Below are positions 1-64,000 of a stretch of DNA of 64,000 nt, in pieces. Position 1 is the stretch's first letter. Every line of letters starts with the position of its first letter. The notes under the pieces are model-generated. The model searched no databases and was not told the origin of the DNA. It saw only the letters and a list, made by a program, of their open reading frames with translations. Location of the stretch: NCBI RefSeq assembly GCF_003261175.1, contig NZ_QLNP01000067.1:1-64000 (forward strand), read 5' to 3'. A program made the translations under genes and the position numbers. This stretch comes from Arthrobacter globiformis. Its GTDB lineage: Bacteria > Actinomycetota > Actinomycetes > Actinomycetales > Micrococcaceae.

Positions 1-996
1 CGCGAGCAGGGAGCTGGCTTCCTGGCGGGTGGATCCGGAGGATTCGATGTGGGCGAGTTCGGCGGGGATTTCCCAGCCCTTTTTGCGCATGGCGGTGGCC
101 CAGAGCCGGCCGGCGCGGTAGGAGGAGCGGACCAGGGGCCCGGACATGACGCCGAGGAACCCGATCTCCTCGGCTTCGTGCTGGAGGTCCACGAATTCCT
201 GGGGTTTGACCCAGCGGTCCACCGGGAGGTGGCGTTCGGAGGGGCGCAGGTACTGGGTGATGGTGATCAGGTCGCAGCCTGCCTGGTGCAGGTCGCGGAG
301 GGCCTCGGAGATCTCTTCGCGGGTTTCGCCCATGCCCAGGATCAGGTTGGACTTGGTGACCATGCCCAGGTTCCGGCCCTGGGTGATGACGTCAAGGGAG
401 CGTTCGTAGCGGAAGGCGGGCCGGATCCGCTTGAAGATCCGGGGCACGGTTTCGACGTTGTGCGCGAACACCTCGGGTTTGGAGTCGCAGATCGCGGCGA
501 TGTGTTCGGGTTTGCCGGAGAAGTCCGGGATGAGCAGTTCGACGCCGGTGCCGGGGTTCAGTTCGTGGATCTTGCGGACGGTTTCGGCGTAGAGCCAGAC
601 GCCTTCGTCCTCGACGTCGTCACGGGCAACGCCGGTGACGGTCGCGTAGCGCAGGGCCATGGCCTGGACGGAGCGGGCCACCTTGGTGGGTTCGAACCTG
701 TCCACGGGGGAGGGTTTGCCGGTGTCGATCTGGCAGAAGTCGCAGCGGCGGGTGCATTCGGAGCCGCCGATCAGGAAGGTGGCTTCCTTGTCTTCCCAGC
801 ATTCGAAGATGTTGGGGCAGCCGGCCTCTTCGCAGACGGTGTGCAGGCCTTCCTTCTTGACCAGGTTTTTGAGCTGGACGAATTCCGGGCCCATCTGGAC
901 CTTGGCCTTGATCCAGTCCGGTTTGCGTTCCACCGGGGTGGCCGCATTGCGCTGCTCGATCCGCAGCATTTTCCGGCCTTCTGGTGCCAGTGTCAC
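1..996 (-). CDS. lipA: Lipoyl synthase (3' end cut by window edge)
   Basis: Radical-SAM enzyme that inserts two sulfurs into protein-bound octanoyl groups to make lipoyl cofactor. The first 332 codons are in the window; the C-terminus lies beyond base 1. Both iron-sulfur cysteine sets are visible: an N-terminal C-x4-C-x5-C set ([16 protein letters not shown]) and the radical-SAM CxxxCxxC set ([12 protein letters not shown]) around residues 80-88. I chose the GTG at 994-996 because AAGGAG sits just upstream and because it overlaps the lipB stop as GTGA, implying translational coupling. Reads in the same direction as lipB, its substrate-providing partner. Confidence 0.96.
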
Positions 997-1661
997 AGGA
1001 GTGCTCCTTCGGGGGTTGCAACTAGGGCGTCTTCATTGTTGCGCAGTTCCTCGGTGATCCGCGAAACGAGATCGGCGGGAGATATGTCGCGGCCGGTTTC
1101 CTGAGCGATGGTGGTCACGCCGGCATCGGTGATTCCGCAGGCGATGATCTGGCCGTAGGGAGCGAGGTCGTTGTTGCAGTTGATGGCGAAGCCGTGCATG
1201 GTCACGCCCTGGCTGACCCGGATGCCGATGGCGGCGATCTTGCGGGCAGGACCCTTGGCATCCTCCTCGATCCAGACACCCGCACGCCCCTTGATCCGGA
1301 CGGCCGGGATGCCATAGTCCGCGAGCACGGCGATGATCACGGCCTCCAGACGCTCCACGTAGTCGCGGATGCCGGCCTTGTTCTTCAGCTTGATGATCGG
1401 GTATCCGATGAGCTGGCCCGGTCCGTGCCAGGTGAGCTTGCCGCCGCGGTCCACCGGAACGACGGGGGTGCCGTCGAAGGGCCGTTCGTGGTCCTCGGTC
1501 AGCTTTCCAGCCGTGTAGACGGCGGCGTGTTCCAGGAGGAGTACCGTGCTGGGGGCCTTGCCGGCCAGGACATTTTCATGGATTTCGCGCTGGAGGTCCC
1601 AGGCGTGGCTGTAATCGACGAAATCCGGGGCAAGACCGAGCGTTGTGAACTCAAGAGTCAT
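993..1661 (-). CDS. lipB: Octanoyltransferase LipB
   Basis: Transfers octanoate from acyl carrier protein to the lipoyl domains of 2-oxoacid dehydrogenases, the step before LipA. 222 aa, normal for the family. Visible signatures are [16 protein letters not shown], the catalytic lysine context ARKIAAIG and the catalytic cysteine in IIACGI (usually IIPCGI). ATG start with no clear Shine-Dalgarno; a TAAGCT hexamer ends 7 nt upstream, so the mRNA may be leaderless. Its TGA overlaps the lipA GTG. The acceptor E2 protein is encoded about 8 kb away in this window. Confidence 0.96.
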
Positions 1662-1668
1662 GCGTTCC

Positions 1669-1674
1669 AGCTTA
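1669..1674 (-). promoter_or_regulatory. Candidate -10 of lipBA, leaderless
   Basis: TAAGCT on the minus strand, ending 7 nt before the lipB ATG. No Shine-Dalgarno sequence is apparent. Weaker than the exact 6-nt cases elsewhere in the window. Confidence 0.35.
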
Positions 1675-1826
1675 GACCTCAGGCGGTGTCCTGCCCGTCA
1701 GTGTGCCCAAGCTCTCATGCCTCCCCGGTCACATTCCGAGCTACTCCTCCTGCGGACGGTGAAGTACCCGCGCCTGCCTGTGGATAACTTCTGCGGGGAC
1801 TGCCGGTTTCCGGTATTCCTTAAGCC

Positions 1827-3671
1827 ATGGACCAGCACAGCTTGGAAAGCCACAGCCTGGAGAGCCACAGCCTGGACAATCACAGCCTGGAAAACCAGGA
1901 CGCGCACATGTACGGTCCCGGGGGAGCGGCACCTGCCGTCCAGGGCTACTCCGTCTGCCGTCGGCTTGGCCGTGGCGGCAGTGCCGAAGTGTGGCTGGTT
2001 TCGCAGGACACCACCGGCGTGAAGCTTGCGCTGAAGTGCTTCGGCCGGCCGCCGGGCAGTGTTCGAACCAGCGCTGCTGCAGCAGCCATTGTTGAACCCG
2101 GCGCTGCTGACCCACGGCCTGCTGTGACGCGGGAGGAGGATGTCCGCCGGGAACTCCTGGTCATGTCCATGCTTGACCACGAACACCTGGTCAAGGCCTA
2201 TGGCGTGGTCAGGACTGATGAACCCGGCCGGTCGGATGGACCTGGAGAGGGCAGCTTCGGCCTGCTGATGGACTACGCCGCCGGCGGCTCGCTCCAGCAG
2301 CTGGTAACGGCGAGGGGCACTCTGAGTGTTGGCGAGACGGTCACGGTCCTGACGCCGATCGCACAGGCATTGGGCTATCTGCACGGCAAGGGCTTCACGC
2401 ACTCCGACGTCGCACCCGGCAATGTACTCTTCACCGCCCATGGAAAGCCCCTGTTGGCAGACCTCGGCGTGGCGCGGATAGTGGGGGACGCTTCCGGTGT
2501 TCCGGATCTGCACACCGACGGCTTCACTGATCCGGCTCCGGTGGACGCGGTCCGGGCAGGACTGCAGCCGGAGCGTGACGTCTATGCGGCCGCTGCCCTG
2601 GGCTGGTACTGCCTGACCGGGCAGCCCCCTCCGCCATCCGCGGTCAGGCCACCCCTCGCCCTGCTTGTTCCGGACGTGCCGGCGGAGCTGGCGGCAGCCC
2701 TGGAGGCGGGGCTCAGCGACGACCGCCGGCAACGTCCGGCGGCCGCCGAGCTTGCCACGGCTGTGTACCGCAGCGCGGCCGCCACACCTGTGGACCTGTC
2801 CCGTTCGGTGCATGACACCGTCCTGCCCGAGTTGCTGACACGCAGGCCGGTCCCGCCATCCGGCGGACGGCTGAGGAAGCGCCTGCTCGCCTGGCGCCGG
2901 CGGCTGAAGACCACGGGATGGGGCAGGTCCCTGGGCCGGCTGTCACCGCGCGGAGGGCCGGCGGGAACGGGCCATGCCCTCTCGCTCCGGCACGCGGCTG
3001 TCAGGCAAGCCGGAGTCAGTAACGCTGCCGGCCATGCCGGGGTTCGGCATGCCGCTGTCCGGCGCTCGTCGGCCAGGCACGGGACAGGGACGCAAAGCAG
3101 CCGCCGCCTGGCAGTGGCGGGCGGTGTGCTCACTGCGGCAGTGCTTGCCGGTGCTGGCCTTCTGGGACTGCCAGGTGCGGCGCAGGAGTGGGCCCCAGCT
3201 GTGCAGGAAGTGGGCCTCCCGGCGTCCAGCCCCGGATCCCCGCCAGGTGTCGGCCTGCCGGATGATGTCCGGCGGCGGCTCGCGGCGAAGGATCCGGCGG
3301 AAGCGGTCCTCGGACTGGCACAGCTGCGTTCGCTGGCTCTGCGGGAGGGCAGGCTGCACCTGCTCGACGACGTGAACGCCCCGAACACCCCGGCCCAGGC
3401 CGCAGACAGACGGATCCGCGCTTCCCTGGAGGAAACCGGGACTGTGCTGGCTGGGTTCACCACGAGCCTGTCCGGGGCGCGCTGCCTGCCCGAAAGCACG
3501 CCTGCGCGGGCAGTGGTGGCGGTGACGTCGTCCACCTCGGCCTACGAGGAGCGGTCGGCCGGAGGCACCGTCGTGGCGACCGGAGCGCGGCAGCGGGATG
3601 TGGGGCTGCGGCTGGTCCTTGTCCCGGTGGAGGGTCGCTGGCGCATCGCCGACATCCTGCCGGCGGACTGA
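1827..3671 (+). CDS. Membrane-anchored Ser/Thr protein kinase with divergent catalytic loop
   Basis: 614 aa. The N-terminal kinase domain (about residues 40-300) has a glycine loop GRGGSAEVW, the ATP-lysine in LALKCFG, a catalytic-loop aspartate in HSDVAPGN and DLG instead of DFG. The usual HRDLKPxN lysine is replaced by alanine, so activity may be weak or altered. A juxtamembrane region rich in His, Ala and Arg is followed by one predicted membrane helix near residues 430-455 (LAVAGGVLTAAVLAGAGLL) and an extracytoplasmic domain of about 150 aa ending in WRIADILPAD, which I do not recognise. The N-terminus carries four 15-bp repeats, so translation could instead start at the later ATG near 1908. 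Substrate unknown. Confidence 0.85.
   Translation: MDQHSLESHSLESHSLDNHSLENQDAHMYGPGGAAPAVQGYSVCRRLGRGGSAEVWLVSQDTTGVKLALKCFGRPPGSVRTSAAAAAIVEPGAADPRPAVTREEDVRRELLVMSMLDHEHLVKAYGVVRTDEPGRSDGPGEGSFGLLMDYAAGGSLQQLVTARGTLSVGETVTVLTPIAQALGYLHGKGFTHSDVAPGNVLFTAHGKPLLADLGVARIVGDASGVPDLHTDGFTDPAPVDAVRAGLQPERDVYAAAALGWYCLTGQPPPPSAVRPPLALLVPDVPAELAAALEAGLSDDRRQRPAAAELATAVYRSAAATPVDLSRSVHDTVLPELLTRRPVPPSGGRLRKRLLAWRRRLKTTGWGRSLGRLSPRGGPAGTGHALSLRHAAVRQAGVSNAAGHAGVRHAAVRRSSARHGTGTQSSRRLAVAGGVLTAAVLAGAGLLGLPGAAQEWAPAVQEVGLPASSPGSPPGVGLPDDVRRRLAAKDPAEAVLGLAQLRSLALREGRLHLLDDVNAPNTPAQAADRRIRASLEETGTVLAGFTTSLSGARCLPESTPARAVVAVTSSTSAYEERSAGGTVVATGARQRDVGLRLVLVPVEGRWRIADILPAD
1836..1895 (+). repeat. Four tandem 15-bp repeats at kinase N-terminus
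   Basis: Units at 1836, 1851, 1866 and 1881 follow CACAGCCTGGAnAnC and encode HSLES, HSLES, HSLDN, HSLEN in frame. They lie before the kinase domain and probably arose by slippage. Confidence 0.9.
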
Positions 3672-3707
3672 ATCACCAACCGATTTATCGCCAACTGAAC
3701 CGGACAG

Positions 3708-4601
3708 CTACTTTTCGCCGACCACCCACCCGGCGGCCAGCGCCACCGACGGGTGGTCCCACGTGAACCCGCTGTCCCGGAGCAGGGTCGGTTCGATCCG
3801 CTGGCTGGCGAGCAGGAGTTCGTCGGCCAGCTTCCCCATGACGAGGCGCAGCGCCGGTGCCGGCGCGCGCAGCAGCGCAGGCCGGTGAAGCGCCTTTGCG
3901 AGCCCGGCCACGAGGTTGTTCACGTCGGCGGCTTCCGGTGCCGCAACATTCACGGGACCGGAATTCCCGGACGTAAGGAGGAACCCGAACGCTGAGGTGA
4001 GGTCGGGGAGGGTGATCCATGGCCAGTACTGCCGGCCGTTCCCCAGAGGACCGCCAATGCCTGCCCGCAGCAGGGGCAACAGGCGTCCCATGGCACCGCC
4101 CGACCGGCTCAGCACCACTGCGGTCCGCGGGGTCACAACCCGGACTCCGGACGGGGCCTCGTGGGCTGCGGCTTCCCACTCGACGCAGATGCGCGCCATG
4201 ATGCCTTGCCCGGCGGGGGAATTCTCCGTCAGGGTGGAGTGCCCGGCGTCGCCGTAGTAGCCGGCCCCGGACTGGCTGATGAACGTCGGGGGCGGCGAGC
4301 TGAGGCGGCGCATGGCCGAGGTAAGCGTCCGCGTGGGATCGAGGCGCGACCGGAACAGCTCGTCAATCCTGTGCGGTGTCCATGGCCTGGCGCCGATGTT
4401 TGCGCCGGAAAGATTGATGACGGCGTCGGCTCCCTCGAGGGAGGCCGGGTCCAGAGTTGCGGTCGCGGGATCCCAGCGGATTTCCGACGGGGACGACGGC
4501 GGCCGCCTCACTAGCCGGACGACGTCGTGCCCGTCGGAGGTGAGGCGGGAGGAGAGTGCGGTTCCGATGAGCCCGGAGGCGCCGGCCATGACGATGCGCA
4601 T
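3708..4601 (-). CDS. TIGR01777-family NAD(P)-dependent epimerase/oxidoreductase
   Basis: 297 aa short-chain dehydrogenase-like protein of the SulA/YfcH type: a Rossmann GASGLIGTAL motif at the N-terminus and the family features GADAVINLSGANIG and SQSGAGYYGDAG, with a C-terminal DUF1731-like segment. No substrate has been firmly assigned to the family. I start it at the ATG at 4599-4601, immediately before the nucleotide-binding motif, and not at the ATG eight codons upstream. It converges on the kinase gene and is divergent from the tricorn protease gene. The M. tuberculosis homologue Rv2216 sits between the E2 gene and lipB, similar to the arrangement here. Confidence 0.88.
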   Translation of the reverse strand: MRIVMAGASGLIGTALSSRLTSDGHDVVRLVRRPPSSPSEIRWDPATATLDPASLEGADAVINLSGANIGARPWTPHRIDELFRSRLDPTRTLTSAMRRLSSPPPTFISQSGAGYYGDAGHSTLTENSPAGQGIMARICVEWEAAAHEAPSGVRVVTPRTAVVLSRSGGAMGRLLPLLRAGIGGPLGNGRQYWPWITLPDLTSAFGFLLTSGNSGPVNVAAPEAADVNNLVAGLAKALHRPALLRAPAPALRLVMGKLADELLLASQRIEPTLLRDSGFTWDHPSVALAAGWVVGEK

Positions 4602-4662
4602 GATCCATCTCACCATGCCCGGCACGGCAGGGCACCTCCCCGGCGGCTCATGTCACGTTGAC

Positions 4663-4668
4663 TATGAT
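4663..4668 (+). promoter_or_regulatory. -10 element of leaderless tricorn protease mRNA
   Basis: TATGAT ends exactly 6 nt before the ATG at 4675, placing the expected transcription start on or next to the A of ATG. No Shine-Dalgarno sequence precedes the ATG. Confidence 0.65.
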
Positions 4669-4674
4669 CGAACG

Positions 4675-7600
4675 ATGACCTCTTCGAGTTACCTCCGGTT
4701 CCCTCATGTTCACGGCGATCTGGTCACGTTTGTGGCCGAGGACGACGTCTGGATTGCCCCCCTCAGCGGCGGCCGCGCCTGGCGTGTTTCCTCGCTCCAG
4801 CTGCCGGCCCGCAATCCGCGCTTTACGCCTGACGGAACGAAGCTGGTCTGGACGGTCGTGCAGGGGACGGCCCCCGAGGTGGTCATCGCCGACGTTGACG
4901 GCGGCGGGTACCGCCAGCTGACTTTCTTCGGGCACAGCACCACCCGGGTTAAAGGTTTTACCCCCGCGGGGGACATCGTGGTCACCAGTGCGTTCCGGCA
5001 GGCCGAGAGCCGCCACACGCACGCTTACCGGCTGTCCACGGACGGCGGCTGGGCTGAGGAGCTCCCGCTGGGACCGGTCGAGTCCGTGGCGTTCGGCCCG
5101 GAACTCGGAGACGAAAAGCCTGTGGTGGTGGGCAGCGTGCTGTCCCGCGAACCGGCCTGGTGGAAGCGCTACCGTGGCGGCACTGCCGGCAAGCTCTGGA
5201 TCGACGGCGACGGAAACGGCGAGTTTGAGCGGCTCCTGCCGGAGCTGGACGGCAACCTGGCCGACCCCATGTGGGTAGACGGGCGCATTGCCTTCCTCTC
5301 AGACCACGAAGGCTACGGCAACCTGTACTCGGTCCTGCCCGGCGGCGGGGACCTGCGGCGCCACACCGACCACGAGGACTTCTACGTCCGCCACGCTTCC
5401 ACGGACGGAAAGCGCGTCATCTTCGAATCGGCCGGTGAGCTCTGGCTCCTGCATGACTTGGGGTCCGAGGCCGTCCGGCTTGAGATCACGCTTGGATCGG
5501 CGTCCCAGGGCCGCCGTCCCTCGCTCCTCAAGGTCTCCAAGCACCTCGGCGACGTCCGGCCGGACACCGCGGGGGAAGCCAGTGCTGTGGAGGCCCACGG
5601 AACAATCCACTGGCTCCGGCACAACGACGGGCCGTCCCGCGTGGTCGAGGCGACGGCCGGCGTGCGCGCCCGCCTGCCCCGTCCGCTTCCGGACGGCCGC
5701 ATCGCATACGTGGCTGACCACGACGGCGACGAGGCCCTGTTCATCAGGGAAATCGCCCCGCAAGTCCCGGCGCACGATGCCGCAGGCCATGCTGCCGCAA
5801 AGGCCGCAGCGGCGGCCAAGACCGGCGCTGCCCCGGACAGCACACCCGCCGGGGATCAGCCCGACGCTGTGGCGCCGGCAGTTCCCCTGCCCAGCCCTGT
5901 TTCCGCCGCGGGCGTCGCGGGGCCACGCGCCACTCACCCAGTGGCCGACGACGCTGCTGCCGACCTCGCTCCGGCGGAGGCAGCGACCGGGACCGCGGCC
6001 GAAACAACGGCCGGCCAGGCAACCGGCACCGCTGCGGCCGAATCGGGCCCGCTCACGGTCCGGTTCCCCAGGCCTTCACGCGCCAGCGCCATCGAAGCCA
6101 GCCCCGACGGCCGCTGGATTGCGATTGGAACCGCTTTCGGCGACCTGTACATTGCTGGCACCCAGGACGGGGCGCTGACGGCGGTAACCAGCATTGGCGA
6201 GGGCAGCATTGAGGACTTGGCCTGGTCGCCGGACTCCGCCTGGCTGGCCTGGTCTGAACCAGTGACGTCCTTTGGGTCACGCAGCCGCCTGCGCCTGGTC
6301 CGCGCCAACGCCCCGGAGGCAAAGGCCGGAGAGGCTGCCATTGTGGAGGTGACGGACGGCCGGTTCCGGGACGAATCGCCGTCGTTCTCCCCGGACGGCA
6401 AGTTCCTGGCCTTCCTCTCGAACCGCAGCTTCGATCCCGTCTACGACGGCCACTCCTTTGACCTTTCCTTCCCCAGCCCCATCAAGCCCTACCTCGTGGC
6501 ACTCGCGGCGGACACCGCTTCGCCGTTCGGCCCCAGCGTCGCCCTGGCGGACGGCATCGACGGGCAGGGCGGAACAGCCCAGGCTGACGCGACGGCCGAA
6601 GGCACGACGGCGCCGACCGCCGTGAAGGTGGACCCCGAAGGCCTCGCCCACCGGGTCATCAGCGTCCCGGTTCCGCAGGGCAACTACACCGCGCTGACCG
6701 CCGCCGACGGGGCGCTGCTGTGGCTCGACAGTGCCCTCGCCGGCGTCACCGGGGAGGGCAGGGCGAGCCTGGAGGATAAGCACGCCGCCCCGAGCCTGGT
6801 CCGCTTTGACCTGGCCAAGCGCAAGAGCACCACCCTCGTGGACTCCTTGGACAGCTACCGCCTGTCCGGCGACCGCAAGAAGGTGGTCCTGGTCCACGAC
6901 AAGCAGGTCCGGGTGGTGCCGTCCGACGCCAAGGCTGACGAGGACTCCGGCCAGCTGATCAAGGTGGACCTCACGCGCATCCGCGTTCTGATGGAGCCGC
7001 TGAGCGTGTGGGGCCAGGCGTTCGACGAGGCATGGCGGCTGCAGCGTGACTTCTTCTGGACCGAGGACATGGCCGGCCAGGACTGGGACTCCATCCACGC
7101 CCGCTACCGTCCGCTGGTGGAGCGGCTCGGATCGCATGACGACCTGGTGGACCTGCTGTGGGAGCTGCACGGCGAGCTCGGCACGTCCCACGCCTACGTG
7201 CGCCCGGCGGCAGCTACCGAAAACGGCAGCAACGGCCAGGGCCGGCTGGGTGCCGACCTCGCGTTCAACGGCGAGGGCTGGGAAATCGAGCGCATCCTGG
7301 CCGGCGAATCGTCGGACCCGCTGGCCACCTCGCCGCTGACCCGGCCGGGCGCCGACGCGAAGGCCGGGGACGTCCTGCTGGCAATCGACGGTGTGCGCCT
7401 GACGGAGTCGCTGACCCCGGCCATGCAGCTCGTGGGCGCGGCGGGACGTGCGGTGGAACTGACCATCCGCAACGGCGCCGGCCACGGCCCGGCAGCCGGA
7501 GCCCAGCGCCGGATAGCGATCGTTCCCATCAAGGATGAGGAACGCCTGCGGTACCAGGACTGGGTAAATGCCAACCGCCGCACAGTACGCGAAGCGTCGG

Positions 7601-8247
7601 ACGGCAAGTTCGGCTACCTGCATATCCCGGACATGCTGGCCAACGGCTGGGCGCAGCTTCACCGCGACCTGGACACCGAGACGGCGCTTGACGGCCTGAT
7701 CGTGGATGTGCGCCGCAACCGTGGCGGGCACACCTCGCAGCTGGTGGCAGAACTGATCGGGCGGAAGGTGACGGGGTGGAGCATGCCCCGCGGCGAAAAG
7801 CCCCGCACCTATCCGCACCACGCGCCGCGCGGTCCGGTCATCATCCTGGCCGACGAATTTGCCGGCTCCGACGGCGACATCATCACGCAGGTCTCGAAGC
7901 TGCGTGGCATCGGCCCGGTTATCGGCACCCGCACCTGGGGCGGCGTGGTCGGCATCGACAACCGTTTCACGCTGGCCGACGGGACCGGGGTGACCCAGCC
8001 CCGCTACGCTACGTGGTTCAGCGGCGGCGTGGGCTGGAGCGTCGAAAACCACGGCGTGGCTCCGGACATCGAGGTGACCTTCCCCCCGCACGCGTATGCT
8101 GCCCGCCGGGACCCGCAGCTGGAGTCCGGCATCACGGCGCTGAAGGAGATGGTGCAGGAGCTTCCCACGGACCGGCCGCCGGCCCGCGAGGGCTACCGCC
8201 GGCTGCGCCCGGAGCCGCTGCCGGCCCGCCGGCACAGCCAGGCATAG
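4675..8247 (+). CDS. Tricorn-like protease (S41 family) with PDZ domain
   Basis: 1190 aa, close to the roughly 1,070-residue archaeal tricorn plus an insertion. N-terminal beta-propeller repeats (FTPDG, SSDG-type blades) span about residues 1-360, then an Ala/Pro/Thr-rich stretch of about 90 residues (near 365-460) without obvious fold, a second propeller, a helical C1 region with a His in GTSHAYV (residue about 839), a PDZ segment around LTRPGADAKAGDVLLAIDG, and the C2 catalytic core with the nucleophile in EFAGSDGDI (Ser about 1065). It probably degrades oligopeptides downstream of the proteasome. The start was chosen from the leaderless promoter and from the conserved N-terminus SSYLRFPHVHGDLVTF; the open frame upstream overlaps the divergent epimerase and is not used. 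Confidence 0.92.
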   Translation: MTSSSYLRFPHVHGDLVTFVAEDDVWIAPLSGGRAWRVSSLQLPARNPRFTPDGTKLVWTVVQGTAPEVVIADVDGGGYRQLTFFGHSTTRVKGFTPAGDIVVTSAFRQAESRHTHAYRLSTDGGWAEELPLGPVESVAFGPELGDEKPVVVGSVLSREPAWWKRYRGGTAGKLWIDGDGNGEFERLLPELDGNLADPMWVDGRIAFLSDHEGYGNLYSVLPGGGDLRRHTDHEDFYVRHASTDGKRVIFESAGELWLLHDLGSEAVRLEITLGSASQGRRPSLLKVSKHLGDVRPDTAGEASAVEAHGTIHWLRHNDGPSRVVEATAGVRARLPRPLPDGRIAYVADHDGDEALFIREIAPQVPAHDAAGHAAAKAAAAAKTGAAPDSTPAGDQPDAVAPAVPLPSPVSAAGVAGPRATHPVADDAAADLAPAEAATGTAAETTAGQATGTAAAESGPLTVRFPRPSRASAIEASPDGRWIAIGTAFGDLYIAGTQDGALTAVTSIGEGSIEDLAWSPDSAWLAWSEPVTSFGSRSRLRLVRANAPEAKAGEAAIVEVTDGRFRDESPSFSPDGKFLAFLSNRSFDPVYDGHSFDLSFPSPIKPYLVALAADTASPFGPSVALADGIDGQGGTAQADATAEGTTAPTAVKVDPEGLAHRVISVPVPQGNYTALTAADGALLWLDSALAGVTGEGRASLEDKHAAPSLVRFDLAKRKSTTLVDSLDSYRLSGDRKKVVLVHDKQVRVVPSDAKADEDSGQLIKVDLTRIRVLMEPLSVWGQAFDEAWRLQRDFFWTEDMAGQDWDSIHARYRPLVERLGSHDDLVDLLWELHGELGTSHAYVRPAAATENGSNGQGRLGADLAFNGEGWEIERILAGESSDPLATSPLTRPGADAKAGDVLLAIDGVRLTESLTPAMQLVGAAGRAVELTIRNGAGHGPAAGAQRRIAIVPIKDEERLRYQDWVNANRRTVREASDGKFGYLHIPDMLANGWAQLHRDLDTETALDGLIVDVRRNRGGHTSQLVAELIGRKVTGWSMPRGEKPRTYPHHAPRGPVIILADEFAGSDGDIITQVSKLRGIGPVIGTRTWGGVVGIDNRFTLADGTGVTQPRYATWFSGGVGWSVENHGVAPDIEVTFPPHAYAARRDPQLESGITALKEMVQELPTDRPPAREGYRRLRPEPLPARRHSQA

Positions 8248-8260
8248 CCGAACAAACAAC

Positions 8261-8305
8261 AAGGGCCCTGTTCCCGACTGGATTTACCAGGGGAACAGGG
8301 CCCTT
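8261..8305. terminator. Bidirectional hairpin terminator between tricorn and osmC genes
   Basis: A perfect 15-bp stem (AAGGGCCCTGTTCCC at 8261-8275 with its complement at 8291-8305) around a 15-nt loop. T-rich on the right and A-rich on the left, so it can serve both converging genes. Confidence 0.85.
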
Positions 8306-8334
8306 TCTGATCCTAAATGACCAGGACTTTAAGA

Positions 8335-8763
8335 TCAGGAGGCCAGCGTGGCGTCCAGGGTGATCTCGATGCCGGTCAGGGCCTGCGATACGGGGCAGCC
8401 CTTCTTGGCGGATTCAGCGATGCGCTGGAAGTCCTCCTCGGAGATGCCCGGGATGCGGGCGTTCAGGGTCAGGTGGCTGCCGGTGATGCCGGTACCGGGC
8501 TGGAAGCCAACTTCTGCCTTGGTGTTGACTTCGTCCGGGGTGAAGCCGGCCTGGCTCAGCTCGTGGCTGAACGCCATGGAGAAGCATGCGGAGTGCGCCG
8601 CGGCGATGAGTTCTTCGGGGCTGGTCTTGCCGCCTGCCGCTTCGGTGCGGGCCTTCCAGGTGACGTCGAACGTGCCGAGGCCCGAGCTGTCCAGCGTAGT
8701 GTTGCCTGAACCCTCCGTCAGGCTGCCGGTCCATACAGTGTGCGCGTTGCGTGTTGTAGCCAT
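8335..8763 (-). CDS. osmC: OsmC/Ohr-family peroxiredoxin
   Basis: 142 aa thiol peroxidase that reduces organic hydroperoxides. The two catalytic cysteines are seen in HSACFSMAFSH and KKGCPVSQ, with the family pattern TSPEELIAAAHSACF. GAGGAG lies 6 nt before the ATG at 8761-8763, which decides the start over an ATG four codons upstream. A 17-bp dyad lies about 60 nt upstream over a likely -10. OsmC and Ohr subfamilies are hard to separate by eye; the SPEEL/AAAHSACF form favours OsmC. Confidence 0.9.
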   Translation of the reverse strand: MATTRNAHTVWTGSLTEGSGNTTLDSSGLGTFDVTWKARTEAAGGKTSPEELIAAAHSACFSMAFSHELSQAGFTPDEVNTKAEVGFQPGTGITGSHLTLNARIPGISEEDFQRIAESAKKGCPVSQALTGIEITLDATLAS

Positions 8764-8822
8764 GTCACTCCTCAACGTTGATTCGATCCGGGGGTCCGGC
8801 GCCTGCCAGAGCCCCGCCGCTA

Positions 8823-8839
8823 CTAATCCTATGGATTAG
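8823..8839. promoter_or_regulatory. Operator-like dyad upstream of osmC
   Basis: Perfect inverted repeat CTAATCC-TAT-GGATTAG. Read on the minus strand it contains TAGGAT, a plausible -10 for osmC, so a bound repressor would block transcription. The binding protein is unknown; no MarR/OhrR gene is adjacent. Confidence 0.5.
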
Positions 8840-8894
8840 GTGCCCCCGGTGCACGGGTTGTCCGCTGTCAGAGGATTATGACCGGAAGCGCCAA

Positions 8895-8941
8895 AACGAC
8901 GACGGCGACGCCCCCGCGGGAGGGGCGTCGCCGTCGTCGTT
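8895..8941 (-). terminator. Rho-independent terminator of the small membrane protein gene
   Basis: Perfect 20-bp stem (8895-8914 with 8922-8941), 7-nt loop, followed on the minus strand by TTTTGG. It sits 17 nt after the stop at 8959. Confidence 0.88.
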
Positions 8942-8958
8942 GGCATGGCAGGGGGCGG

Positions 8959-9309
8959 TTACCGCCAGAGTGTCGCGATAGCGACGTTCAGCAGTGCCAG
9001 CCCGCCCACGCTGTGGGCCAGGCCGGTGGAGATCGGCTCACCCTTCTTGTACTTGCGGCGGCCGATGAAGGCCAGCACGCCGACGACCAGGGCAACGCCG
9101 AACTTAATGCCCAGCTTGGCATAGTTGGCGTCCATGTCGAGCGCGGGGATCAGGCCCATCATCACGATGCCGGTGAGGAGCTGGAGTGCAGCGCCGTCGA
9201 ACTGCCGGGGATGGACGGTCGGCTTCTTCATGTTGCCGATCCAGATGCCGACGATCATGGCGGCGCCGACGATGTGCAGGAAGACCATGACGTTATAGAC
9301 GATGTTCAT
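8959..9309 (-). CDS. Small four-helix integral membrane protein
   Basis: 116 aa with four hydrophobic segments (about residues 5-25, 40-57, 66-84 and 95-113) and a histidine near the start of helix 1 (FLHIVGAAMIVGIWIG), a pattern seen in uncharacterised actinobacterial membrane proteins. A basic GRRKYKKG loop lies between helices 3 and 4. Monocistronic: its own strong terminator follows. No function can be assigned. Confidence 0.75.
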   Translation of the reverse strand: MNIVYNVMVFLHIVGAAMIVGIWIGNMKKPTVHPRQFDGAALQLLTGIVMMGLIPALDMDANYAKLGIKFGVALVVGVLAFIGRRKYKKGEPISTGLAHSVGGLALLNVAIATLWR

Positions 9310-9368
9310 GGCACCAGTCTAGCCAGATCCTTCTACACGCCGTAGTAAGACACAGCCGCATAGAAAAG

Positions 9369-9427
9369 CGGCGGCGGCCGCCCGGCACTCCGGTGGTTTC
9401 CCACCAGGAGCCGGACGGCCGCCGCCG
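9369..9427 (-). terminator. Large composite hairpin terminator of the E2 gene
   Basis: A 17-position stem with one mismatch (9369-9385 with 9411-9427) encloses an inner GGTGG/CCACC hairpin and is followed on the minus strand by a CTTTTC run. It lies 16 nt after the E2 stop codon. Confidence 0.8.
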
Positions 9428-9442
9428 TCGAAAGGCTGGAGC

Positions 9443-11191
9443 CTAGAGTCCCAGGTCCGCTTCGAACGCGCCTTCTTCGAGGCGGGCCTTCAGCGTCTGC
9501 AGGAAGCGACCGGCGTCCGCACCGTCCACCAGGCGGTGGTCGTAGGTGAGGGACAGGTACATCATGGAGCGGATGGCGATCGAGTCGTCACCGTTCTCGT
9601 CCTGGACCACCACGGGGCGCTTGACGATCGCACCGGTGCCCAGGATGCCGACCTGCGGCTGGTTGATGATCGGGGTGTCGAACAGCGCACCCACGGAACC
9701 GATGTTGGTGATGCTGAACGTACCGCCGGACAGTTCGTCCGGGCCGATCTTGCCGTTGCGGGTGCGGTCCGCGACGTCGGCGATCTTGGCGGCCAGGCCG
9801 GCGAGGTTCAGGCTTCCGGCGTCGGAGATGACCGGAACCAGCAGGCCCTTGTCCGTGTCGACGGCGATCGCCAGGTGCTCGGCGTTGTGGTACGTGATTT
9901 CCTGCTTGTCCTCGTCGTACGCAGCGTTGAGCGTAGCGTGCTGCTTGAGGGCTTCGGCCACGGCCTTGGCGATGAAGGGCAGGAAGGTGAGCTTGACGCC
10001 GTTCTGGGCCTGGAACGAGTTCTTGGCCTTCAGGCGCAGCTTGGCCACCTTGGTCATGTCCACTTCGTGCACCTGGGTCAGCTGGGTGGAAACATCCAGT
10101 GACTCACGCATGCGGCGGGCGATGACCTGGCGGATCCTCGGCGCCTTCTTCACAGTGCCGCGCAGCGAGGACGCTGCGGCCGACGGAGCGGCGGAAGCTG
10201 CAGGGGCTGCCTGCGCTGCGGCTGCCGGAGCGGCCTTGGATTCGGCAGCGGCCAGGACGTCCTGCTTGCGGATGCGGCCGCCGACGCCCGTGCCGGAGAC
10301 GGAGGCGATGTCCACGCCGTGCTGGTTGGCGAGCTTGCGGACCAGGGGAGTGACGTAGCCGGACTCTCCGCCCGCGGCCGGGGCGGCCTGCGGTGCGGCT
10401 GCTTCCTGCGGAGCCGGTGCAGCCTGCGGTGCCGGTGCTGGCTCGGGAGCAGGCGCGGGTGCTGCCTGCGGAGCAGGCGCTTCGGCGGGCTTCTCGGCTG
10501 CCGGGGCGGGCTGTTCCGCTGCGGGGGCGGCGGGGGCCTCGGCGGGCTTCTCGGGAGCCGCAGCAGGAGCAGCGGCTCCCGAACCGATGACGGCGAGGAC
10601 GGAGCCAACCTCGGCGGTCTCGTCCTCGTTGACGCGGATTTCCTGCAGCGTGCCGGCCACGGGGGACGGGATCTCGGTGTCTACCTTGTCGGTGGAGACC
10701 TCGAGCAGCGGCTCATCAACTTCAACGGTGTCGCCTATGGCCTTGAGCCAGCGGGTGACGGTGCCTTCGGTGACGCTCTCGCCAAGTGCCGGCAGGGTGA
10801 CCTCGTGGCCTTCGCCGGAGGAGGCGGGGGCTGCTTCCGCGGCAGGTGCTTCCTGGGCGGGTGCTGCTGCGGGTGCCTCTTCGGCCGGTGCTGCTGCAGG
10901 CGCCTCTTCGGCGGGTGCTGCTGCGGGTGCCTCTTCGGCAGCTCCGCCGCCCGAGCCGTCACCGATGCGCACCAGCGGGGCGCCAACTTCAGCGGTCTCA
11001 TCTTCGGCGACGAGGATTTCCTCGATGACGCCGGCGATCGGAGAGGGGATTTCAGTGTCTACTTTGTCGGTGGAAACCTCGAGCAGCGGTTCGTCCACCT
11101 CTACCCGGTCACCTACCTGCTTGAGCCAGCGGGTGACAGTTCCTTCGGTGACGCTCTCACCGAGGGCGGGCAAGTTAACGGATTCAGACAT
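9443..11191 (-). CDS. sucB: Dihydrolipoamide acyltransferase (E2 of 2-oxoacid dehydrogenase)
   Basis: 582 aa. Two N-terminal lipoyl domains each carry the lipoyl-lysine motif [14 protein letters not shown]; they are joined by Ala/Pro/Glu-rich swinging linkers with EEAPAAAPA repeats. A peripheral-subunit-binding domain ([15 protein letters not shown]) and a C-terminal acyltransferase domain with [13 protein letters not shown] follow. The name sucB follows common annotation, but two lipoyl domains and the neighbourhood (pepA, lipB, lipA) match M. tuberculosis DlaT, the pyruvate dehydrogenase E2, so the substrate may be acetyl. AAAGGAG precedes the chosen ATG at 11189-11191. Lies downstream of lpd on the same strand; no E1 gene is present here. 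Confidence 0.93.
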
Positions 11192-11308
11192 GTCGTCCCC
11201 GTTCTCCTTTATTGATCTAAAGTGCGGATGAATTGCTGCATTGTTCGGGCCCGGTGCACCCTGCTGTTCGAGCCGGTGCACCAGGCCCTTAGTGTCTTGC
11301 GGAACGAA

Positions 11309-12691
11309 TTAGCCGTGGAGGGGCTTGCCGGCCAGCGCCAGGTGCGCCTCGCCCAGGGCTTCGTTCTGGGTCGGGTGGGCGTGGACCAGCTGGGCCACGT
11401 CCTCGGGGTAGGCTTCCCAGTTCACGATCAGCTGGGCTTCGCCGATCTGCTCGCCCATGCGGGCACCGATCATGTGGACGCCGACGACGGGGCCGTCCTT
11501 CTGGCGGACCAGCTTGACGATGCCGCTGGTGCCCAGGATGGAGCTCTTGCCGTTTCCGGCCAGGTTGTACTCCTGGGTTTCCACCTGGTCGTCGCCGAAC
11601 TTGGCCTTGGCGGCCTTCTCGGTGTAGCCGACCGTCGCAATTTCCGGCTCGGAGTAGGTGACCTTGGGGATGTTGACGTCCTCGACGATGACGGGCTTGA
11701 GGCCGGCGATCTCTTCGGCGACGAAGATGCCCTGCTGGTAGCCGCGGTGCGCGAGCTGGACGCCGGGGACAATGTCACCGACGGCGTAAATGTTGCCGAC
11801 GCCGGTGTGCAGGCGCTCGTTGGTGATGACGAAGCCGCGGTCGATGTTCAGGCCGGCCTCTTCGTAGCCGAGGTTGGCCGTGACAGGTCCGCGGCCCACG
11901 GCCACGAGCAGGAGGTCGGCTTCGAAGGTCTTGCCGTCCACAAGGGTGACCTTGACGCCGTCGTTGTTCTGTTCGACGCCCTGGAAGAAGACGCCGGTGG
12001 AGAACTTGATGCCGCGCTTCTTGAAGGCACGCTCAAAGTTCTTGACAATGGTGGCGTCCTCATTCGGGACGAGGGAGGGCAGGCCTTCAACGATCGTTAC
12101 GTCAACGCCGAAGGACTTCCATACCGAGGCGAACTCGACGCCGATCACGCCGCCGCCCAGGATGATTGCGCTCTTGGGGATGTAGTCCATGGTGAGGGCT
12201 TCGTCGGAGGTGATGACCTTGCCGCCGATTTCCAGGCCCGGCAGGGAGCGGGAGTAGGATCCCGTGGCGAGAACGATGTTCTTGCCCTTGTAGGCCGTGC
12301 CGTTCACGACGACGGTGTCGGTGCCCTGCAGCTTGCCTTCACCCTCGATGACGGTGATGCCCTTGGACTTGATCAGGCCCTGCAGGCCCTTGTACTTGCC
12401 GGCGATGATGCCGTCTTTGTAGGCGTTGACAGCAGTGATGTCGATGCTGTCCAGGGTGACGTTCACACCGTACTTGGCGGAGTCGCGGGCGTGGTCTGCC
12501 AGTTCGGCCGAGTGCAGCAGCGCCTTGGTGGGGATGCAGCCGTTGTGGAGGCAGGTACCGCCGAGCTTGCCCTTCTCCACGAGGCCAACGGTGAAGCCAA
12601 GCTGAACGGCCCGGAGAGCCGTGGCGTACCCGCCGCTGCCACCACCGAGTACCAGGATGTCGAATTCTTGCGCAGTTGCCTGATCGGCCAC
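11309..12691 (-). CDS. lpdA: Dihydrolipoyl dehydrogenase (E3)
   Basis: 460 aa FAD flavoprotein that reoxidises dihydrolipoyl groups with NAD+. Seen: FAD-binding GGGSGGYATALRA, redox-active disulfide GGTCLHNGCIPTK, NAD-binding GGGVIGVEFAS, second FAD motif YAVGDI and the C-terminal His-Glu pair in HAHPTQNEALGE. GTG start with GAGGGAG upstream. A CATAAT -10-like element lies farther upstream near 12768. It is followed after a 117-nt gap by the E2 gene, its physical partner. Confidence 0.96.
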   Translation of the reverse strand: MADQATAQEFDILVLGGGSGGYATALRAVQLGFTVGLVEKGKLGGTCLHNGCIPTKALLHSAELADHARDSAKYGVNVTLDSIDITAVNAYKDGIIAGKYKGLQGLIKSKGITVIEGEGKLQGTDTVVVNGTAYKGKNIVLATGSYSRSLPGLEIGGKVITSDEALTMDYIPKSAIILGGGVIGVEFASVWKSFGVDVTIVEGLPSLVPNEDATIVKNFERAFKKRGIKFSTGVFFQGVEQNNDGVKVTLVDGKTFEADLLLVAVGRGPVTANLGYEEAGLNIDRGFVITNERLHTGVGNIYAVGDIVPGVQLAHRGYQQGIFVAEEIAGLKPVIVEDVNIPKVTYSEPEIATVGYTEKAAKAKFGDDQVETQEYNLAGNGKSSILGTSGIVKLVRQKDGPVVGVHMIGARMGEQIGEAQLIVNWEAYPEDVAQLVHAHPTQNEALGEAHLALAGKPLHG

Positions 12692-12878
12692 TTAGACGCT
12701 CCCTCGCGTGAACGATGACACGAGAGTACGCATCATCTGGTCTTGGAAATTGCTCTGCCGTGATTATGCCAGCAGGCCATTTCCCTTTCATTTGTGACTA
12801 CCGTGGTTCACCTTAGCGAACCACTTATCCATGCTCCACCTTGCCGGTGCTTTTGTGGAGCGCTTGTGTCGAGTGTCA

Positions 12879-12920
12879 CGCGGCTGTGTGGCGAGCGGAT
12901 CGCGCTGCCACACAGCCGCG
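12879..12920 (-). terminator. Hairpin downstream of pepA
   Basis: Perfect 14-bp stem (12879-12892 with 12907-12920), 14-nt loop, 27 nt after the pepA stop on the minus strand. No T-run follows, so termination is uncertain. The rest of the 12692-12947 gap holds the lpd promoter region and no gene that I can support. Confidence 0.5.
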
Positions 12921-12947
12921 GCACACCGGCCTGTGTGGGTAATAGAC

Positions 12948-14465
12948 CTAGGCCAGGAGATCCTCGACATAGGCCACCAGGGTGCGCACGGTGCAGCCGG
13001 TGCCCTGCTTCGGCGTGTAACCGTAGGGCGCCCCGTTGTTGAACGACGGTCCGGCGATGTCGATGTGCGCCCACGGGATGGTCTGGCCGCCCTTGTCCTT
13101 GCCGACGAACTCGCGCAGGAACACGGCCGCTGTCATCATGCCGCCGTGGCGCTCACCGATGTTGGCGATGTCCGCCACCTGGGAGTCGAGGCTCGGCCGC
13201 AGCTCGTCCGGCAGGGGCATCGGCCACACGAGCTCGCCGGCCCTGTCCGCGGCGGCCTTTAGCGGGCCGGTCACGCTGTCCGCGCCCATGATGCCGGCGG
13301 TGCGGTTCCCGAGCGCGATCAGTTGGGCGCCGGTGAGGGTGGCAACGTCGATGATGGCGTCCGGGTATTCCTGGCTTGCCGCGACGATGCCGTCGGCCAT
13401 CACCAGCCGGCCTTCGGCGTCGGTGTTCAGCACTTCCACCGTCTTGCCACCGAACATGGTCAGCACGTCGGCGGGACGGGAGGCGGCGCCGGAGGGCATG
13501 TTCTCGGCAATGCACAGCCATGCGGTTGCCTTGACGGGCAGCCCCAGGCCCGCGATGGCCAGCACCGTGTTAAGCACGACGGCGGCTCCCGCCATGTCGC
13601 TCTTCATGTCACCCATGCCGAGGGCCGGCTTGATGGAAATGCCGCCGGTGTCGAAGGTGATCCCCTTGCCGACCAGTGCGATTTTCCGGGTGGCCTTGGC
13701 GGGGGAGTACTCCACCTTGACGAGCCGGGGCTGCCGGGCGGAGCCTTTGCCGACGCCCATGATGCCGCCGAAGCCCTCCTTCTCCAGGCGCTTTTCGTCC
13801 CAGACCGTGACCTTGACGGGCAGTCCCTTGGACAGTTCCTTGGCGGCGTCGGCGAACGACTCGGGGTAAAGGTGGCTCGGCGGCTGGTTCACGAGCGAGC
13901 GCGTGGCGTTGACGGCCTTGCCCAGCAGGCGGGCACGGTCAAGTGCGGCGTTCAGGTCCTTGTCGCCGGCCAGTTCAGTGAAGATGGCGACGTTGGCCAC
14001 GGGGTCCTTGAGGCCGTCCTTGGACGAACGGAACTCGGTGAAGGAGTACGCGCCCAGCGCGGCACCCTCGGCGATGGCGGCAACATCGGCGATATTCGCC
14101 GTCGGGAAGGCCAGCGTGACCGAGGACAGGCCGGCAAGCTGACGGACTGCGGAGCCGGCGGCGCGGCGCAGCGCCTCGCCTGAAACCTTTCCTCCGGCGT
14201 CGACCTTGCCGACGCCTGCCAGGACAAGGATTCCGGAGCCCGTTTCCGGAAGGCCGGGAAGGCGGACCGCCTGGTCCGGAGCGCCGGTGATGCCGAGGAC
14301 CTTCAGGGAGTCGGCCAATGCCTCGACGGACTTCGCAGTCAACGGGTTCTCCAGCAGGAACGGACCGTGCGTGCCCTGTCCGACGCCGATGACCACTGCG
14401 TCGCTTGCCGCCTTCTTCACGTCCCTTGCAATGGCACTAAGGTTGACTTCAGTATTCTTGACCAC
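12948..14465 (-). CDS. pepA: Leucyl aminopeptidase, M17 family
   Basis: 505 aa two-metal cytosolic aminopeptidase. The C-terminal catalytic domain contains the metal and active-site motifs GKGITFDTGGISIKP, KSDMAGAAVV and NTDAEGRLVMADG. GTG start with GAGGA 9 nt upstream. Probably completes peptide recycling; its place beside lpd and E2 matches the pepB-dlaT neighbourhood of mycobacteria. Divergent from the PAC2-family gene. Confidence 0.95.
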   Translation of the reverse strand: MVKNTEVNLSAIARDVKKAASDAVVIGVGQGTHGPFLLENPLTAKSVEALADSLKVLGITGAPDQAVRLPGLPETGSGILVLAGVGKVDAGGKVSGEALRRAAGSAVRQLAGLSSVTLAFPTANIADVAAIAEGAALGAYSFTEFRSSKDGLKDPVANVAIFTELAGDKDLNAALDRARLLGKAVNATRSLVNQPPSHLYPESFADAAKELSKGLPVKVTVWDEKRLEKEGFGGIMGVGKGSARQPRLVKVEYSPAKATRKIALVGKGITFDTGGISIKPALGMGDMKSDMAGAAVVLNTVLAIAGLGLPVKATAWLCIAENMPSGAASRPADVLTMFGGKTVEVLNTDAEGRLVMADGIVAASQEYPDAIIDVATLTGAQLIALGNRTAGIMGADSVTGPLKAAADRAGELVWPMPLPDELRPSLDSQVADIANIGERHGGMMTAAVFLREFVGKDKGGQTIPWAHIDIAGPSFNNGAPYGYTPKQGTGCTVRTLVAYVEDLLA

Positions 14466-14671
14466 GAGGATCGGTCCTCAATTCTCTGTGATTGTTCGGG
14501 CAGGGAGCGCAGGCAAAAGGAGCCAATTCCGATCGTAGTCTCTCGTGCCGCAACTGCGGGGAAGCGCCGGGAGCCGGGCCGGTTGAGAGCCGCGCCACAG
14601 CGCGCCGAGGAATGACGCCGCTCTGCCGGGCGTTATGCAGATTAACTCCCTGACCACGAAAGGAACTCACC

Positions 14672-15610
14672 GTGTTTGAAAGGATTTCCGGCTCGCTGCT
14701 GGACCCCGACGCGCTCTATGCCAAGAACATTGGGCTGTTCCATAACCCTGAGCTCCGCGGGCTGAACCTGGTGATGGGCTTCACCGGTTTCGCCGATGCC
14801 GGCCACGTGGTCCGGCAGATCACGGACGAATTGCTGGACACGCTCGACTCCGAACGTGTGGCCGTGTTCGACGCGGACCAGCTGATGGATTACCGGTCCC
14901 GGCGCCCGCATGTGAGCTTTGTCGAGGACCATCTGCAGGACTACCAGCCGCCCACCCTGGCCCTGTACAGGCTGGTTGACGGGCTGGGCAAGCCCTTCCT
15001 GTTCCTCGCCGGTTTCGAGCCGGATCTGCAGTGGGAACGCTTTGCCCGCGCCGTGGTGCAGATCGTCGAGGCACTGGACGTCAACCTGGTGACCTGGATC
15101 CACTCGATTCCCATGCCCGTGCCCCACACCCGTCCGGTGGGGGTGACAGTGCACGGCAACCGGCCCGAACTCATTGAAGGCATCTCCTCCTGGAAGCCGA
15201 CCGTTGAAGTGCCGGCCGCCGTCGGGCATGTCCTGGAACTCCGCCTGGCCGACGCCGGCCGCAATGTTGCGGGGTACGTCATCCACGTGCCGCACTACCT
15301 GGCCGAGGCGGAGTACCCCACCGCTGCTGTGGCCGGGCTGGAATACCTGGGGGCCGCCACCTCGCTGATGCTGCCGACGGACAGGCTGCGCGAGTCCGGC
15401 CGTGAAGTGGGCCGGCAGATTGCCGAGCAGATCGAGGCCTCGGAGGAAGTCCAGCAGGTGGTGGCCCGGCTCGAGGCCCGCTACGACGAAAAGGCCGAGG
15501 GCACGGTGCGCCGGTCCCTGCTCGCGAACGAGAACGATGAACTGCCCGACGGCGATGCCTTGGGCGCGGCCGTGGAGGCCTACCTCGCCCGGGAGAATCC
15601 CGGGACGTAA
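14672..15610 (+). CDS. PAC2 family protein (proteasome-assembly-chaperone-like)
   Basis: 312 aa. The pattern NLVMGFTGFADAGHVV, the conserved AVFDADQLMDYRSRRP segment and HVPHYLAEAEYP identify the actinobacterial PAC2 (DUF) family, related in fold to eukaryotic proteasome assembly chaperone 2. Its biochemical role is not established. GTG start with GAAAGGA upstream. Intergenic 14466-14671 shows no additional gene. Confidence 0.85.
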   Translation: MFERISGSLLDPDALYAKNIGLFHNPELRGLNLVMGFTGFADAGHVVRQITDELLDTLDSERVAVFDADQLMDYRSRRPHVSFVEDHLQDYQPPTLALYRLVDGLGKPFLFLAGFEPDLQWERFARAVVQIVEALDVNLVTWIHSIPMPVPHTRPVGVTVHGNRPELIEGISSWKPTVEVPAAVGHVLELRLADAGRNVAGYVIHVPHYLAEAEYPTAAVAGLEYLGAATSLMLPTDRLRESGREVGRQIAEQIEASEEVQQVVARLEARYDEKAEGTVRRSLLANENDELPDGDALGAAVEAYLARENPGT

Positions 15611-15691
15611 GCCCCGTCACGGGTAGGCATAAGACTCGTCACTGCAGGACCAAAACCGGGTGCATTAAATAGTATTTTTGTTCGCGCTGAG

Positions 15692-15697
15692 GATAAT
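15692..15697 (+). promoter_or_regulatory. -10 element of leaderless MFS permease mRNA
   Basis: GATAAT ends exactly 6 nt before the GTG at 15704. The short AT-rich stretch upstream is unusual for this GC-rich window. Confidence 0.65.
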
Positions 15698-15703
15698 AAA
15701 AGG

Positions 15704-17044
15704 GTGACTGCACCCCGCGCCTGGCTCATCTGGTCCATCGGCATCTTCTCGTACCTCGTGGCTGTAACGCAGCGTACGTCGTTCGGTGTGGTCGGGCTGG
15801 AGGCCACCGAGAGGTTCCACGCCAGCGCCTCGGCCATCTCCTTTTTCACGGTGCTGCAGCTGCTGGTGTACGCCGGCTTACAGATCCCGGTGGGCGTGCT
15901 GGTGGACAGGTTAGGCTCCCGCGCCATGATCGCCGGGGGCGCCCTGCTGATGGGCCTGGGACAGCTGCAGCTGGCGTTTGCGGACAGCGTCCCGGCAGGT
16001 GTGCTGGGCCGCGTGCTCGTGGGTGCCGGCGACGCCATGACCTTCATCTCCGTCATCCGGCTGATTCCGCTGTGGTTCGCGCCCGCCCGGGTTCCGCTGC
16101 TGACCCAGCTGACCGGCATGTCCGGCCAGCTCGGCCAGCTGCTGAGCGTGGTGCCGTTCGCCTTCGTCCTGCACACCGCGGGCTGGACCCCGGCGTTCCT
16201 TGCACTGGCCGGATTCTCCGGTGTCGCCGTCGTGCTGGTGGTCCTGATGCTGCAGGACGTGCCGCCCGGCACGCCCAAGCAGGACGCTGCCAAGGGGCTG
16301 CGCGCCACGGGCGTTTCCCTGTCGCGCGCGTGGAAGCAGCCGGGAACGCGGCTGGGAATGTGGAGCCACTTCACCATCCAGTTCAGCGGCACCGTATTCG
16401 CGATGACCTGGGGTTACCCGTTCCTGATTTCGGCGCAGGGGCTCGACGCCGGCACCGTCGCCTCGCTCATGTCCCTCTACGTGGCAGGCGCCATCGGCGC
16501 CGGGCCGCTGATCGGACGCTTCGTTGCGCGGCACCCCCTCCGGCGCTCCACGATGGTCCTCCTCCTCGTTGCTGCCACCGCGGCAGCCTGGGCAGCCGTG
16601 CTGCTGTATCCCGGCCGCTCACCGCTTTGGCTGCTGGCGGTCCTCATCGTGGTGCTGGCCATCGGCGGCCCGGGTTCCATGATCGGCTTCGACTTCGCCC
16701 GCACGTTTAACCCGGCCCACCGGATCGGGACCGCCACGGGCATCGTCAACGTCGGCGGCTTCTTCGCGGCGCTGATGGCCATCTACCTGATCGGCGCCGT
16801 CCTGGACATCCTCAACTCGACGGGCTTTTCCCGCGGGGAGCTCTACGGACTGGAGCCGTTCCGCATCGCGCTCTGCGTTCACTTCCTGATCCTCGGCGTT
16901 GGCTCCGTCGCCATGCTGGTGGTCCGGCGCAAGGTCCGCAGGCAAATGGCGGCCCAGGGCGTGGTGGTGCCTCCGCTGTTGCAGGCAATGGCCCAGCAGC
17001 GCAGAGCGCGGATTGCCCGCCGCAGGACTCCTTTCCGCGATTAG
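15704..17044 (+). CDS. MFS transporter
   Basis: 446 aa with 12 predicted membrane helices and the MFS loop 2-3 signature GVLVDRLGSRAMIAGG. The second half shows GPLIGRFVARHP at the equivalent loop. The N-terminal APRAWLIWSIGIFSYLVAVTQRTSFGV is typical of an uncharacterised actinobacterial MFS branch near the nitrate and sugar-phosphate antiporter groups. Substrate unknown. The start GTG is set by the leaderless promoter. Confidence 0.85.
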   Translation: MTAPRAWLIWSIGIFSYLVAVTQRTSFGVVGLEATERFHASASAISFFTVLQLLVYAGLQIPVGVLVDRLGSRAMIAGGALLMGLGQLQLAFADSVPAGVLGRVLVGAGDAMTFISVIRLIPLWFAPARVPLLTQLTGMSGQLGQLLSVVPFAFVLHTAGWTPAFLALAGFSGVAVVLVVLMLQDVPPGTPKQDAAKGLRATGVSLSRAWKQPGTRLGMWSHFTIQFSGTVFAMTWGYPFLISAQGLDAGTVASLMSLYVAGAIGAGPLIGRFVARHPLRRSTMVLLLVAATAAAWAAVLLYPGRSPLWLLAVLIVVLAIGGPGSMIGFDFARTFNPAHRIGTATGIVNVGGFFAALMAIYLIGAVLDILNSTGFSRGELYGLEPFRIALCVHFLILGVGSVAMLVVRRKVRRQMAAQGVVVPPLLQAMAQQRRARIARRRTPFRD

Positions 17045-17125
17045 GTTTTGTTCCTGCTGTCTCCGTTGTCCACATACGGAATCTTCCTGTCGCACCGGCC
17101 GTGACCGCCGTCGGAAGCTGTTTCC

Positions 17126-18508
17126 ATGACAGCACCCGAGCACCTCATTATCAGCGGACCCGAAGACATTCTTGGCTACATCCCGCACAGCCTTGGCTAC
17201 TGGCCGTCGCAGAGCCTCGTGGCCATGACCATGCAGGGCAAGCGCCTCGTAGCGACGCTTCGGGTCGACCTCCCGGAGGACTGTGGACGCCGCGGCCGGG
17301 AGGGATTCGCCAGGACTGTGGCGGAGTACCTTCTGGCGGACAAGGAAGCCGACGGCACGCTGCTGGTCTTCTTTGACGACGGTCTTGGCGACGGCGGTTT
17401 TGGCGACAGCTTTGGCGACGACGGCTTTTTCGACGACGGCAGGGAAGGTGCGGCGGCGTTGTCCTTCCGGCCCTTACTGGCCGATCTGGAATGCGCGCTC
17501 GGCCTGGCCGGCATGCCGGTGCGGGATGCCTGGCGCGTCGGCAACGAGTACTGGCGCAACATCTACTGCACTGACAGCAGCTGCTGCCCACCGCCAGGCC
17601 GGCCTATCGCCGAGATCCGGGACAGCAGGCTCAATGCCGAAATGGTGTATCTGGGCAGCAGCGTCGGCGCCCCTCCCGGTACTCCTTCGCCCGGCGCAAC
17701 GGACATTCCGGCAGCGGACGACGCCGTTGTCATGGCAACTGAAAGCGAGTGGACTCTGGCTCTGGCCGGGAAGGGGAACCAACGGGCCCAGTTCGACGCG
17801 GTCCTCGATGCCTGGGCAGCTGCGCTGGAAGCCCTTTCGCCTGAAGCCGTCCCGGGGGGAGGCGTCCCCGGGGGATCGGCGCTGCTTGCCGCCCGTTCAC
17901 TCCCAGGCGTTCCAGACGGCGGGCTTGAACCGGAACTCGCAGGCTTCCTGCGCGCGTCCCTCCGTGTTCCGGCCTGGCGCGACGCCGTCCTGGTCATGGC
18001 TGCCGCGGGGCGCCCCGCAGCGGCCGCAGGTGCGGAGGCCTTTGGGATTTTCTCCGCGGGGGAGGGATTGCCTGTGTCCTGCCCGCCGCTGCCGGAACCG
18101 CAAGCGACTGCGAGCTGCCCCGAACAAGGGCAGGCACCAAGCAACCCCAACCAGCCGGCGGCCTCCAGCTGCGGCCCGGATGCCCTGCCCGGCTATGGCG
18201 AAGTCCTGTTGGGCCTGAGTCCACCCGTGCCGGACTGGGACACGCTGAATCGCCTGGAGGGCCTGATGGTGGAGCTCTCGTGCGGCGGGGGTGAGGCAAA
18301 GGCGGCGGCACTAACGGCCGCCGGCTGGATCGAATGGTGCCGCGGGAAGGGTTCCTTCGCGCACGCATCATTGACCCGGGCTCTGGAAGCCAGCCCGGGA
18401 TACCGGTTGGCCGAGCTGTTGTCCGAGGTGGTCCGGCGTGGAACGATCTGCGGCTGGGCGGGGCGCCGTGAAGCCGCATGGCAGAAATTCGGATCGGACG
18501 CTGCGTAG
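17126..18508 (+). CDS. DUF4192 domain-containing protein
   Basis: 460 aa, recognised from its N-terminus LIISGPEDILGYIPHSLGYWPSQSLVA and the C-terminal SFAHASLTRALEASPGYRLAELL. Known only from actinobacteria and uncharacterised. A Gly/Asp/Phe repeat tract (GDDGLGDGGFGDSFGDDGFF) lies around residues 88-108, and a Pro-rich low-complexity stretch near 330-350. Cytosolic by appearance. It sits directly upstream of sigA in the same direction. The stop codon is embedded in a tandem 14-bp repeat. Confidence 0.85.
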   Translation: MTAPEHLIISGPEDILGYIPHSLGYWPSQSLVAMTMQGKRLVATLRVDLPEDCGRRGREGFARTVAEYLLADKEADGTLLVFFDDGLGDGGFGDSFGDDGFFDDGREGAAALSFRPLLADLECALGLAGMPVRDAWRVGNEYWRNIYCTDSSCCPPPGRPIAEIRDSRLNAEMVYLGSSVGAPPGTPSPGATDIPAADDAVVMATESEWTLALAGKGNQRAQFDAVLDAWAAALEALSPEAVPGGGVPGGSALLAARSLPGVPDGGLEPELAGFLRASLRVPAWRDAVLVMAAAGRPAAAAGAEAFGIFSAGEGLPVSCPPLPEPQATASCPEQGQAPSNPNQPAASSCGPDALPGYGEVLLGLSPPVPDWDTLNRLEGLMVELSCGGGEAKAAALTAAGWIEWCRGKGSFAHASLTRALEASPGYRLAELLSEVVRRGTICGWAGRREAAWQKFGSDAA

Positions 18509-18543
18509 AGCAAGGTGACTAGAGCAAGGTGACTAGAGCAAGG
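18506..18543 (+). repeat. 14-bp tandem repeat carrying the DUF4192 stop codon in three frames
   Basis: TAGAGCAAGGTGAC at 18506 and 18520, then TAGAGCAAGG at 18534. The first TAG is the stop codon; the 14-bp period puts successive TAGs in all three frames. Confidence 0.9.
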
Positions 18544-18817
18544 GGCCGGTCGAAGCCGACACGCCCTGCCGGCGGGGTCCATTACGGCCCGATCGGCCCC
18601 TGGCGCGGAAAATCGTGAGACAATGGAGGCCGAGACCCGGTTGGGTCCGTGAATCAATGCTTGCAGTGGCTCCCATTCGGGAACATTGCGGCCGCCCCGG
18701 CAGTTCTACTTAGTGGCCCTGTCGGTCGGATGCATCTGATGTGAATCACGGACTTGACAGGGTCATAGTGGTGTTGCCCGAAGGTGACTCCACAGACCGC
18801 CGCTAGAAAGGTTTTCT
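18544..18817 (+). promoter_or_regulatory. sigA upstream region
   Basis: Gene-free leader and promoter stretch. It contains the SigR-like candidate described separately (18679-18705), a GACAAT hexamer at 18619, and a consensus-like TTGACA at 18754 without a matching -10. AGAAAGG precedes the sigA GTG. No small gene is supported. Confidence 0.5.
18679..18705 (+). promoter_or_regulatory. Candidate SigR/SigH-type promoter of sigA
   Basis: GGGAAC, then exactly 18 nt after GGAAC, GTT. This matches the published thiol-stress ECF sigma consensus GGAAY-N18-GTT of Streptomyces SigR and mycobacterial SigH. The expected start near 18713 would give a leader of about 105 nt. Confidence 0.45.
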
Positions 18818-20086
18818 GTGACCCCGTCTTCCGCGAAGAAGGAACCCGCCGCCCTGGCCGTTGAAACTGCCGAGGAGAAGCCGGCGGCATCCAGCGCCAA
18901 GCGTGCCGCCCCCCGTGCCGCTGGGAAGCCCGAGCCCAAGAAGCGCGGACCCAAGCCCGGAGCCAAGGCTGCCGCCGAAGCTGCCGGAAGCCGCTCAACC
19001 GATGACGACGCGGAAGTCGAGGAGGACCTCGACGACGCGCAGCCCGACACCGCTGATCTAGTCGATGAACCCGACGAAGCCGGCAAGGAAGCCGCAGCGC
19101 CTACCGGTTCGGGATTCGTTTACTCTGACGCCGATGACGACGATGCACCTGTCCAGCAGGTCATGTCGGCAGGCGCCACCGCCGACCCCGTCAAGGACTA
19201 CCTGAAGCAGATCGGCAAGGTAGCCCTCCTTAACGCCGAACAGGAAGTTGACCTCGCGCTCCGCATTGAGGCAGGCCTGTTCGCCGAAGAGAAGATCGCC
19301 GCCGACGACGGCTCCATGGACCCGAAATACAAGCGCGAGCTTGAGTTCATCATCCATGACGGCAAGCGCGCCAAGAACCACCTGCTCGAGGCCAACCTCC
19401 GCCTCGTGGTGTCACTGGCCAAGCGCTACACCGGGCGCGGCATGCTGTTCCTGGACCTGATCCAGGAAGGCAACCTCGGCCTTATCCGTGCCGTCGAGAA
19501 GTTCGATTACACCAAGGGCTTCAAGTTCTCCACCTACGCCACGTGGTGGATCCGCCAGGCCATCACCCGCGCCATGGCGGACCAGGCCCGCACCATCCGT
19601 ATCCCGGTGCACATGGTGGAAGTCATCAACAAGCTGGCCCGTGTCCAGCGCCAGATGCTGCAGGACCTGGGCCGCGAACCCACGCCCGAAGAATTGGCGC
19701 TCGAGCTCGACATGACCCCCGAGAAGGTCGTCGAGGTCCAGAAGTACGGCCGCGAGCCTATTTCGCTGCACACCCCGCTTGGCGAGGACGGCGACTCCGA
19801 GTTCGGCGACCTGATCGAGGACTCCGAAGCCGTGGTACCGGCCGACGCTGTGAGCTTCACCTTGCTGCAGGAACAGCTGCACTCCGTGCTGGACACCCTG
19901 TCCGAGCGCGAAGCCGGTGTTGTTGCCATGCGGTTCGGCCTCACGGATGGCCAGCCGAAGACTTTAGACGAAATCGGCAAGGTCTACGGCGTTACCCGTG
20001 AGCGTATCCGTCAGATCGAATCCAAGACCATGTCCAAGCTCCGCCACCCGTCCCGGTCGCAGGTCCTGCGGGACTACCTGGACTAG
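18818..20086 (+). CDS. sigA: Principal RNA polymerase sigma factor (sigma-70)
   Basis: 422 aa housekeeping sigma. An acidic and basic disordered N-terminal region of about 125 aa comes first, then region 1.2 ([16 protein letters not shown]), region 2 with [20 protein letters not shown] and [17 protein letters not shown], region 3, and region 4 with [23 protein letters not shown] start after AGAAAGG. The neighbourhood with topoisomerase IV subunits resembles Streptomyces hrdB-parE-parC. Confidence 0.98.
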
Positions 20087-20101
20087 GAATCGCTGGGCTA
20101 G
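20078..20101 (+). repeat. Imperfect 15-bp direct repeat at the sigA stop
   Basis: CTGGACTAG at 20078 and CTGGGCTAG at 20093; the first contains the stop codon and the second repeats a TAG in the same frame 15 nt on. Confidence 0.6.
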
Positions 20102-20109
20102 TCACACGA

Positions 20110-20158
20110 ACAAAGGCCAGGCCTTCCGCCGGAAATCGGCGGCAGGCCTGGCCTTTGT
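20110..20158 (+). terminator. Terminator of sigA
   Basis: A 21-position stem with one mismatch (20110-20130 with 20138-20158), 7-nt loop, arms ending in AAAGG and CCTTTGT. It starts 24 nt after the sigA stop. The remaining 20159-20304 holds nothing that I recognise. Confidence 0.9.
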
Positions 20159-20304
20159 CGTACCCGGGTATCCCATTGTTGGCACGCGAGACCGGACGCG
20201 ATGAATATGGGCGTACGCAGGCGGTCGGGTTTCGGGTGCACAAGCCCCGGCGCGGGTGGGCGTTGGCCCGCGACCCTCGGCTACGCGGAGACCATGTGCA
20301 AGGT

Positions 20305-21903
20305 TTAGCCATCAGAGAGACTGATGCCGCCCCAGCCGGGTCCCGATAGTCCGCTCCCTGGCAGTGGAGGCGCGGTGGAGCGGTAGGTGTGGCCGGTGGG
20401 CGTGGTGAGTTCGATGGTGTGCCGGGGTCCGGGTTTGGGTTTTGCTTTCCAGCCGGTGAGTTCTTTGGTGTGGTTGCACGCCTCGCACAGTCCCGCGCCG
20501 TTACTTATCGAGGTGGGGCCGCCGTCGTGCCAGGGGATGATGTGGTCGTGGTGGCGGATGGGGGCGTCGCAGTAGGGTGTGCGGCAGGTGTCGTCGCGGA
20601 TTTGGATGAAGCGGCGCAGCGGTGCCGGGAAGAGACGCCTGCGCGAGTCCATGGCCACCAGGTCGCCGGTTCCTGGGGCGGTGTAGAGCCGCCGGACCCA
20701 GGTCTTGAGTTCCTTCACAGCGGCTGAGTCGATCTCTGCCGAACCGCCCATGGTTTGCTGGAGGCGATCCGGCTCTCCTTGCCCTTGCGTGAGGAGGTTC
20801 CGCGCCCAGTCGGCGGGGATGATGCCGTAACCAGGAATCCGGGCGGGTTCGCTGTCGCCCTGCAATAGCGTGCGGTCTGTCATGACGAGGTTGAGCTCGA
20901 TGCCGGTGATGCCGCCGGGGGTGCCGGTGGTCCATTCGACCAGGGTGTCGGCCATGGCCTGGTCTCGGGAGCGCGGATCCCCGCCGGCTCGGAGGGAGTT
21001 GGCTTGCCGGGTCAGTGCCGCGAGGACCGCGACGCCCTCGTGGACGGGCAGCAGCACGGTCAGGTAGGTCATGCATTCCGGGGCCGGGCGCAGGCTTACC
21101 TTGCGTTCCGAGGCGGCGTGGCTGGCGCGCTGGGCGACGGAACGGGGGTCCCGCCGGATCGCGGCCGACCGGACCGCGGCGATAACGGCGCGGGTTCCAG
21201 CGCCGGTGAAGGTACCGGTGTCGGCGGCGAGTTCCTCATCAACGGCGGTCCGGTCCTCCACACTCAAACAGGCGGTCTCTTTCACCACGTGCATGACGCG
21301 CTCTTCGTTCAGCTGCCCGGTGTCCAGCGCGCCCAGGGTGTGCGGCATTTCGGCGACCAGAGCTTTAGACATGCCCAGCAGGCGGCCGCCGCGGTGCGGG
21401 GACTCGCCCCGGGCCAGCGCGATCTGCTCAGCCGCACCCAGGCCCTGGTCCTTGCCGCGGTCCGTTCCCAGGTCCTCCGCCGCGAGGGGCCCACTGTCGG
21501 CGGATTCCTGGCGGAGCCGGGCCTCGAAAGTGACGGAAAGCCGCGCCTGTTGCCCGGCGGCCCAGCACTTGACGTTCTCGTACGCTCGGACCTGGTTGAT
21601 CAGCCCGGCACTGTCGGAGGTGAGGTCAACTGCCGGGAGAAACCAGCCCGAGGTTGCAGCAGCGCTCGATGGTACGCCGTCGTCAAAGTGGTCCCCGTCA
21701 AAAGGACGGTCGGCAAAGAGAACCTCCGGAAACGGGTCCCCCGCAAAGGATGCCGGAAACGCGCCGTCGAGGTCATCGTCATACGGCAACCCGTAGTACG
21801 GATCGGCGTCGGGAATCGCGGCGGCGGGGAACGCGGCAACCAGCAGGGTGCCGGCGCCCGGGTGGGCCGCCAGAGCCTTTTCCGATTCCCCAATTCCATC
21901 CAT
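20305..21903 (-). CDS. DUF222 / HNH endonuclease domain protein (13E12-repeat-like)
   Basis: 532 aa. An N-terminal DUF222 region is followed by a C-terminal HNH nuclease motif: CRTPYCDAPIRHHDHIIPWHDGG with a later NGAGLCEACNHTKE, so all Cys/His metal and catalytic positions appear intact. Multicopy family in Arthrobacter and mycobacteria (13E12 proteins), often treated as mobile or selfish, but no element ends are visible here. The ATG at 21901-21903 is chosen because CAGGCT ends 6 nt upstream; the frame is open for another 99 codons upstream but runs through the next gene's terminator. Confidence 0.85.
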   Translation of the reverse strand: MDGIGESEKALAAHPGAGTLLVAAFPAAAIPDADPYYGLPYDDDLDGAFPASFAGDPFPEVLFADRPFDGDHFDDGVPSSAAATSGWFLPAVDLTSDSAGLINQVRAYENVKCWAAGQQARLSVTFEARLRQESADSGPLAAEDLGTDRGKDQGLGAAEQIALARGESPHRGGRLLGMSKALVAEMPHTLGALDTGQLNEERVMHVVKETACLSVEDRTAVDEELAADTGTFTGAGTRAVIAAVRSAAIRRDPRSVAQRASHAASERKVSLRPAPECMTYLTVLLPVHEGVAVLAALTRQANSLRAGGDPRSRDQAMADTLVEWTTGTPGGITGIELNLVMTDRTLLQGDSEPARIPGYGIIPADWARNLLTQGQGEPDRLQQTMGGSAEIDSAAVKELKTWVRRLYTAPGTGDLVAMDSRRRLFPAPLRRFIQIRDDTCRTPYCDAPIRHHDHIIPWHDGGPTSISNGAGLCEACNHTKELTGWKAKPKPGPRHTIELTTPTGHTYRSTAPPLPGSGLSGPGWGGISLSDG

Positions 21904-21909
21904 AAATAC

Positions 21910-21915
21910 AGCCTG
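21910..21915 (-). promoter_or_regulatory. Candidate -10 of leaderless DUF222-HNH mRNA
   Basis: CAGGCT on the minus strand, exactly 6 nt before the ATG, with no Shine-Dalgarno sequence. Confidence 0.45.
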
Positions 21916-21980
21916 AGGAGGGGGTATGGCATTTAAGCGCGGCAACCGTACCGGGGACAAAGAAAAAGGCGACAAAGAAA

Positions 21981-22012
21981 AAGCCAGGACCCCCGCGCGG
22001 GGGCCCTGGCTT
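21981..22012 (-). terminator. Terminator of the DUF7455 gene
   Basis: A 16-bp stem-loop with one mismatch and a very small loop, followed on the minus strand by TTTTTC. It lies 13 nt after the stop at 22025. Confidence 0.88.
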
Positions 22013-22024
22013 GAGCTTTGTTGT

Positions 22025-22246
22025 CTAGTCGACCGGAACCGGTGCCTTTTCGTGCAGCCGGTCCGTCTCATCGTGCCAGTCGGAGCTGAGCGGCCTAAGG
22101 GTCGCTTCGACGGCGCGTGAATGGTGGGCGCAGAAGAGCAGCTCACCTCCGGAGGACTCGAGTACAACCCGGACGTATGCCTGCGCTCCGCAACGGTCAC
22201 ACCGGTCAGCTGCGGTTAGCGTGCGGTCGGCAACTGCTGTTGTCAT
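22025..22246 (-). CDS. DUF7455 small CxxC protein
   Basis: 73 aa. A CDRCGAQAYVRV motif and a downstream FCAHHSR give a Cys2/Cys-His zinc-binding arrangement. Widely conserved in actinobacteria beside sigA/parE; function not established. AAGGAGG lies 6 nt before the ATG at 22244-22246, so the upstream in-frame ATG is rejected. Own terminator downstream. Confidence 0.85.
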   Translation of the reverse strand: MTTAVADRTLTAADRCDRCGAQAYVRVVLESSGGELLFCAHHSRAVEATLRPLSSDWHDETDRLHEKAPVPVD

Positions 22247-22471
22247 GTCGGCCTCCTTAGTAGATCTGTACATCTATATAACCAGCATTCGCTGACAAAC
22301 CATGGCAAGGATGGGTCACTTTCGCTGTCCGCGTATCACGTCTGCGTAACGAACAACCGGAGCGGAGGCCCGTGTCGGGAGTGGCAGTCAGGCGTTTGGC
22401 GGCAGCGGGACTAGGCTAGAGGGAGCTTTTTAACGCCGATCCGGCCTGTTCCTCAAAGGAGTTCACTACCT

Positions 22472-24577
<2,106 letters not shown>

Positions 24578-24599
24578 GACCGGCGTCCACCGCCGGCCG

Positions 24600-24630
24600 G
24601 AGCCCGCCCAACCAGCAGGCAGGGCGGCTC
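24600..24630. terminator. Weak hairpin between parE and the M56 peptidase gene
   Basis: GAGCC-c-GCCC pairs with GGGCGGCTC with one bulge, overlapping the M56 stop codon. It could terminate parE; there is no T-run. Confidence 0.35.
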
Positions 24631-25615
24631 AGCCCAGCAGGCCGGGTACGATCAGCAGGGCCGTGGGCATCGCCAGCAGCAGCGCGCACACGGCAAGGAC
24701 GGCTGCGCGGAGGCCTCCGGCGAGCGGCGGCCGGGGTGAGAGAAGGCGGCTGACGCGTGTCGCCGTCGTACTTGCCGGGCCGGCGCCGCCGGCACCGTCC
24801 GGGAGTTGCAGGCTTGCCCCTGCGAGCCCGGCTGCTTCGACGACGGCGGCCCCCTGGGGTGCTGCAGAACCGCTGGCGACGATGGCTATGGCTTTGATCA
24901 GGGTCGCCTTGCTCTCCGTCTTGAGGGCAACGTCGTCCGCCAGCATTTCGATCAGGGAGTTCACGGCTTCCTGGGCAAGGCGTGTGGTGGGCAGCCACGG
25001 CAGTGCCTGGCGCCAGGCGGCGAACGCCCACAGCAGCAGGTGGTGGCGCTGGGTCAGGTGCGCGTTTTCGTGGATCAGGACGGCACGCAGCTCCGCCGGT
25101 TCAAGGGCCGCCATGAGCCCGTCGGAGAGCACCGTGACCGAACGCGCTCCGCCCGGCAGGCAGTAGGCCACCGGGGAATCGTGGTTGATGACCACCGTGC
25201 CGGGCCCGTCGTCCGACGGCGATGCCAGGAGGGCCAGCAACTCGCGGTGGCGCCTGCGCTGGCGCTCAATCTTGTAATAGGTCAGAAGCAGCGTGAAGAC
25301 GAGGTGCGCCGTCAGCAGCGCGGCCGCGGAAAGCGCGAAGAGATGCCAGAATCCCAGCGCGGTGGTGGGCGCCGCAAACAGCACCATGCCTGCCAGCGCG
25401 CACAGGCCGGCAAGGAGGTTGTCGCCGACGGGTTCGAGGCCGTACACCAGCATGGCGCCGATCATCGACAGCCCGCCCGCGAGGCCGATGGCCTGCCACA
25501 GCACCATGGCCGTAAAAGGGTCGCGCGCCGGCCAGCGGGCGCGCGAAAGAAGGATAGGTACCGGCCATGCCAGTACTATCGCCAGGACCGCCAGGAAATA
25601 TGAGGTCCAGAACAT
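24629..25615 (-). CDS. M56-family membrane metallopeptidase (BlaR1/MecR1-like)
   Basis: 328 aa. Several membrane helices surround a cytosolic zinc-protease motif HENAHLTQRHH, preceded by VTVLSDGLMAAL. Unlike BlaR1 there is no large penicillin-binding sensor domain. In BlaR/BlaI systems the peptidase inactivates the adjacent repressor on signal; the same is inferred here. It lies 6 nt downstream of blaI, clearly one operon. The signal is unknown and, from the cyd promoter sites, may be respiratory rather than beta-lactam. Confidence 0.88.
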   Translation of the reverse strand: MFWTSYFLAVLAIVLAWPVPILLSRARWPARDPFTAMVLWQAIGLAGGLSMIGAMLVYGLEPVGDNLLAGLCALAGMVLFAAPTTALGFWHLFALSAAALLTAHLVFTLLLTYYKIERQRRRHRELLALLASPSDDGPGTVVINHDSPVAYCLPGGARSVTVLSDGLMAALEPAELRAVLIHENAHLTQRHHLLLWAFAAWRQALPWLPTTRLAQEAVNSLIEMLADDVALKTESKATLIKAIAIVASGSAAPQGAAVVEAAGLAGASLQLPDGAGGAGPASTTATRVSRLLSPRPPLAGGLRAAVLAVCALLLAMPTALLIVPGLLG

Positions 25616-25621
25616 CAGGTG

Positions 25622-26008
25622 CTAGCTGTGGCCAAGCAGTTTGCGCAGCGTCTCGGCTTCACTTTCCGTCACCGATCCGATGAACCGGGCCAGCACGGCC
25701 TCGCGGTCCGGGGCGGATCCCAGCACTTCGTGCATGAGTTCGGCGGTGTGGTCTTCGCGGCTGGACACAGCCTGGTAGCGGTGCGGCCGGGTGCCGCGTT
25801 CGCGTTCCACGAGGCCCTTCTTTTCGAGACGCGAGAGGACCGTCAATACGGTGGTTACCGCCAGGTCCTTGCCCTCGTGCCCTGCTGCTCCGCCCTGCGC
25901 TGCCGTGCTCCGCGCAAGCAGGTCCCGCAGCGTGTTGGCCGTGGCTGCTTCGTGGCCCGCCCAGAGCAGGTCCATGACTGCGCGTTCGAGTTCCCCAAGA
26001 CTTGCCAT
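25622..26008 (-). CDS. blaI: BlaI/MecI/CopY-family transcriptional repressor
   Basis: 128 aa winged-helix repressor: LGELERAVMDLLWAG, TVLTVLSRLEKKGLVERERGTRPHRY and a C-terminal dimerisation helix region (SVTESEAETLRKLLG). AAGGATG precedes the ATG at 26006-26008. Divergent from cydA; the 272-bp intergenic region contains three matching dyads, the best of which has the TACA/TGTA half-site core typical of BlaI operators. In M. tuberculosis the BlaI homologue Rv1846c pairs with the M56 protein Rv1845c and is linked to respiration and ATP-synthase genes. Confidence 0.93.
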   Translation of the reverse strand: MASLGELERAVMDLLWAGHEAATANTLRDLLARSTAAQGGAAGHEGKDLAVTTVLTVLSRLEKKGLVERERGTRPHRYQAVSSREDHTAELMHEVLGSAPDREAVLARFIGSVTESEAETLRKLLGHS

Positions 26009-26108
26009 CTGTACATCCTTTTGACAACGCACTGCCAAGGGCCGGTAGCCCGGCCCGTGCCGTGATTCCAATACTGCAACTTCAAATCTATCGCGTTTGG
26101 CCGTTTGT

Positions 26109-26125
26109 TTCTACATGAGGTAGAA
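26109..26125. promoter_or_regulatory. BlaI-type operator 1 (blaI-proximal)
   Basis: TTCTAC-ATGAG-GTAGAA, 17-bp dyad with perfect 6-bp arms, about 100 bp upstream of blaI; suited to autoregulation. Confidence 0.75.
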
Positions 26126-26176
26126 CGTTCGGCGCGTTGAGGGTGATTGCGTTCCCCGGATGTGCATGCAACCGTG

Positions 26177-26205
26177 TTTACAGTGTTCGCCTCGTGTTCT
26201 ACACT
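26177..26205 (+). promoter_or_regulatory. cydA promoter
   Basis: -35 TTTACA (26177-26182), 17-bp spacer, -10 TACACT (26200-26205). The -10 lies inside operator 2. Start expected near 26212. Confidence 0.7.
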
Positions 26206-26213
26206 CTGTAGAA
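26197..26213. promoter_or_regulatory. BlaI-type operator 2 (over cydA -10)
   Basis: TTCTACA-CTC-TGTAGAA, a 17-bp dyad with perfect 7-bp arms that overlaps the cydA -10. Confidence 0.8.
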
Positions 26214-26220
26214 GATGGAG

Positions 26221-26237
26221 TTCTACACTGCGTAGAA
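26221..26237. promoter_or_regulatory. BlaI-type operator 3 (downstream of cydA start site)
   Basis: TTCTAC-ACTGC-GTAGAA. It begins 24 bp after operator 2, just downstream of the predicted transcription start, so two repressor dimers could sit side by side. Confidence 0.78.
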
Positions 26238-26280
26238 ATCAACGCTGGAGAGCTAGACCCAACCGTAAGTAGGGACCGCC

Positions 26281-27882
26281 TTGGACGCCTTGGAAATCGC
26301 ACGCTGGCAATTCGGGATCACCACCGTCTACCACTTCATGATGGTGCCGCTGACAATCGGCCTGGGCCTGGTGGTCGCAGTGATGCAGACAATCTGGCAC
26401 CGCACCGGGAATCCGGCCTATCTGCGCATGACCAAGTTCTGGGGGAAGCTCTTCCTCATCAATTTCATCATGGGCGTGGCCACGGGCATCGTCCAGGAGT
26501 TCCAGTTCGGCATGGCCTGGAGCGAGTACAGCCGGTTCGTGGGCGACGTCTTTGGCGCCCCGCTGGCCCTTGAGGCGCTCCTCGCCTTCTTCGTCGAGTC
26601 GACCTTTTTGGGCCTGTGGATCTTCGGCTGGAAGCAGCTCAAGCCGGGCGTCCACCTCGCGTGCCTCTGGATCGCCGTGGTGGGCTCGTTTTTCTCCGCG
26701 TACTTCATCATCGTGGCCAACAGCTGGATGCAGCACCCCGTCGGCGTCACGATGATTGACGGCCGCCCGGTCATGACGGACGCCTGGGCCGTCTTCACCA
26801 ACAACACCGCCCTGGTGGCCGTGCCGCACACGCTCTTCGGCGCCCTTGCCGTGGCCGGCGGATTCCTGCTGGGCATCGCCTGGTACCACCTTTGGCGCCG
26901 GCGCCGCGACGGCATCGACACCGTGGGGGCCGACGGCAAGGTCATTGCCGGGGAGGCCGCGATCCCGGGCCGCGACCGCACCGACTACACGGTGTGGATC
27001 AAGTCGCTGCGGATCGGCGCCGTCGTCGCCATGATCTCCTTTGCCGGAACCGCCCTCACCGGCGACCTGCAGGGCAAGCTGATGTTCGAGCAGCAGCCCA
27101 TGAAAATGGCCGCCGCCGAGGCCGCGTGCCACGACGGTACGGGATTCTCCGTCCTGAGCGTTGGCAATCTGGGCTCCCGCAACTGTGACGACATCGTGGC
27201 CCTGATCGAGGTCCCGGGCATCCTCTCCTACCTCGCCAAGGGCGACTTCACCACGGAGGTCAAGGGCGTCAACAGCCTGCTCGACCAGTACAAGGCGGAC
27301 TACGGCACGCACCTCCCTGACAACCCCATCTACGGCGACCGCGCCGGCCAGGAGATCGAGTACGTGCCGGTCATGGAGGTCACCTACTGGGGCTTCCGGG
27401 CCATGATCGGGTTCGGCGGCCTGGCTGCCCTCGCCGCCCTGGTGGCGCTCTGGCTGACCCGCAAGGGGACCGTTCCCGAGTCGCGCTGGCTGATGCGGCT
27501 GGCCGTGTTCGGCATCCTGGCTCCCTTCGGTGCCAACGCCGCGGGCTGGATCTTCACGGAAATGGGCCGCCAGCCCTTCGTGGTGGCCCCCAACCCCGAC
27601 CTCAACGGCATTGACCAGGTGTTCATGTTCACCGCCGCGGCTGTGTCGCCAGGGGTTTCCGCCGGCGAAATCCTGACGTCCCTCATTGTCCTCACCCTCA
27701 TCTACGCGGTGCTCCTCGTGGTGGAGGTGAAGCTCCTCGTGAAGTACGTCCGGGGCGGCGTGGCCTCGGCAATGCCCGAACTGGTCCACGCGCCGGTGGA
27801 CGAGAACGAGGACGCCACGCCCCGCGACGGCGGACCGGACAAGCCGGGAACCTCCGACGACGTCCTGGCTTTCGCCTACTAA
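26281..27882 (+). CDS. cydA: Cytochrome bd ubiquinol/menaquinol oxidase subunit I
   Basis: 533 aa polytopic haem protein that oxidises quinol and reduces O2. Haem ligands are visible: His in VYHFMMVP (residue about 18), His in VAVPHTLFGALA, and the conserved GWIFTEMGRQPF. Begins at TTG 26281, giving the family N-terminus DALEIARWQFGITTVYHF; the Shine-Dalgarno is weak (AGGGA). First gene of cydA-cydB-cydDC and directly downstream of the operators. The stop region is duplicated (16-bp repeat). Confidence 0.97.
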   Translation: MDALEIARWQFGITTVYHFMMVPLTIGLGLVVAVMQTIWHRTGNPAYLRMTKFWGKLFLINFIMGVATGIVQEFQFGMAWSEYSRFVGDVFGAPLALEALLAFFVESTFLGLWIFGWKQLKPGVHLACLWIAVVGSFFSAYFIIVANSWMQHPVGVTMIDGRPVMTDAWAVFTNNTALVAVPHTLFGALAVAGGFLLGIAWYHLWRRRRDGIDTVGADGKVIAGEAAIPGRDRTDYTVWIKSLRIGAVVAMISFAGTALTGDLQGKLMFEQQPMKMAAAEAACHDGTGFSVLSVGNLGSRNCDDIVALIEVPGILSYLAKGDFTTEVKGVNSLLDQYKADYGTHLPDNPIYGDRAGQEIEYVPVMEVTYWGFRAMIGFGGLAALAALVALWLTRKGTVPESRWLMRLAVFGILAPFGANAAGWIFTEMGRQPFVVAPNPDLNGIDQVFMFTAAAVSPGVSAGEILTSLIVLTLIYAVLLVVEVKLLVKYVRGGVASAMPELVHAPVDENEDATPRDGGPDKPGTSDDVLAFAY

Positions 27883-27904
27883 GACCGTCGCCTACTAAAA
27901 CCCG
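27873..27904 (+). repeat. 16-bp direct repeat over the cydA stop codon
   Basis: CGCCTACTAAGACCGT followed at once by CGCCTACTAAAACCCG (13 of 16 identical). The second TAA is in a different frame. Confidence 0.8.
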
Positions 27905-27916
27905 AGGATACAAAGC

Positions 27917-28966
27917 ATGGAACTGCTGCCGACCATCTGGTTCATTGCCATCGCCGTCCTGTGGACCGGCTACCTCTTCCTGGAGGGATTCGACCTTGGG
28001 GTTGGGATGCTGATGAAGATCTTTGCGCGAAACAACACCGAACGCCGCGTGCTCCTCAACACGATCGGGCCGGTCTGGGACGGAAACGAAGTCTGGCTCC
28101 TGACCGCCGGCGGCGCCACTTTCGCGGCCTTCCCGTTCTGGTACGCCTCCCTGTTCTCCGCCCTGTACCTGCCGCTGCTGCTGGTCCTCGTCGCCCTGAT
28201 CTTCCGGGCGGTGGCGTTCGAGTACCGCGGCAAGGTGGACACCGACCGCTGGCGGAACACCTGGGACTGGGCGATCGCCGTCGGGTCCTTCCTGGCCGCC
28301 TTCGGCGTGGGTGCCGCGCTGGGTCTGACCACCACCGGGCTGCCGCTGGACGCCAACGGCGACCGCGACGGCGGGCCGTTCGCATGGTTCAGCTGGTACG
28401 CGGTGCTGGGGGGTCTGGCCGTGGTTGGCTTTGCCCTGCTGCACGCCCTGGCGTTCCTGGCACTGAAGACCGACGGCGACGTGCGGCACCGCGCGCGGCA
28501 GTGGTTTGTGCGGCTGCTTCCCGTCCTGCTCCTCCCGATGGCGGGCTGGGCCATCGGCGTTCAGGTCCTCAGCGGTGAAGCGTGGACGCTGGTTGTGCTG
28601 GCGGTGGCCGTGGTTGCCGCGGCTGTGGCCTGGGCCCAGGCCCGGAAGGGAAACGAAGGCCGCGCCTTCCTCGCAATTGGCGTGTTCCTGCTGAGCGGCT
28701 CAGCCTCCATCTTCGGGGCTGTGTTTCCGGTGGTCCTCCCGTCCACCATCGACCCCGCATTCAACCTCACCATCGCCAACGCCTCGTCCTCGGACTACAC
28801 CCTCGGTCTGATGAGCATCGTGGCCTGCGTCGGGTTGCCGCTGGTGATCGCCTACCAGGCGTGGACCTACTGGGTGTTCCGCCGCCGCGTCAGCGCCGCC
28901 CACATTCCGGAGGCGCACAGCTTCCTGCCCGCTGTCGCCGCCAAAGCACTCATCAGGAAAGACTGA
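27917..28966 (+). CDS. cydB: Cytochrome bd oxidase subunit II
   Basis: 349 aa membrane subunit. The family start TIWFIAIAVLWTGYLFLEGFDLGVGML and the GPVWDGNEVWLL motif are present, with 8-9 helices. ATG after a GAGGA-like site. It lies 34 nt downstream of cydA and its stop is 5 nt before the cydDC TTG start. Confidence 0.97.
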   Translation: MELLPTIWFIAIAVLWTGYLFLEGFDLGVGMLMKIFARNNTERRVLLNTIGPVWDGNEVWLLTAGGATFAAFPFWYASLFSALYLPLLLVLVALIFRAVAFEYRGKVDTDRWRNTWDWAIAVGSFLAAFGVGAALGLTTTGLPLDANGDRDGGPFAWFSWYAVLGGLAVVGFALLHALAFLALKTDGDVRHRARQWFVRLLPVLLLPMAGWAIGVQVLSGEAWTLVVLAVAVVAAAVAWAQARKGNEGRAFLAIGVFLLSGSASIFGAVFPVVLPSTIDPAFNLTIANASSSDYTLGLMSIVACVGLPLVIAYQAWTYWVFRRRVSAAHIPEAHSFLPAVAAKALIRKD

Positions 28967-28971
28967 CCGCC

Positions 28972-31900
28972 TTGAAACCCCAGTTCCCGTCCGGCCCCTC
29001 CACCCGCCGCGCCCTCTACGGACTGGGCCTGCTGGCTGCCCTGAAGGCCCTGTCCCTGGTGCTCATGGGGCAGGCAGTCGCCTCCGTGCTGGCCGGCCTC
29101 ATGACGCAGGACACCGCGTGGGCTGACCAGCTGGGCTGGGGCGCGGCCGGCGTGGTGCTGCGGTCCGTGACGGTCTGGGCGCAGGGCGTCGCCGCAAGGC
29201 GCGCCGCCCTGGGCGTCAAGGAGGAGTTGCGCGCGGAACTCCTGGAGACGGCACTGCGCAACGGCGTCCGGTCCGCAGGCCCTGCCGACGGCGGCCTGGC
29301 GGTACTCGCGACGCGAGGCCTGGATGCGCTGGACAGCTATTACACGCAGTACCTCCCCGCGCTGGTGAACTGTGCGGCCATACCGCTGCTGCTCGGCGCC
29401 CGCATCCTTTTCGCCGACTGGGTCAGCGCGGTGGTGATCGTGCTGACGGTGCCCCTGGTCCCCGTGTTCATGGTGCTGATCGGCCGCTACACGGAGGACA
29501 AGGTGCGGGATGCGCAGGCCGCCCTCTCCCGGCTCTCCGGGCACATGCTCGAACTCGCCAAGGGCCTGCCGGTGCTGGTGGGACTGGGCCGCGCCGCCGC
29601 CCAGCGCCGCTCCCTGGAGGACATCTCGGAGGATTACCGGTCGCGGACTATGGGGACCCTGCGGACGGCGTTCCTCTCCGCGCTCGCCCTGGAACTGATC
29701 GCCACCATCTCCGTCGCCGTGGTGGCGGTGTTCATCGGCGTCCGGCTCGTCCACGGCGACATGGCGCTGGAGGCCGGGCTGCTTGCGCTCATCCTCGCCC
29801 CCGACTGCTACCTCCCGCTCCGGGAACTGGGGACCGCGCACCACGCGAGCGACGACGGCCGGGCCGCCCTTGCCGAAACTACGGCGGTGCTGGAAGCCCC
29901 GGAGCCCCGGCGGCTCGTGCCTGGTGGGGTCCCGGCAGAACCGGGCGGCGTAGAGGCCGCAGATGTGGCGGGCCCGGGCAGCCTGACAGTCCGGGACCTC
30001 ACGGTCAGCTATCCGGGAAGGCAGGGTCCCGCCGTCGGCCCCCTCAGCTTTATGGCGCCGGCCGGACTGGTCACCGCGCTGGACGGCCCCAGCGGGGCGG
30101 GGAAGAGCACGGTGCTGGGCGTTCTCGCGGGAACGGTTGGAAGCGGCGGCGGCACAGCGGTGTCAGGGACGATTTCAGGATTCACTGCCGGCGACGTGGC
30201 CTGGGTGCCGCAGCATCCGGTGATGGTGGCGAACACCGTGGGTGGTGAAGTCCTGCTGTACCTGACGGCGGGAACTCTGGCCGCCGGCACGCCAGTAACC
30301 GATGCAGCCGCCGCCGACGAAGCACAGGCCAGGGGAGTGCTCCGCTGCCTGGCGGCCGTCGGTGCGGACCACCTGGCGGACAAGCATCCAGCCGAACTGA
30401 GCCCGGGCGAGCTGCGACGCGTGGCCCTCGCCCGTGGCCTGGCCCGCATCGAGGCGGGAGCCACGGTATTGCTTCTGGATGAGCCCACGGCCCACCTCGA
30501 CCGGGATTCAGCCAACCGTGTCCACAACGCAATCCGTTCGCTGCGCGGCCGGGCCACCGTCATCCTGGTGGCCCACGACCGCCAGACGAGGGAACTCGCA
30601 GACCACATCGTGCCGCTGTCCGGCCGTGGAGCGCCGGCACCTGCTGCGCCCGCCGTTGAAATCCTGGCCAGCGCCGGCGTGGCAGGTCCCAGCGCCGCTG
30701 TTCCCGGCGCGGCAGCCGACGGCGGGGATGCCTTCTCAGTGGAGGCGGGACTTACGACGCCCGGCGTCCCGGCGGCCGAGGCGCAACCCGGCTCCGGCCA
30801 TGTTGCCGGCATGATTGCCCGGCTGCTCGCGCCCGTCCGCGGACGGTTCGCTGCCTCCGGGTCCGTCGGCGCCCTGGCCGCCCTTTTCGCCGTCGCGCTG
30901 TCCGGACTGTCCGGCTGGCTCATCCTGCGCGCCAGCGAGCAGCCGCCCATCATGTACCTCCTGACCGCCATCGTGGGTGTCCGGTTCTTCGGCATCGGCC
31001 GCGCCGTTCTGCGCTACTGCGAGCGGCTCCTCCTGCACGAAGCCGTGTTTGCGTCACTGACGAAACTTCGCGGGGGGCTCTGGGCATCCCTCAGCCAGCG
31101 GGCACTGTCCTTGCGCCGGTTACTGCAGGGCGGCAACGTGCTGGGCGCCGTTATCGAGGACGTCGACACCGTCCGGGACCTGCTCCCGCGGGTGGTGCTG
31201 CCGCCGGTTACCGCAGTGGCGGTGGCCGCGGCTGCTGCCGGTACGGCGGGCTGGCTGCTTCCCGCGGCGCTCCCGGCGTCGCTCGCCGCTGCCATGGTAA
31301 GCCTGGTGGCCGCCCCGGCCGCGGCACTGCTCGCCGACCGGATGTCGGCGCAGGCCGAACAGCGGTTGCGCTCCGGGGTCCTGCGGCGGGTGGCCGCGGC
31401 ACTCGATGCCAGGGCGGAACTGCACGCGAACGGCGCAAAGCGCCCGGTTCTGGACGGCATCCGTGCGCTGGACCGGGACGCCACCGGCGCAGCCCGGCGT
31501 TCGGCTTGGGCTGAAGGGCTCGGCCAGGCACTGACCGTGGGGGCGTGCGGCGCAGCCGCCCTCTACAGCGCCGTGCTGGCGGCTCCCCAGGTGCTGGCCG
31601 GTTCCCTTCCGGCGACCACTGTTGGCGTCGTCGTCCTTCTGCAGTTGGCGCTCGCCGAACCCTTTGGGGCCATGACGACGGCGGTACGGCAGTTTCCGGC
31701 TTTGCGTGCGGTCCTGCGCCGCATCGGAGAGTCGGGCGTGCTGCAGCCGGGAGACCCCGGCGCTGGCAACAACACCGGGCGGCCCTCCCGGCCCGGCTCG
31801 CGGGAATCCGGGCAGCCGGGCGTTGAACTGGATGGGTTGTCGGCGGCGTGGCCGGGGGGCCGGACTGTCTTCAGTGGCCTGTCGGCCGTGGCTGAGCCCG

Positions 31901-32490
31901 GCCGCTGGCTGGCGGTGACCGGCCCGTCCGGCGCCGGCAAGTCCACGCTGCTCGCGGTGATGCTGGGCTTCCTCCCTGCCCTGGCCGGCCGCATCGCGGT
32001 GACGGGTACCGCGGCGTGGTGCCCCCAGGAGGCGCACCTCTTCGACTCCACGGTGCGCGGGAACCTGCTGCTCGGCAGCCCGCGGCAGGTGCCCGGCGAG
32101 GGGTCTGTGGCGGAGACGGAACAGGCGATGCGCGAAGCGCTCGCGGCGGTTGGACTTGCGCCACTGCTGGCCCGGCTGGAAGACGGACTGGATACCCGCA
32201 TCGGCCCGGGCGGAGCATTCCTCAGCGGCGGCGAACGGCAGCGGCTGGCGGTCGCGCGCACGCTCATGACAAACGCCGACGTGATTCTCCTGGACGAGCC
32301 AACGGCACACCTCGACGCCGAGTCCGGCCGGGCGCTCATTGCGGACCTGCGTGCGGGACTTGCGTCGCGCACCGTGGTGCTGGTGACCCACAACCCGGCT
32401 GACATCAGCCCCGACGATGCACTTTTGGACCTTCGCCCTGAACACCGGCTGGCTGCCTCCGCCGCGATGGCGTCAGGCCGGTCCGTTTGA
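28972..32490 (+). CDS. cydDC: CydD-CydC fusion ABC transporter
   Basis: 1172 aa, about twice the size of CydD or CydC: two complete half-transporters in one chain. Half 1 has membrane helices and an ATPase with Walker A GPSGAGKSTVLG, a signature in LSPGELRRVALARG (variant of LSGGQ) and LLLDEPTAHLD. Half 2 repeats this with GPSGAGKSTLLA, LSGGERQRLAVART and ILLDEPTAHLD. CydDC exports reduced thiols and is needed for bd oxidase maturation. TTG start inferred from position after cydB. The 3' end overlaps the converging metallo-hydrolase gene by 18 bp. Confidence 0.93.
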   Translation: MKPQFPSGPSTRRALYGLGLLAALKALSLVLMGQAVASVLAGLMTQDTAWADQLGWGAAGVVLRSVTVWAQGVAARRAALGVKEELRAELLETALRNGVRSAGPADGGLAVLATRGLDALDSYYTQYLPALVNCAAIPLLLGARILFADWVSAVVIVLTVPLVPVFMVLIGRYTEDKVRDAQAALSRLSGHMLELAKGLPVLVGLGRAAAQRRSLEDISEDYRSRTMGTLRTAFLSALALELIATISVAVVAVFIGVRLVHGDMALEAGLLALILAPDCYLPLRELGTAHHASDDGRAALAETTAVLEAPEPRRLVPGGVPAEPGGVEAADVAGPGSLTVRDLTVSYPGRQGPAVGPLSFMAPAGLVTALDGPSGAGKSTVLGVLAGTVGSGGGTAVSGTISGFTAGDVAWVPQHPVMVANTVGGEVLLYLTAGTLAAGTPVTDAAAADEAQARGVLRCLAAVGADHLADKHPAELSPGELRRVALARGLARIEAGATVLLLDEPTAHLDRDSANRVHNAIRSLRGRATVILVAHDRQTRELADHIVPLSGRGAPAPAAPAVEILASAGVAGPSAAVPGAAADGGDAFSVEAGLTTPGVPAAEAQPGSGHVAGMIARLLAPVRGRFAASGSVGALAALFAVALSGLSGWLILRASEQPPIMYLLTAIVGVRFFGIGRAVLRYCERLLLHEAVFASLTKLRGGLWASLSQRALSLRRLLQGGNVLGAVIEDVDTVRDLLPRVVLPPVTAVAVAAAAAGTAGWLLPAALPASLAAAMVSLVAAPAAALLADRMSAQAEQRLRSGVLRRVAAALDARAELHANGAKRPVLDGIRALDRDATGAARRSAWAEGLGQALTVGACGAAALYSAVLAAPQVLAGSLPATTVGVVVLLQLALAEPFGAMTTAVRQFPALRAVLRRIGESGVLQPGDPGAGNNTGRPSRPGSRESGQPGVELDGLSAAWPGGRTVFSGLSAVAEPGRWLAVTGPSGAGKSTLLAVMLGFLPALAGRIAVTGTAAWCPQEAHLFDSTVRGNLLLGSPRQVPGEGSVAETEQAMREALAAVGLAPLLARLEDGLDTRIGPGGAFLSGGERQRLAVARTLMTNADVILLDEPTAHLDAESGRALIADLRAGLASRTVVLVTHNPADISPDDALLDLRPEHRLAASAAMASGRSV

Positions 32491-33216
32491 CCTTGCGATT
32501 GCAACGGCTTCTTCGATTCCCCCGGCCCAGGGTTCGCCGTGTCCCGGCAGCACAAGGGATGCCCCCGTCTGGGCGAGCTGGCTGAGGGTTTCCAGGTTCT
32601 GGGCGCTGTTGGCGGTGGCAGCTCCTGCCACGATGCGCGGACCTTTCCGGCCTGTGTAGGGATCGAGGGTTACCAGGGCGTCACCGCTGAAGAGAAGGTT
32701 GCGGTCCCGCAGAAACAGGCCGCAGTGCCCGCTGGTGTGGCCGGGGGAGAACACCACTTCAGGGGCACCCGGAACGGGAAGGGCGCCGGTGACGGGCATG
32801 GGTGTCAGGTTGCTGACACCGTGCACACGCAAAGCGCCTGCCTTGACCATGCTGAAAAGTACCGGCAGGCCCGCAGGGTGCGTGAGGGAAAAGATAAAAC
32901 GCGATTTCTCGTGCCTGTATCGGTAGGGATGGCGGGCGATATATGAGTCCCCGGTGTGCACCCACACCGGAACCTGACACTCGGCATTGAGTCGGCTGGC
33001 CAGTCCAAGGTGGTCGAAATGGGCGTGGGTCAGCACCAGCGCCCTGATATCGCCAAGGCCATGCCCCGTTGCCTGGACCGAGCTCCGAAGCGTGTCCCAC
33101 ATGGCAGGCAGACCCGAGTCCACCACTGTGAGACCGTCCTCGCCCTCAACGACGTAAAAGTTGACGAATGCTTCCGAGATGCGATGCACGCCGGCCGCCA
33201 CGGTTGTCAGTGCCAT
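32473..33216 (-). CDS. MBL-fold metallo-hydrolase
   Basis: 247 aa. The metal-binding motif THAHFDHLG and the later GHTSGHCGLFL and LPGHGEPW are those of glyoxalase-II/beta-lactamase-fold hydrolases; the substrate is unknown. ATG at 33214-33216 after GGGAGG. The in-frame extension upstream would cover the zinc-ribbon gene and is rejected. Converges with cydDC with an 18-bp overlap. Confidence 0.88.
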   Translation of the reverse strand: MALTTVAAGVHRISEAFVNFYVVEGEDGLTVVDSGLPAMWDTLRSSVQATGHGLGDIRALVLTHAHFDHLGLASRLNAECQVPVWVHTGDSYIARHPYRYRHEKSRFIFSLTHPAGLPVLFSMVKAGALRVHGVSNLTPMPVTGALPVPGAPEVVFSPGHTSGHCGLFLRDRNLLFSGDALVTLDPYTGRKGPRIVAGAATANSAQNLETLSQLAQTGASLVLPGHGEPWAGGIEEAVAIARSNGPA

Positions 33217-33229
33217 TCCGGATTCCTCC

Positions 33230-33460
33230 CTATCCCACCAGTGCCTGCTTCTCGCGGCCTTTGACCACCGACGTGGCTCCGCAGTTCGAGCAGGTGATCC
33301 GGTAGGAGCGTGAGGTCGTGAAAACCGGGATGAAGAACAGCGTGAACTTGGTGGCGCGCTCCTCCAGGTGATGGTGGGCGAACATGCCGCAGTACCGGCA
33401 GGATGCCGTCCGGCCGGGGAGCAGCTTCTGGACTGTCTTGAACCCGAAGAGTAGAAGCAT
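33230..33460 (-). CDS. Small zinc-ribbon protein
   Basis: 76 aa with two CxxC knuckles (CRYCG, CSNCG) 35 residues apart, flanking a hydrophobic FTLFFIPVF segment. Actinobacterial zinc-ribbon family of unknown role. AAAGG lies upstream of the ATG. 13 nt before the metallo-hydrolase start, probably the same transcript. Confidence 0.8.
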   Translation of the reverse strand: MLLLFGFKTVQKLLPGRTASCRYCGMFAHHHLEERATKFTLFFIPVFTTSRSYRITCSNCGATSVVKGREKQALVG

Positions 33461-33592
33461 GCTGTGCCTTTCAGGGAACGCCGGGGGTAATTGTCCAAGC
33501 CTGATGATGGCACCAGCCTAAGGCTTCCCACGCCGGTGCGTCAGGAGTACAGGCCAGCGTCGGCAGTGATGGCGCGGCCTCTTTCCGGCGGC

Positions 33593-33598
33593 TAGCCT
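33593..33598 (+). promoter_or_regulatory. -10 of leaderless double-GNAT mRNA
   Basis: TAGCCT, exactly 6 nt before the ATG at 33605; no Shine-Dalgarno. Confidence 0.6.
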
Positions 33599-33604
33599 GT
33601 TCCC

Positions 33605-34702
33605 ATGACGCACACGGACGCCTCTGGCCTGACCGCGGACGGCTCACCCGAGCTGCCCGCCGTCGACTTTCCGGCACTGCAATGGCGCAGCGCCGGCCCC
33701 GCGGATTTGGACGCGTGGGCTGCGCTGATCGCCCGGACCGCGGCTGTCGAGGAGCCGGTGTGGTTTGAAAGGCGGGCGGACCTGGAGCAGATCATGGAGT
33801 CCAAGAACAACCCGGTGGGGCCGAACACGGTACTGGGCCTGGACTCCGACGGCGTCCCCCGGGCCTACGCCCGCGTCACCAAGAACAAGGAAGGGGCCAA
33901 GGCGCACGGATTCTGTGCCGTGGACCCGCAGTGGCAGCGCCGCGGGGTGGGCTCAGCCCTGCTGTCCTGGCTGGAAGCGCGGACCAGGCAGCGGTTCGCG
34001 GAAGATGCCGGTGCGGGCCAGGACAGTGCAGGGCCAGACAATGCGGTCCAGGGCACCGCAGGGCCGGACGGCGCGCTTCCAGACAGTGCCGGGCCGGTGC
34101 CACGGCTGCGGCTTTTCACCGAGCAGAAGCAGCAGCACCAGTGCGTCCTCCTGGCGGAGTCCGGGTATGAGGTGGTCCGCTACTACAACGAAATGCACCG
34201 CCTGCTGTCGGCTCCGCTGCCCGAGGTTCCCCTGGACCACGGCCTGGAACTGGTGCCCATGGAACCCGGGCTGAGCGAAGCCCTGCGTTTGGCGCACAAC
34301 CAGGTCTTTGCCGACCACTGGGGCAGCGAACCACGGGACGAGGAGTCATGGGGCTTCGTGGTCAACGACCCCCTGGCCCGGCCCGACCTCAGCGCCGTTG
34401 TGCTGGAGAGCCGCACGGGTGAGATCGCCGGCTACCAGCTGGCCAGCTACGACCCGGACAACACGGTGGCGCGCGGGTTCAGCGAGGGCTATACAGACCT
34501 GCTCGGTGTCCGCCGGGAGTTCCGCGGGCGCGGGATCGCCCAGGCGCTTCTGGCCGACGCCATGCGGCGCTTTGCCGCCGCAGGTTTGGACAAGGCGTCG
34601 CTGGACGTGGATTCCGAGAACCCCACCGGGGCCATGGCGCTCTACCGCAAGATGGGCTACGTCCCGGTCAATACGAGCCTCGCGTGGGACAAGGTCCTTT
34701 AA
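33605..34702 (+). CDS. Tandem-GNAT N-acetyltransferase
   Basis: 365 aa with two GNAT folds, as in mycothiol synthase MshD and related proteins. The N-terminal acetyl-CoA motif is VDPQWQRRGVGSALLSWL; the C-terminal one is RREFRGRGIAQALLADAM, followed by NPTGAMALYRKMGY. Between them, about residues 137-163, is a degenerate repeat DSAGPDNAVQGTAGPDGALP that looks like slippage expansion. Substrate not identifiable; it is not obviously MshD itself. Confidence 0.85.
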   Translation: MTHTDASGLTADGSPELPAVDFPALQWRSAGPADLDAWAALIARTAAVEEPVWFERRADLEQIMESKNNPVGPNTVLGLDSDGVPRAYARVTKNKEGAKAHGFCAVDPQWQRRGVGSALLSWLEARTRQRFAEDAGAGQDSAGPDNAVQGTAGPDGALPDSAGPVPRLRLFTEQKQQHQCVLLAESGYEVVRYYNEMHRLLSAPLPEVPLDHGLELVPMEPGLSEALRLAHNQVFADHWGSEPRDEESWGFVVNDPLARPDLSAVVLESRTGEIAGYQLASYDPDNTVARGFSEGYTDLLGVRREFRGRGIAQALLADAMRRFAAAGLDKASLDVDSENPTGAMALYRKMGYVPVNTSLAWDKVL

Positions 34703-34718
34703 GCCGTACGGACCTGGG

Positions 34719-35237
34719 TCAGCCGTCCACGTCCGCAAGGTGATGGACGACGTCGTGCAGGAAATACTGCGCGAGCGTCAGGACGGTGAACTCCGAGCCG
34801 TTGCTGCGCAGCCCTGTCCGGCCCCACTGCGACTCCTGCACCCTGGCGAAGGACGCCGCCGCCTGCTGGCCCTCCGTGGTGAGCTCGGCGCTGACCACGG
34901 CCGGGTCTGCATTCGCGTAGTCGCCCTCCACCGCCGTCTGGTCTTGGTCCCAGTTCTCAAACTGGGCGTTGTCCTCGGTGAGCATCAGGTTGAGGCGGCG
35001 GTCGAAGAGGCTGAACACATCCCTGACGTGGCAGGCGTACTCCAGCGCGGACCATGTGCTGCTGTCCGGGCGCTCGCTGGCGTCCGGCCGCCGAAGCACG
35101 GCGCGCCACCGCGGCAGCATGTTTTCGACGCTGCCGGGAACTGTCGACGGCGTGACCGTGGACGCGTCGAATCCGCACTGGCTGCAGGGGCGGGACAGGA
35201 CCCAGGTCCAGTCCTTTTCATCCGGGACGATAGGCAT
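34719..35237 (-). CDS. DinB-family protein
   Basis: 172 aa four-helix-bundle protein of the DinB/DfsB/MDMPI type, with metal-binding histidines in EYACHVRDVF and FLHDVVHHLADV. These proteins are often thiol transferases using bacillithiol or mycothiol; substrate unknown. An N-terminal CSQCG pair is unusual. ATG at 35235-35237; leaderless promoter overlaps the parC stop. Confidence 0.82.
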   Translation of the reverse strand: MPIVPDEKDWTWVLSRPCSQCGFDASTVTPSTVPGSVENMLPRWRAVLRRPDASERPDSSTWSALEYACHVRDVFSLFDRRLNLMLTEDNAQFENWDQDQTAVEGDYANADPAVVSAELTTEGQQAAASFARVQESQWGRTGLRSNGSEFTVLTLAQYFLHDVVHHLADVDG

Positions 35238-35243
35238 GGCAGT

Positions 35244-35249
35244 AGTCTA
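35244..35249 (-). promoter_or_regulatory. -10 of leaderless dinB-like mRNA, overlapping the parC stop
   Basis: TAGACT on the minus strand, exactly 6 nt before the ATG. Its first three bases are the parC stop codon TAG. Confidence 0.6.
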
Positions 35250-37763
35250 GGCGGATTCCGGCCAGGCCATGCTCGGGCCGATCACGTCCACCGCCTGCGA
35301 GAGCGGGATGCCCGAACCGTCGCGCCGGCCGTGCTCCTGGGGCAGCGAGCGGGCCACCCCTGCCGACGACGACGCCTTCGCCGGACCGTGGCCGGCCCAG
35401 GCCAGCAGCAGCGTGTCCTCACCCTTCAGGAACCGGTGCGCCCGGACCCCGGCAGTGGCGCGGCCCTTGGCCGGGTATTCGTCAAAGGCCGTCACCTTGG
35501 CAGCCCCGGGGGCGGTGCCCGGCAGGGCTCCTTCCGTGCCGGAAATGGTGACGACGACGGCGGCCTCGTCGCCGGGCGCGACCGCACCGAAGAACACCAC
35601 CTGGTCGCCTGCGGCGAGCTTGATGCCCGCCATGCCCCCGGCCGTCCTGCCCTGCGGGCGGACGACGGCGGCGCTGAACCGCAGCAGCTGTGCCTGCCGC
35701 GTCAGGAACACAAGGTCGTCGTCGTCCGACGCTGCCGGCGCCACACCCACCACGGTGTCCTTGTCCTTCAGCGTGATCACTTCCCAGTCCTCGCGGTTCA
35801 GGGGGTAATCCGGCTGCACCCGCTTCACGACGCCCTGCGCCGTGCCGATCGCCAGCACAACATCAAGCGGGGCGAACGCCACGAGGGTCTCACCCTTCAG
35901 CAGGGTAATGAAGTCCTTGGCCGGAACACCGCCGGCGAGGTTCGGCAGGCCGGAGACCGGCGGCAGAACAGGCATGTCCATCACCTGGATCCGCAGCATG
36001 CGCCCCTGGGACGTGATGGCGGCGATCTCGCCCCGGGCGGATGTCTTGACCACCGAGCGGAACACATCATGCTTGGAACGCGGTCCGGTCTCGGCCAGGC
36101 TGTCCTGGTTGGCGGTCCGGGCAATCTGCCCGGAGGCCGTGAGGATCGCCCAGCACGGGTCGTCCGCGATCTCGAGGGCCAGGGGGGCGGGCTTGCCCTT
36201 GGCCCCTGCCTTTCCTTCCACGGCGGCGGCGCTGGCCACAGTCGGGGACACGGCCTCGGATTCGAGGAGCACCGTCCTTCGCGGGGTGCCGTACTTCTCC
36301 GCGATCTCCGCGAGTTCGCCGGACACCAGTTCCCGCAGCAGCTGATCGGATTCGAGGATGGCCTCCAGCTCGGCGATCTCCCTGCGAAGCTGGTCCTGTT
36401 CCTTTTCAAGCTCGATCCGGCTGTACTTGGTCAGCTGGCGGAGGCGGAGCTCGAGGATGTAGTTCGCCTGGATTTCAGAGAGGTCGTAGATGGACATCAG
36501 CCGTTCGCGCGCCGCGGAGGCCTCGTCCGAGGACCGGATGATCTGTATGACCTCGTCGATGTCCACGATGGCGATGAGGAGGCCCTCCACCAGGTGGAGG
36601 CGGTCCTTCTTCTTGCCGAGCCGGAACACCGTGCGGCGGCGCACCACCGAGATGCGGTGGTCCACGTAGACGGTGAGCAGCTGGAGCAGTCCCAGCGTCT
36701 GCGGCTGCCCGTCCACCAGGGTGACGTTGTTGATCCCGAAGGAATCCTCCATCGGCGAGTAGCGGTAGAGCTGCTGGAGCACGGCGTTGGGGTTGAAACC
36801 GTTCTTCAGCTCGATGACCAGCCGCAGGCCGTGCTTGCGGTCGGTCAGGTCCACGACGTCGCTGATGCCCGCCAGCTTCTTGCTGTTGACCGCATCCTTG
36901 ACCTTCTCGATCACCTTTTCCGGGCCCACCATGTACGGCAGTTCGGTGACCACAAGGCCGGTCCGGCGGGCCGAGAGCTGCTCCACCTCCACCTTGGCGC
37001 GGGTCTTGAAGGAGCCGCGGCCCGTGGCGTAGGCGTCCCGGATTCCGTCCAGGCCCACGATGCGGCCGCCGGTGGGCAGGTCGGGGCCCGGGACGAAGCG
37101 CATGATGTCTTCCAGCGTGGCTTCCGGGTTGGCGATGAGGTGCCGGGCGGCGCCGATGACTTCCACGAGGTTGTGCGGTGCCATGTTCGTGGCCATGCCC
37201 ACCGCGATGCCGGTGGTGCCGTTCACCAGCAGGTTGGGGAACGCGGCGGGCAGGACCTCCGGCTGGGTGAGCTGGTTGTCGTAGTTGGGGACGAAGTCCA
37301 CCACGTCCTCGTCGAGGTGGTCCGTCATGGTGAGCGCTGCCGCCGCCAGGCGGGCCTCGGTGTACCGCGGCGCCGCGGGGCCGTCGTCGAGCGAGCCGAA
37401 GTTACCATGGCCGTCGATCAAGGGGAGCCGGAGCGAGAAGTCCTGGGCCATGCGGACCATGGCGTCATAGATGGCGGTGTCGCCGTGCGGGTGGAGCTTG
37501 CCCATGACCTCGCCCACCACGCGGGCGCTCTTGACATGGCCCCGGTCCGGACGGAGGCCCATGTCGCTCATCATGTAGAGGATGCGGCGCTGGACGGGCT
37601 TCAGGCCGTCCCGGGCGTCGGGCAGGGCCCGGGAGTAGATGACCGAGTACGCGTACTCCAGGAAGGAGCCTTCCATCTCGGAAGTCACGTCGATATCAAC
37701 GATGTTTTCGGTGTAGTCCTGGACTGATTCCCCTGCGGGGGTGCGTGTTTGGCGGCGTGCCAT
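35247..37763 (-). CDS. parC: DNA topoisomerase IV subunit A (GyrA-type)
   Basis: 838 aa breakage-reunion subunit. It begins with the canonical [18 protein letters not shown]-like region, quinolone-pocket segment [17 protein letters not shown], catalytic tyrosine in APRYTEARL, a long coiled-coil tower region and a C-terminal six-blade DNA-wrapping domain. Partner of the parE product encoded 11 kb upstream on the other strand. Divergent from the GNAT/ligase gene. Confidence 0.88.
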
Positions 37764-37798
37764 GGGGCTGGTGGATCCTTTTTGGGGTGCACTTCGGG

Positions 37799-37819
37799 AG
37801 GTTTAGCTAGGCTAAGCCT
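37799..37819. promoter_or_regulatory. Operator-like dyad over the patA -10 and start
   Basis: AGGTTTAGC-TAG-GCTAAGCCT: 8 of 9 arm bases pair. It ends on the base before the ATG and covers the -10 TAGGCT. Confidence 0.5.
37808..37813 (+). promoter_or_regulatory. -10 of leaderless GNAT/ligase mRNA
   Basis: TAGGCT, exactly 6 nt before the ATG at 37820; no Shine-Dalgarno. Confidence 0.65.
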
Positions 37820-40510
37820 ATGGTGGATCAGCCCGGGGACGGCGAATATCCGGAATATTGGGAGGCCGATGTCGTTCTGAGGGACGGCGGCACAGCGCAT
37901 TTGCGCCCCATCCATCCCACCGACGCGGACGCCGTGCAGACCTTCCACACGCGGCAGTCGCAGAACTCCATCTACATGCGTTTCTTCGCGTTCAAGGAGC
38001 GGCTCTCCAGCCGCGAGCTCAAGCGTTTCACCGAGGTGGATTACCGGGACCGGGTGGCCTTCGTGATCACCATCGGCGGGGACATCATCGGCATCGGCCG
38101 TTACGACCGCCTGGACGACCCCGCGGAGGCCGAGGTGGCCTTCAACATCGCCGACGCGCACCAGGGCCGCGGCATCGGCTCGATCCTGCTGGAGCACCTA
38201 GCGGCGGCGGCCCGCGAAAACGGGATCCGCCGATTCAGCGCCGAGGTCCTCCCCGAGAACCGCAAGATGCTCATGGTCTTCTCCGACGCCGGGTACGACG
38301 TCAAACGCCATTTCGACGACGGCGTGGTGAGCCTGGAGTTCAACATCGACCCCACGGACAAATCACGAGCCGTGATGGAAGCGCGGGAACACCGTGCAGA
38401 GGCGAGGAGTGTCCAGGACCTGCTGGCGCCGCCGTCGGTGGCAGTAATTGGTGCCAGCCGCCGGTGGGGGACCGTGGGATACCAGCTCCTGGAACACATC
38501 ATCGAAGGCGGCTTTACCGGCCCCGTCTACGCCATCAACCCCGAAGCCTTTGAGCTTGCCGGCATGCTGTCCTTCGGCAAGCTTTCCGAGGTGCCCGGTC
38601 CGGTGCAGCTGGCGATCGTCGCGGTGCCCTACGAGGAAGTCCCCAAGGTGGTGGATGAGTGCGCGGCCGCCGGCGTGAAGGGGGTCCTGGTGGCCTCCGC
38701 GGGTTTCACCGAGGACGGGGAGCGGGGCCTTGCCCGGCAGCGTGAGCTGGTCCGGCAGGCGCGGGCCAACGGGATGCGGGTCATCGGACCGGCCTCGCTC
38801 GGCATCGTGAACACCAACCCCGCGGTGTCGCTGAACGCCTCCATGGCGCCCAGCCTGGCCCATGTCGGCGGCCTGGGGCTGTTCAGCCAGTCCGCGGCGA
38901 TCGGGGTGGCGCTGTACGCGGCGTCCAGCCGGCGCCGCGCCGGCATCTCCACCTTCCTGTCGGCCGGAAACCGGGCCGATGTGTCCGGCAACGACATGAT
39001 GCAGTTCTGGGAGGACGACGCCGACACCACCGCCGTGGGCCTGTACCTGGAATCGATCGGCAACCCGCGCAAGTTCTCCCGCATCGCCCGGCGGCTCGCG
39101 CGGACCAAGCCCGTGATCGTGGCCAAGTCCACCTCCATGGGACTGCAGCTGCCGCCCGGCCATGCCGTGCGCACCACCCAGGCACCGGCCGATGCGCTGG
39201 ACTCGATGATGCGCCAGTCCGGCGTGATCCGGGTGGAGACCATCGAACAGCTCATGGACGTGGCGCAGATTGTGTCCGCCCAGCCGCTCCCCAAGGGAGC
39301 CGGCGTCGCCGTTTTCAGCAACTCCGGGGCGCTGGGGAAAGTAGTGGCGGACAGCGCCGAGTCCCACGGCCTGGGCGTCGAGGAGCTCGTGACGGAGCTG
39401 GACCTCGACGCCGGCATGTCCCGTGCCCTGCCCGCCCTGCGGGACCGGCTCCGGGAAGTCCTGGCCAAGGAGGCGGTCCACGCCGCCGTGGTTGCCTTCC
39501 TTCCGGCCCGCGGCCTGACCGTGGAGAAGATTGCCGGGGCGCTCGCCGAATCCTCCGCCGAGGCCGGAAAGCCGGTGGTGGCGGCGTTCACCGGCATCCT
39601 CGATCCGTCGGTGTACGTGGAAGGCATGGTGGGGGATGGCTCCGGCACGCCACCGGTGCCGTGCTACTCGAATCCGGGGGCGGCGGTGGCCGCCCTGTCC
39701 GCCGTGGTGCGGTACGCCGAATGGGCGGAACGGGACCAGGGCCTCTTTGTGGATCCTGACGGGTGCGATCCTGACGCCGCACACGCCGACCTCGAAAACC
39801 TGCTGGCCGATGTCCGCGGCGAGCAACTCAAGAAACTCGGTCCGGACGACGCGGCCCGCCTGCTGGCGCATTACGGGATCAGGGTCGTGCCGTCGGAAGG
39901 CTTCGAAACGGACGATGAAGCCGTGGAGGCGGCCGGCAGGCTGGGCTGGCCGGTGGCGCTGAAGACCACCGATCCGACGCTGCGCCACCGGCTGGACCTG
40001 GGCGGGGTGCGGCTGGATATCCAGGATGCGGACTCCCTCCGGCTGAACATCCTCCAGATGCGCCGGGCGCTGGAGCCCTACGGTTCGGCGTCGCTGGAGG
40101 TGCAGACCATGGTTCCTGTGGGCCAGGCCTGCACCCTGCGCGCCATTGAGGATCCGCTGTTGGGGCCTGTGGTGTCCTTCGGGCTGGCCGGGGATGCCGT
40201 GAACCTGCTGGACGACTGGGCGCACCGGGCCCCGCCGCTCTCTGCCGGGGACCTGCGTGACCTGGTCCGCAGCCCGCGCGCGTCCCGGAAACTGTTCGGG
40301 TACCAGGGCCTGCCCGCCGTGGATGTTTCAGCCCTGGAGGATGTGACGGCCAGGTTGGCACGGCTCAAGGACGCGCACCCGGAGATAGCCCTCGTCGAGT
40401 TCAACCCGGTCCTGTCCACGCCGCAGGGGGCGTTCATCCTCGCCGCAGACGTGCGGATCGGCAACGCCGCGCAGCGCACCGACAGCGCGCGGCGGGCAAT
40501 GCGCAGCTAG
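37820..40510 (+). CDS. PatA-like protein lysine acetyltransferase: GNAT fused to NDP-forming acyl-CoA ligase
   Basis: 896 aa. N-terminal GNAT domain (about residues 1-180) with acetyl-CoA loop DAHQGRGIGSILLEHLA, then an ADP-forming acyl-CoA-synthetase region: CoA-binding (SVAVIGASRRWGTVGYQ), two ligase-CoA segments with GLFSQSAAIG and VFSNSGALG, and a C-terminal ATP-grasp-like domain (KLGPDDAARLLAHYGI, ALKTTDPTLRHR). A histidine is kept in PPGHAVRTTQAP, about where the phospho-histidine of true ligases lies. Domain order GNAT-then-ligase is that of actinobacterial Pat enzymes, which acetylate acyl-CoA synthetases. Role inferred from the family. Confidence 0.88.
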   Translation: MVDQPGDGEYPEYWEADVVLRDGGTAHLRPIHPTDADAVQTFHTRQSQNSIYMRFFAFKERLSSRELKRFTEVDYRDRVAFVITIGGDIIGIGRYDRLDDPAEAEVAFNIADAHQGRGIGSILLEHLAAAARENGIRRFSAEVLPENRKMLMVFSDAGYDVKRHFDDGVVSLEFNIDPTDKSRAVMEAREHRAEARSVQDLLAPPSVAVIGASRRWGTVGYQLLEHIIEGGFTGPVYAINPEAFELAGMLSFGKLSEVPGPVQLAIVAVPYEEVPKVVDECAAAGVKGVLVASAGFTEDGERGLARQRELVRQARANGMRVIGPASLGIVNTNPAVSLNASMAPSLAHVGGLGLFSQSAAIGVALYAASSRRRAGISTFLSAGNRADVSGNDMMQFWEDDADTTAVGLYLESIGNPRKFSRIARRLARTKPVIVAKSTSMGLQLPPGHAVRTTQAPADALDSMMRQSGVIRVETIEQLMDVAQIVSAQPLPKGAGVAVFSNSGALGKVVADSAESHGLGVEELVTELDLDAGMSRALPALRDRLREVLAKEAVHAAVVAFLPARGLTVEKIAGALAESSAEAGKPVVAAFTGILDPSVYVEGMVGDGSGTPPVPCYSNPGAAVAALSAVVRYAEWAERDQGLFVDPDGCDPDAAHADLENLLADVRGEQLKKLGPDDAARLLAHYGIRVVPSEGFETDDEAVEAAGRLGWPVALKTTDPTLRHRLDLGGVRLDIQDADSLRLNILQMRRALEPYGSASLEVQTMVPVGQACTLRAIEDPLLGPVVSFGLAGDAVNLLDDWAHRAPPLSAGDLRDLVRSPRASRKLFGYQGLPAVDVSALEDVTARLARLKDAHPEIALVEFNPVLSTPQGAFILAADVRIGNAAQRTDSARRAMRS

Positions 40511-40542
40511 CTTCCTGGTTAGCATGTGCCACACCGATCTGT

Positions 40543-40548
40543 GAAAAT
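40543..40548 (+). promoter_or_regulatory. Possible -10 of leaderless DUF5998 mRNA
   Basis: GAAAAT ends 6 nt before the ATG at 40555. GGGGA also lies very close to the ATG, so a leadered start is possible. Confidence 0.4.
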
Positions 40549-40554
40549 GGGGAA

Positions 40555-41295
40555 ATGAGCTCCCAGCCTCCCACCTCGAAGCCTCAAGCGCCCGACCACA
40601 GCCCGCAGGCTTTCCACCACAGCTCACACAACCACAGCGTGCAGGGCCAGAGCCTCGACGGCGCCCTGCAGCAGGCCGGCTTTTACCCGCTGCTGGTAGC
40701 CGACGTGGTGGATGACGCCCTGGACGGCCGGGACTGTCTTGCACACCTGGTCCACCTCGAGACGCATTTTGACCGCGCCGAGGTCCGCCGGCACATCACC
40801 GTCCTGGTCCTGACCGAGGACATGCTGGTGATCACGCACGTGGACGACCAGCAGCTCGACGAGGCGGGCGAGCAGATCGTGGCACAGATTTCCACGGAGT
40901 CCGTCCCGGTGGCGCAGATCCGTTCGGTGGTCCTGAGCTACATGTACGCCCAGCCGCAGAACTACAAGCCTTCGGACCCCGTACGCGAGGTCACCCTGTC
41001 CATCGCCTGGTCCGGCGGCCAGCGCCTGGACGTGGGACCGGCGAGCTGCGGCGACCCGCAGTGCGAGGCCGACCACGGCTACAGCGGCACCATTGCCCAG
41101 GAGGACATTGTCCTGCGCATCAGCGCCGAGGCGGACGGCCTGCAGGCGGTCCAGGATGCCAAACTTTTTGCCCGTGCCCTTCGCGCGGTTAACACCGGGT
41201 CTCCCACCCCGGTGCGGCATGCGCCGTCCGCCACCCACCCGCGTCCCCGCATGGGCGTTTTTGCCAACCGGCTCAGCCGCGGGCACAAGCGCTGA
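40555..41295 (+). CDS. DUF5998 family protein
   Basis: 246 aa, recognised from QQAGFYPLLVADVVDDAL, VLVLTEDMLVITHVDD and the CGDPQCEADHGYSG segment, which could bind metal. Actinobacterial family without established function. The first 30 residues are Gln/His/Ser-rich. It heads a tight run with the phosphodiesterase (1-nt gap) and thymidine kinase. Confidence 0.78.
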   Translation: MSSQPPTSKPQAPDHSPQAFHHSSHNHSVQGQSLDGALQQAGFYPLLVADVVDDALDGRDCLAHLVHLETHFDRAEVRRHITVLVLTEDMLVITHVDDQQLDEAGEQIVAQISTESVPVAQIRSVVLSYMYAQPQNYKPSDPVREVTLSIAWSGGQRLDVGPASCGDPQCEADHGYSGTIAQEDIVLRISAEADGLQAVQDAKLFARALRAVNTGSPTPVRHAPSATHPRPRMGVFANRLSRGHKR

Positions 41296-41296
41296 G

Positions 41297-42580
41297 ATGC
41301 GGGAACAGGGCAACCATTCCTCAGACTCTGCGACGCAAACCACGGAATCCAGGCCTGCGGTAAGCGGCTTGCCGCCCGCCCCGGCCTATGGCCGCCGTTC
41401 CGTGGCCGAGGTGCTGGGCAGTGCGGCGGCCAGCCTCGGGGTGCCGGGCTTCGAGAACGCGCTGGGCCTCCCGCAGGCCAAGCGCGTATGCGTGGTCCTG
41501 GCTGACGGGCTGGGACGCAGCCTGCTCAAGCAGAAGACCGCGCATACGCCCTTCCTCCGGGGCGTCCTGCAGCAGGGCCAGGGTGCCGTGCCCGTCTGGC
41601 TGGATGCCGCCTTCCCTTCCACCACCGCAGCCTCCCTCGCCAGTCTGGGCACGGGACTCGCCCCCGGCCAGCACGGACTGGTGGGCTATGACGTCCTGGA
41701 TCCGGACCAGGACAAGGTGGTTAACATGCTGGGCAACTGGGATGCCGCCGTGGACCCGCAGCAGTGGCAGCCGTTCCCCACCGTCTTCGAACGCGCCTCC
41801 GAACATGTTGCCGTCACCACCGTCAGCCTGCCGCAGTTCGGCGGCTCGCCCATGACCCAGGCTGCGCTGCGCGGCGGCACCTTCGCCTCCGGCACCACCT
41901 CCCACGCCCGCACCGCGGCGGCAGCCGAGGCAATGGCCGACGGGGACTCCGCCCTCATGTACTTCTACGTGAACGATCTGGACAAGGCCGGCCACCGGTA
42001 CGGCGCGCAGTCGCCGCAGTGGGAGCACCAGCTCGAGGAACTGGATGCCACCGTCAAGCGGCTGGATGCGACCCTCCCGGTCGGAACCACAGTGTTGGTC
42101 ACGGCAGACCACGGCATGCTGGACGTGCCGGAGTCACAGCGCCTCGACTACGCCGCCGATCCCGCCCTCGTGGATGGCGTCCGGCACACCGCCGGGGAAC
42201 CGCGCATGGTGCACCTGTACCTGGAGGAGGACGCCGGCGATGCGGCACGGGATCGTCTCCTGGCGGCCTGGCGTGCCCGCTTCGGTGACAGGATCTGGGC
42301 CTTCACCAGGGAGGAAGCCGTGAATGCAGGACTCTTCGGAACGGTCCGGCCAGAGGTCACGGGACGGCTGGGCGATGTGATGGTGGCAGCCCGGGACGCG
42401 CTGGCGTTCTACGACACGCGCCGGGTGCGTGCGACGGCCATGGAAGTAGTGGGCCAGCATGGGTCCCTGACGAAGGCCGAACGCGAAGTCCCGCTGCTCA
42501 GTTTCCAGGCTTCCGGCAAGGCAGCCCCAGCCAGGACAGCGTCCGGCAAGGCAGGCACTCGCCGGGGATCCCGTGGCTGA
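41297..42580 (+). CDS. Alkaline-phosphatase-fold nucleotide pyrophosphatase/phosphodiesterase
   Basis: 427 aa. N-terminal metal-binding VLADGLGRSLL, nucleophile threonine or serine in AFPSTTAASLASLGTG, MYFYVNDLDKAGHRYG and ADHGMLDV are the NPP-type alkaline phosphatase superfamily motifs. No signal peptide is seen, so it is probably cytosolic. ATG is 1 nt after the DUF5998 stop; its TGA overlaps the tdk GTG by 8 nt. Substrate unknown, possibly nucleotide-related given tdk. Confidence 0.86.
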   Translation: MREQGNHSSDSATQTTESRPAVSGLPPAPAYGRRSVAEVLGSAAASLGVPGFENALGLPQAKRVCVVLADGLGRSLLKQKTAHTPFLRGVLQQGQGAVPVWLDAAFPSTTAASLASLGTGLAPGQHGLVGYDVLDPDQDKVVNMLGNWDAAVDPQQWQPFPTVFERASEHVAVTTVSLPQFGGSPMTQAALRGGTFASGTTSHARTAAAAEAMADGDSALMYFYVNDLDKAGHRYGAQSPQWEHQLEELDATVKRLDATLPVGTTVLVTADHGMLDVPESQRLDYAADPALVDGVRHTAGEPRMVHLYLEEDAGDAARDRLLAAWRARFGDRIWAFTREEAVNAGLFGTVRPEVTGRLGDVMVAARDALAFYDTRRVRATAMEVVGQHGSLTKAEREVPLLSFQASGKAAPARTASGKAGTRRGSRG

Positions 42581-43292
42581 GCTCGTCTTCTTCTCCGGAA
42601 CCATGGACTCCGGCAAGTCCACCCTTGCGCTGCAGATGGACTACAACCACCGGGCCCGCGGACGGGGCGGGGTGCGGTTCAGCCGCAACGACCGCGCCGG
42701 CGACTCCAAAATCTCCAGCCGCCTGGGGCTGCAGGCCGAGGCCGTGGAAGTCGTCGATTCCACGGACTTCTGGGACGAAGTGGTGCTCCGACGCACCCAG
42801 GGGATCCGCGTGGACTACCTCATTTGCGACGAGGCACAGTTCTATTCAGCTGCCCAGGTGGAGCAGCTGGCACGCGTGGTGGACGAGATCGAGGTGGACG
42901 TCTTTGCCTTCGGCATCACCGCGGACTTCCGGACCCGCCTCTTCCCTGGTTCGCAGCGCCTGATTGAACTCGCGGACCGGGTGCAGGTCCTCCAGGTTGA
43001 GGCGTTGTGCTGGTGCGGCCGGCGTGCCACCCATAACGCCAGGACGGTCGACGGCGTGATGGTCACCGAAGGTGCCCAGGTGGTGGTCGGTGACGTCGAC
43101 ATGGCCGTTGATCCTGCGGCCGGCGATCCCGGCAGTGATGCAGGCCGTGCGCCGGTGGTGGGCTACGAAACGCTCTGCCGGAGGCACTTCATGCGACGCG
43201 TCACCGCTCATGGCGCCAGCATCATTGCCCAGCAGGACCAGCTGCTCCCGTTCGAGGTGGACGCCTGCCTGTGGCACGGTGCCGGTAGCTAG
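42573..43292 (+). CDS. tdk: Thymidine kinase (type II)
   Basis: 239 aa. Phosphorylates thymidine for salvage. P-loop GTMDSGKSTLAL, DEAQFYSAAQVEQL (catalytic Glu), lasso region and CWCGRRATHNAR zinc site. GTG start overlapping the previous gene, implying coupling. It is about 40 aa longer than E. coli Tdk because of an insertion around VGDVDMAVDPAAGDPGSDAG. Its stop lies in a 14-bp direct repeat. Confidence 0.94.
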   Translation: MAELVFFSGTMDSGKSTLALQMDYNHRARGRGGVRFSRNDRAGDSKISSRLGLQAEAVEVVDSTDFWDEVVLRRTQGIRVDYLICDEAQFYSAAQVEQLARVVDEIEVDVFAFGITADFRTRLFPGSQRLIELADRVQVLQVEALCWCGRRATHNARTVDGVMVTEGAQVVVGDVDMAVDPAAGDPGSDAGRAPVVGYETLCRRHFMRRVTAHGASIIAQQDQLLPFEVDACLWHGAGS

Positions 43293-43310
43293 TCGCTACT
43301 GGCTAGTCGC
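43288..43310. repeat. 14-bp direct repeat carrying both converging stop codons
   Basis: GCTAGTCGC at 43288 and again at 43302. The first copy contains the tdk TAG (43290-43292); the second, read on the minus strand, contains the sepH TAG (43303-43305). Confidence 0.8.
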
Positions 43311-44787
43311 CGCGGGTGCCGAAGACGATTTCGTCCCAGCTGGGAACACTGGAGCGCTTCGGCCGGGACGGCTGGCGTTCCGGTTCGTCCCGTTCCTGAT
43401 CGGCGCGCGACGCCCCCTGGCCAGGCTGCGGCCGTGCCCCATCCATCCGGCTTCCCTCCATGCGGCGCCGGGCATTGCCGCGGCCCAGGAGCTCGTCCAG
43501 CCCCGGGTTGGCAGGCGCCGGACGGCCGGCCACCGGGCGGGTGGCTTGCGCCGCCGGTGCGCTGGGCTCCTCGGGATTGGCCGGACTGTCCTTTTCGGCT
43601 GCCGGGTGACCCGGGACGATGGTGATTTCGCGGGTGTGGGTGCTGACGCCGTCGTGAAGCTTCAGCGACTCGTCCTCGGTTTCCTCATGCCGCGGAACCA
43701 GGTTGAGGCGGGAGATCATCGAGGGCCGGCCGTCACGGCGTCGCGCCAGTGTGAATTCGGCCGCCGGAGCCTCGGCGGCGCTGTCGTCGTCGTTCTCCTC
43801 CGGTTCCCACTCCGGATCCTGTTCCGCACCATCCGGCTGCACGGAACTATCGGGATCCACCGAACCATCCGACTGCCAGGAACCGTCGGCCGGCGATTCG
43901 TCCCCTGTGCCTGCGGGTTCCTCGGCCCGCGGGTGGGCGGCCGGGACACCGTTTGCCAGCAGCAGCGCCAGGGCGTCGTCGCTGTCCTCATCCACCCCAA
44001 GCCGCTGGCCGCGCCGCGAACGCAGCATGTCCAGCAGGCCGTCCGGGTCCTTCTGCTGTTCGGTGCCGGTGCCGGCCCCGACGCCTGTGCGGGCCGCGGC
44101 CTCCGCGTCGGTCTCGAAGTCGAAGGGCCTGTCGGACACCGCGGACAGCCGGCGGGCCGGCACGGGCCCGTCCAGGGGCTCCAGTTCACTGAGCTGCTGG
44201 GCCCAGCGGTTCGCGTTCTGCAGGGATTTGCGGGTGGGGTTGAACGTCCACATGGCGGGGGGTTCTTCGCCGATGCTCGCGTGGCCGCCGGGGGCAGCTT
44301 CAAACTTGGCCACCACGGTCCAGGTGCCGTCCGGCCGGCGCCATGAATCCCACTCCATAGTGGAGGACTGGATGCCGTGGGCGGTGAGCCGGTGGGCCAC
44401 CATGTCGCTGAGGGTGGCGGGGTTGTCGCCGAAAGCCGAACGGTAAACGTCGTGCCCCGGGGCGGGGGAGGCAACCTCCACCTTCTGGGCCTGCTGGGCA
44501 ATGTACGCGCGTTCGGCCAGGACCGGCCCTTCGTACCGCTCGACCTTTTCCTGCGGCATGCCGCAGGCGGCTGCAACCTCGGCAGCGGTGGAACCGCTGC
44601 GGATTTTCGCCTGGATGTCGCGGGGGGACATGGCCACGGGGGCCACGGCGGATGAGCGCGCAGCGGGCCGGCTGGCGGCCAGTCTGAGTGCCTCGTTGAT
44701 GGGCAGCCGGAACATTGCGCCGCCGGTGCCGCTTAACAGGAGATGCTCCCCGTCGTCGTGGACGCCTACAAGCCGTAGATCCTGCAT
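43303..44787 (-). CDS. sepH: Septation protein SepH (DUF3071)
   Basis: 494 aa. The N-terminal DUF3071 domain (MQDLRLVGVHDDGEHLLLSG, with a helix-turn-helix-like segment SPRDIQAKIRSGSTAAEVA) is followed by a long acidic, Pro-rich disordered C-terminal tail. In Streptomyces and mycobacteria SepH binds FtsZ and stimulates its assembly. GGAGGAT precedes the ATG at 44785-44787. Divergent from the DUF4193 gene. Confidence 0.92.
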   Translation of the reverse strand: MQDLRLVGVHDDGEHLLLSGTGGAMFRLPINEALRLAASRPAARSSAVAPVAMSPRDIQAKIRSGSTAAEVAAACGMPQEKVERYEGPVLAERAYIAQQAQKVEVASPAPGHDVYRSAFGDNPATLSDMVAHRLTAHGIQSSTMEWDSWRRPDGTWTVVAKFEAAPGGHASIGEEPPAMWTFNPTRKSLQNANRWAQQLSELEPLDGPVPARRLSAVSDRPFDFETDAEAAARTGVGAGTGTEQQKDPDGLLDMLRSRRGQRLGVDEDSDDALALLLANGVPAAHPRAEEPAGTGDESPADGSWQSDGSVDPDSSVQPDGAEQDPEWEPEENDDDSAAEAPAAEFTLARRRDGRPSMISRLNLVPRHEETEDESLKLHDGVSTHTREITIVPGHPAAEKDSPANPEEPSAPAAQATRPVAGRPAPANPGLDELLGRGNARRRMEGSRMDGARPQPGQGASRADQERDEPERQPSRPKRSSVPSWDEIVFGTRGD

Positions 44788-44952
44788 ACAATCCTCCACC
44801 CTGGCATTACTATCAATCGAAACTCTGCCACCCCGCACTGTCTTTTCCCGTTAGGGCAGAGGGCGCGCCGCGAAATTCCGCGAGTTTTGGGCGGTTATCT
44901 CAAGCCGTGGGAGGCGTTGGTTCCGGGTATCGCTTTTCCGCGCGGCAGAGAG

Positions 44953-44958
44953 GACAAT
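44953..44958 (+). promoter_or_regulatory. -10 of leaderless DUF4193 mRNA
   Basis: GACAAT, exactly 6 nt before the GTG at 44965. Confidence 0.6.
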
Positions 44959-44964
44959 GTGCGC

Positions 44965-45264
44965 GTGACCGCTGATTATGATGCGCCGCGGAAGTCCGAA
45001 GAGGACCTCAGTGAGGACTCGATTGAGGAGCTGAAGACCCGCCGTGTGGAGAAACCGACGGCGGTGGTGGAGGAGGACGAGTCCGACCTCGCCGAAGGCT
45101 TCGAGCTTCCCGGAGCCGACCTGTCCGGCGAGGAGCTGACGGTCCGCGTAATGCCAGCCCAGGCCGACGAATTCACGTGTGCCTCGTGCTTCCTGGTCAG
45201 GCACCGCTCCCAGATCGGCCGCGAAAAGAACGGTCTGCTGTACTGCCGTGATTGTGAAGGCTAG
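44965..45264 (+). CDS. DUF4193 family protein (zinc-ribbon-like)
   Basis: 99 aa. Starts TADYDAPRK and ends with a Cys cluster FTCASCFLVRHRSQIG and LLYCRDC, a likely zinc ribbon. Homologous to M. tuberculosis Rv2699c, which lies in the same position next to a DUF3093 gene and dut. Function unknown. The GTG is chosen from homologue length and the leaderless promoter. Stop codon lies in a tandem 19-bp repeat. Confidence 0.88.
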   Translation: MTADYDAPRKSEEDLSEDSIEELKTRRVEKPTAVVEEDESDLAEGFELPGADLSGEELTVRVMPAQADEFTCASCFLVRHRSQIGREKNGLLYCRDCEG

Positions 45265-45313
45265 GCGCGCCTGTTAAGGCTAGGCGCGATTGTGAGGGCT
45301 AGGCGCGATTGTG
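45257..45313 (+). repeat. 19-bp tandem repeat carrying the DUF4193 stop in three frames
   Basis: Three units starting at 45257, 45276 and 45295 share rAGGCTAGGCGCG or close variants. TAGs at 45262, 45281 and 45300 fall in three different frames. A related GGCCTAGGCGC occurs again near 45333. Confidence 0.88.
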
Positions 45314-45346
45314 AGTGCTGTGGCCAGTGAGGGCCTAGGCGCCTCC

Positions 45347-45835
45347 CTACTTCCCGTTGATGGCGGCCGCGAGTTCCTCCGGGCGGCGGGTCGACGTCAG
45401 CCAGTACGGCGTGGGGTCCGACGGGTCGGTGATCTCGATCCTGACCACCGGGTCGATCCAGCCCCGGATGCACATGTAGGCGAGGCCGTTCAGGCGCGTG
45501 CCGCGCTCCGCCGTCGCCTCTTTGCCGCGGTGCGCCGCAGCCCCGCCGATCAGGCTGCGTTCGATGGTGGCCCGGCCCACCTGAACGGTGCGGGTGGTGA
45601 CAGACACCGACGGCGTGGACAGGACCAGCAGTACAGCTTCGATGGCGAACAGAACACCAGCCGCCGTGTAACCGGCCACCATGCTGATGGGGGCGAAAAC
45701 CAGGATGCCGGCCGATGCGATGCCCAGGGCGACAATCCAAATCCAGACGCCGGGCCACAGCTTCTCGGAGAAAAGCACGGTTTCGTCCGGTGAAGACGGG
45801 TTGCGGGAAGGGACGGCGGCGCTTGATTCGGGCAT
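45347..45835 (-). CDS. DUF3093 membrane protein
   Basis: 162 aa. Two adjacent N-terminal membrane helices (WPGVWIWIVALGIASAGILVF and a second around residues 55-75), then a soluble beta-rich domain ending in PYWLTSTRRPEELAAAI. Homologue of Rv2698. Function unknown. Divergent from dut. Confidence 0.86.
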   Translation of the reverse strand: MPESSAAVPSRNPSSPDETVLFSEKLWPGVWIWIVALGIASAGILVFAPISMVAGYTAAGVLFAIEAVLLVLSTPSVSVTTRTVQVGRATIERSLIGGAAAHRGKEATAERGTRLNGLAYMCIRGWIDPVVRIEITDPSDPTPYWLTSTRRPEELAAAINGK

Positions 45836-45899
45836 GCCCCCAAGCTTAGTGGCCAGTGGTGCTGGCCTTCTGCAGTAGGAGGAGTCAGAGCGCGGGCGA

Positions 45900-45905
45900 T
45901 AGAGT
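45900..45905 (+). promoter_or_regulatory. Possible -10 of dut
   Basis: TAGAGT, 8 nt before the GTG at 45914; probably leaderless or near-leaderless. Confidence 0.4.
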
Positions 45906-45913
45906 GTGGGACT

Positions 45914-46501
45914 GTGACTGACGAATCAACTGCCATGACATCCCTCGCAGAGCAGGCCCCGGTGCAGCAGGCTCCGGTTCAGCAGGCTCCAGCGCAGCAG
46001 GCCCCCGCGGCCGCAGCTGCGCAGCCCAGGGCGGAGTTCGGAGCGCCCACGGTGCAGGTGCAGCTGAAAATGCTCGACGACGGCCTGGAAGCGCCGTCGT
46101 ACGCCCACCCCGGTGACGCCGGGGCGGATCTGCGGGCCCGCGAGGACGTGGTGCTCGAACCGGGCGAGCGGCGCCTCGTCCCCACCGGTGTATCCATCGC
46201 ACTGCCGGATGGCTTTGTAGCCCTCATCCACCCCCGTTCGGGTCTCGCCACGAAGCACGGCCTTACCGTCGTTAATGCGCCGGGGACTGTCGACGCCGGG
46301 TACCGCGGGGAGATCGCGGTGACGCTGCTCAACACCGACCGCGACCAGGCCATAGAACTGCGGCGCGGCGATAGAATTGCACAGATGGTGATCCAGCGCG
46401 TGGAGCACGCGCAGTTCGTCGCCGTGGGGGAGCTGAACGACTCTGTCCGCGGTGCCGGCGGGTTCGGCTCCACGGGCGGGTTTGCCGTTCCGGGCGCGTA
46501 G
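45914..46501 (+). CDS. dut: dUTP diphosphatase
   Basis: 195 aa trimeric dUTPase that hydrolyses dUTP to dUMP. All motifs are present: PGDAGADLRARE, RSGLATKHGLTVVNAPG, VDAGYRGEI, RIAQMVIQ and the C-terminal RGAGGFGSTG. About 40 residues longer than usual at the N-terminus because of a QAP repeat tail (QQAPVQQAPAQQAPA). The conserved core begins near PTVQVQLKMLDDG, so a later start cannot be excluded. Confidence 0.95.
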   Translation: MTDESTAMTSLAEQAPVQQAPVQQAPAQQAPAAAAAQPRAEFGAPTVQVQLKMLDDGLEAPSYAHPGDAGADLRAREDVVLEPGERRLVPTGVSIALPDGFVALIHPRSGLATKHGLTVVNAPGTVDAGYRGEIAVTLLNTDRDQAIELRRGDRIAQMVIQRVEHAQFVAVGELNDSVRGAGGFGSTGGFAVPGA

Positions 46502-46574
46502 CGGCACAACACCGGCTTAGCTGCACACCCGCGATTCGGGGAGCGCGACACGATCACGACTAAGGAGACAACGC

Positions 46575-47288
46575 ATGGTTTTTGGGCGGGGCAAGAAAGC
46601 CAAGAAGCAGGAATCGGCAGAACCGGAGGACGTCCAGGACGACGTCACCCCGGATCCGGCCGGGAATGTCGTGGACGACCGCAGGGCCAACGGTCCCTTC
46701 GACGTCTCCGAGGTCAGCAGCCGCGACGGCTATGTGGATCTCGGCGCCCTGCTCATTGCTCCGCGCGACGGACTCCAGCTCCGGCTCGAAGTTGAGGAAG
46801 CAACCCAGCGCGTCGTTGCCGTGACCATGGACCTTGAGGGGTCGAGCCTGCAGCTGCAGGCATTCGCCGCGCCCCGGTCAGAAGGGCTCTGGGACGAGAT
46901 CCGGGAGCAGCTCGGGCAGTCTGTCGGTGGCCAGGGCGGCCAGGTTGAGGAGATCCCGGGCGAATACGGCGTCGAACTCGTGGCCAAGCTGCCGGCGGGC
47001 GCCCCGGACGGCAGCCAGGGTTACCGCGCCGCCCGCTTCATCGGCGTCGACGGCCCCCGCTGGTTCCTTCGCGGCGTTTTCGGCGGCGAGGCCGCGCTGG
47101 ACCGCGAAGCAGCCGCCGGCCTCGAGGACCTGTTCCGGAAAATCGTCGTCATCAGGGGCGAGAACCCCATGCCGCCCCGCGAACTCTTGCAGCTGCGCCT
47201 GCCGAAGGACGCCGCCGGACCCGTGCCCCCTGCAGAGCCGGACTTCGAGCAGCCCGAGCGCGGTCCGGAGATCACCCAGATTGGTTGA
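46575..47288 (+). CDS. DUF3710 domain-containing protein
   Basis: 237 aa. N-terminal basic VFGRGKKAKKQE tail, then the family core DGYVDLGALLIAPRDGLQLRLEV and PRWFLRGVFGG. Homologue of Rv2696c. Role unknown. AAGGAG precedes the ATG. It overlaps the next gene's likely TTG start and is syntenic with dut-DUF3710-OB-DUF3159 in mycobacteria. Confidence 0.88.
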   Translation: MVFGRGKKAKKQESAEPEDVQDDVTPDPAGNVVDDRRANGPFDVSEVSSRDGYVDLGALLIAPRDGLQLRLEVEEATQRVVAVTMDLEGSSLQLQAFAAPRSEGLWDEIREQLGQSVGGQGGQVEEIPGEYGVELVAKLPAGAPDGSQGYRAARFIGVDGPRWFLRGVFGGEAALDREAAAGLEDLFRKIVVIRGENPMPPRELLQLRLPKDAAGPVPPAEPDFEQPERGPEITQIG

Positions 47289-47610
47289 TGCAGGCGGCCC
47301 GCAGGACCAGGCGGTACCCATCCGCGGGCTGCCGGAGCGCGGGCGCGTCCTCTGCCGTGGATTTATCGAGTCGGTAACCTACGCGCCCCCGTCGCAGGTG
47401 GCAGCCTTCATGGCCATCGTCTCGGACCACGACACGCCGGTCGCGGAACGGCGCGGGCGGCTGCGGGTCATCTGGCTGGGCCGCCGCCGCATTCCAGGGA
47501 TTGACGCGGGGACGGAACTCAAACTCGAAGGCATGCTGACGGTCAAAGAAGGCATGCCCACCATGTTCAACCCCCGCTACGAGATACTGTCCCGCCAGGA
47601 GAACCAATGA
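47281..47610 (+). CDS. OB-fold nucleic-acid-binding domain protein
   Basis: 109 aa by the TTG at 47281, which overlaps the DUF3710 stop by 8 nt; no ATG or GTG exists in frame before the conserved GRVLCRGFIESVTYAPPSQV. The core LRVIWLGRRRIPGIDAGTEL, LKLEGMLTVKEGMPTMFNPRYEIL fits the RecG-wedge-like OB-fold family (Rv2694c). Start uncertain. Its TGA overlaps the DUF3159 ATG as ATGA. Confidence 0.8.
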   Translation: MVDAGGPQDQAVPIRGLPERGRVLCRGFIESVTYAPPSQVAAFMAIVSDHDTPVAERRGRLRVIWLGRRRIPGIDAGTELKLEGMLTVKEGMPTMFNPRYEILSRQENQ

Positions 47611-48362
47611 CTTTGCCTGAGAGCCCCGATTCGGGGCCGGGCCGCGAAGAGCCCAAGCCCGCGCCGGAGAACCCGGGTTTTGCAGGGCTGGCCGAGGACT
47701 ACGCGTCCAAGGCAGGGCTGCACCGCACCCACGACGGCCGCATCGACGTGCTCAAGAGCGCCGGCGGGTACCAGGGAATCGCCGAGAGCATCCTTCCCGG
47801 CCTGGTCTTCCTGGTCGCCTTCACCGCCAGCAGCGCCCTGACGCCGTCGCTCATTGCTGCGTTGGGCACCGCCGCCGTCTTTACGGTGGTCCGGCTCGTG
47901 CAGCGCCGTCCGCTGACCCAGGCACTGGCCGGCGTCGTCGGCGTGGGGATCTCCGCGTGGTTCGCCAACACCACCGGCAAGGCCGAAAACTTTTATCTTC
48001 CCGGATTCCTGACCAACGCGGCCTACATCGTGGCGATGGTTATCTCCATCGCCGTCCGCTGGCCGATCGCGGGCCTGCTGTTCGGGTTCATCCGGAACGA
48101 AGGCCTGGACTGGCGCAAGGAACCGGCCCGGGTCCGCGCCTACCGGCTGGGCACCTGGATCATCGTGGGCGTGCTGCTGCTTCGCCTGGTGGTGCAGGTT
48201 CCCCTGTACCTGATGGGTCCGGACGGGCTGGCGGCATTGGCCACCACCAGGCTCATCATGGGAGCGCCGCTGTACATCCTCGGTGTGTGGCTTGCCTGGC
48301 TCATCACCCGGCCCGCGGCAACGCCTGACGGTCAGCCGTCGAAGCCGTCGTCATCCAGCTGA
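47607..48362 (+). CDS. DUF3159 membrane protein
   Basis: 251 aa with five or six membrane helices beginning after about 70 soluble residues; a conserved FIRNEGLDWRKEPARVRAYR lies between helices. Homologue of Rv2693c, function unknown. ATGA overlap with the OB-fold gene. The last 31 bp overlap the converging TrkA gene, and the stop region is an 18-bp repeat. Confidence 0.87.
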   Translation: MTLPESPDSGPGREEPKPAPENPGFAGLAEDYASKAGLHRTHDGRIDVLKSAGGYQGIAESILPGLVFLVAFTASSALTPSLIAALGTAAVFTVVRLVQRRPLTQALAGVVGVGISAWFANTTGKAENFYLPGFLTNAAYIVAMVISIAVRWPIAGLLFGFIRNEGLDWRKEPARVRAYRLGTWIIVGVLLLRLVVQVPLYLMGPDGLAALATTRLIMGAPLYILGVWLAWLITRPAATPDGQPSKPSSSS

Positions 48363-49126
48363 TCTGGCCGGCCCAGCTGATCTGCGGTTGCCGGGGCGGC
48401 TGCTGCGGCTGCGCCGTCCTGCCCCTCGCCTGAACCGTTCCCCTCACCGGGCGCGTTCCCTTCGCCGGAGCCGGGTGAGAGGAGCTCGCGCAACTGGTTT
48501 TCGGCCGCGATGGTGGTGACGAAAAACAGCTCGTCGCCGCCGTCAATGACATCGTCCCGGCTGGGCGTGATCGGTGCCTGGTCCCGCAGGATAGCCACCA
48601 GCGTTGAGTCCTCGGGCCAGTCGATGTCGCCCACCGTCAGCCCGATGGCGTGGGAGTCGTGCGGCACCGTAAACTCGACGATGGACGACACACCTGTCTG
48701 CAGGGTCAGCAGCCGGACCAGGTCGCCGATCTCGACAGCTTCCTCGACCAGGGCCGTCATGAGCTGCGGCGTGTTCACGGCAACGTCCACGCCCCAGGAG
48801 TCATTGAACATCCAGTCGTTCTTCGGGTTGTTCACGCGTCCCACGGTTCGTCCGATGCCGAACTCGGTCTTGGCCAGCAGCGAGACGACGAGGTTCACCT
48901 TGTCATCGCCGGTGGCGGAAACCACCACGTCCGCGTCCTCGAGCTTGGCGTCCTGCAGGGTGCTGAGCTCACAGGCGTCGCCCACCAGCCAGTGCGCGCC
49001 GCGCAGGCCACTGCGCCCGATCACTTCGGGCTTCAGGTCGATCAGCAGGATTTCGTGTTTGTGGGCCAGTAGCTCACGGGCAATCGAGGAGCCGACGCTT
49101 CCGGCCCCGACGATGACGACTTTCAC
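48332..49126 (-). CDS. TrkA-type RCK potassium-transport regulator (CeoC-like)
   Basis: 264 aa. N-terminal RCK nucleotide-binding domain (VVIVGAGSVGSSIARELL, acidic LIDLKPE) and a C-terminal TrkA-C domain, then a Gly/Glu/Ala low-complexity tail that contains the repeated DQLGRP/DQLDDD. GTG start directly after the upstream TAA, with AAGGAG inside the upstream gene. Second gene of the trkA pair, as ceoC in M. tuberculosis (Rv2692). Confidence 0.92.
   Translation of the reverse strand: MKVVIVGAGSVGSSIARELLAHKHEILLIDLKPEVIGRSGLRGAHWLVGDACELSTLQDAKLEDADVVVSATGDDKVNLVVSLLAKTEFGIGRTVGRVNNPKNDWMFNDSWGVDVAVNTPQLMTALVEEAVEIGDLVRLLTLQTGVSSIVEFTVPHDSHAIGLTVGDIDWPEDSTLVAILRDQAPITPSRDDVIDGGDELFFVTTIAAENQLRELLSPGSGEGNAPGEGNGSGEGQDGAAAAAAPATADQLGRPDQLDDDGFDG
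48355..48384 (+). repeat. 18-bp direct repeat over the DUF3159 stop codon
   Basis: CCAGCTGATCTG at 48355 and at 48373. TGA is repeated in frame. On the minus strand the same repeat is coding and duplicates six residues of the TrkA tail. Confidence 0.85.
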
Positions 49127-49798
49127 TTAGGACTCCTTGGCAGGGGCTTTGGCGAGGATGTGGGCGACTTCGGACGTGCGGTCCGCCCGCAGCATGGCGT
49201 GCACGCTGTCGCCGTCCTGGTAGGAAGTGCCCGCGGCGGGCAGCATCCCCTCGCCGAACCTGGTCAGGTAGGCGACCCGGACGTCGGCCACCTTTTCGAT
49301 GGAGGAAACCGGATGGCCCACCCATTCCGGGTGGAGGTCCAGTTCGGCCAGCACGAGGCGGCCGGAGGGGTCGCGGAAGTCCCCGGCGAGGTGCTGTTCG
49401 GGAAGGATGCGTCGCAGGACCTGGTCGGCGCTCCAGCGCACCGCGGCCACCGTGGGGATGCCCAGCCGCTGGTAAATCTCGGCGCGGCCGGGATCGTAGA
49501 TGCGGGCCACGACGTGCGGCACGTGGAAGGTCTCGCGCGCCACCCTGGTGGCCAGGATATTGGAGTTGTCGCCGCTGGAGACCGCCGCAAAGGCATAGGC
49601 GTCCGCAACGCCGGCCTGCTTCAGGGTGTCGCGGTCAAAGCCGACGCCGGTGACCTTCCGGCCGGTGAAGCCCGAGCGGAGGCGGCGGAACGCGCGATCG
49701 TCCTGGTCGATGATGGCCACCGAATGGCCGGCATCCTCGAGCGTGTGCGCCAACGTGGCCCCGACGCGTCCACAACCCATGATCACGAAGTGCGCCAC
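49127..49798 (-). CDS. TrkA-type RCK potassium-transport regulator (CeoB-like)
   Basis: 223 aa. N-terminal VAHFVIMGCGRVGATLAHTL (GxGxxG) with the adenosine-binding acidic IIDQDD, then a TrkA-C domain (RLVLAELDLHPEWVGHPVSS). GAGGAG lies 7 nt before the GTG at 49796-49798. First gene of a two-gene operon and divergent from the APC permease it may regulate. Confidence 0.92.
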   Translation of the reverse strand: MAHFVIMGCGRVGATLAHTLEDAGHSVAIIDQDDRAFRRLRSGFTGRKVTGVGFDRDTLKQAGVADAYAFAAVSSGDNSNILATRVARETFHVPHVVARIYDPGRAEIYQRLGIPTVAAVRWSADQVLRRILPEQHLAGDFRDPSGRLVLAELDLHPEWVGHPVSSIEKVADVRVAYLTRFGEGMLPAAGTSYQDGDSVHAMLRADRTSEVAHILAKAPAKES

Positions 49799-49880
49799 GC
49801 GTTCTCTCCTCAACTCTCGCCGACTGCTCCGTAAGACTCTACCGCCGGAAACCTGCCATGACATCGCGTGCGAATCAGAC

Positions 49881-49886
49881 TAACTT
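49881..49886 (+). promoter_or_regulatory. -10 of leaderless APC permease mRNA
   Basis: TAACTT ends exactly 6 nt before the second of two adjacent GTG codons (49893), which selects that start. Confidence 0.6.
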
Positions 49887-49892
49887 TGTGTG

Positions 49893-51869
49893 GTGCTGAC
49901 AATTCTGAATGCCGCGAAGCGGGTGCTGGTGGGGAGGCCCTTCAGGAACGACAGGATGGCCCACACGCTCCTGCCCAAGAGGATCGCGCTGCCCATCTTC
50001 GCCTCGGATGCACTGTCCTCCGTCGCCTACGCCCCCGATGAGATTCTCCTCACCCTGGCCTTGGCCGGCGTCAGCGCCGTGGCATTCTCCCCGCTCGTGG
50101 GCCTCGCTGTCATGGTGGTCCTGCTGACCGTTGTGGCGTCCTACCGCCAGAACGTCCACGCCTACCCCTCAGGCGGAGGCGACTACGAGATCGCCAACGA
50201 GAACCTGGGCAAGTACGCCGGACTGACCGTGGCGTCGGCGCTGCTCGTGGACTACGTGCTCACCGTTGCCGTGTCCATGTCATCCGCGGCCGCCTACCTC
50301 ACCACCGCCATCCCGTCACTCCATGGCCAGCAGGCAATTATCGCCACCATCGGCGTGGTGATCCTGGCGCTGGTCAACCTGCGCGGCATCAAGGAAGCCG
50401 GCAGCGTCTTCGCGGTGCCGACGTACATCTTCATGGCATCCATCCTGGGCATGACCGCCGTCGGCATCTTCCAGGCCGTGACCGGCCAGCTGGGCCGGGC
50501 GCCGTCGGCTGCCTTCGAGATCGTGCCCGCCGCCGGTTTCGACGAGGGCCTCGTCGGACTCGCGGGCGCATTCCTGCTGCTGCGGGCATTCTCGTCCGGT
50601 GCCGCCGCCCTGACAGGTGTGGAAGCCATCAGCAACGGCGTGCCGAACTTCCAAAAGCCCAAGAGCAAGAACGCGGCCACCACGCTGCTGCTGCTCGGGA
50701 TCATCGCCTCGGCCATGCTGGCAGGCATCATCTACCTGGCCAACGCCACCAAAGTGCACATCGTGCTGGACCCGGCCACCGAATTCCTGCTCAACGGGCA
50801 GCCGTTGCCCGAGGGCTACATCCAGAACCCGGCCATCAGCCAGATCGCGCAAACCATCTTCGGTGCCGGCTCCATCCCGTTCTACATCGTGGTCGCGGCC
50901 ACGGGCGTCATCCTCGTCTTTGCCTCCAACACGGCCTTCAACGGCTTCCCGGTGCTGGGCTCCATCCTCGCCCAGGACGGATACCTGCCACGGCAGCTGC
51001 GCACCCGCGGCGACAGGCTCGCCTTCAGCAACGGCGTGCTTGCCCTGGCGGCCGGCGCCCTGGTCCTGATCCTCTCCTTCAACGCGGACGTCACCAAACT
51101 CATCCAGCTGTACATCGTCGGCGTTTTCATCTCGTTTACGGCAAGCCAGCTGGGCATGGTCCGGCACTGGGGCCGTGAGCTCAAGCTGGCCAAGGACAAG
51201 GCCGTCCGGCGCAGGATGATCAAGTCGCGAACCATCAACATGATCGGCTTCGGCATGACAGCGCTGGTGCTGGTGATTGTGCTGATCACCAAGTTCGAAC
51301 AGGGTGCCTGGATTGCCCTGCTCGCCATGTTCGTACTGTTCCTCATCATGTGGAGCATCCACGCGCACTACGACAACGTGGCCAAGGAGCTGGCGGTCGA
51401 CGAGGATTCGTCGCCGCGGGCACTGCCCACCCGCGTGCACGCGGTGCTGCTGGTGTCCCACGTCCGTAAGCCCGTGCTCCGCGCCCTTGCCTATGCCCGG
51501 GCCTCCCGGCCGTCGCGCCTGGACGCCATCACGGTGGACATCAACGCCGAGGAAACGGCGCACACCCTCGCCGACTGGGAGAAACTGGAGATCCCTGTTC
51601 CGCTGACCATCCTCGCCAGCCCCTACCGCGAGACGGTCACGCCGATCATGGACTACATCAAGAACATGCGCCGGGATTCGCCGCGGGACCTGATCGTGGT
51701 CTACATCCCCGAGTACGTGGTGGGCAAATGGTGGGAGCAGCTGGTGCACAACCAGACAGCCCTCCGCATCAAGACCCGGCTCCACTTTGAGCCGGGCGTC
51801 ATGGTTGCCAGCGTTCCCTGGCAGCTCAAATCATCCGAAGAAGCCAAGAGACTGCAGGACATTCAATGA
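49893..51869 (+). CDS. APC-superfamily permease (potassium/amino acid)
   Basis: 658 aa with about 12 membrane helices and a C-terminal cytosolic domain of about 170 aa. LPIFASDALSSVAYAPDEIL and YPSGGGDYEIANENLG are typical of the KimA/Rv2690c-like branch. KimA is a K+/H+ symporter; the two neighbouring TrkA genes support a potassium role, but amino-acid transport is not excluded. Its stop overlaps the methyltransferase ATG. Confidence 0.87.
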   Translation: MLTILNAAKRVLVGRPFRNDRMAHTLLPKRIALPIFASDALSSVAYAPDEILLTLALAGVSAVAFSPLVGLAVMVVLLTVVASYRQNVHAYPSGGGDYEIANENLGKYAGLTVASALLVDYVLTVAVSMSSAAAYLTTAIPSLHGQQAIIATIGVVILALVNLRGIKEAGSVFAVPTYIFMASILGMTAVGIFQAVTGQLGRAPSAAFEIVPAAGFDEGLVGLAGAFLLLRAFSSGAAALTGVEAISNGVPNFQKPKSKNAATTLLLLGIIASAMLAGIIYLANATKVHIVLDPATEFLLNGQPLPEGYIQNPAISQIAQTIFGAGSIPFYIVVAATGVILVFASNTAFNGFPVLGSILAQDGYLPRQLRTRGDRLAFSNGVLALAAGALVLILSFNADVTKLIQLYIVGVFISFTASQLGMVRHWGRELKLAKDKAVRRRMIKSRTINMIGFGMTALVLVIVLITKFEQGAWIALLAMFVLFLIMWSIHAHYDNVAKELAVDEDSSPRALPTRVHAVLLVSHVRKPVLRALAYARASRPSRLDAITVDINAEETAHTLADWEKLEIPVPLTILASPYRETVTPIMDYIKNMRRDSPRDLIVVYIPEYVVGKWWEQLVHNQTALRIKTRLHFEPGVMVASVPWQLKSSEEAKRLQDIQ

Positions 51870-53221
51870 GCCCGGACACCCAGACCACTTCCACCGGACT
51901 CGAATTGGTGGTCGACGTCGGCCCCGTCGCCCACGGCGGACACTGCGTTGCCCGCCATGAGGGCCGCGTCGTCTTCGTCCGCCACGGCATCCCGGGGGAG
52001 CGGGTGCGGGTCCGGCTCACCGACGCCGAAGAAAAGGCGAAGTTCTGGCGCGCGGACGTTGTCGAAGTCCTCGATGCCTCGCCGGACCGGGTGCCGCACT
52101 TCTGGCGGACGGCCGATTCCGCAAGCTCCTGGGCGCACGGGCGCCCGCCCGTCGGCGGCGCCGAACTCGGCCACATGTCGCTGCAGCGCCAGCGGAGCCT
52201 CAAATCAGAGGTGTTGGCCGAGCAGCTGAGCCGGCTGGCCGGCGTCGAACTCTCCCCGGACGTGGAAGCGGTCGGACAAGCATCAAAAACGGACGACGGC
52301 GGGGCCGGGCTTGCGTGGCGCACGCGCGCCAGCTTCGGCGTCACCCAGAGCGGCCGGCTCGGCATGCACGCCCACCGCTCGGACCAGGTGATTCCCGTAC
52401 AGGCAATGCCGCTGGCCGTGGACGGCATCAACGCCCTGCGCCTGTGGGATGTGGACCTTCAGGGCATCGAGCGGGTGGAGGTGGCCGCCCCTGCCAACGG
52501 CTCGCGGCCGCTTGTGCTGCTCGCCCCCGCCCCCGGGACCCGCGCCAAACGGCTGAACTCCATCCTGGCCCAGCTCCCGGCGGACGTGTCCGTCGCCAGC
52601 TATGATCCACTCAAAAACGAGACCCTGCAGCTCCGCGGGCGAACCTGGGTGCAGGAATCTGCGGCCGGCCACGACTACCGGGTCACGGGTGCGGGCTTCT
52701 GGCAGATCCACCGCGACGCACCGGACACCCTGGTCGGTGCCGTCACCGGATTCCTGCACGAGGGCGGGTTCCTGGAACCAGGCGCCGCGGTGGCGGACCT
52801 CTACGCCGGAGCGGGATTGTTCACGGCGCCGCTCGCCGACGCGGTGGGGGAGACCGGATCCGTCCTGTCGGTGGAGGGTGCCCCGGGCACCAGCCGGGAC
52901 GCCCGGAAAAACCTGCATGGTGCACCGCAGGTGGAGATCGTGCAGGGCAAGGTGGAACGGGTGCTCCGCCAGCGCCCCCGCCAGTTCGACGCCCTCATTC
53001 TCGACCCGCCCCGCGCCGGTGCGGGCAAGGCCGTGGTCAGCCAGCTGATTGCCTCAAGCCCCCGCGCCATTGCCTATGTGTCCTGCGACCCGTCGTCGTT
53101 CGCACGAGACATTGGTTACTTCCAGGAGGGTGGCTGGCAGCTGGCCGGGCTGAGGGCGTTCGACCTGTACCCGCACACGCACCACCTGGAGACGGTCGCA
53201 CTGCTGACTCCCCGCAGCTGA
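51866..53221 (+). CDS. TRAM-domain class I SAM-dependent RNA methyltransferase
   Basis: 451 aa RumA/TrmA-type uracil-C5 methyltransferase. N-terminal TRAM domain (VARHEGRVVFVRHGIPGERVRVRL), SAM motif VADLYAGAGLFTAPLAD, LILDPPRAGAGK and the catalytic cysteine in YVSCDPSSFARDI. No N-terminal iron-sulfur cysteine set is visible. Homologue of Rv2689c. Target nucleotide not determinable by eye. Confidence 0.9.
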   Translation: MSPDTQTTSTGLELVVDVGPVAHGGHCVARHEGRVVFVRHGIPGERVRVRLTDAEEKAKFWRADVVEVLDASPDRVPHFWRTADSASSWAHGRPPVGGAELGHMSLQRQRSLKSEVLAEQLSRLAGVELSPDVEAVGQASKTDDGGAGLAWRTRASFGVTQSGRLGMHAHRSDQVIPVQAMPLAVDGINALRLWDVDLQGIERVEVAAPANGSRPLVLLAPAPGTRAKRLNSILAQLPADVSVASYDPLKNETLQLRGRTWVQESAAGHDYRVTGAGFWQIHRDAPDTLVGAVTGFLHEGGFLEPGAAVADLYAGAGLFTAPLADAVGETGSVLSVEGAPGTSRDARKNLHGAPQVEIVQGKVERVLRQRPRQFDALILDPPRAGAGKAVVSQLIASSPRAIAYVSCDPSSFARDIGYFQEGGWQLAGLRAFDLYPHTHHLETVALLTPRS

Positions 53222-53226
53222 TGTGG

Positions 53227-53241
53227 CTAGGATGGGCCTAG
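53227..53241. promoter_or_regulatory. Distal dyad upstream of acnA
   Basis: CTAGG-ATGGG-CCTAG, similar in sequence to the proximal dyad at 53302 but with a one-base longer spacer. Confidence 0.4.
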
Positions 53242-53284
53242 TAGTCCCACGTCGCGCGCCGTATTCTCGGCTGACCCCATGCTC

Positions 53285-53312
53285 TTGTGTATGACCTTGT
53301 ACTAGTTAGGAT
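53285..53312 (+). promoter_or_regulatory. acnA promoter
   Basis: -35-like TTGTGT (53285-53290), 16-bp spacer, -10 TAGGAT (53307-53312) lying inside the proximal dyad. Confidence 0.5.
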
Positions 53313-53323
53313 GACCTAACTAG
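53302..53323. promoter_or_regulatory. Proximal operator-like dyad of acnA
   Basis: CTAGTTAGG-ATGA-CCTAACTAG with perfect 9-bp arms, covering the -10. Its TTAGG-N4-CCTAA core resembles part of the DtxR/IdeR iron box, about 13 of 19 positions by hand alignment. Confidence 0.6.
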
Positions 53324-53375
53324 CAAGCGGTCTACCGCGCGACAAAGATGAAACTGTTGCGAGAGGAGTCCTGCG

Positions 53376-56213
53376 ATGAGCACTGTGGACAGCTTCGGTT
53401 CAAAAGGCAAACTTAATGTAGCCGGAACCGAATACGAAATTTTCCGGTTGAACTCCGTTGAAGGTGCAGAAAACCTTCCGTTCAGCCTCAAGGTATTGCT
53501 TGAAAACCTGTTGAGGACCGAGGACGGCGCGAACATCACCGCCGATCACGTCCGCGCCCTGGCAGGATGGGATCCTAATGCCCAGCCCGACACCGAAATC
53601 CAGTTCACGCCTGCCCGCGTGATCATGCAGGACTTCACTGGTGTTCCCTGCGTGGTGGATCTTGCCACCATGCGCGAGGCAGTGAAGGAGCTTGGCGGCG
53701 ATCCAAAGAGGGTGAACCCGCTTGCTCCGGCCGAGATGGTCATCGACCACTCCGTCCAGATCGATGTCTTCGGTAACTCCGGCGCACTGGAGCGCAACAT
53801 GGAGATCGAATACCAGCGCAATGGTGAGCGCTACCAGTTCCTGCGCTGGGGCCAGACCGCGTTCGACGACTTCAAGGTTGTCCCGCCGGGAACCGGCATC
53901 GTGCACCAGGTCAACATCGAATACCTGGCCCGCACCATCATGACCCGCTCGGTGGACACCGAGACAGGCACAGTTCTGCGCGCCTACCCCGACACCTGCG
54001 TCGGCACCGACTCGCACACCACCATGGTCAACGGCCTGGGTGTGCTGGGCTGGGGCGTCGGCGGCATCGAAGCCGAGGCTGCCATGCTGGGCCAGCCGGT
54101 CTCCATGCTGATCCCGCGCGTCGTCGGCTTCAAGCTCAGCGGCAGCATCCCTGCCGGCGCCACCGCCACCGACGTGGTGCTCACCATCACCGAGATGCTG
54201 CGCAAGCACGGTGTTGTTGGCAAGTTCGTCGAATTCTACGGCGAAGGCGTTGCCGCGGTGCCGCTGGCAAACCGCGCCACCATCGGCAACATGAGCCCGG
54301 AGTTCGGCTCCACGGCTGCCATGTTCCCGATCGACGACGTCACCCTCGACTACCTGCGCCTCACCGGCCGGCCCGACGAGAACGTTGCACTGGTGGAGGC
54401 CTACGCCAAGGAGCAGGGCCTCTGGCACGATCCTTCCCGCGAGCTGCGCTTCTCCGAGTACCTCGAGCTGGACCTCTCCACAGTGGTTCCGTCGATCGCC
54501 GGCCCGAAGCGTCCGCAGGACCGCATCGAGCTGACCGAGGCCAAGGACGAATTCCGCCACGACCTCAAGAACTACGTCACGCACGACGCCGACGCCGGCA
54601 CGCTGGACGAGTCGCTGGAAGAAAGCTTCCCCGCTTCCGACCCGCCCTCGTTCACCACCGGCGGCACGCACGTGACCGACACCGACCGCGTTCCGCCGAA
54701 GTACTCCGCCGCGCACGGTGCCGAGGGCCGCCTGTCCAGCCCCGTCGCCGTGAAGATGGAAGACGGCCGCGAGTTCGACCTGGACCACGGAGCGGTGACC
54801 ATCGCGTCGATCACCTCGTGCACCAACACGTCCAACCCCTCGGTTATGCTTGCCGCCGCCGTGCTGGCACGCAACGCCGTGAACAAGGGCCTCACCGCCA
54901 AGCCGTGGGTCAAGACCTCGGTCGCCCCCGGCTCCAAGGTGGTCACGGACTACTACGAGAAGTCGGGCCTCACCCCGTACCTGGAGAAGCTGGGCTTCTA
55001 CATCGTGGGCTACGGCTGCGCCACCTGCATCGGTAACTCCGGCCCGCTGGAAGCCGAGATTTCCGAGGCCATCCAGGCCAACGACCTCGCCGTCAGCGCT
55101 GTTCTCTCGGGCAACCGAAACTTCGAAGGCCGCATCAACCCGGACGTCAAGATGAACTACCTGGCCTCCCCGCCGCTGGTCATCGCCTACGCCCTGGCCG
55201 GTTCCATGGACTTCGACTTCGAGGCCGACGCCCTGGGCAAGGACGAAGCAGGCAACGACGTCTTCCTCAAGGACATCTGGCCCAACCCGGTCGAGGTCCA
55301 GGAAGTCATCCACTCCTCCATCGACAAGGAGATGTTCGCCAAGGGTTACGAGGGCGTCTTCGAGGGCGACGACCGCTGGAAGGCGCTCGACACCCCGGCC
55401 GGCGACACCTTCGCGTGGGATCAGAAGTCCACGTACGTCCGGAAGCCCCCGTACTTCGAGGGCATGAAGGCCCAGCCGGAGCCCGTCCAGGACATCACCG
55501 GTGCCCGCGTGCTGCTCAAGCTCGGCGACTCCGTCACCACGGACCACATCTCCCCGGCCGGTTCGTTCAAGTCCGACACCCCTGCCGGCCAGTACCTGCT
55601 GGCCAACGGTGTGGAGCGCAAGGACTTCAACTCCTACGGCTCGCGCCGTGGCAACCACGAGGTCATGATCCGCGGCACGTTCGCGAACATCCGCATCAAG
55701 AACCAGCTCCTGGACGGCGTGGAGGGCGGCTTCACCCGCGACTTCACCCAGGCTGACGGCCCGCAGGCCTACGTCTACGACGCCGCACAGAACTACCAGG
55801 CAGCCGGCACCCCGCTGGTGGTCCTGGCCGGCAAGGAGTACGGCTCCGGTTCGTCCCGCGACTGGGCAGCCAAGGGCACGGCGCTGCTGGGCGTCAAGGC
55901 CGTCGTCGCCGAGAGCTACGAGCGCATCCACCGCTCCAACCTCATCGGCATGGGCGTCCTGCCGCTGCAGTTCCCGGCCGGCGAGTCCGCTGCCACGCTG
56001 GGCCTGACGGGCACGGAAACCTTCGCTGTGGAGGGCGTCACCGCCCTGAACGAAGGCACCACGCCCAAGACCCTCAAGGTCACCGCCACCGCTGAGGACG
56101 GCTCCGCCAAGTCCTTCGACGCAGTGCTCCGCATCGACACCCCGGGCGAAGCGGACTACTACCGCAACGGCGGCATCCTGCAGTACGTGCTTCGGCAGAT
56201 CTCCGCTAACTAG
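53376..56213 (+). CDS. acnA: Aconitate hydratase
   Basis: 945 aa monomeric aconitase A/IRP type, interconverting citrate and isocitrate. Iron-sulfur ligands in [12 protein letters not shown] and [12 protein letters not shown], and substrate site [13 protein letters not shown]. An insertion of about 45 aa ([18 protein letters not shown]) near residues 405-450 precedes the second cysteine-bearing region and is common in actinobacteria. ATG after GAGAGGAG. Regulated at a dyad-covered promoter by inference. Confidence 0.98.
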
Positions 56214-56250
56214 CGGGATTTAGCCGGGCCAGCCCCGGTAAGCAGTGCGA

Positions 56251-56288
56251 AGAGGCCCCGGCCGGTCAGCTGACCGGCCGGGGCTTCT
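56251..56288 (+). terminator. Terminator of acnA
   Basis: A 19-position near-perfect palindromic hairpin centred on TCAGCTGA, 38 nt after the acnA stop, followed by GCCTTGC. Confidence 0.8.
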
Positions 56289-56352
56289 GCCTTGCTGTTT
56301 GCCCGGAGGCGTTAGAGTTAATGGGCATGTCTACCAGCCGAAGGAGGGGCCG

Positions 56353-58326
56353 TTGGGAATCTTGGAGACCATCCGGAATCCGCAGGACCTGAGCAAGTTG
56401 TCCGCGGCGCAGCTGGACCAGCTCGCCGCAGAGGTCAGGGAATTCCTGATCGGCAACGTCTCCCAGACGGGAGGGCACCTGGGTCCCAACCTCGGCGTCG
56501 TCGAACTGACCATGGCGGTGCACCGGATCTTCGATTCGCCCCGCGACAGCATCGTCTTCGACACCGGCCACCAGTCATACGTGCATAAGCTCCTCACCGG
56601 ACGGCACGACTTCAGCACCCTCCGCCAGCAAGGCGGCATGTCAGGCTACCCGGATCGCGGCGAGTCGGAGCACGACATCGTCGAAAGCTCCCACGCCTCA
56701 TCCTCGCTGTCCTGGGCCGACGGCATTTCCCGCGCCCGCCAGCTGACCGGTGACGGCGACCGGTACGTCGTCGCCATCGTCGGAGACGGCGCGCTCACCG
56801 GCGGCATGGCCTGGGAAGCCATCAACAACATCGCGGCGGACAAGAAGCGCCGCGTCGTGATTGTCGTGAACGACAACGGCCGCTCCTACGCCCCCACCGT
56901 CGGCGGCTTTGCCGACTACCTGGCGTCCCTGCGTCCTACCATTGACTCCCTTCGCGCCGCCCCCGCCTACGAGGTTGCCCTGGACTGGTGGAAGAAAAAG
57001 CTCCAGAACGGCGGCCCCGTCGGCCAGTTCACCTACAAGAGCCTGCATGCCATGAAAAAGGGCATCAAGGACTGGTGGGCGCCGCAGGGCATGTTCGAGG
57101 ACCTCGGCATGAAGTACATCGGCCCGGTGGACGGCCATAACCTGCAGGCCATGGAACACGCCCTGTCCACCGCCAAGAACTATGCCGGCCCGGTCATCGT
57201 GCACGCCATGACCGAAAAGGGCCACGGGTACGCGCCGGCCCGCGCGCACGAAGCGGACCAGTTCCACGCCGTCGGGATCATCGATCCCGAGACGGGCGAG
57301 CCCGCCGAGGCCGGGGGCGCCAAGTCCTGGACGTCGGTGTTCGCCGACGAAATTGCGGACATCGCCGACGAACGCAAGGACATTGTCGGCATCACCGGCG
57401 CAATGCTCATCCCGGTGGGGCTGCACAAATTCGCGGCACGGCATCCGGAACGCGTGTTCGACGTCGGCATCGCCGAGCAGCACGCGCTCACCTCCGCAGC
57501 GGGCATGGCTTTCGGCGGGCTGCACCCGGTGGTGGCCGTCTACGCCACCTTCCTCAACCGCGCCTTCGACCAGCTGCTGATGGACGTCGCCCTGCACAAG
57601 GCCGGCGTGACAGTTGTCCTGGACCGCGCCGGCGTCACCGGTCCCGACGGCGCAAGCCACCACGGAATGTGGGACATGGCCATGGTCCAGATCGTTCCAG
57701 GGCTCCACCTGGCTGCGCCGCGCGACGCCTCGCGGCTGCGCGAAGAGCTCCGCGAAGCCGTCGCCATCGAGGACGCCCCCTCTGTCATCCGCTATTCCAA
57801 GGGGACTGTCGGCGCCGAGGTCGAGGCCATTGAACGGCTGGCCGACGGCGTGGACGTGCTGTCCCGCCGCCCGGACGGCTCCACGGAGAACGATGTCCTG
57901 ATCGTCAGCGTGGGCGCTATGTCGGAGCTGGCCCTGAACGTCGCCAACCGGCTGGGCGCCCAGGGCATCAGCTCCACCGTCGTGGATCCGCGCTGGGTCC
58001 TCCCGGTGCGGAAGTCGATCATCGCCCTGGCCGCCAGGCACCGGCTGGTCATCTGCATCGAGGACGGCGTCCGCGCCGGGGGAGTCGGGTCAAGGATCCG
58101 CCAGGAGATGCGCGCCGCCGGGGTGGACACGGCCCTGAACGAGGTTGGCCTGCCGGTTGAATTCCTGGACCACGGCACCCGGAGCCAGGTGCTGGAGCGC
58201 GTGGGCCTCACCGCCCAGCAGATCACCCACGACGTCGTTGCCCAGGTCCTCGGGACCAAGGTCCCGTTCGCCCGTCCGCTGCCCGGCCAGGAACACCCCA
58301 CCACCGGAAGCCTGCCCAAACTGTGA
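56353..58326 (+). CDS. dxs: 1-deoxy-D-xylulose-5-phosphate synthase
   Basis: 657 aa thiamine-diphosphate enzyme; first step of MEP isoprenoid synthesis from pyruvate and glyceraldehyde 3-phosphate. Visible: [17 protein letters not shown], ThDP/Mg motif [17 protein letters not shown], and the transketolase-like C-terminal half ([17 protein letters not shown]). TTG start chosen because AAGGAGGGG is correctly spaced and the N-terminus [12 protein letters not shown] matches the family. Its TGA overlaps the DUF402 GTG. Confidence 0.96.
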
Positions 58327-58868
58327 GGGAGCCCGATTCCCTGCAGCCAGGGGAACTGGTGGTGTCCCGCAACCGCAAATGGGACGGCTCGGCACACTGG
58401 GTGGTGCCCGGCAGGTACCTCGGCGCGGACCAGCACGGCTGGTGGATCTTCCAGCCGGCCAACGAGTTCTGTTCCCGGCCTGGCGCCGCCTTCTACACCG
58501 CGTCCGATGCCGTGCTGCTGGTTCCGCGGACCGGCGAGTTCGTGGTCACGTTCTACGACGACACGTACTCGGGCGACTTCCGCGTCTACGTCGACCTGGC
58601 CACCGGCCACGAGTGGCGCAGGATCCAGCAGGGCGTCACTGAATTCCACGTCATCGACATGGACCTCGACGTGATCCGTTCGGTGCAGCGCGGCGTGTTC
58701 GTCGACGACGAGGACGAGTTCGCCGAACACCGGCTCCGCATGGAGTACCCTGAGACGCTGGTGCACGCCATGCAGGCCGAGTGCGACGCCCTGTTCCTTG
58801 CCGTCAAGGGCCAGGATGCTCCGTTTGACGGCACCGACACCAGCTGGTTTATGAAAGGACGGGCATGA
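58323..58868 (+). CDS. DUF402 domain protein (FomD-like)
   Basis: 181 aa. [21 protein letters not shown] and DEDEFAEHR resemble the DUF402/FomD phosphatase family, some members of which are nucleoside diphosphatases. Asp and Glu metal ligands are plausible in DMDLD and DDEDEF. GTGA overlap with dxs and ATGA overlap with the next gene indicate one operon. Confidence 0.82.
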
Positions 58869-59425
58869 GCGGAATTATCCGGGTCTACAAGCGCGACGAC
58901 GAAGGAGCGCTGCTCTTCCGGGAAGCCTGGTACGACGAGGACTACAGCCAGTTCGTCATGAACCATGGCGCCGTGGGGCACCAGAGCAAGACCCAGGAAA
59001 CCGACGTGCCGGACGCCGAGGCAGCTGAGCGCCTGATGGACGCCTTCGGGGCGGCCTGCACCGAGGATGGCTACGCCGAGATTCCGGACGAGGAGCAGTA
59101 CTGGGTAGTGGCACAGTACGCGCTCAAGACCCGGGAGGGCACCAGCCGCGACCGCTACCTGGAGGAAAAGGCGAAGGACGCCCTTTCCGGCCATCTGGCC
59201 TGGCGCGGCCTGGGCATTGTGGACCGCTCGGAATTCAGCGACGGCAAGCTCAACATCTTCTGCCTTTGCCCGGATGTGAACAAGGCCGTAAACGCAATCA
59301 AGGTCTGCATCCGTGGCGAGGATCTGGACTTCACCAAGCTGAGCATTGGAGCCGCCCCGTTCGGCGACCCCTCGGCCCTCAAGCTCAAGCATTCACCCAA
59401 GCAGGTGGCAAGCTTCACCCTCTAA
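58865..59425 (+). CDS. Conserved hypothetical protein in dxs operon
   Basis: 186 aa soluble protein, unrecognised. Start [24 protein letters not shown]; three cysteines (two in FCLCPD) occur near residue 140. ATGA overlap with the DUF402 gene, so probably co-translated. An actinobacterial conserved protein; no function is proposed. Confidence 0.72.
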   Translation: MSGIIRVYKRDDEGALLFREAWYDEDYSQFVMNHGAVGHQSKTQETDVPDAEAAERLMDAFGAACTEDGYAEIPDEEQYWVVAQYALKTREGTSRDRYLEEKAKDALSGHLAWRGLGIVDRSEFSDGKLNIFCLCPDVNKAVNAIKVCIRGEDLDFTKLSIGAAPFGDPSALKLKHSPKQVASFTL

Positions 59426-59471
59426 GCACTTCAAGAACCTAACGCAGTCAGCACCAGGAAGGCAGAACGTC

Positions 59472-59690
59472 ATGACAAAGAAGTCAGCCCAGCCGGGACG
59501 CACGCCGCTTCCGCGGGGCCTCGCCTCGCCCGACCGCAGAATCCTCGCCCACTCCGGCGTGGAGTCCCTTGAGCAGCTGGCGCAGTTCGGGCGGCGCCAG
59601 CTGGCGGCGCTGCCGGGGATCTGCCCGCGGACCCTGGCCCAGCTCCAGGATGCGCTGGAGGAGCACGGACTCGAGTTCGCCTCCGCCTAA
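59472..59690 (+). CDS. Small alpha-CTD-like / helix-hairpin-helix protein
   Basis: 72 aa. SPDRRILAHSGVESLEQLAQFGRRQLAALPGI and PRTLAQLQDALEEHGLEF resemble the C-terminal domain of RNA polymerase alpha (two HhH motifs). Could bind DNA or a sigma/activator; that is inference. ATG with AGGAAGG upstream. The 47-nt gap after the previous gene has no terminator. Confidence 0.7.
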   Translation: MTKKSAQPGRTPLPRGLASPDRRILAHSGVESLEQLAQFGRRQLAALPGICPRTLAQLQDALEEHGLEFASA

Positions 59691-59767
59691 GGGGTTTCCC
59701 AGAGGTGACGGCCGGAAGGGCCGGCCGCGGGAGCTGCCGCTGGGGCCGTCAGCCGCCGGTGCCGTTA

Positions 59768-59773
59768 TAGGGT
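59768..59773 (+). promoter_or_regulatory. -10 of leaderless aldo/keto reductase mRNA
   Basis: TAGGGT, exactly 6 nt before the ATG at 59780. Confidence 0.6.
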
Positions 59774-59779
59774 GATTCC

Positions 59780-60757
59780 ATGACTGAATACCGCCGTCTT
59801 GGAAAATCAGGACTGACCGTCTCCGTCGTGGGCCTCGGCTGCAACAACCTCGGACGCCCAAACACGGTGACCGAATCGCAGGAGGGTACGGACGCCGTCG
59901 TACGTGCCGCCCTCGACGCGGGGGTGACGCTCTTCGACGTCGCCGACACCTACGGGCGTGAACCGGGCCTCAGCGAAACGATGCTCGGCAAGGCCTTGGG
60001 GGCCAGGCGCGACCACGTCGTGGTGGCCACCAAGTTCGGCATGGACATGCGCGGGGCCAACGGCGAGGACTTCGGCGCCCGGGGTTCGCGCCGCTATGTC
60101 ATCCGCGCCGCGGAGGCCTCCCTGCGCCGGCTCGGAACCGACTACATCGACCTGTACCAATTCCATACGCCCGACCCCATGACGCCGATCGAGGAGACCC
60201 TCGACGCGCTCAACGACCTCGTCACCAGCGGTAAGGTGCGCTACATCGGCCACTCGAACCGCGCCGGCTGGCAGATCGCCGAGGCTGAATTCGTGGCCCG
60301 CGCCCGCGGTGGGGCCCGGTTCGTCTCCGCGCAGAACCATTACAACCTCCTGGACCGCCGCGCCGAGCAGGAAGTCACTCCGGCGGCAGAGGCGTACGGG
60401 CTGGGCGTGCTGCCGTATTTCCCGCTGGCCAACGGCCTCCTGACCGGCAAGTACGCTCAGGACCAGGCGCCGGAAGGCTCACGCCTCAGCCACACCCGGA
60501 CCAACCTGGTGCACGACGCCGACTGGCAGCAGCTGAAGGCATTCAGCGCCTTCGCCGCCGCCCGTGACCTGACAGAAGTGCAGGTGGCGTTCTCCTGGCT
60601 TGCGGCGCAGCCGTCGGTCAGCAGCGTGATTGCGGGCGCCACGCGTCCGGAGCAGGTCCGGCAGAATGCCGGGGCGGTGGCCTGGGTGCCGGACCGGGCC
60701 GAACTCGACGAACTCGATGCCATCTTCCCCCAGACCCCCAAGGTGGCCCTGTTCTGA
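59780..60757 (+). CDS. Aldo/keto reductase
   Basis: 325 aa NADPH-dependent TIM-barrel oxidoreductase. Asp in FDVADTYGREPGLSE, Tyr in TYG, Lys in VVATKFG, His in YQFHTPDP form the catalytic tetrad; C-terminal SVIAGATRPEQVRQN is the cofactor region. Substrate not predictable. TGATG overlap with the nucleoside hydrolase gene: translationally coupled. Confidence 0.93.
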   Translation: MTEYRRLGKSGLTVSVVGLGCNNLGRPNTVTESQEGTDAVVRAALDAGVTLFDVADTYGREPGLSETMLGKALGARRDHVVVATKFGMDMRGANGEDFGARGSRRYVIRAAEASLRRLGTDYIDLYQFHTPDPMTPIEETLDALNDLVTSGKVRYIGHSNRAGWQIAEAEFVARARGGARFVSAQNHYNLLDRRAEQEVTPAAEAYGLGVLPYFPLANGLLTGKYAQDQAPEGSRLSHTRTNLVHDADWQQLKAFSAFAAARDLTEVQVAFSWLAAQPSVSSVIAGATRPEQVRQNAGAVAWVPDRAELDELDAIFPQTPKVALF

Positions 60758-61806
60758 TGCCGTCCATCCTCATGGATGTTGACACCGGGATCGATGACGC
60801 CCTCGCCCTGGTCTATCTGCTGTCCCGGCCGGAGGTCCGGATCGAGGCCATCACCTGCACGGCGGGCAATGTGGGCGCCCGCCAGGTGGCACTGAACAAC
60901 CTCGCCCTGCTGGAACTCTGCGGCCAGACGGGCATTGAAGTCGCCCTGGGCGCGGAGGTGCCGCTGGAGATTCCGCTGGTCACCACCGAGGAAACCCACG
61001 GCCCGCAGGGGATCGGCTATGCCGAGCTCCCGCCGCCGAAGCAGGAGATTTCACCTCGGCATGCTGTCGAGGTGTGGGTGGAAACCGTCCGGGCACATCC
61101 GGGTGAGATCACCGGGCTCATCACCGGGCCGCTGACCAACTTCGCGCTGGCGCTGCGGGCGGAACCGGACCTTCCCAAGCTGCTCAAGGGGCTGGTCATC
61201 ATGGGCGGCTGCTTCAACTACCAGGGCAACACCACGCCGACGGCGGAGTGGAACGTTTCCGTGGACCCGCACGCGGCCGCGGAAGTCTTCGCCGCCTACA
61301 GCGGCCTACCGGAGGACAGCCTTCCGGTGGTGTGCGCCCTCGAGACTACGGAACGCATCGAGCTGCGGCCCGAGCACCTGCAGCGGCTCGCCGAGGCCGC
61401 GGGAGCCGAACCGGAACTCGTGCTGCCCGAACAGCCGGAGGGCCAGCGCAGCGGCTCGGGCAACCCGCTCGTCGCGTGCCTCTCGGATGCCATCCGCTTC
61501 TACATGGAGTTCCACCGGCTCTACGACCAGGGCTACATCGCGCACATGCATGACGCGTTTGCAGCAGCTGCGGCCATCGGGCGCACGCCGTTCGGCACAC
61601 GGCCGGCCACCGTGCACGTCGAAACGGAATCGCCGCGCCTGGCGGGGACCACCGTTGCCGACTTTCGGGGCATCTGGAAGGAGCCGTTCAATGCCAGGAT
61701 CGTCACGTCAAACGATCCCGAGCAGTGCTTCGACGAACTGATCTCCTCGGTGGGCGGGCTGGCCGCGGTAGTGGGGCAGCAGCCCCTCTCGCCGGACCGT
61801 AGCTAG
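60757..61806 (+). CDS. Nucleoside hydrolase (inosine/uridine-preferring type)
   Basis: 349 aa. N-terminal calcium-binding motif LMDVDTGIDDALAL (DxDxGxDD), VIMGGCF and a later YIAHMHDAFAAAAAI, where the conserved HDP/HDA His-Asp is found. Hydrolyses the N-glycosidic bond of nucleosides to base and ribose. Coupled to the reductase upstream and 120 nt before the ECF transporter genes, suggesting salvage of a nucleoside-like compound. Confidence 0.92.
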   Translation: MPSILMDVDTGIDDALALVYLLSRPEVRIEAITCTAGNVGARQVALNNLALLELCGQTGIEVALGAEVPLEIPLVTTEETHGPQGIGYAELPPPKQEISPRHAVEVWVETVRAHPGEITGLITGPLTNFALALRAEPDLPKLLKGLVIMGGCFNYQGNTTPTAEWNVSVDPHAAAEVFAAYSGLPEDSLPVVCALETTERIELRPEHLQRLAEAAGAEPELVLPEQPEGQRSGSGNPLVACLSDAIRFYMEFHRLYDQGYIAHMHDAFAAAAAIGRTPFGTRPATVHVETESPRLAGTTVADFRGIWKEPFNARIVTSNDPEQCFDELISSVGGLAAVVGQQPLSPDRS

Positions 61807-61836
61807 CCGTGCCTGCGGGTCGGTAGGATGGTAGCC

Positions 61837-61926
61837 GCGCCAAGGTGACATAGGCGCCTGCTTCCGCGCACGCGGAAGATCACACCGCGGGTGGGGAACC
61901 CGCCGTTTTCAGCCTGAGGATCCACC
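61837..61926 (+). promoter_or_regulatory. Structured leader of the ECF transporter operon
   Basis: Three potential stem-loops: GCGCC/GGCGC (61837-61857), CTTCCG/CGGAAG (61861-61878) and GCGGGT/ACCCGC (61887-61903). The last is followed by TTTT (61906-61909) and then TGAGGA before the ATG. I could not match it to a known riboswitch. Confidence 0.4.
61887..61909 (+). terminator. Terminator-like hairpin (possible attenuator) before ECF S gene
   Basis: GCGGGT-ggGGA-ACCCGC stem of 6 bp, 5-nt loop, then CGTTTT. May simply end the nucleoside hydrolase transcript or act as an attenuator. Confidence 0.5.
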
Positions 61927-62748
61927 ATGTCACAGCAGTCGCTTACGCTTCCTCCCACGGACCGGAAGGCCGTCCGCCGCCGGAGGCTCCTCGAACTGCT
62001 CGGCGCCGTTGCCATCGCCGCCACCTTCATCTTTCTGGTCCTCACGCAGCCTGCCGACATCGCGGGCGGTCTCGGCAGCGTTTCGTCGCTCGTCGCGCTG
62101 GGCGGCTTCCTTCTTGGCGCCCTGCTGCTGATCGTGGGCGTGCTTCCCACCCTGCCCACGTCCACCGTGGTGCTCATTCCGGTGGCCCTTGTCCTGAACA
62201 TCGTGCTGGGACAGCTCATGGGTACCAGCGGCCTGCCGTTCTACCTCGACTCTATCGGCACCGTGCTGATCGCCGTCCTAGCCGGACCTGCGGCCGGCGC
62301 CGCCACCGGTGCCCTGAGCAGCATCGTGTGGTCGTTCTTCAACCCCACGGTCCTGCCCTTCGCGGCCGGCGCCGCGCTGATCGGCTTCCTGGCAGGTGTC
62401 GCCGCCCGGTACGGGCTGTTCCGCCGGTTCTACCTGGCCCCGGTTGCCGGCTTCGCCACCGGCATCATCGCCGGCGTGGTGTCCGCGCCGATCGCCGCGT
62501 TCGTCTTCGGCGGCACCTCCGGTGCGGGCACCGGTGCGATCGTCAGTGCCTTCCGTGCCATGGGCGACACGCTGCTGGCAGCCATCACCAAGCAGGCGCT
62601 GATCTCGGATCCCATGGACAAGGCCATCGTCTTCGCCATTGCCGCCATGCTGGTGTACGCCCTGCCGCGGCGCACCACGTTCCAGTTCCCGTTTGTCCGC
62701 CGCTTCCGCGTCCTGGCCGGCAAGGAGCCGGCCGCGCGGAATTCCTGA
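61927..62748 (+). CDS. ECF transporter substrate-binding S component
   Basis: 273 aa integral membrane protein with about seven helices. The segment GLPFYLDSIGTVLIAVLAGPAAGAATGALSS is typical of ECF S components that gather a vitamin or base in the membrane and dock to EcfT/EcfA. Substrate cannot be read from sequence; the adjacent nucleoside hydrolase suggests a nucleoside or base. ATG after TGAGGA. EcfT follows. Confidence 0.85.
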   Translation: MSQQSLTLPPTDRKAVRRRRLLELLGAVAIAATFIFLVLTQPADIAGGLGSVSSLVALGGFLLGALLLIVGVLPTLPTSTVVLIPVALVLNIVLGQLMGTSGLPFYLDSIGTVLIAVLAGPAAGAATGALSSIVWSFFNPTVLPFAAGAALIGFLAGVAARYGLFRRFYLAPVAGFATGIIAGVVSAPIAAFVFGGTSGAGTGAIVSAFRAMGDTLLAAITKQALISDPMDKAIVFAIAAMLVYALPRRTTFQFPFVRRFRVLAGKEPAARNS

Positions 62749-62767
62749 CGTCCGGACCGCCGCCCAG

Positions 62768-63556
62768 GTGGCCGCACGCCTCAACCCGCTGACCGCGATG
62801 ACGGCCGCCGCCGCCGTCCTTGCTATTACGACGGCGGCCTCCAGTTGGGCGGTATCCCTCACCGTGGCAGTCGGCGCAGTGCTGCTTTCCGCTGCCGCGG
62901 GCATCGTGCGGCGGGTTCTGCTGGCGGCGGCCACCATCGTGGTGCCCTTCTGGCTTTCGCTGCTGGTGATCCACGGCCTCTTCTTCCCGGAGGGGCGCAC
63001 CGTGCTGGCCAGCTGGGGCCCTGCCCGGGTCACGGCCGAGGGGCTGACCTTTGCACTGGAAATGGGGCTCCGCACAGCAGCCTTCGTCCTGGTGCTGATG
63101 GTCTTTTCCTTCAGCGTCAGGATCCCGGAGCTCGTTGCCGCCTTGGTTGCCCGCCGTGTTCCGCCGCAGGTCGGGTATGTGCTGGCCTCCACGCTGCTTC
63201 TTGCCCCGCTGGTCGCGGCGCGGCTGGGCACGGTCCGCCAGGCGCAGGAGTCGCGCGGACTCGTGGTGGGACGGGGGATAGGCAGCCGGGTTGCGGCCAT
63301 CCGGCTGCAGATGGTTCCGCTGGTGCTGGGCCTGGTCCACGACGCCGGCATCCGGGCCCAGTCCCTCGACGCGAGAGGGTTCAGGAGTACGGGCCCCCGG
63401 ACCAGCTACACCGAGGTCCACGATTCAGCCGCGCAGGCGACCTTCCGCGTTTTCGCGATCCTGCTCGCCCTAACGGCGGTGGGCTGGCGCATCGTTGAAT
63501 CGCTACCGGCGGGGTCACTGTCCGCCTTCTCTCAGTTCGTCGGGGGCCCCGGATGA
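62768..63556 (+). CDS. ecfT: ECF transporter transmembrane T component
   Basis: 262 aa. Several membrane helices, then the cytosolic coupling helices with the Ala-Arg-Gly pair in QAQESRGLVVG and SLDARGFRSTG, the two conserved EcfT ARG-type motifs (first one is SRG). GTG at 62768 chosen because RLNPLT is the usual EcfT N-terminus; no clear Shine-Dalgarno, so a start slightly upstream overlapping the S gene is possible. Its TGA overlaps the ATPase ATG (ATGA). Confidence 0.85.
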   Translation: MAARLNPLTAMTAAAAVLAITTAASSWAVSLTVAVGAVLLSAAAGIVRRVLLAAATIVVPFWLSLLVIHGLFFPEGRTVLASWGPARVTAEGLTFALEMGLRTAAFVLVLMVFSFSVRIPELVAALVARRVPPQVGYVLASTLLLAPLVAARLGTVRQAQESRGLVVGRGIGSRVAAIRLQMVPLVLGLVHDAGIRAQSLDARGFRSTGPRTSYTEVHDSAAQATFRVFAILLALTAVGWRIVESLPAGSLSAFSQFVGGPG

Positions 63557-64000
63557 TCGCTGACAGGACTGCCGCAACCACGCTGCTGGCCTCGGTCGCC
63601 TCATTTTCCTACCACGGCGATCCGGGCCCCGCGCTTCGCGGGGTGGAGGTAGTTGCCTCGCCCGGCACGCTGACGGCGGTGCTGGGCGGATCCGGCAGCG
63701 GCAAATCCACGCTGGGACGCATCCTTGGTGCCTGGCTGCTCGGCGGCCGGGACGGAACGCTGGTGGGAAGCCTGCAACTGGAGGTGGCCGGGCATCCGGC
63801 AGGCAGCGGTCCGCTGCGCTTTGCCGGAGCGCAGGATGATCCCCGGATCGATCCAGGGGCGTGGGCACGGCACGTCGGCTACGTCCCGCAGGACGCGGCC
63901 TCCATGCTGTCCGCGGTCCGCGGAACCGTGGAGGAGGAGCTTGCCTTCAGCCTGGAAAACCGCGGAGTTCCCCGCGGGGAGATGGTGCAGACCGTCGCCG
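63553..64000 (+). CDS. ecfA: ECF transporter ATPase (cut by window end)
   Basis: First 149 codons. Walker A LGGSGSGKSTLG and Q-loop VGYVPQDAASMLS; the Walker B and signature lie beyond base 64000. ATG overlaps the EcfT stop. In many actinobacteria this gene is a fused double ATPase; the window is too short to tell. Confidence 0.9.
   Translation, partial: MIADRTAATTLLASVASFSYHGDPGPALRGVEVVASPGTLTAVLGGSGSGKSTLGRILGAWLLGGRDGTLVGSLQLEVAGHPAGSGPLRFAGAQDDPRIDPGAWARHVGYVPQDAASMLSAVRGTVEEELAFSLENRGVPRGEMVQTVA

What the first reader, a model, noticed from the sequence alone, without database searches (positions are those of the whole stretch)
26109..26237. Three identical-architecture dyads link a BlaI/M56 pair to cytochrome bd oxidase
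The sequence shows TTCTAC-N5-GTAGAA three times in the blaI-cydA intergenic region (26109, 26197, 26221). One covers the cydA -10 (TTTACA-17-TACACT), one lies just past the start site 24 bp later, and one is blaI-proximal. BlaI repressors bind TACA/TGTA dyads and are cleared by M56 peptidases. The inference is a redox- or respiration-sensing BlaI-M56 switch for cydAB-cydDC instead of beta-lactam sensing, since the M56 protein lacks a penicillin-binding domain.
Basis: partly seen in the sequence, partly recalled or inferred. Interest (0 to 1): 0.72.

Follow-up and report, generated by a model that had tools for sequence, protein, structure and literature searches.

The report
Repressor-protease switch for respiration genes
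In soil bacteria of the Arthrobacter group, a relative of the penicillin-resistance repressor and its membrane protease sit beside the genes of an oxygen-using enzyme, and the repressor's likely DNA docking sites also occur before genes for haem, cytochromes and ATP synthase, which suggests that this "antibiotic" type of switch here controls respiration.

Summary
In detail: three exact TTCTAC-N5-GTAGAA dyads lie between blaI and cydA. In 80 public loci (best 80 of 572), 74 have cydA divergent from blaI and all 74 carry two (14) or three (60) exact dyads there. Where one genome splits the locus, two dyads stay with cydA and one with blaI. Over 197 genomes of the class the dyad tracks a close BlaI (22 of 22 against 3 of 175). 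A variant site precedes the atp operon (30 of 30), and an overlooked fourth site lies at 9331. M56 resembles the membrane-protease part of BlaR1 without the penicillin sensor. The idea is partly known: mycobacterial BlaI is reported at cyd and atp promoters. New are the haem/cytochrome-c/NO targets, the shifted half-site and the depth of conservation. Binding, cleavage and the signal were not tested.

The parts
26109..26125 (.). dyad 1 TTCTACATGAGGTAGAA, blaI-proximal operator (autoregulation inferred)
   Evidence: in a genome where blaI and cydA are separated this dyad stays with blaI
26197..26213 (.). dyad 2 TTCTACACTCTGTAGAA, covers the cydA -10
26221..26237 (.). dyad 3 TTCTACACTGCGTAGAA, 24 bp after dyad 2
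26177..26205 (+). promoter-like TTTACA-17-TACACT of cydA; -10 conserved, -35 weakly conserved
25622..26008 (-). blaI, 128 aa winged-helix repressor (Penicillinase_R)
   Evidence: PF03965 E 1.5e-20; PDB 2g9w E 6.8e-16
24629..25615 (-). M56/M48-type membrane zinc protease, 328 aa, HENAH motif, no sensor domain
26281..27882 (+). cydA, TTG start (ATG or GTG in relatives)
   Evidence: PF01654 E 3.6e-151
27917..28966 (+). cydB
   Evidence: PF02322 E 2.4e-104
28993..32490 (+). cydDC as one fused gene
   Evidence: TIGR02857 and TIGR02868 above cut-off
9331..9347 (.). overlooked operator with one mismatch (minus strand TACTACGGCGTGTAGAA)
   Evidence: at -38 or -39 with one mismatch in 11 of 12 genus relatives; exact at -25 before a homologue in a genome of another family of the class
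8959..9309 (-). 116 aa four-helix membrane protein, predicted regulon member of unknown function
   Evidence: no Pfam family

Best explanation
A BlaI-family dimer binds TTCTAC-N5-GTAGAA. Dyads 2 and 3 sit on the cydA -10 and just downstream of the expected start site, so BlaI represses cydAB-cydDC; dyad 1 serves blaI itself. The same dyad places haem synthesis, cytochrome c maturation, flavohaemoprotein, ATP synthase and some unknown membrane genes under the same repressor. The adjacent M56 protease, which has only the membrane and protease parts of BlaR1, is inferred to remove BlaI when electron flow or membrane energisation fails, raising the bd oxidase and the haem/cytochrome supply. Shown by computation: sites, conservation, co-occurrence, protein families, fold. 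Inferred: binding, repression, cleavage and the signal. The signal is the weakest step.
Confidence: 0.75

Rival explanations
1. The pair is a conventional beta-lactam or cell-wall stress switch and the respiratory genes are side targets that answer antibiotic-induced metabolic stress.
For: The family is named for penicillinase control; in M. tuberculosis BlaI represses blaC and beta-lactam exposure induces blaI-blaR and cydAB (PMC5473688, passages).
Against: M56 ends after its last membrane helix and aligns only with residues 1-289 of BlaR1. None of the genes that I identified at the 60 classified sites is a beta-lactamase or wall gene; not every neighbour was annotated.
Confidence: 0.12
2. 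The dyads are bound by a different regulator and the neighbouring blaI is coincidental.
For: No binding assay was done; an NsrR-type gene also borders one site.
Against: A dyad stays with blaI when the locus is split, lies about 25 bp before blaI with one mismatch in most f21 loci, is absent where BlaI is absent, and its half-site differs together with BlaI residues 55, 59 and 62.
Confidence: 0.05
3. The signal is haem, copper or nitric oxide supply rather than electron flow: the protease or repressor reports cofactor shortage or NO and the regulon rebuilds haem proteins.
For: hemQ-hemH, hemE, cytochrome c maturation, copC/PCuAC and nsrR-hmp are among the sites.
Against: ATP synthase sites do not fit a pure cofactor response. 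Nothing here separates the signals.
Confidence: 0.35
4. M56 is not the release factor; BlaI is tuned by abundance through its own dyad, or by direct ligand binding.
For: Cleavage was not tested; five of the six f4 M56 copies are short (250-290 aa).
Against: M56 is beside BlaI in 80 of 80 loci and the HExxH and downstream E/D residues are invariant in 28 of 28.
Confidence: 0.15

Closest known systems
Mycobacterium tuberculosis BlaI-BlaR (Rv1846c-Rv1845c)
   Same: BlaI relative (2g9w E 6.8e-16); BlaR without sensor domain and reported BlaI binding at cyd and atp promoters (PMC5473688 passages); BlaI binding before Rv1303-atp by EMSA (PMC12565901 passages).
   Different: Half-site TTCTAC instead of TACTAC/TACGAC; blaI-M56 divergent from cydA; added sites at hemQ-hemH, resA-ccs, nsrR-hmp and others. 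blaC and sigC, named as BlaI targets in M. tuberculosis (PMC8265638 passages), were not sought here and not seen among the genes identified.
Staphylococcal BlaR1-BlaI / MecR1-MecI
   Same: Repressor plus adjacent membrane zinc protease; BlaR1 membrane-protease fold is the best match.
   Different: No penicillin-binding domain; targets are respiratory genes; far below the NCBIfam cut-offs for MecI and BlaI.
CopY/TcrY copper repressors
   Same: Same winged-helix family; copper-protein operons (copC) at a few sites.
   Different: 27 bits against a cut-off of 121.95; partner is a protease and the main targets are haem/cytochrome genes.

Membership tests
BlaI/MecI family (PF03965) | Penicillinase_R domain over the curated cut-off | tested here: met
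   74.1 bits against 22.6
BlaI/MecI family (PF03965) | TAC/GTA-type dyad at own and target promoters | tested here: met
BlaI/MecI family (PF03965) | binds that dyad as a dimer | not testable with these tools
   needs EMSA or footprint
BlaR1/MecR1 beta-lactam receptors | membrane zinc-protease fold with HExxH plus E | tested here: met
BlaR1/MecR1 beta-lactam receptors | Pfam Peptidase_M56 above cut-off | tested here: inconclusive
   window protein 22.9 against 31 bits; 25 of 28 members match at E up to 0.001
BlaR1/MecR1 beta-lactam receptors | extracellular penicillin-binding sensor domain | tested here: not met
   protein is 328 aa and ends 6 residues after a last helix; alignment to BlaR1 stops at residue 289. 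It may work like a BlaR1 without sensor; it is not a beta-lactam receptor by this test
BlaR1/MecR1 beta-lactam receptors | proteolytic removal of BlaI | not testable with these tools
   needs a cleavage assay
Mycobacterial-type respiratory BlaI regulon | operator before cydA | tested here: met
   family f7 genomes 11 of 11 with the TACTAC type
Mycobacterial-type respiratory BlaI regulon | operator before the atp operon | tested here: met
   one-mismatch variant in 30 of 30 genus genomes; not kept in most other families sampled
Mycobacterial-type respiratory BlaI regulon | operators before blaC and sigC | not tested
   no blaC or sigC was sought
CopY/TcrY copper repressors | NCBIfam TIGR02698 cut-off | tested here: not met
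   27 against 121.95 bits

The most novel reading that the evidence does not exclude
The sensorless BlaI-BlaR pair is an old regulator of the whole respiratory apparatus across actinomycetes (bd oxidase, haem, cytochrome c, bc-aa3, copper delivery, ATP synthase, NO defence). The membrane helices of its protease read the state of the quinone pool or of membrane energisation, and beta-lactamase control is a later side branch.
Probability: 0.4. Interest if true: 0.78.

Novelty: new variant of a known kind. Interest (0 to 1): 0.56.

Why it matters
PMC5473688 (passages) says that, BlaR lacking the sensor domain, how M. tuberculosis responds to beta-lactams remains unknown. A regulon made mostly of respiratory genes points to a respiratory signal and gives a harmless soil genus in which to test it. 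It would recast a textbook antibiotic-resistance module as a respiration regulator and place several unknown membrane proteins in respiratory assembly.

Tried and rejected
Chance dyads: rejected. Counting sites at one mismatch genome-wide: no enrichment (14 against 18), dropped except where position was conserved. Sequence search of M56 in the PDB: nothing for the single protein, only M48-type relatives for the profile; the fold comparison put BlaR1 first. Membrane protein 8959-9309: a four-helix bundle; the best Foldseek rows are a designed two-haem protein (E 0.25) with cytochrome b562 at rank 12 (E 0.88), and many unrelated bundles score alike: too generic to call it a haem protein. Six f21 site loci (L193-L197, L199) and two of f4 (L143, L146), read, were not assigned. 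Dropped before the count of 60 sites: G038, G052 and G058, whose sites were only partly fetched, and the 68% complete G027 (three sites: resA, hemQ, unknown membrane gene); of the other genus genomes at most one locus each was looked at. Literature: all 10 searches used, several with capped listings; none of the listings shows an Arthrobacter BlaI regulon. Sala et al. 2009 was not read, only seen cited in other papers.

Full report
OBSERVATION. The window's genome (4.88 Mb) holds eight exact copies against one for the pattern read backwards. In 61 genomes of the genus the exact dyad occurs 456 times against 68 for the control (summed). Allowing one mismatch removes the enrichment in the own genome (14 against 18), so I relied on exact sites and on positional conservation.

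GENES. Pfam gives Penicillinase_R for the 128 aa protein, M48 and (below cut-off) M56 for the 328 aa protein, and CydA and CydB. One 1165 aa ORF carries both CydD and CydC models above cut-off. The only solved relative of the repressor found is 2g9w; that this entry is M. tuberculosis BlaI is recalled, its printed name being 'conserved hypothetical protein'.

CONSERVATION AT THE LOCUS. BlaI is in 60 of 61 genus genomes; the exception is 68% complete. Of the 30 of these 60 loci that were fetched, 29 hold cydA beside blaI and each of these has three exact dyads, the second and third 23-26 bp apart. The thirtieth, G014, has blaI about 12 kb from cydA: two dyads 23 bp apart stay before cydA and one stays 112 bp before blaI. 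M56 is present in 80 of 80 and cydA is divergent in 74 of 80, with three exact dyads in 60 and two in 14 (one of these 14 also has a third copy with one mismatch). The six without cydA in the locus keep exactly one. In an alignment of 11 rows from 10 genomes the half-sites are invariant while the spacers vary, except that dyad 2 keeps the ACT that completes the -10 TACACT (55 of 60 loci against 0 of 60 and 0 of 60 for dyads 1 and 3; the window's own dyad 3 also begins with ACT).

CO-OCCURRENCE. In an even draw of 197 genomes of the class, BlaI at 55% identity or more is in 22 (families f1, f4, f21), and all 22 hold exact dyads; 3 of the other 175 do (Fisher p 3e-26). The pattern read backwards, by my count of the table, is in 5 of the 22 and 26 of the 175. 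The threshold was set after seeing the data and genomes are related, so the p value is only indicative. Seven genomes (eight cydA loci) with cydA but without close BlaI have no dyad before cydA. Two genomes of family f3, with more distant BlaI, have instead TACTAC-N5-GTAGTA-type dyads before cydA (exact in one, one mismatch in the other), with blaI-M56 behind the cyd genes on the same strand. The same type (one mismatch or fewer, within 300 bp) lies before the best-matching cydA in 11 of 11 f7 genomes, 3 of 3 f23, 2 of 2 f30, 2 of 3 f20 and 0 of 2 f22; five additional cydA copies have none, one locus was too short and one genome had no cydA. One f7 BlaI (L204) matches 2g9w at E 8e-60, so I call f7 mycobacterial-type. 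In an 18-sequence BlaI alignment, among residues 46-79, positions 55 (Leu or Met), 59, 62 (Glu or Ala/Thr) and 73 separate the TTCTAC and TACTAC groups completely; the TTCTAC group is one clade (support 0.975), so this may reflect a single event.

REGULON. In eight of the 61 genus genomes every exact site was classified (G000, G002, G003, G009, G014, G032, G051, G055; 60 sites): blaI-cydA 24, hemQ-hemH 8, histidine phosphatase-resA 8, an unknown small membrane gene pair 8, nsrR-hmp 7, a pyridoxamine-oxidase-like gene 4, ctaE-qcrC 1. So 48 of 60 lie at respiratory, haem or NO genes and 12 at genes of unknown role. The resA operon continues with ccdA-like, resB and ccs-type genes. Two other genus sites lie a few hundred bases before copC-PCuAC-DyP genes, an ORF without Pfam family coming first (G039), and between resB and a second resA-like gene (G058). 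The atp operon carries the variant TTCTAT-N5-GTAGAA upstream of atpI in 30 of 30 genus genomes, but of 17 atpB loci elsewhere only two have a dyad of either type at one mismatch or better. In f4, two of four further sites precede a cydD-like ABC transporter gene (ABC domains by Pfam for one of the two; cydD by my reading). In f21, of 12 site loci read, six fit: hemE with a DUF3817 gene (two), copC-copD (two, one of them by resemblance), cydA with a cobW-type gene, and a homologue of the membrane protein at window 8959; the other six were not assigned.

SECOND OPERATOR IN THE WINDOW. The one-mismatch dyad at 9331 is 38 bp before a 116 aa membrane protein (8959-9309, minus). Eleven of 12 genus relatives keep it at -38 or -39; the exception (G032) has the most divergent protein of the twelve. 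A homologue in family f21 (L200) has an exact dyad at -25. The protein has no Pfam family, is predicted as a four-helix bundle at pLDDT 95.6 and keeps two histidines in all 12 aligned sequences; haem binding is only a guess.

MECHANISM. Best reading: BlaI on dyads 2 and 3 blocks the cydA promoter, dyad 1 gives autoregulation, and the protease lifts repression on a membrane signal. The make-up of the regulon suggests failing respiration as the signal, but haem, copper or NO supply fits nearly as well. Binding, repression, cleavage and signal are untested.

PRIOR WORK. PMC5473688 (passages read) states, citing Sala et al. 2009, that mycobacterial BlaI also binds promoters of cytochrome bd and ATP synthase and that mycobacterial BlaR lacks the sensor domain. 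PMC12565901 (passages) reports BlaI binding before the atp operon. PMC7924339 (passages) and PMC5874750 (passages) repeat the atp link. A BlaI regulon with haem synthesis, cytochrome c maturation and hmp in Arthrobacter relatives was not in any of my ten search listings, several of which were capped.

VERDICT. Real, well conserved and coherent; a new variant of a known kind. The open and testable question is what the sensorless protease senses.

Noticed in passing
9331-9347 and 8959-9309: A second BlaI-type operator in the window, 38 bp before an uncharacterised four-helix membrane protein, conserved in 11 of 12 relatives.
   Followed up: yes
L001 (own genome C2:56804-59820): The hmp flavohaemoprotein gene behind nsrR is a relic here: only two short pieces match an intact relative, yet the exact dyad before it remains.
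   Followed up: partly
L004 and relatives, e.g. L023, L055: An exact dyad lies between two small genes (about 135 and 195 aa) without Pfam family in all eight fully classified genomes; candidate new respiratory genes.
   Followed up: partly
L203, L145 (f4): In a related family a separate dyad precedes a cydD-like gene, so cydAB and cydDC may be controlled at two promoters.
   Followed up: partly
L192, L198 (f21): Dyad between hemE and a small membrane gene (DUF3817 by Pfam in L198), linking DUF3817 to this regulon.
   Followed up: no
10369-10462: ARAGORN calls a tRNA-Arg inside a long ORF that looks like a dihydrolipoamide acyltransferase; probably a false call.
   Followed up: no
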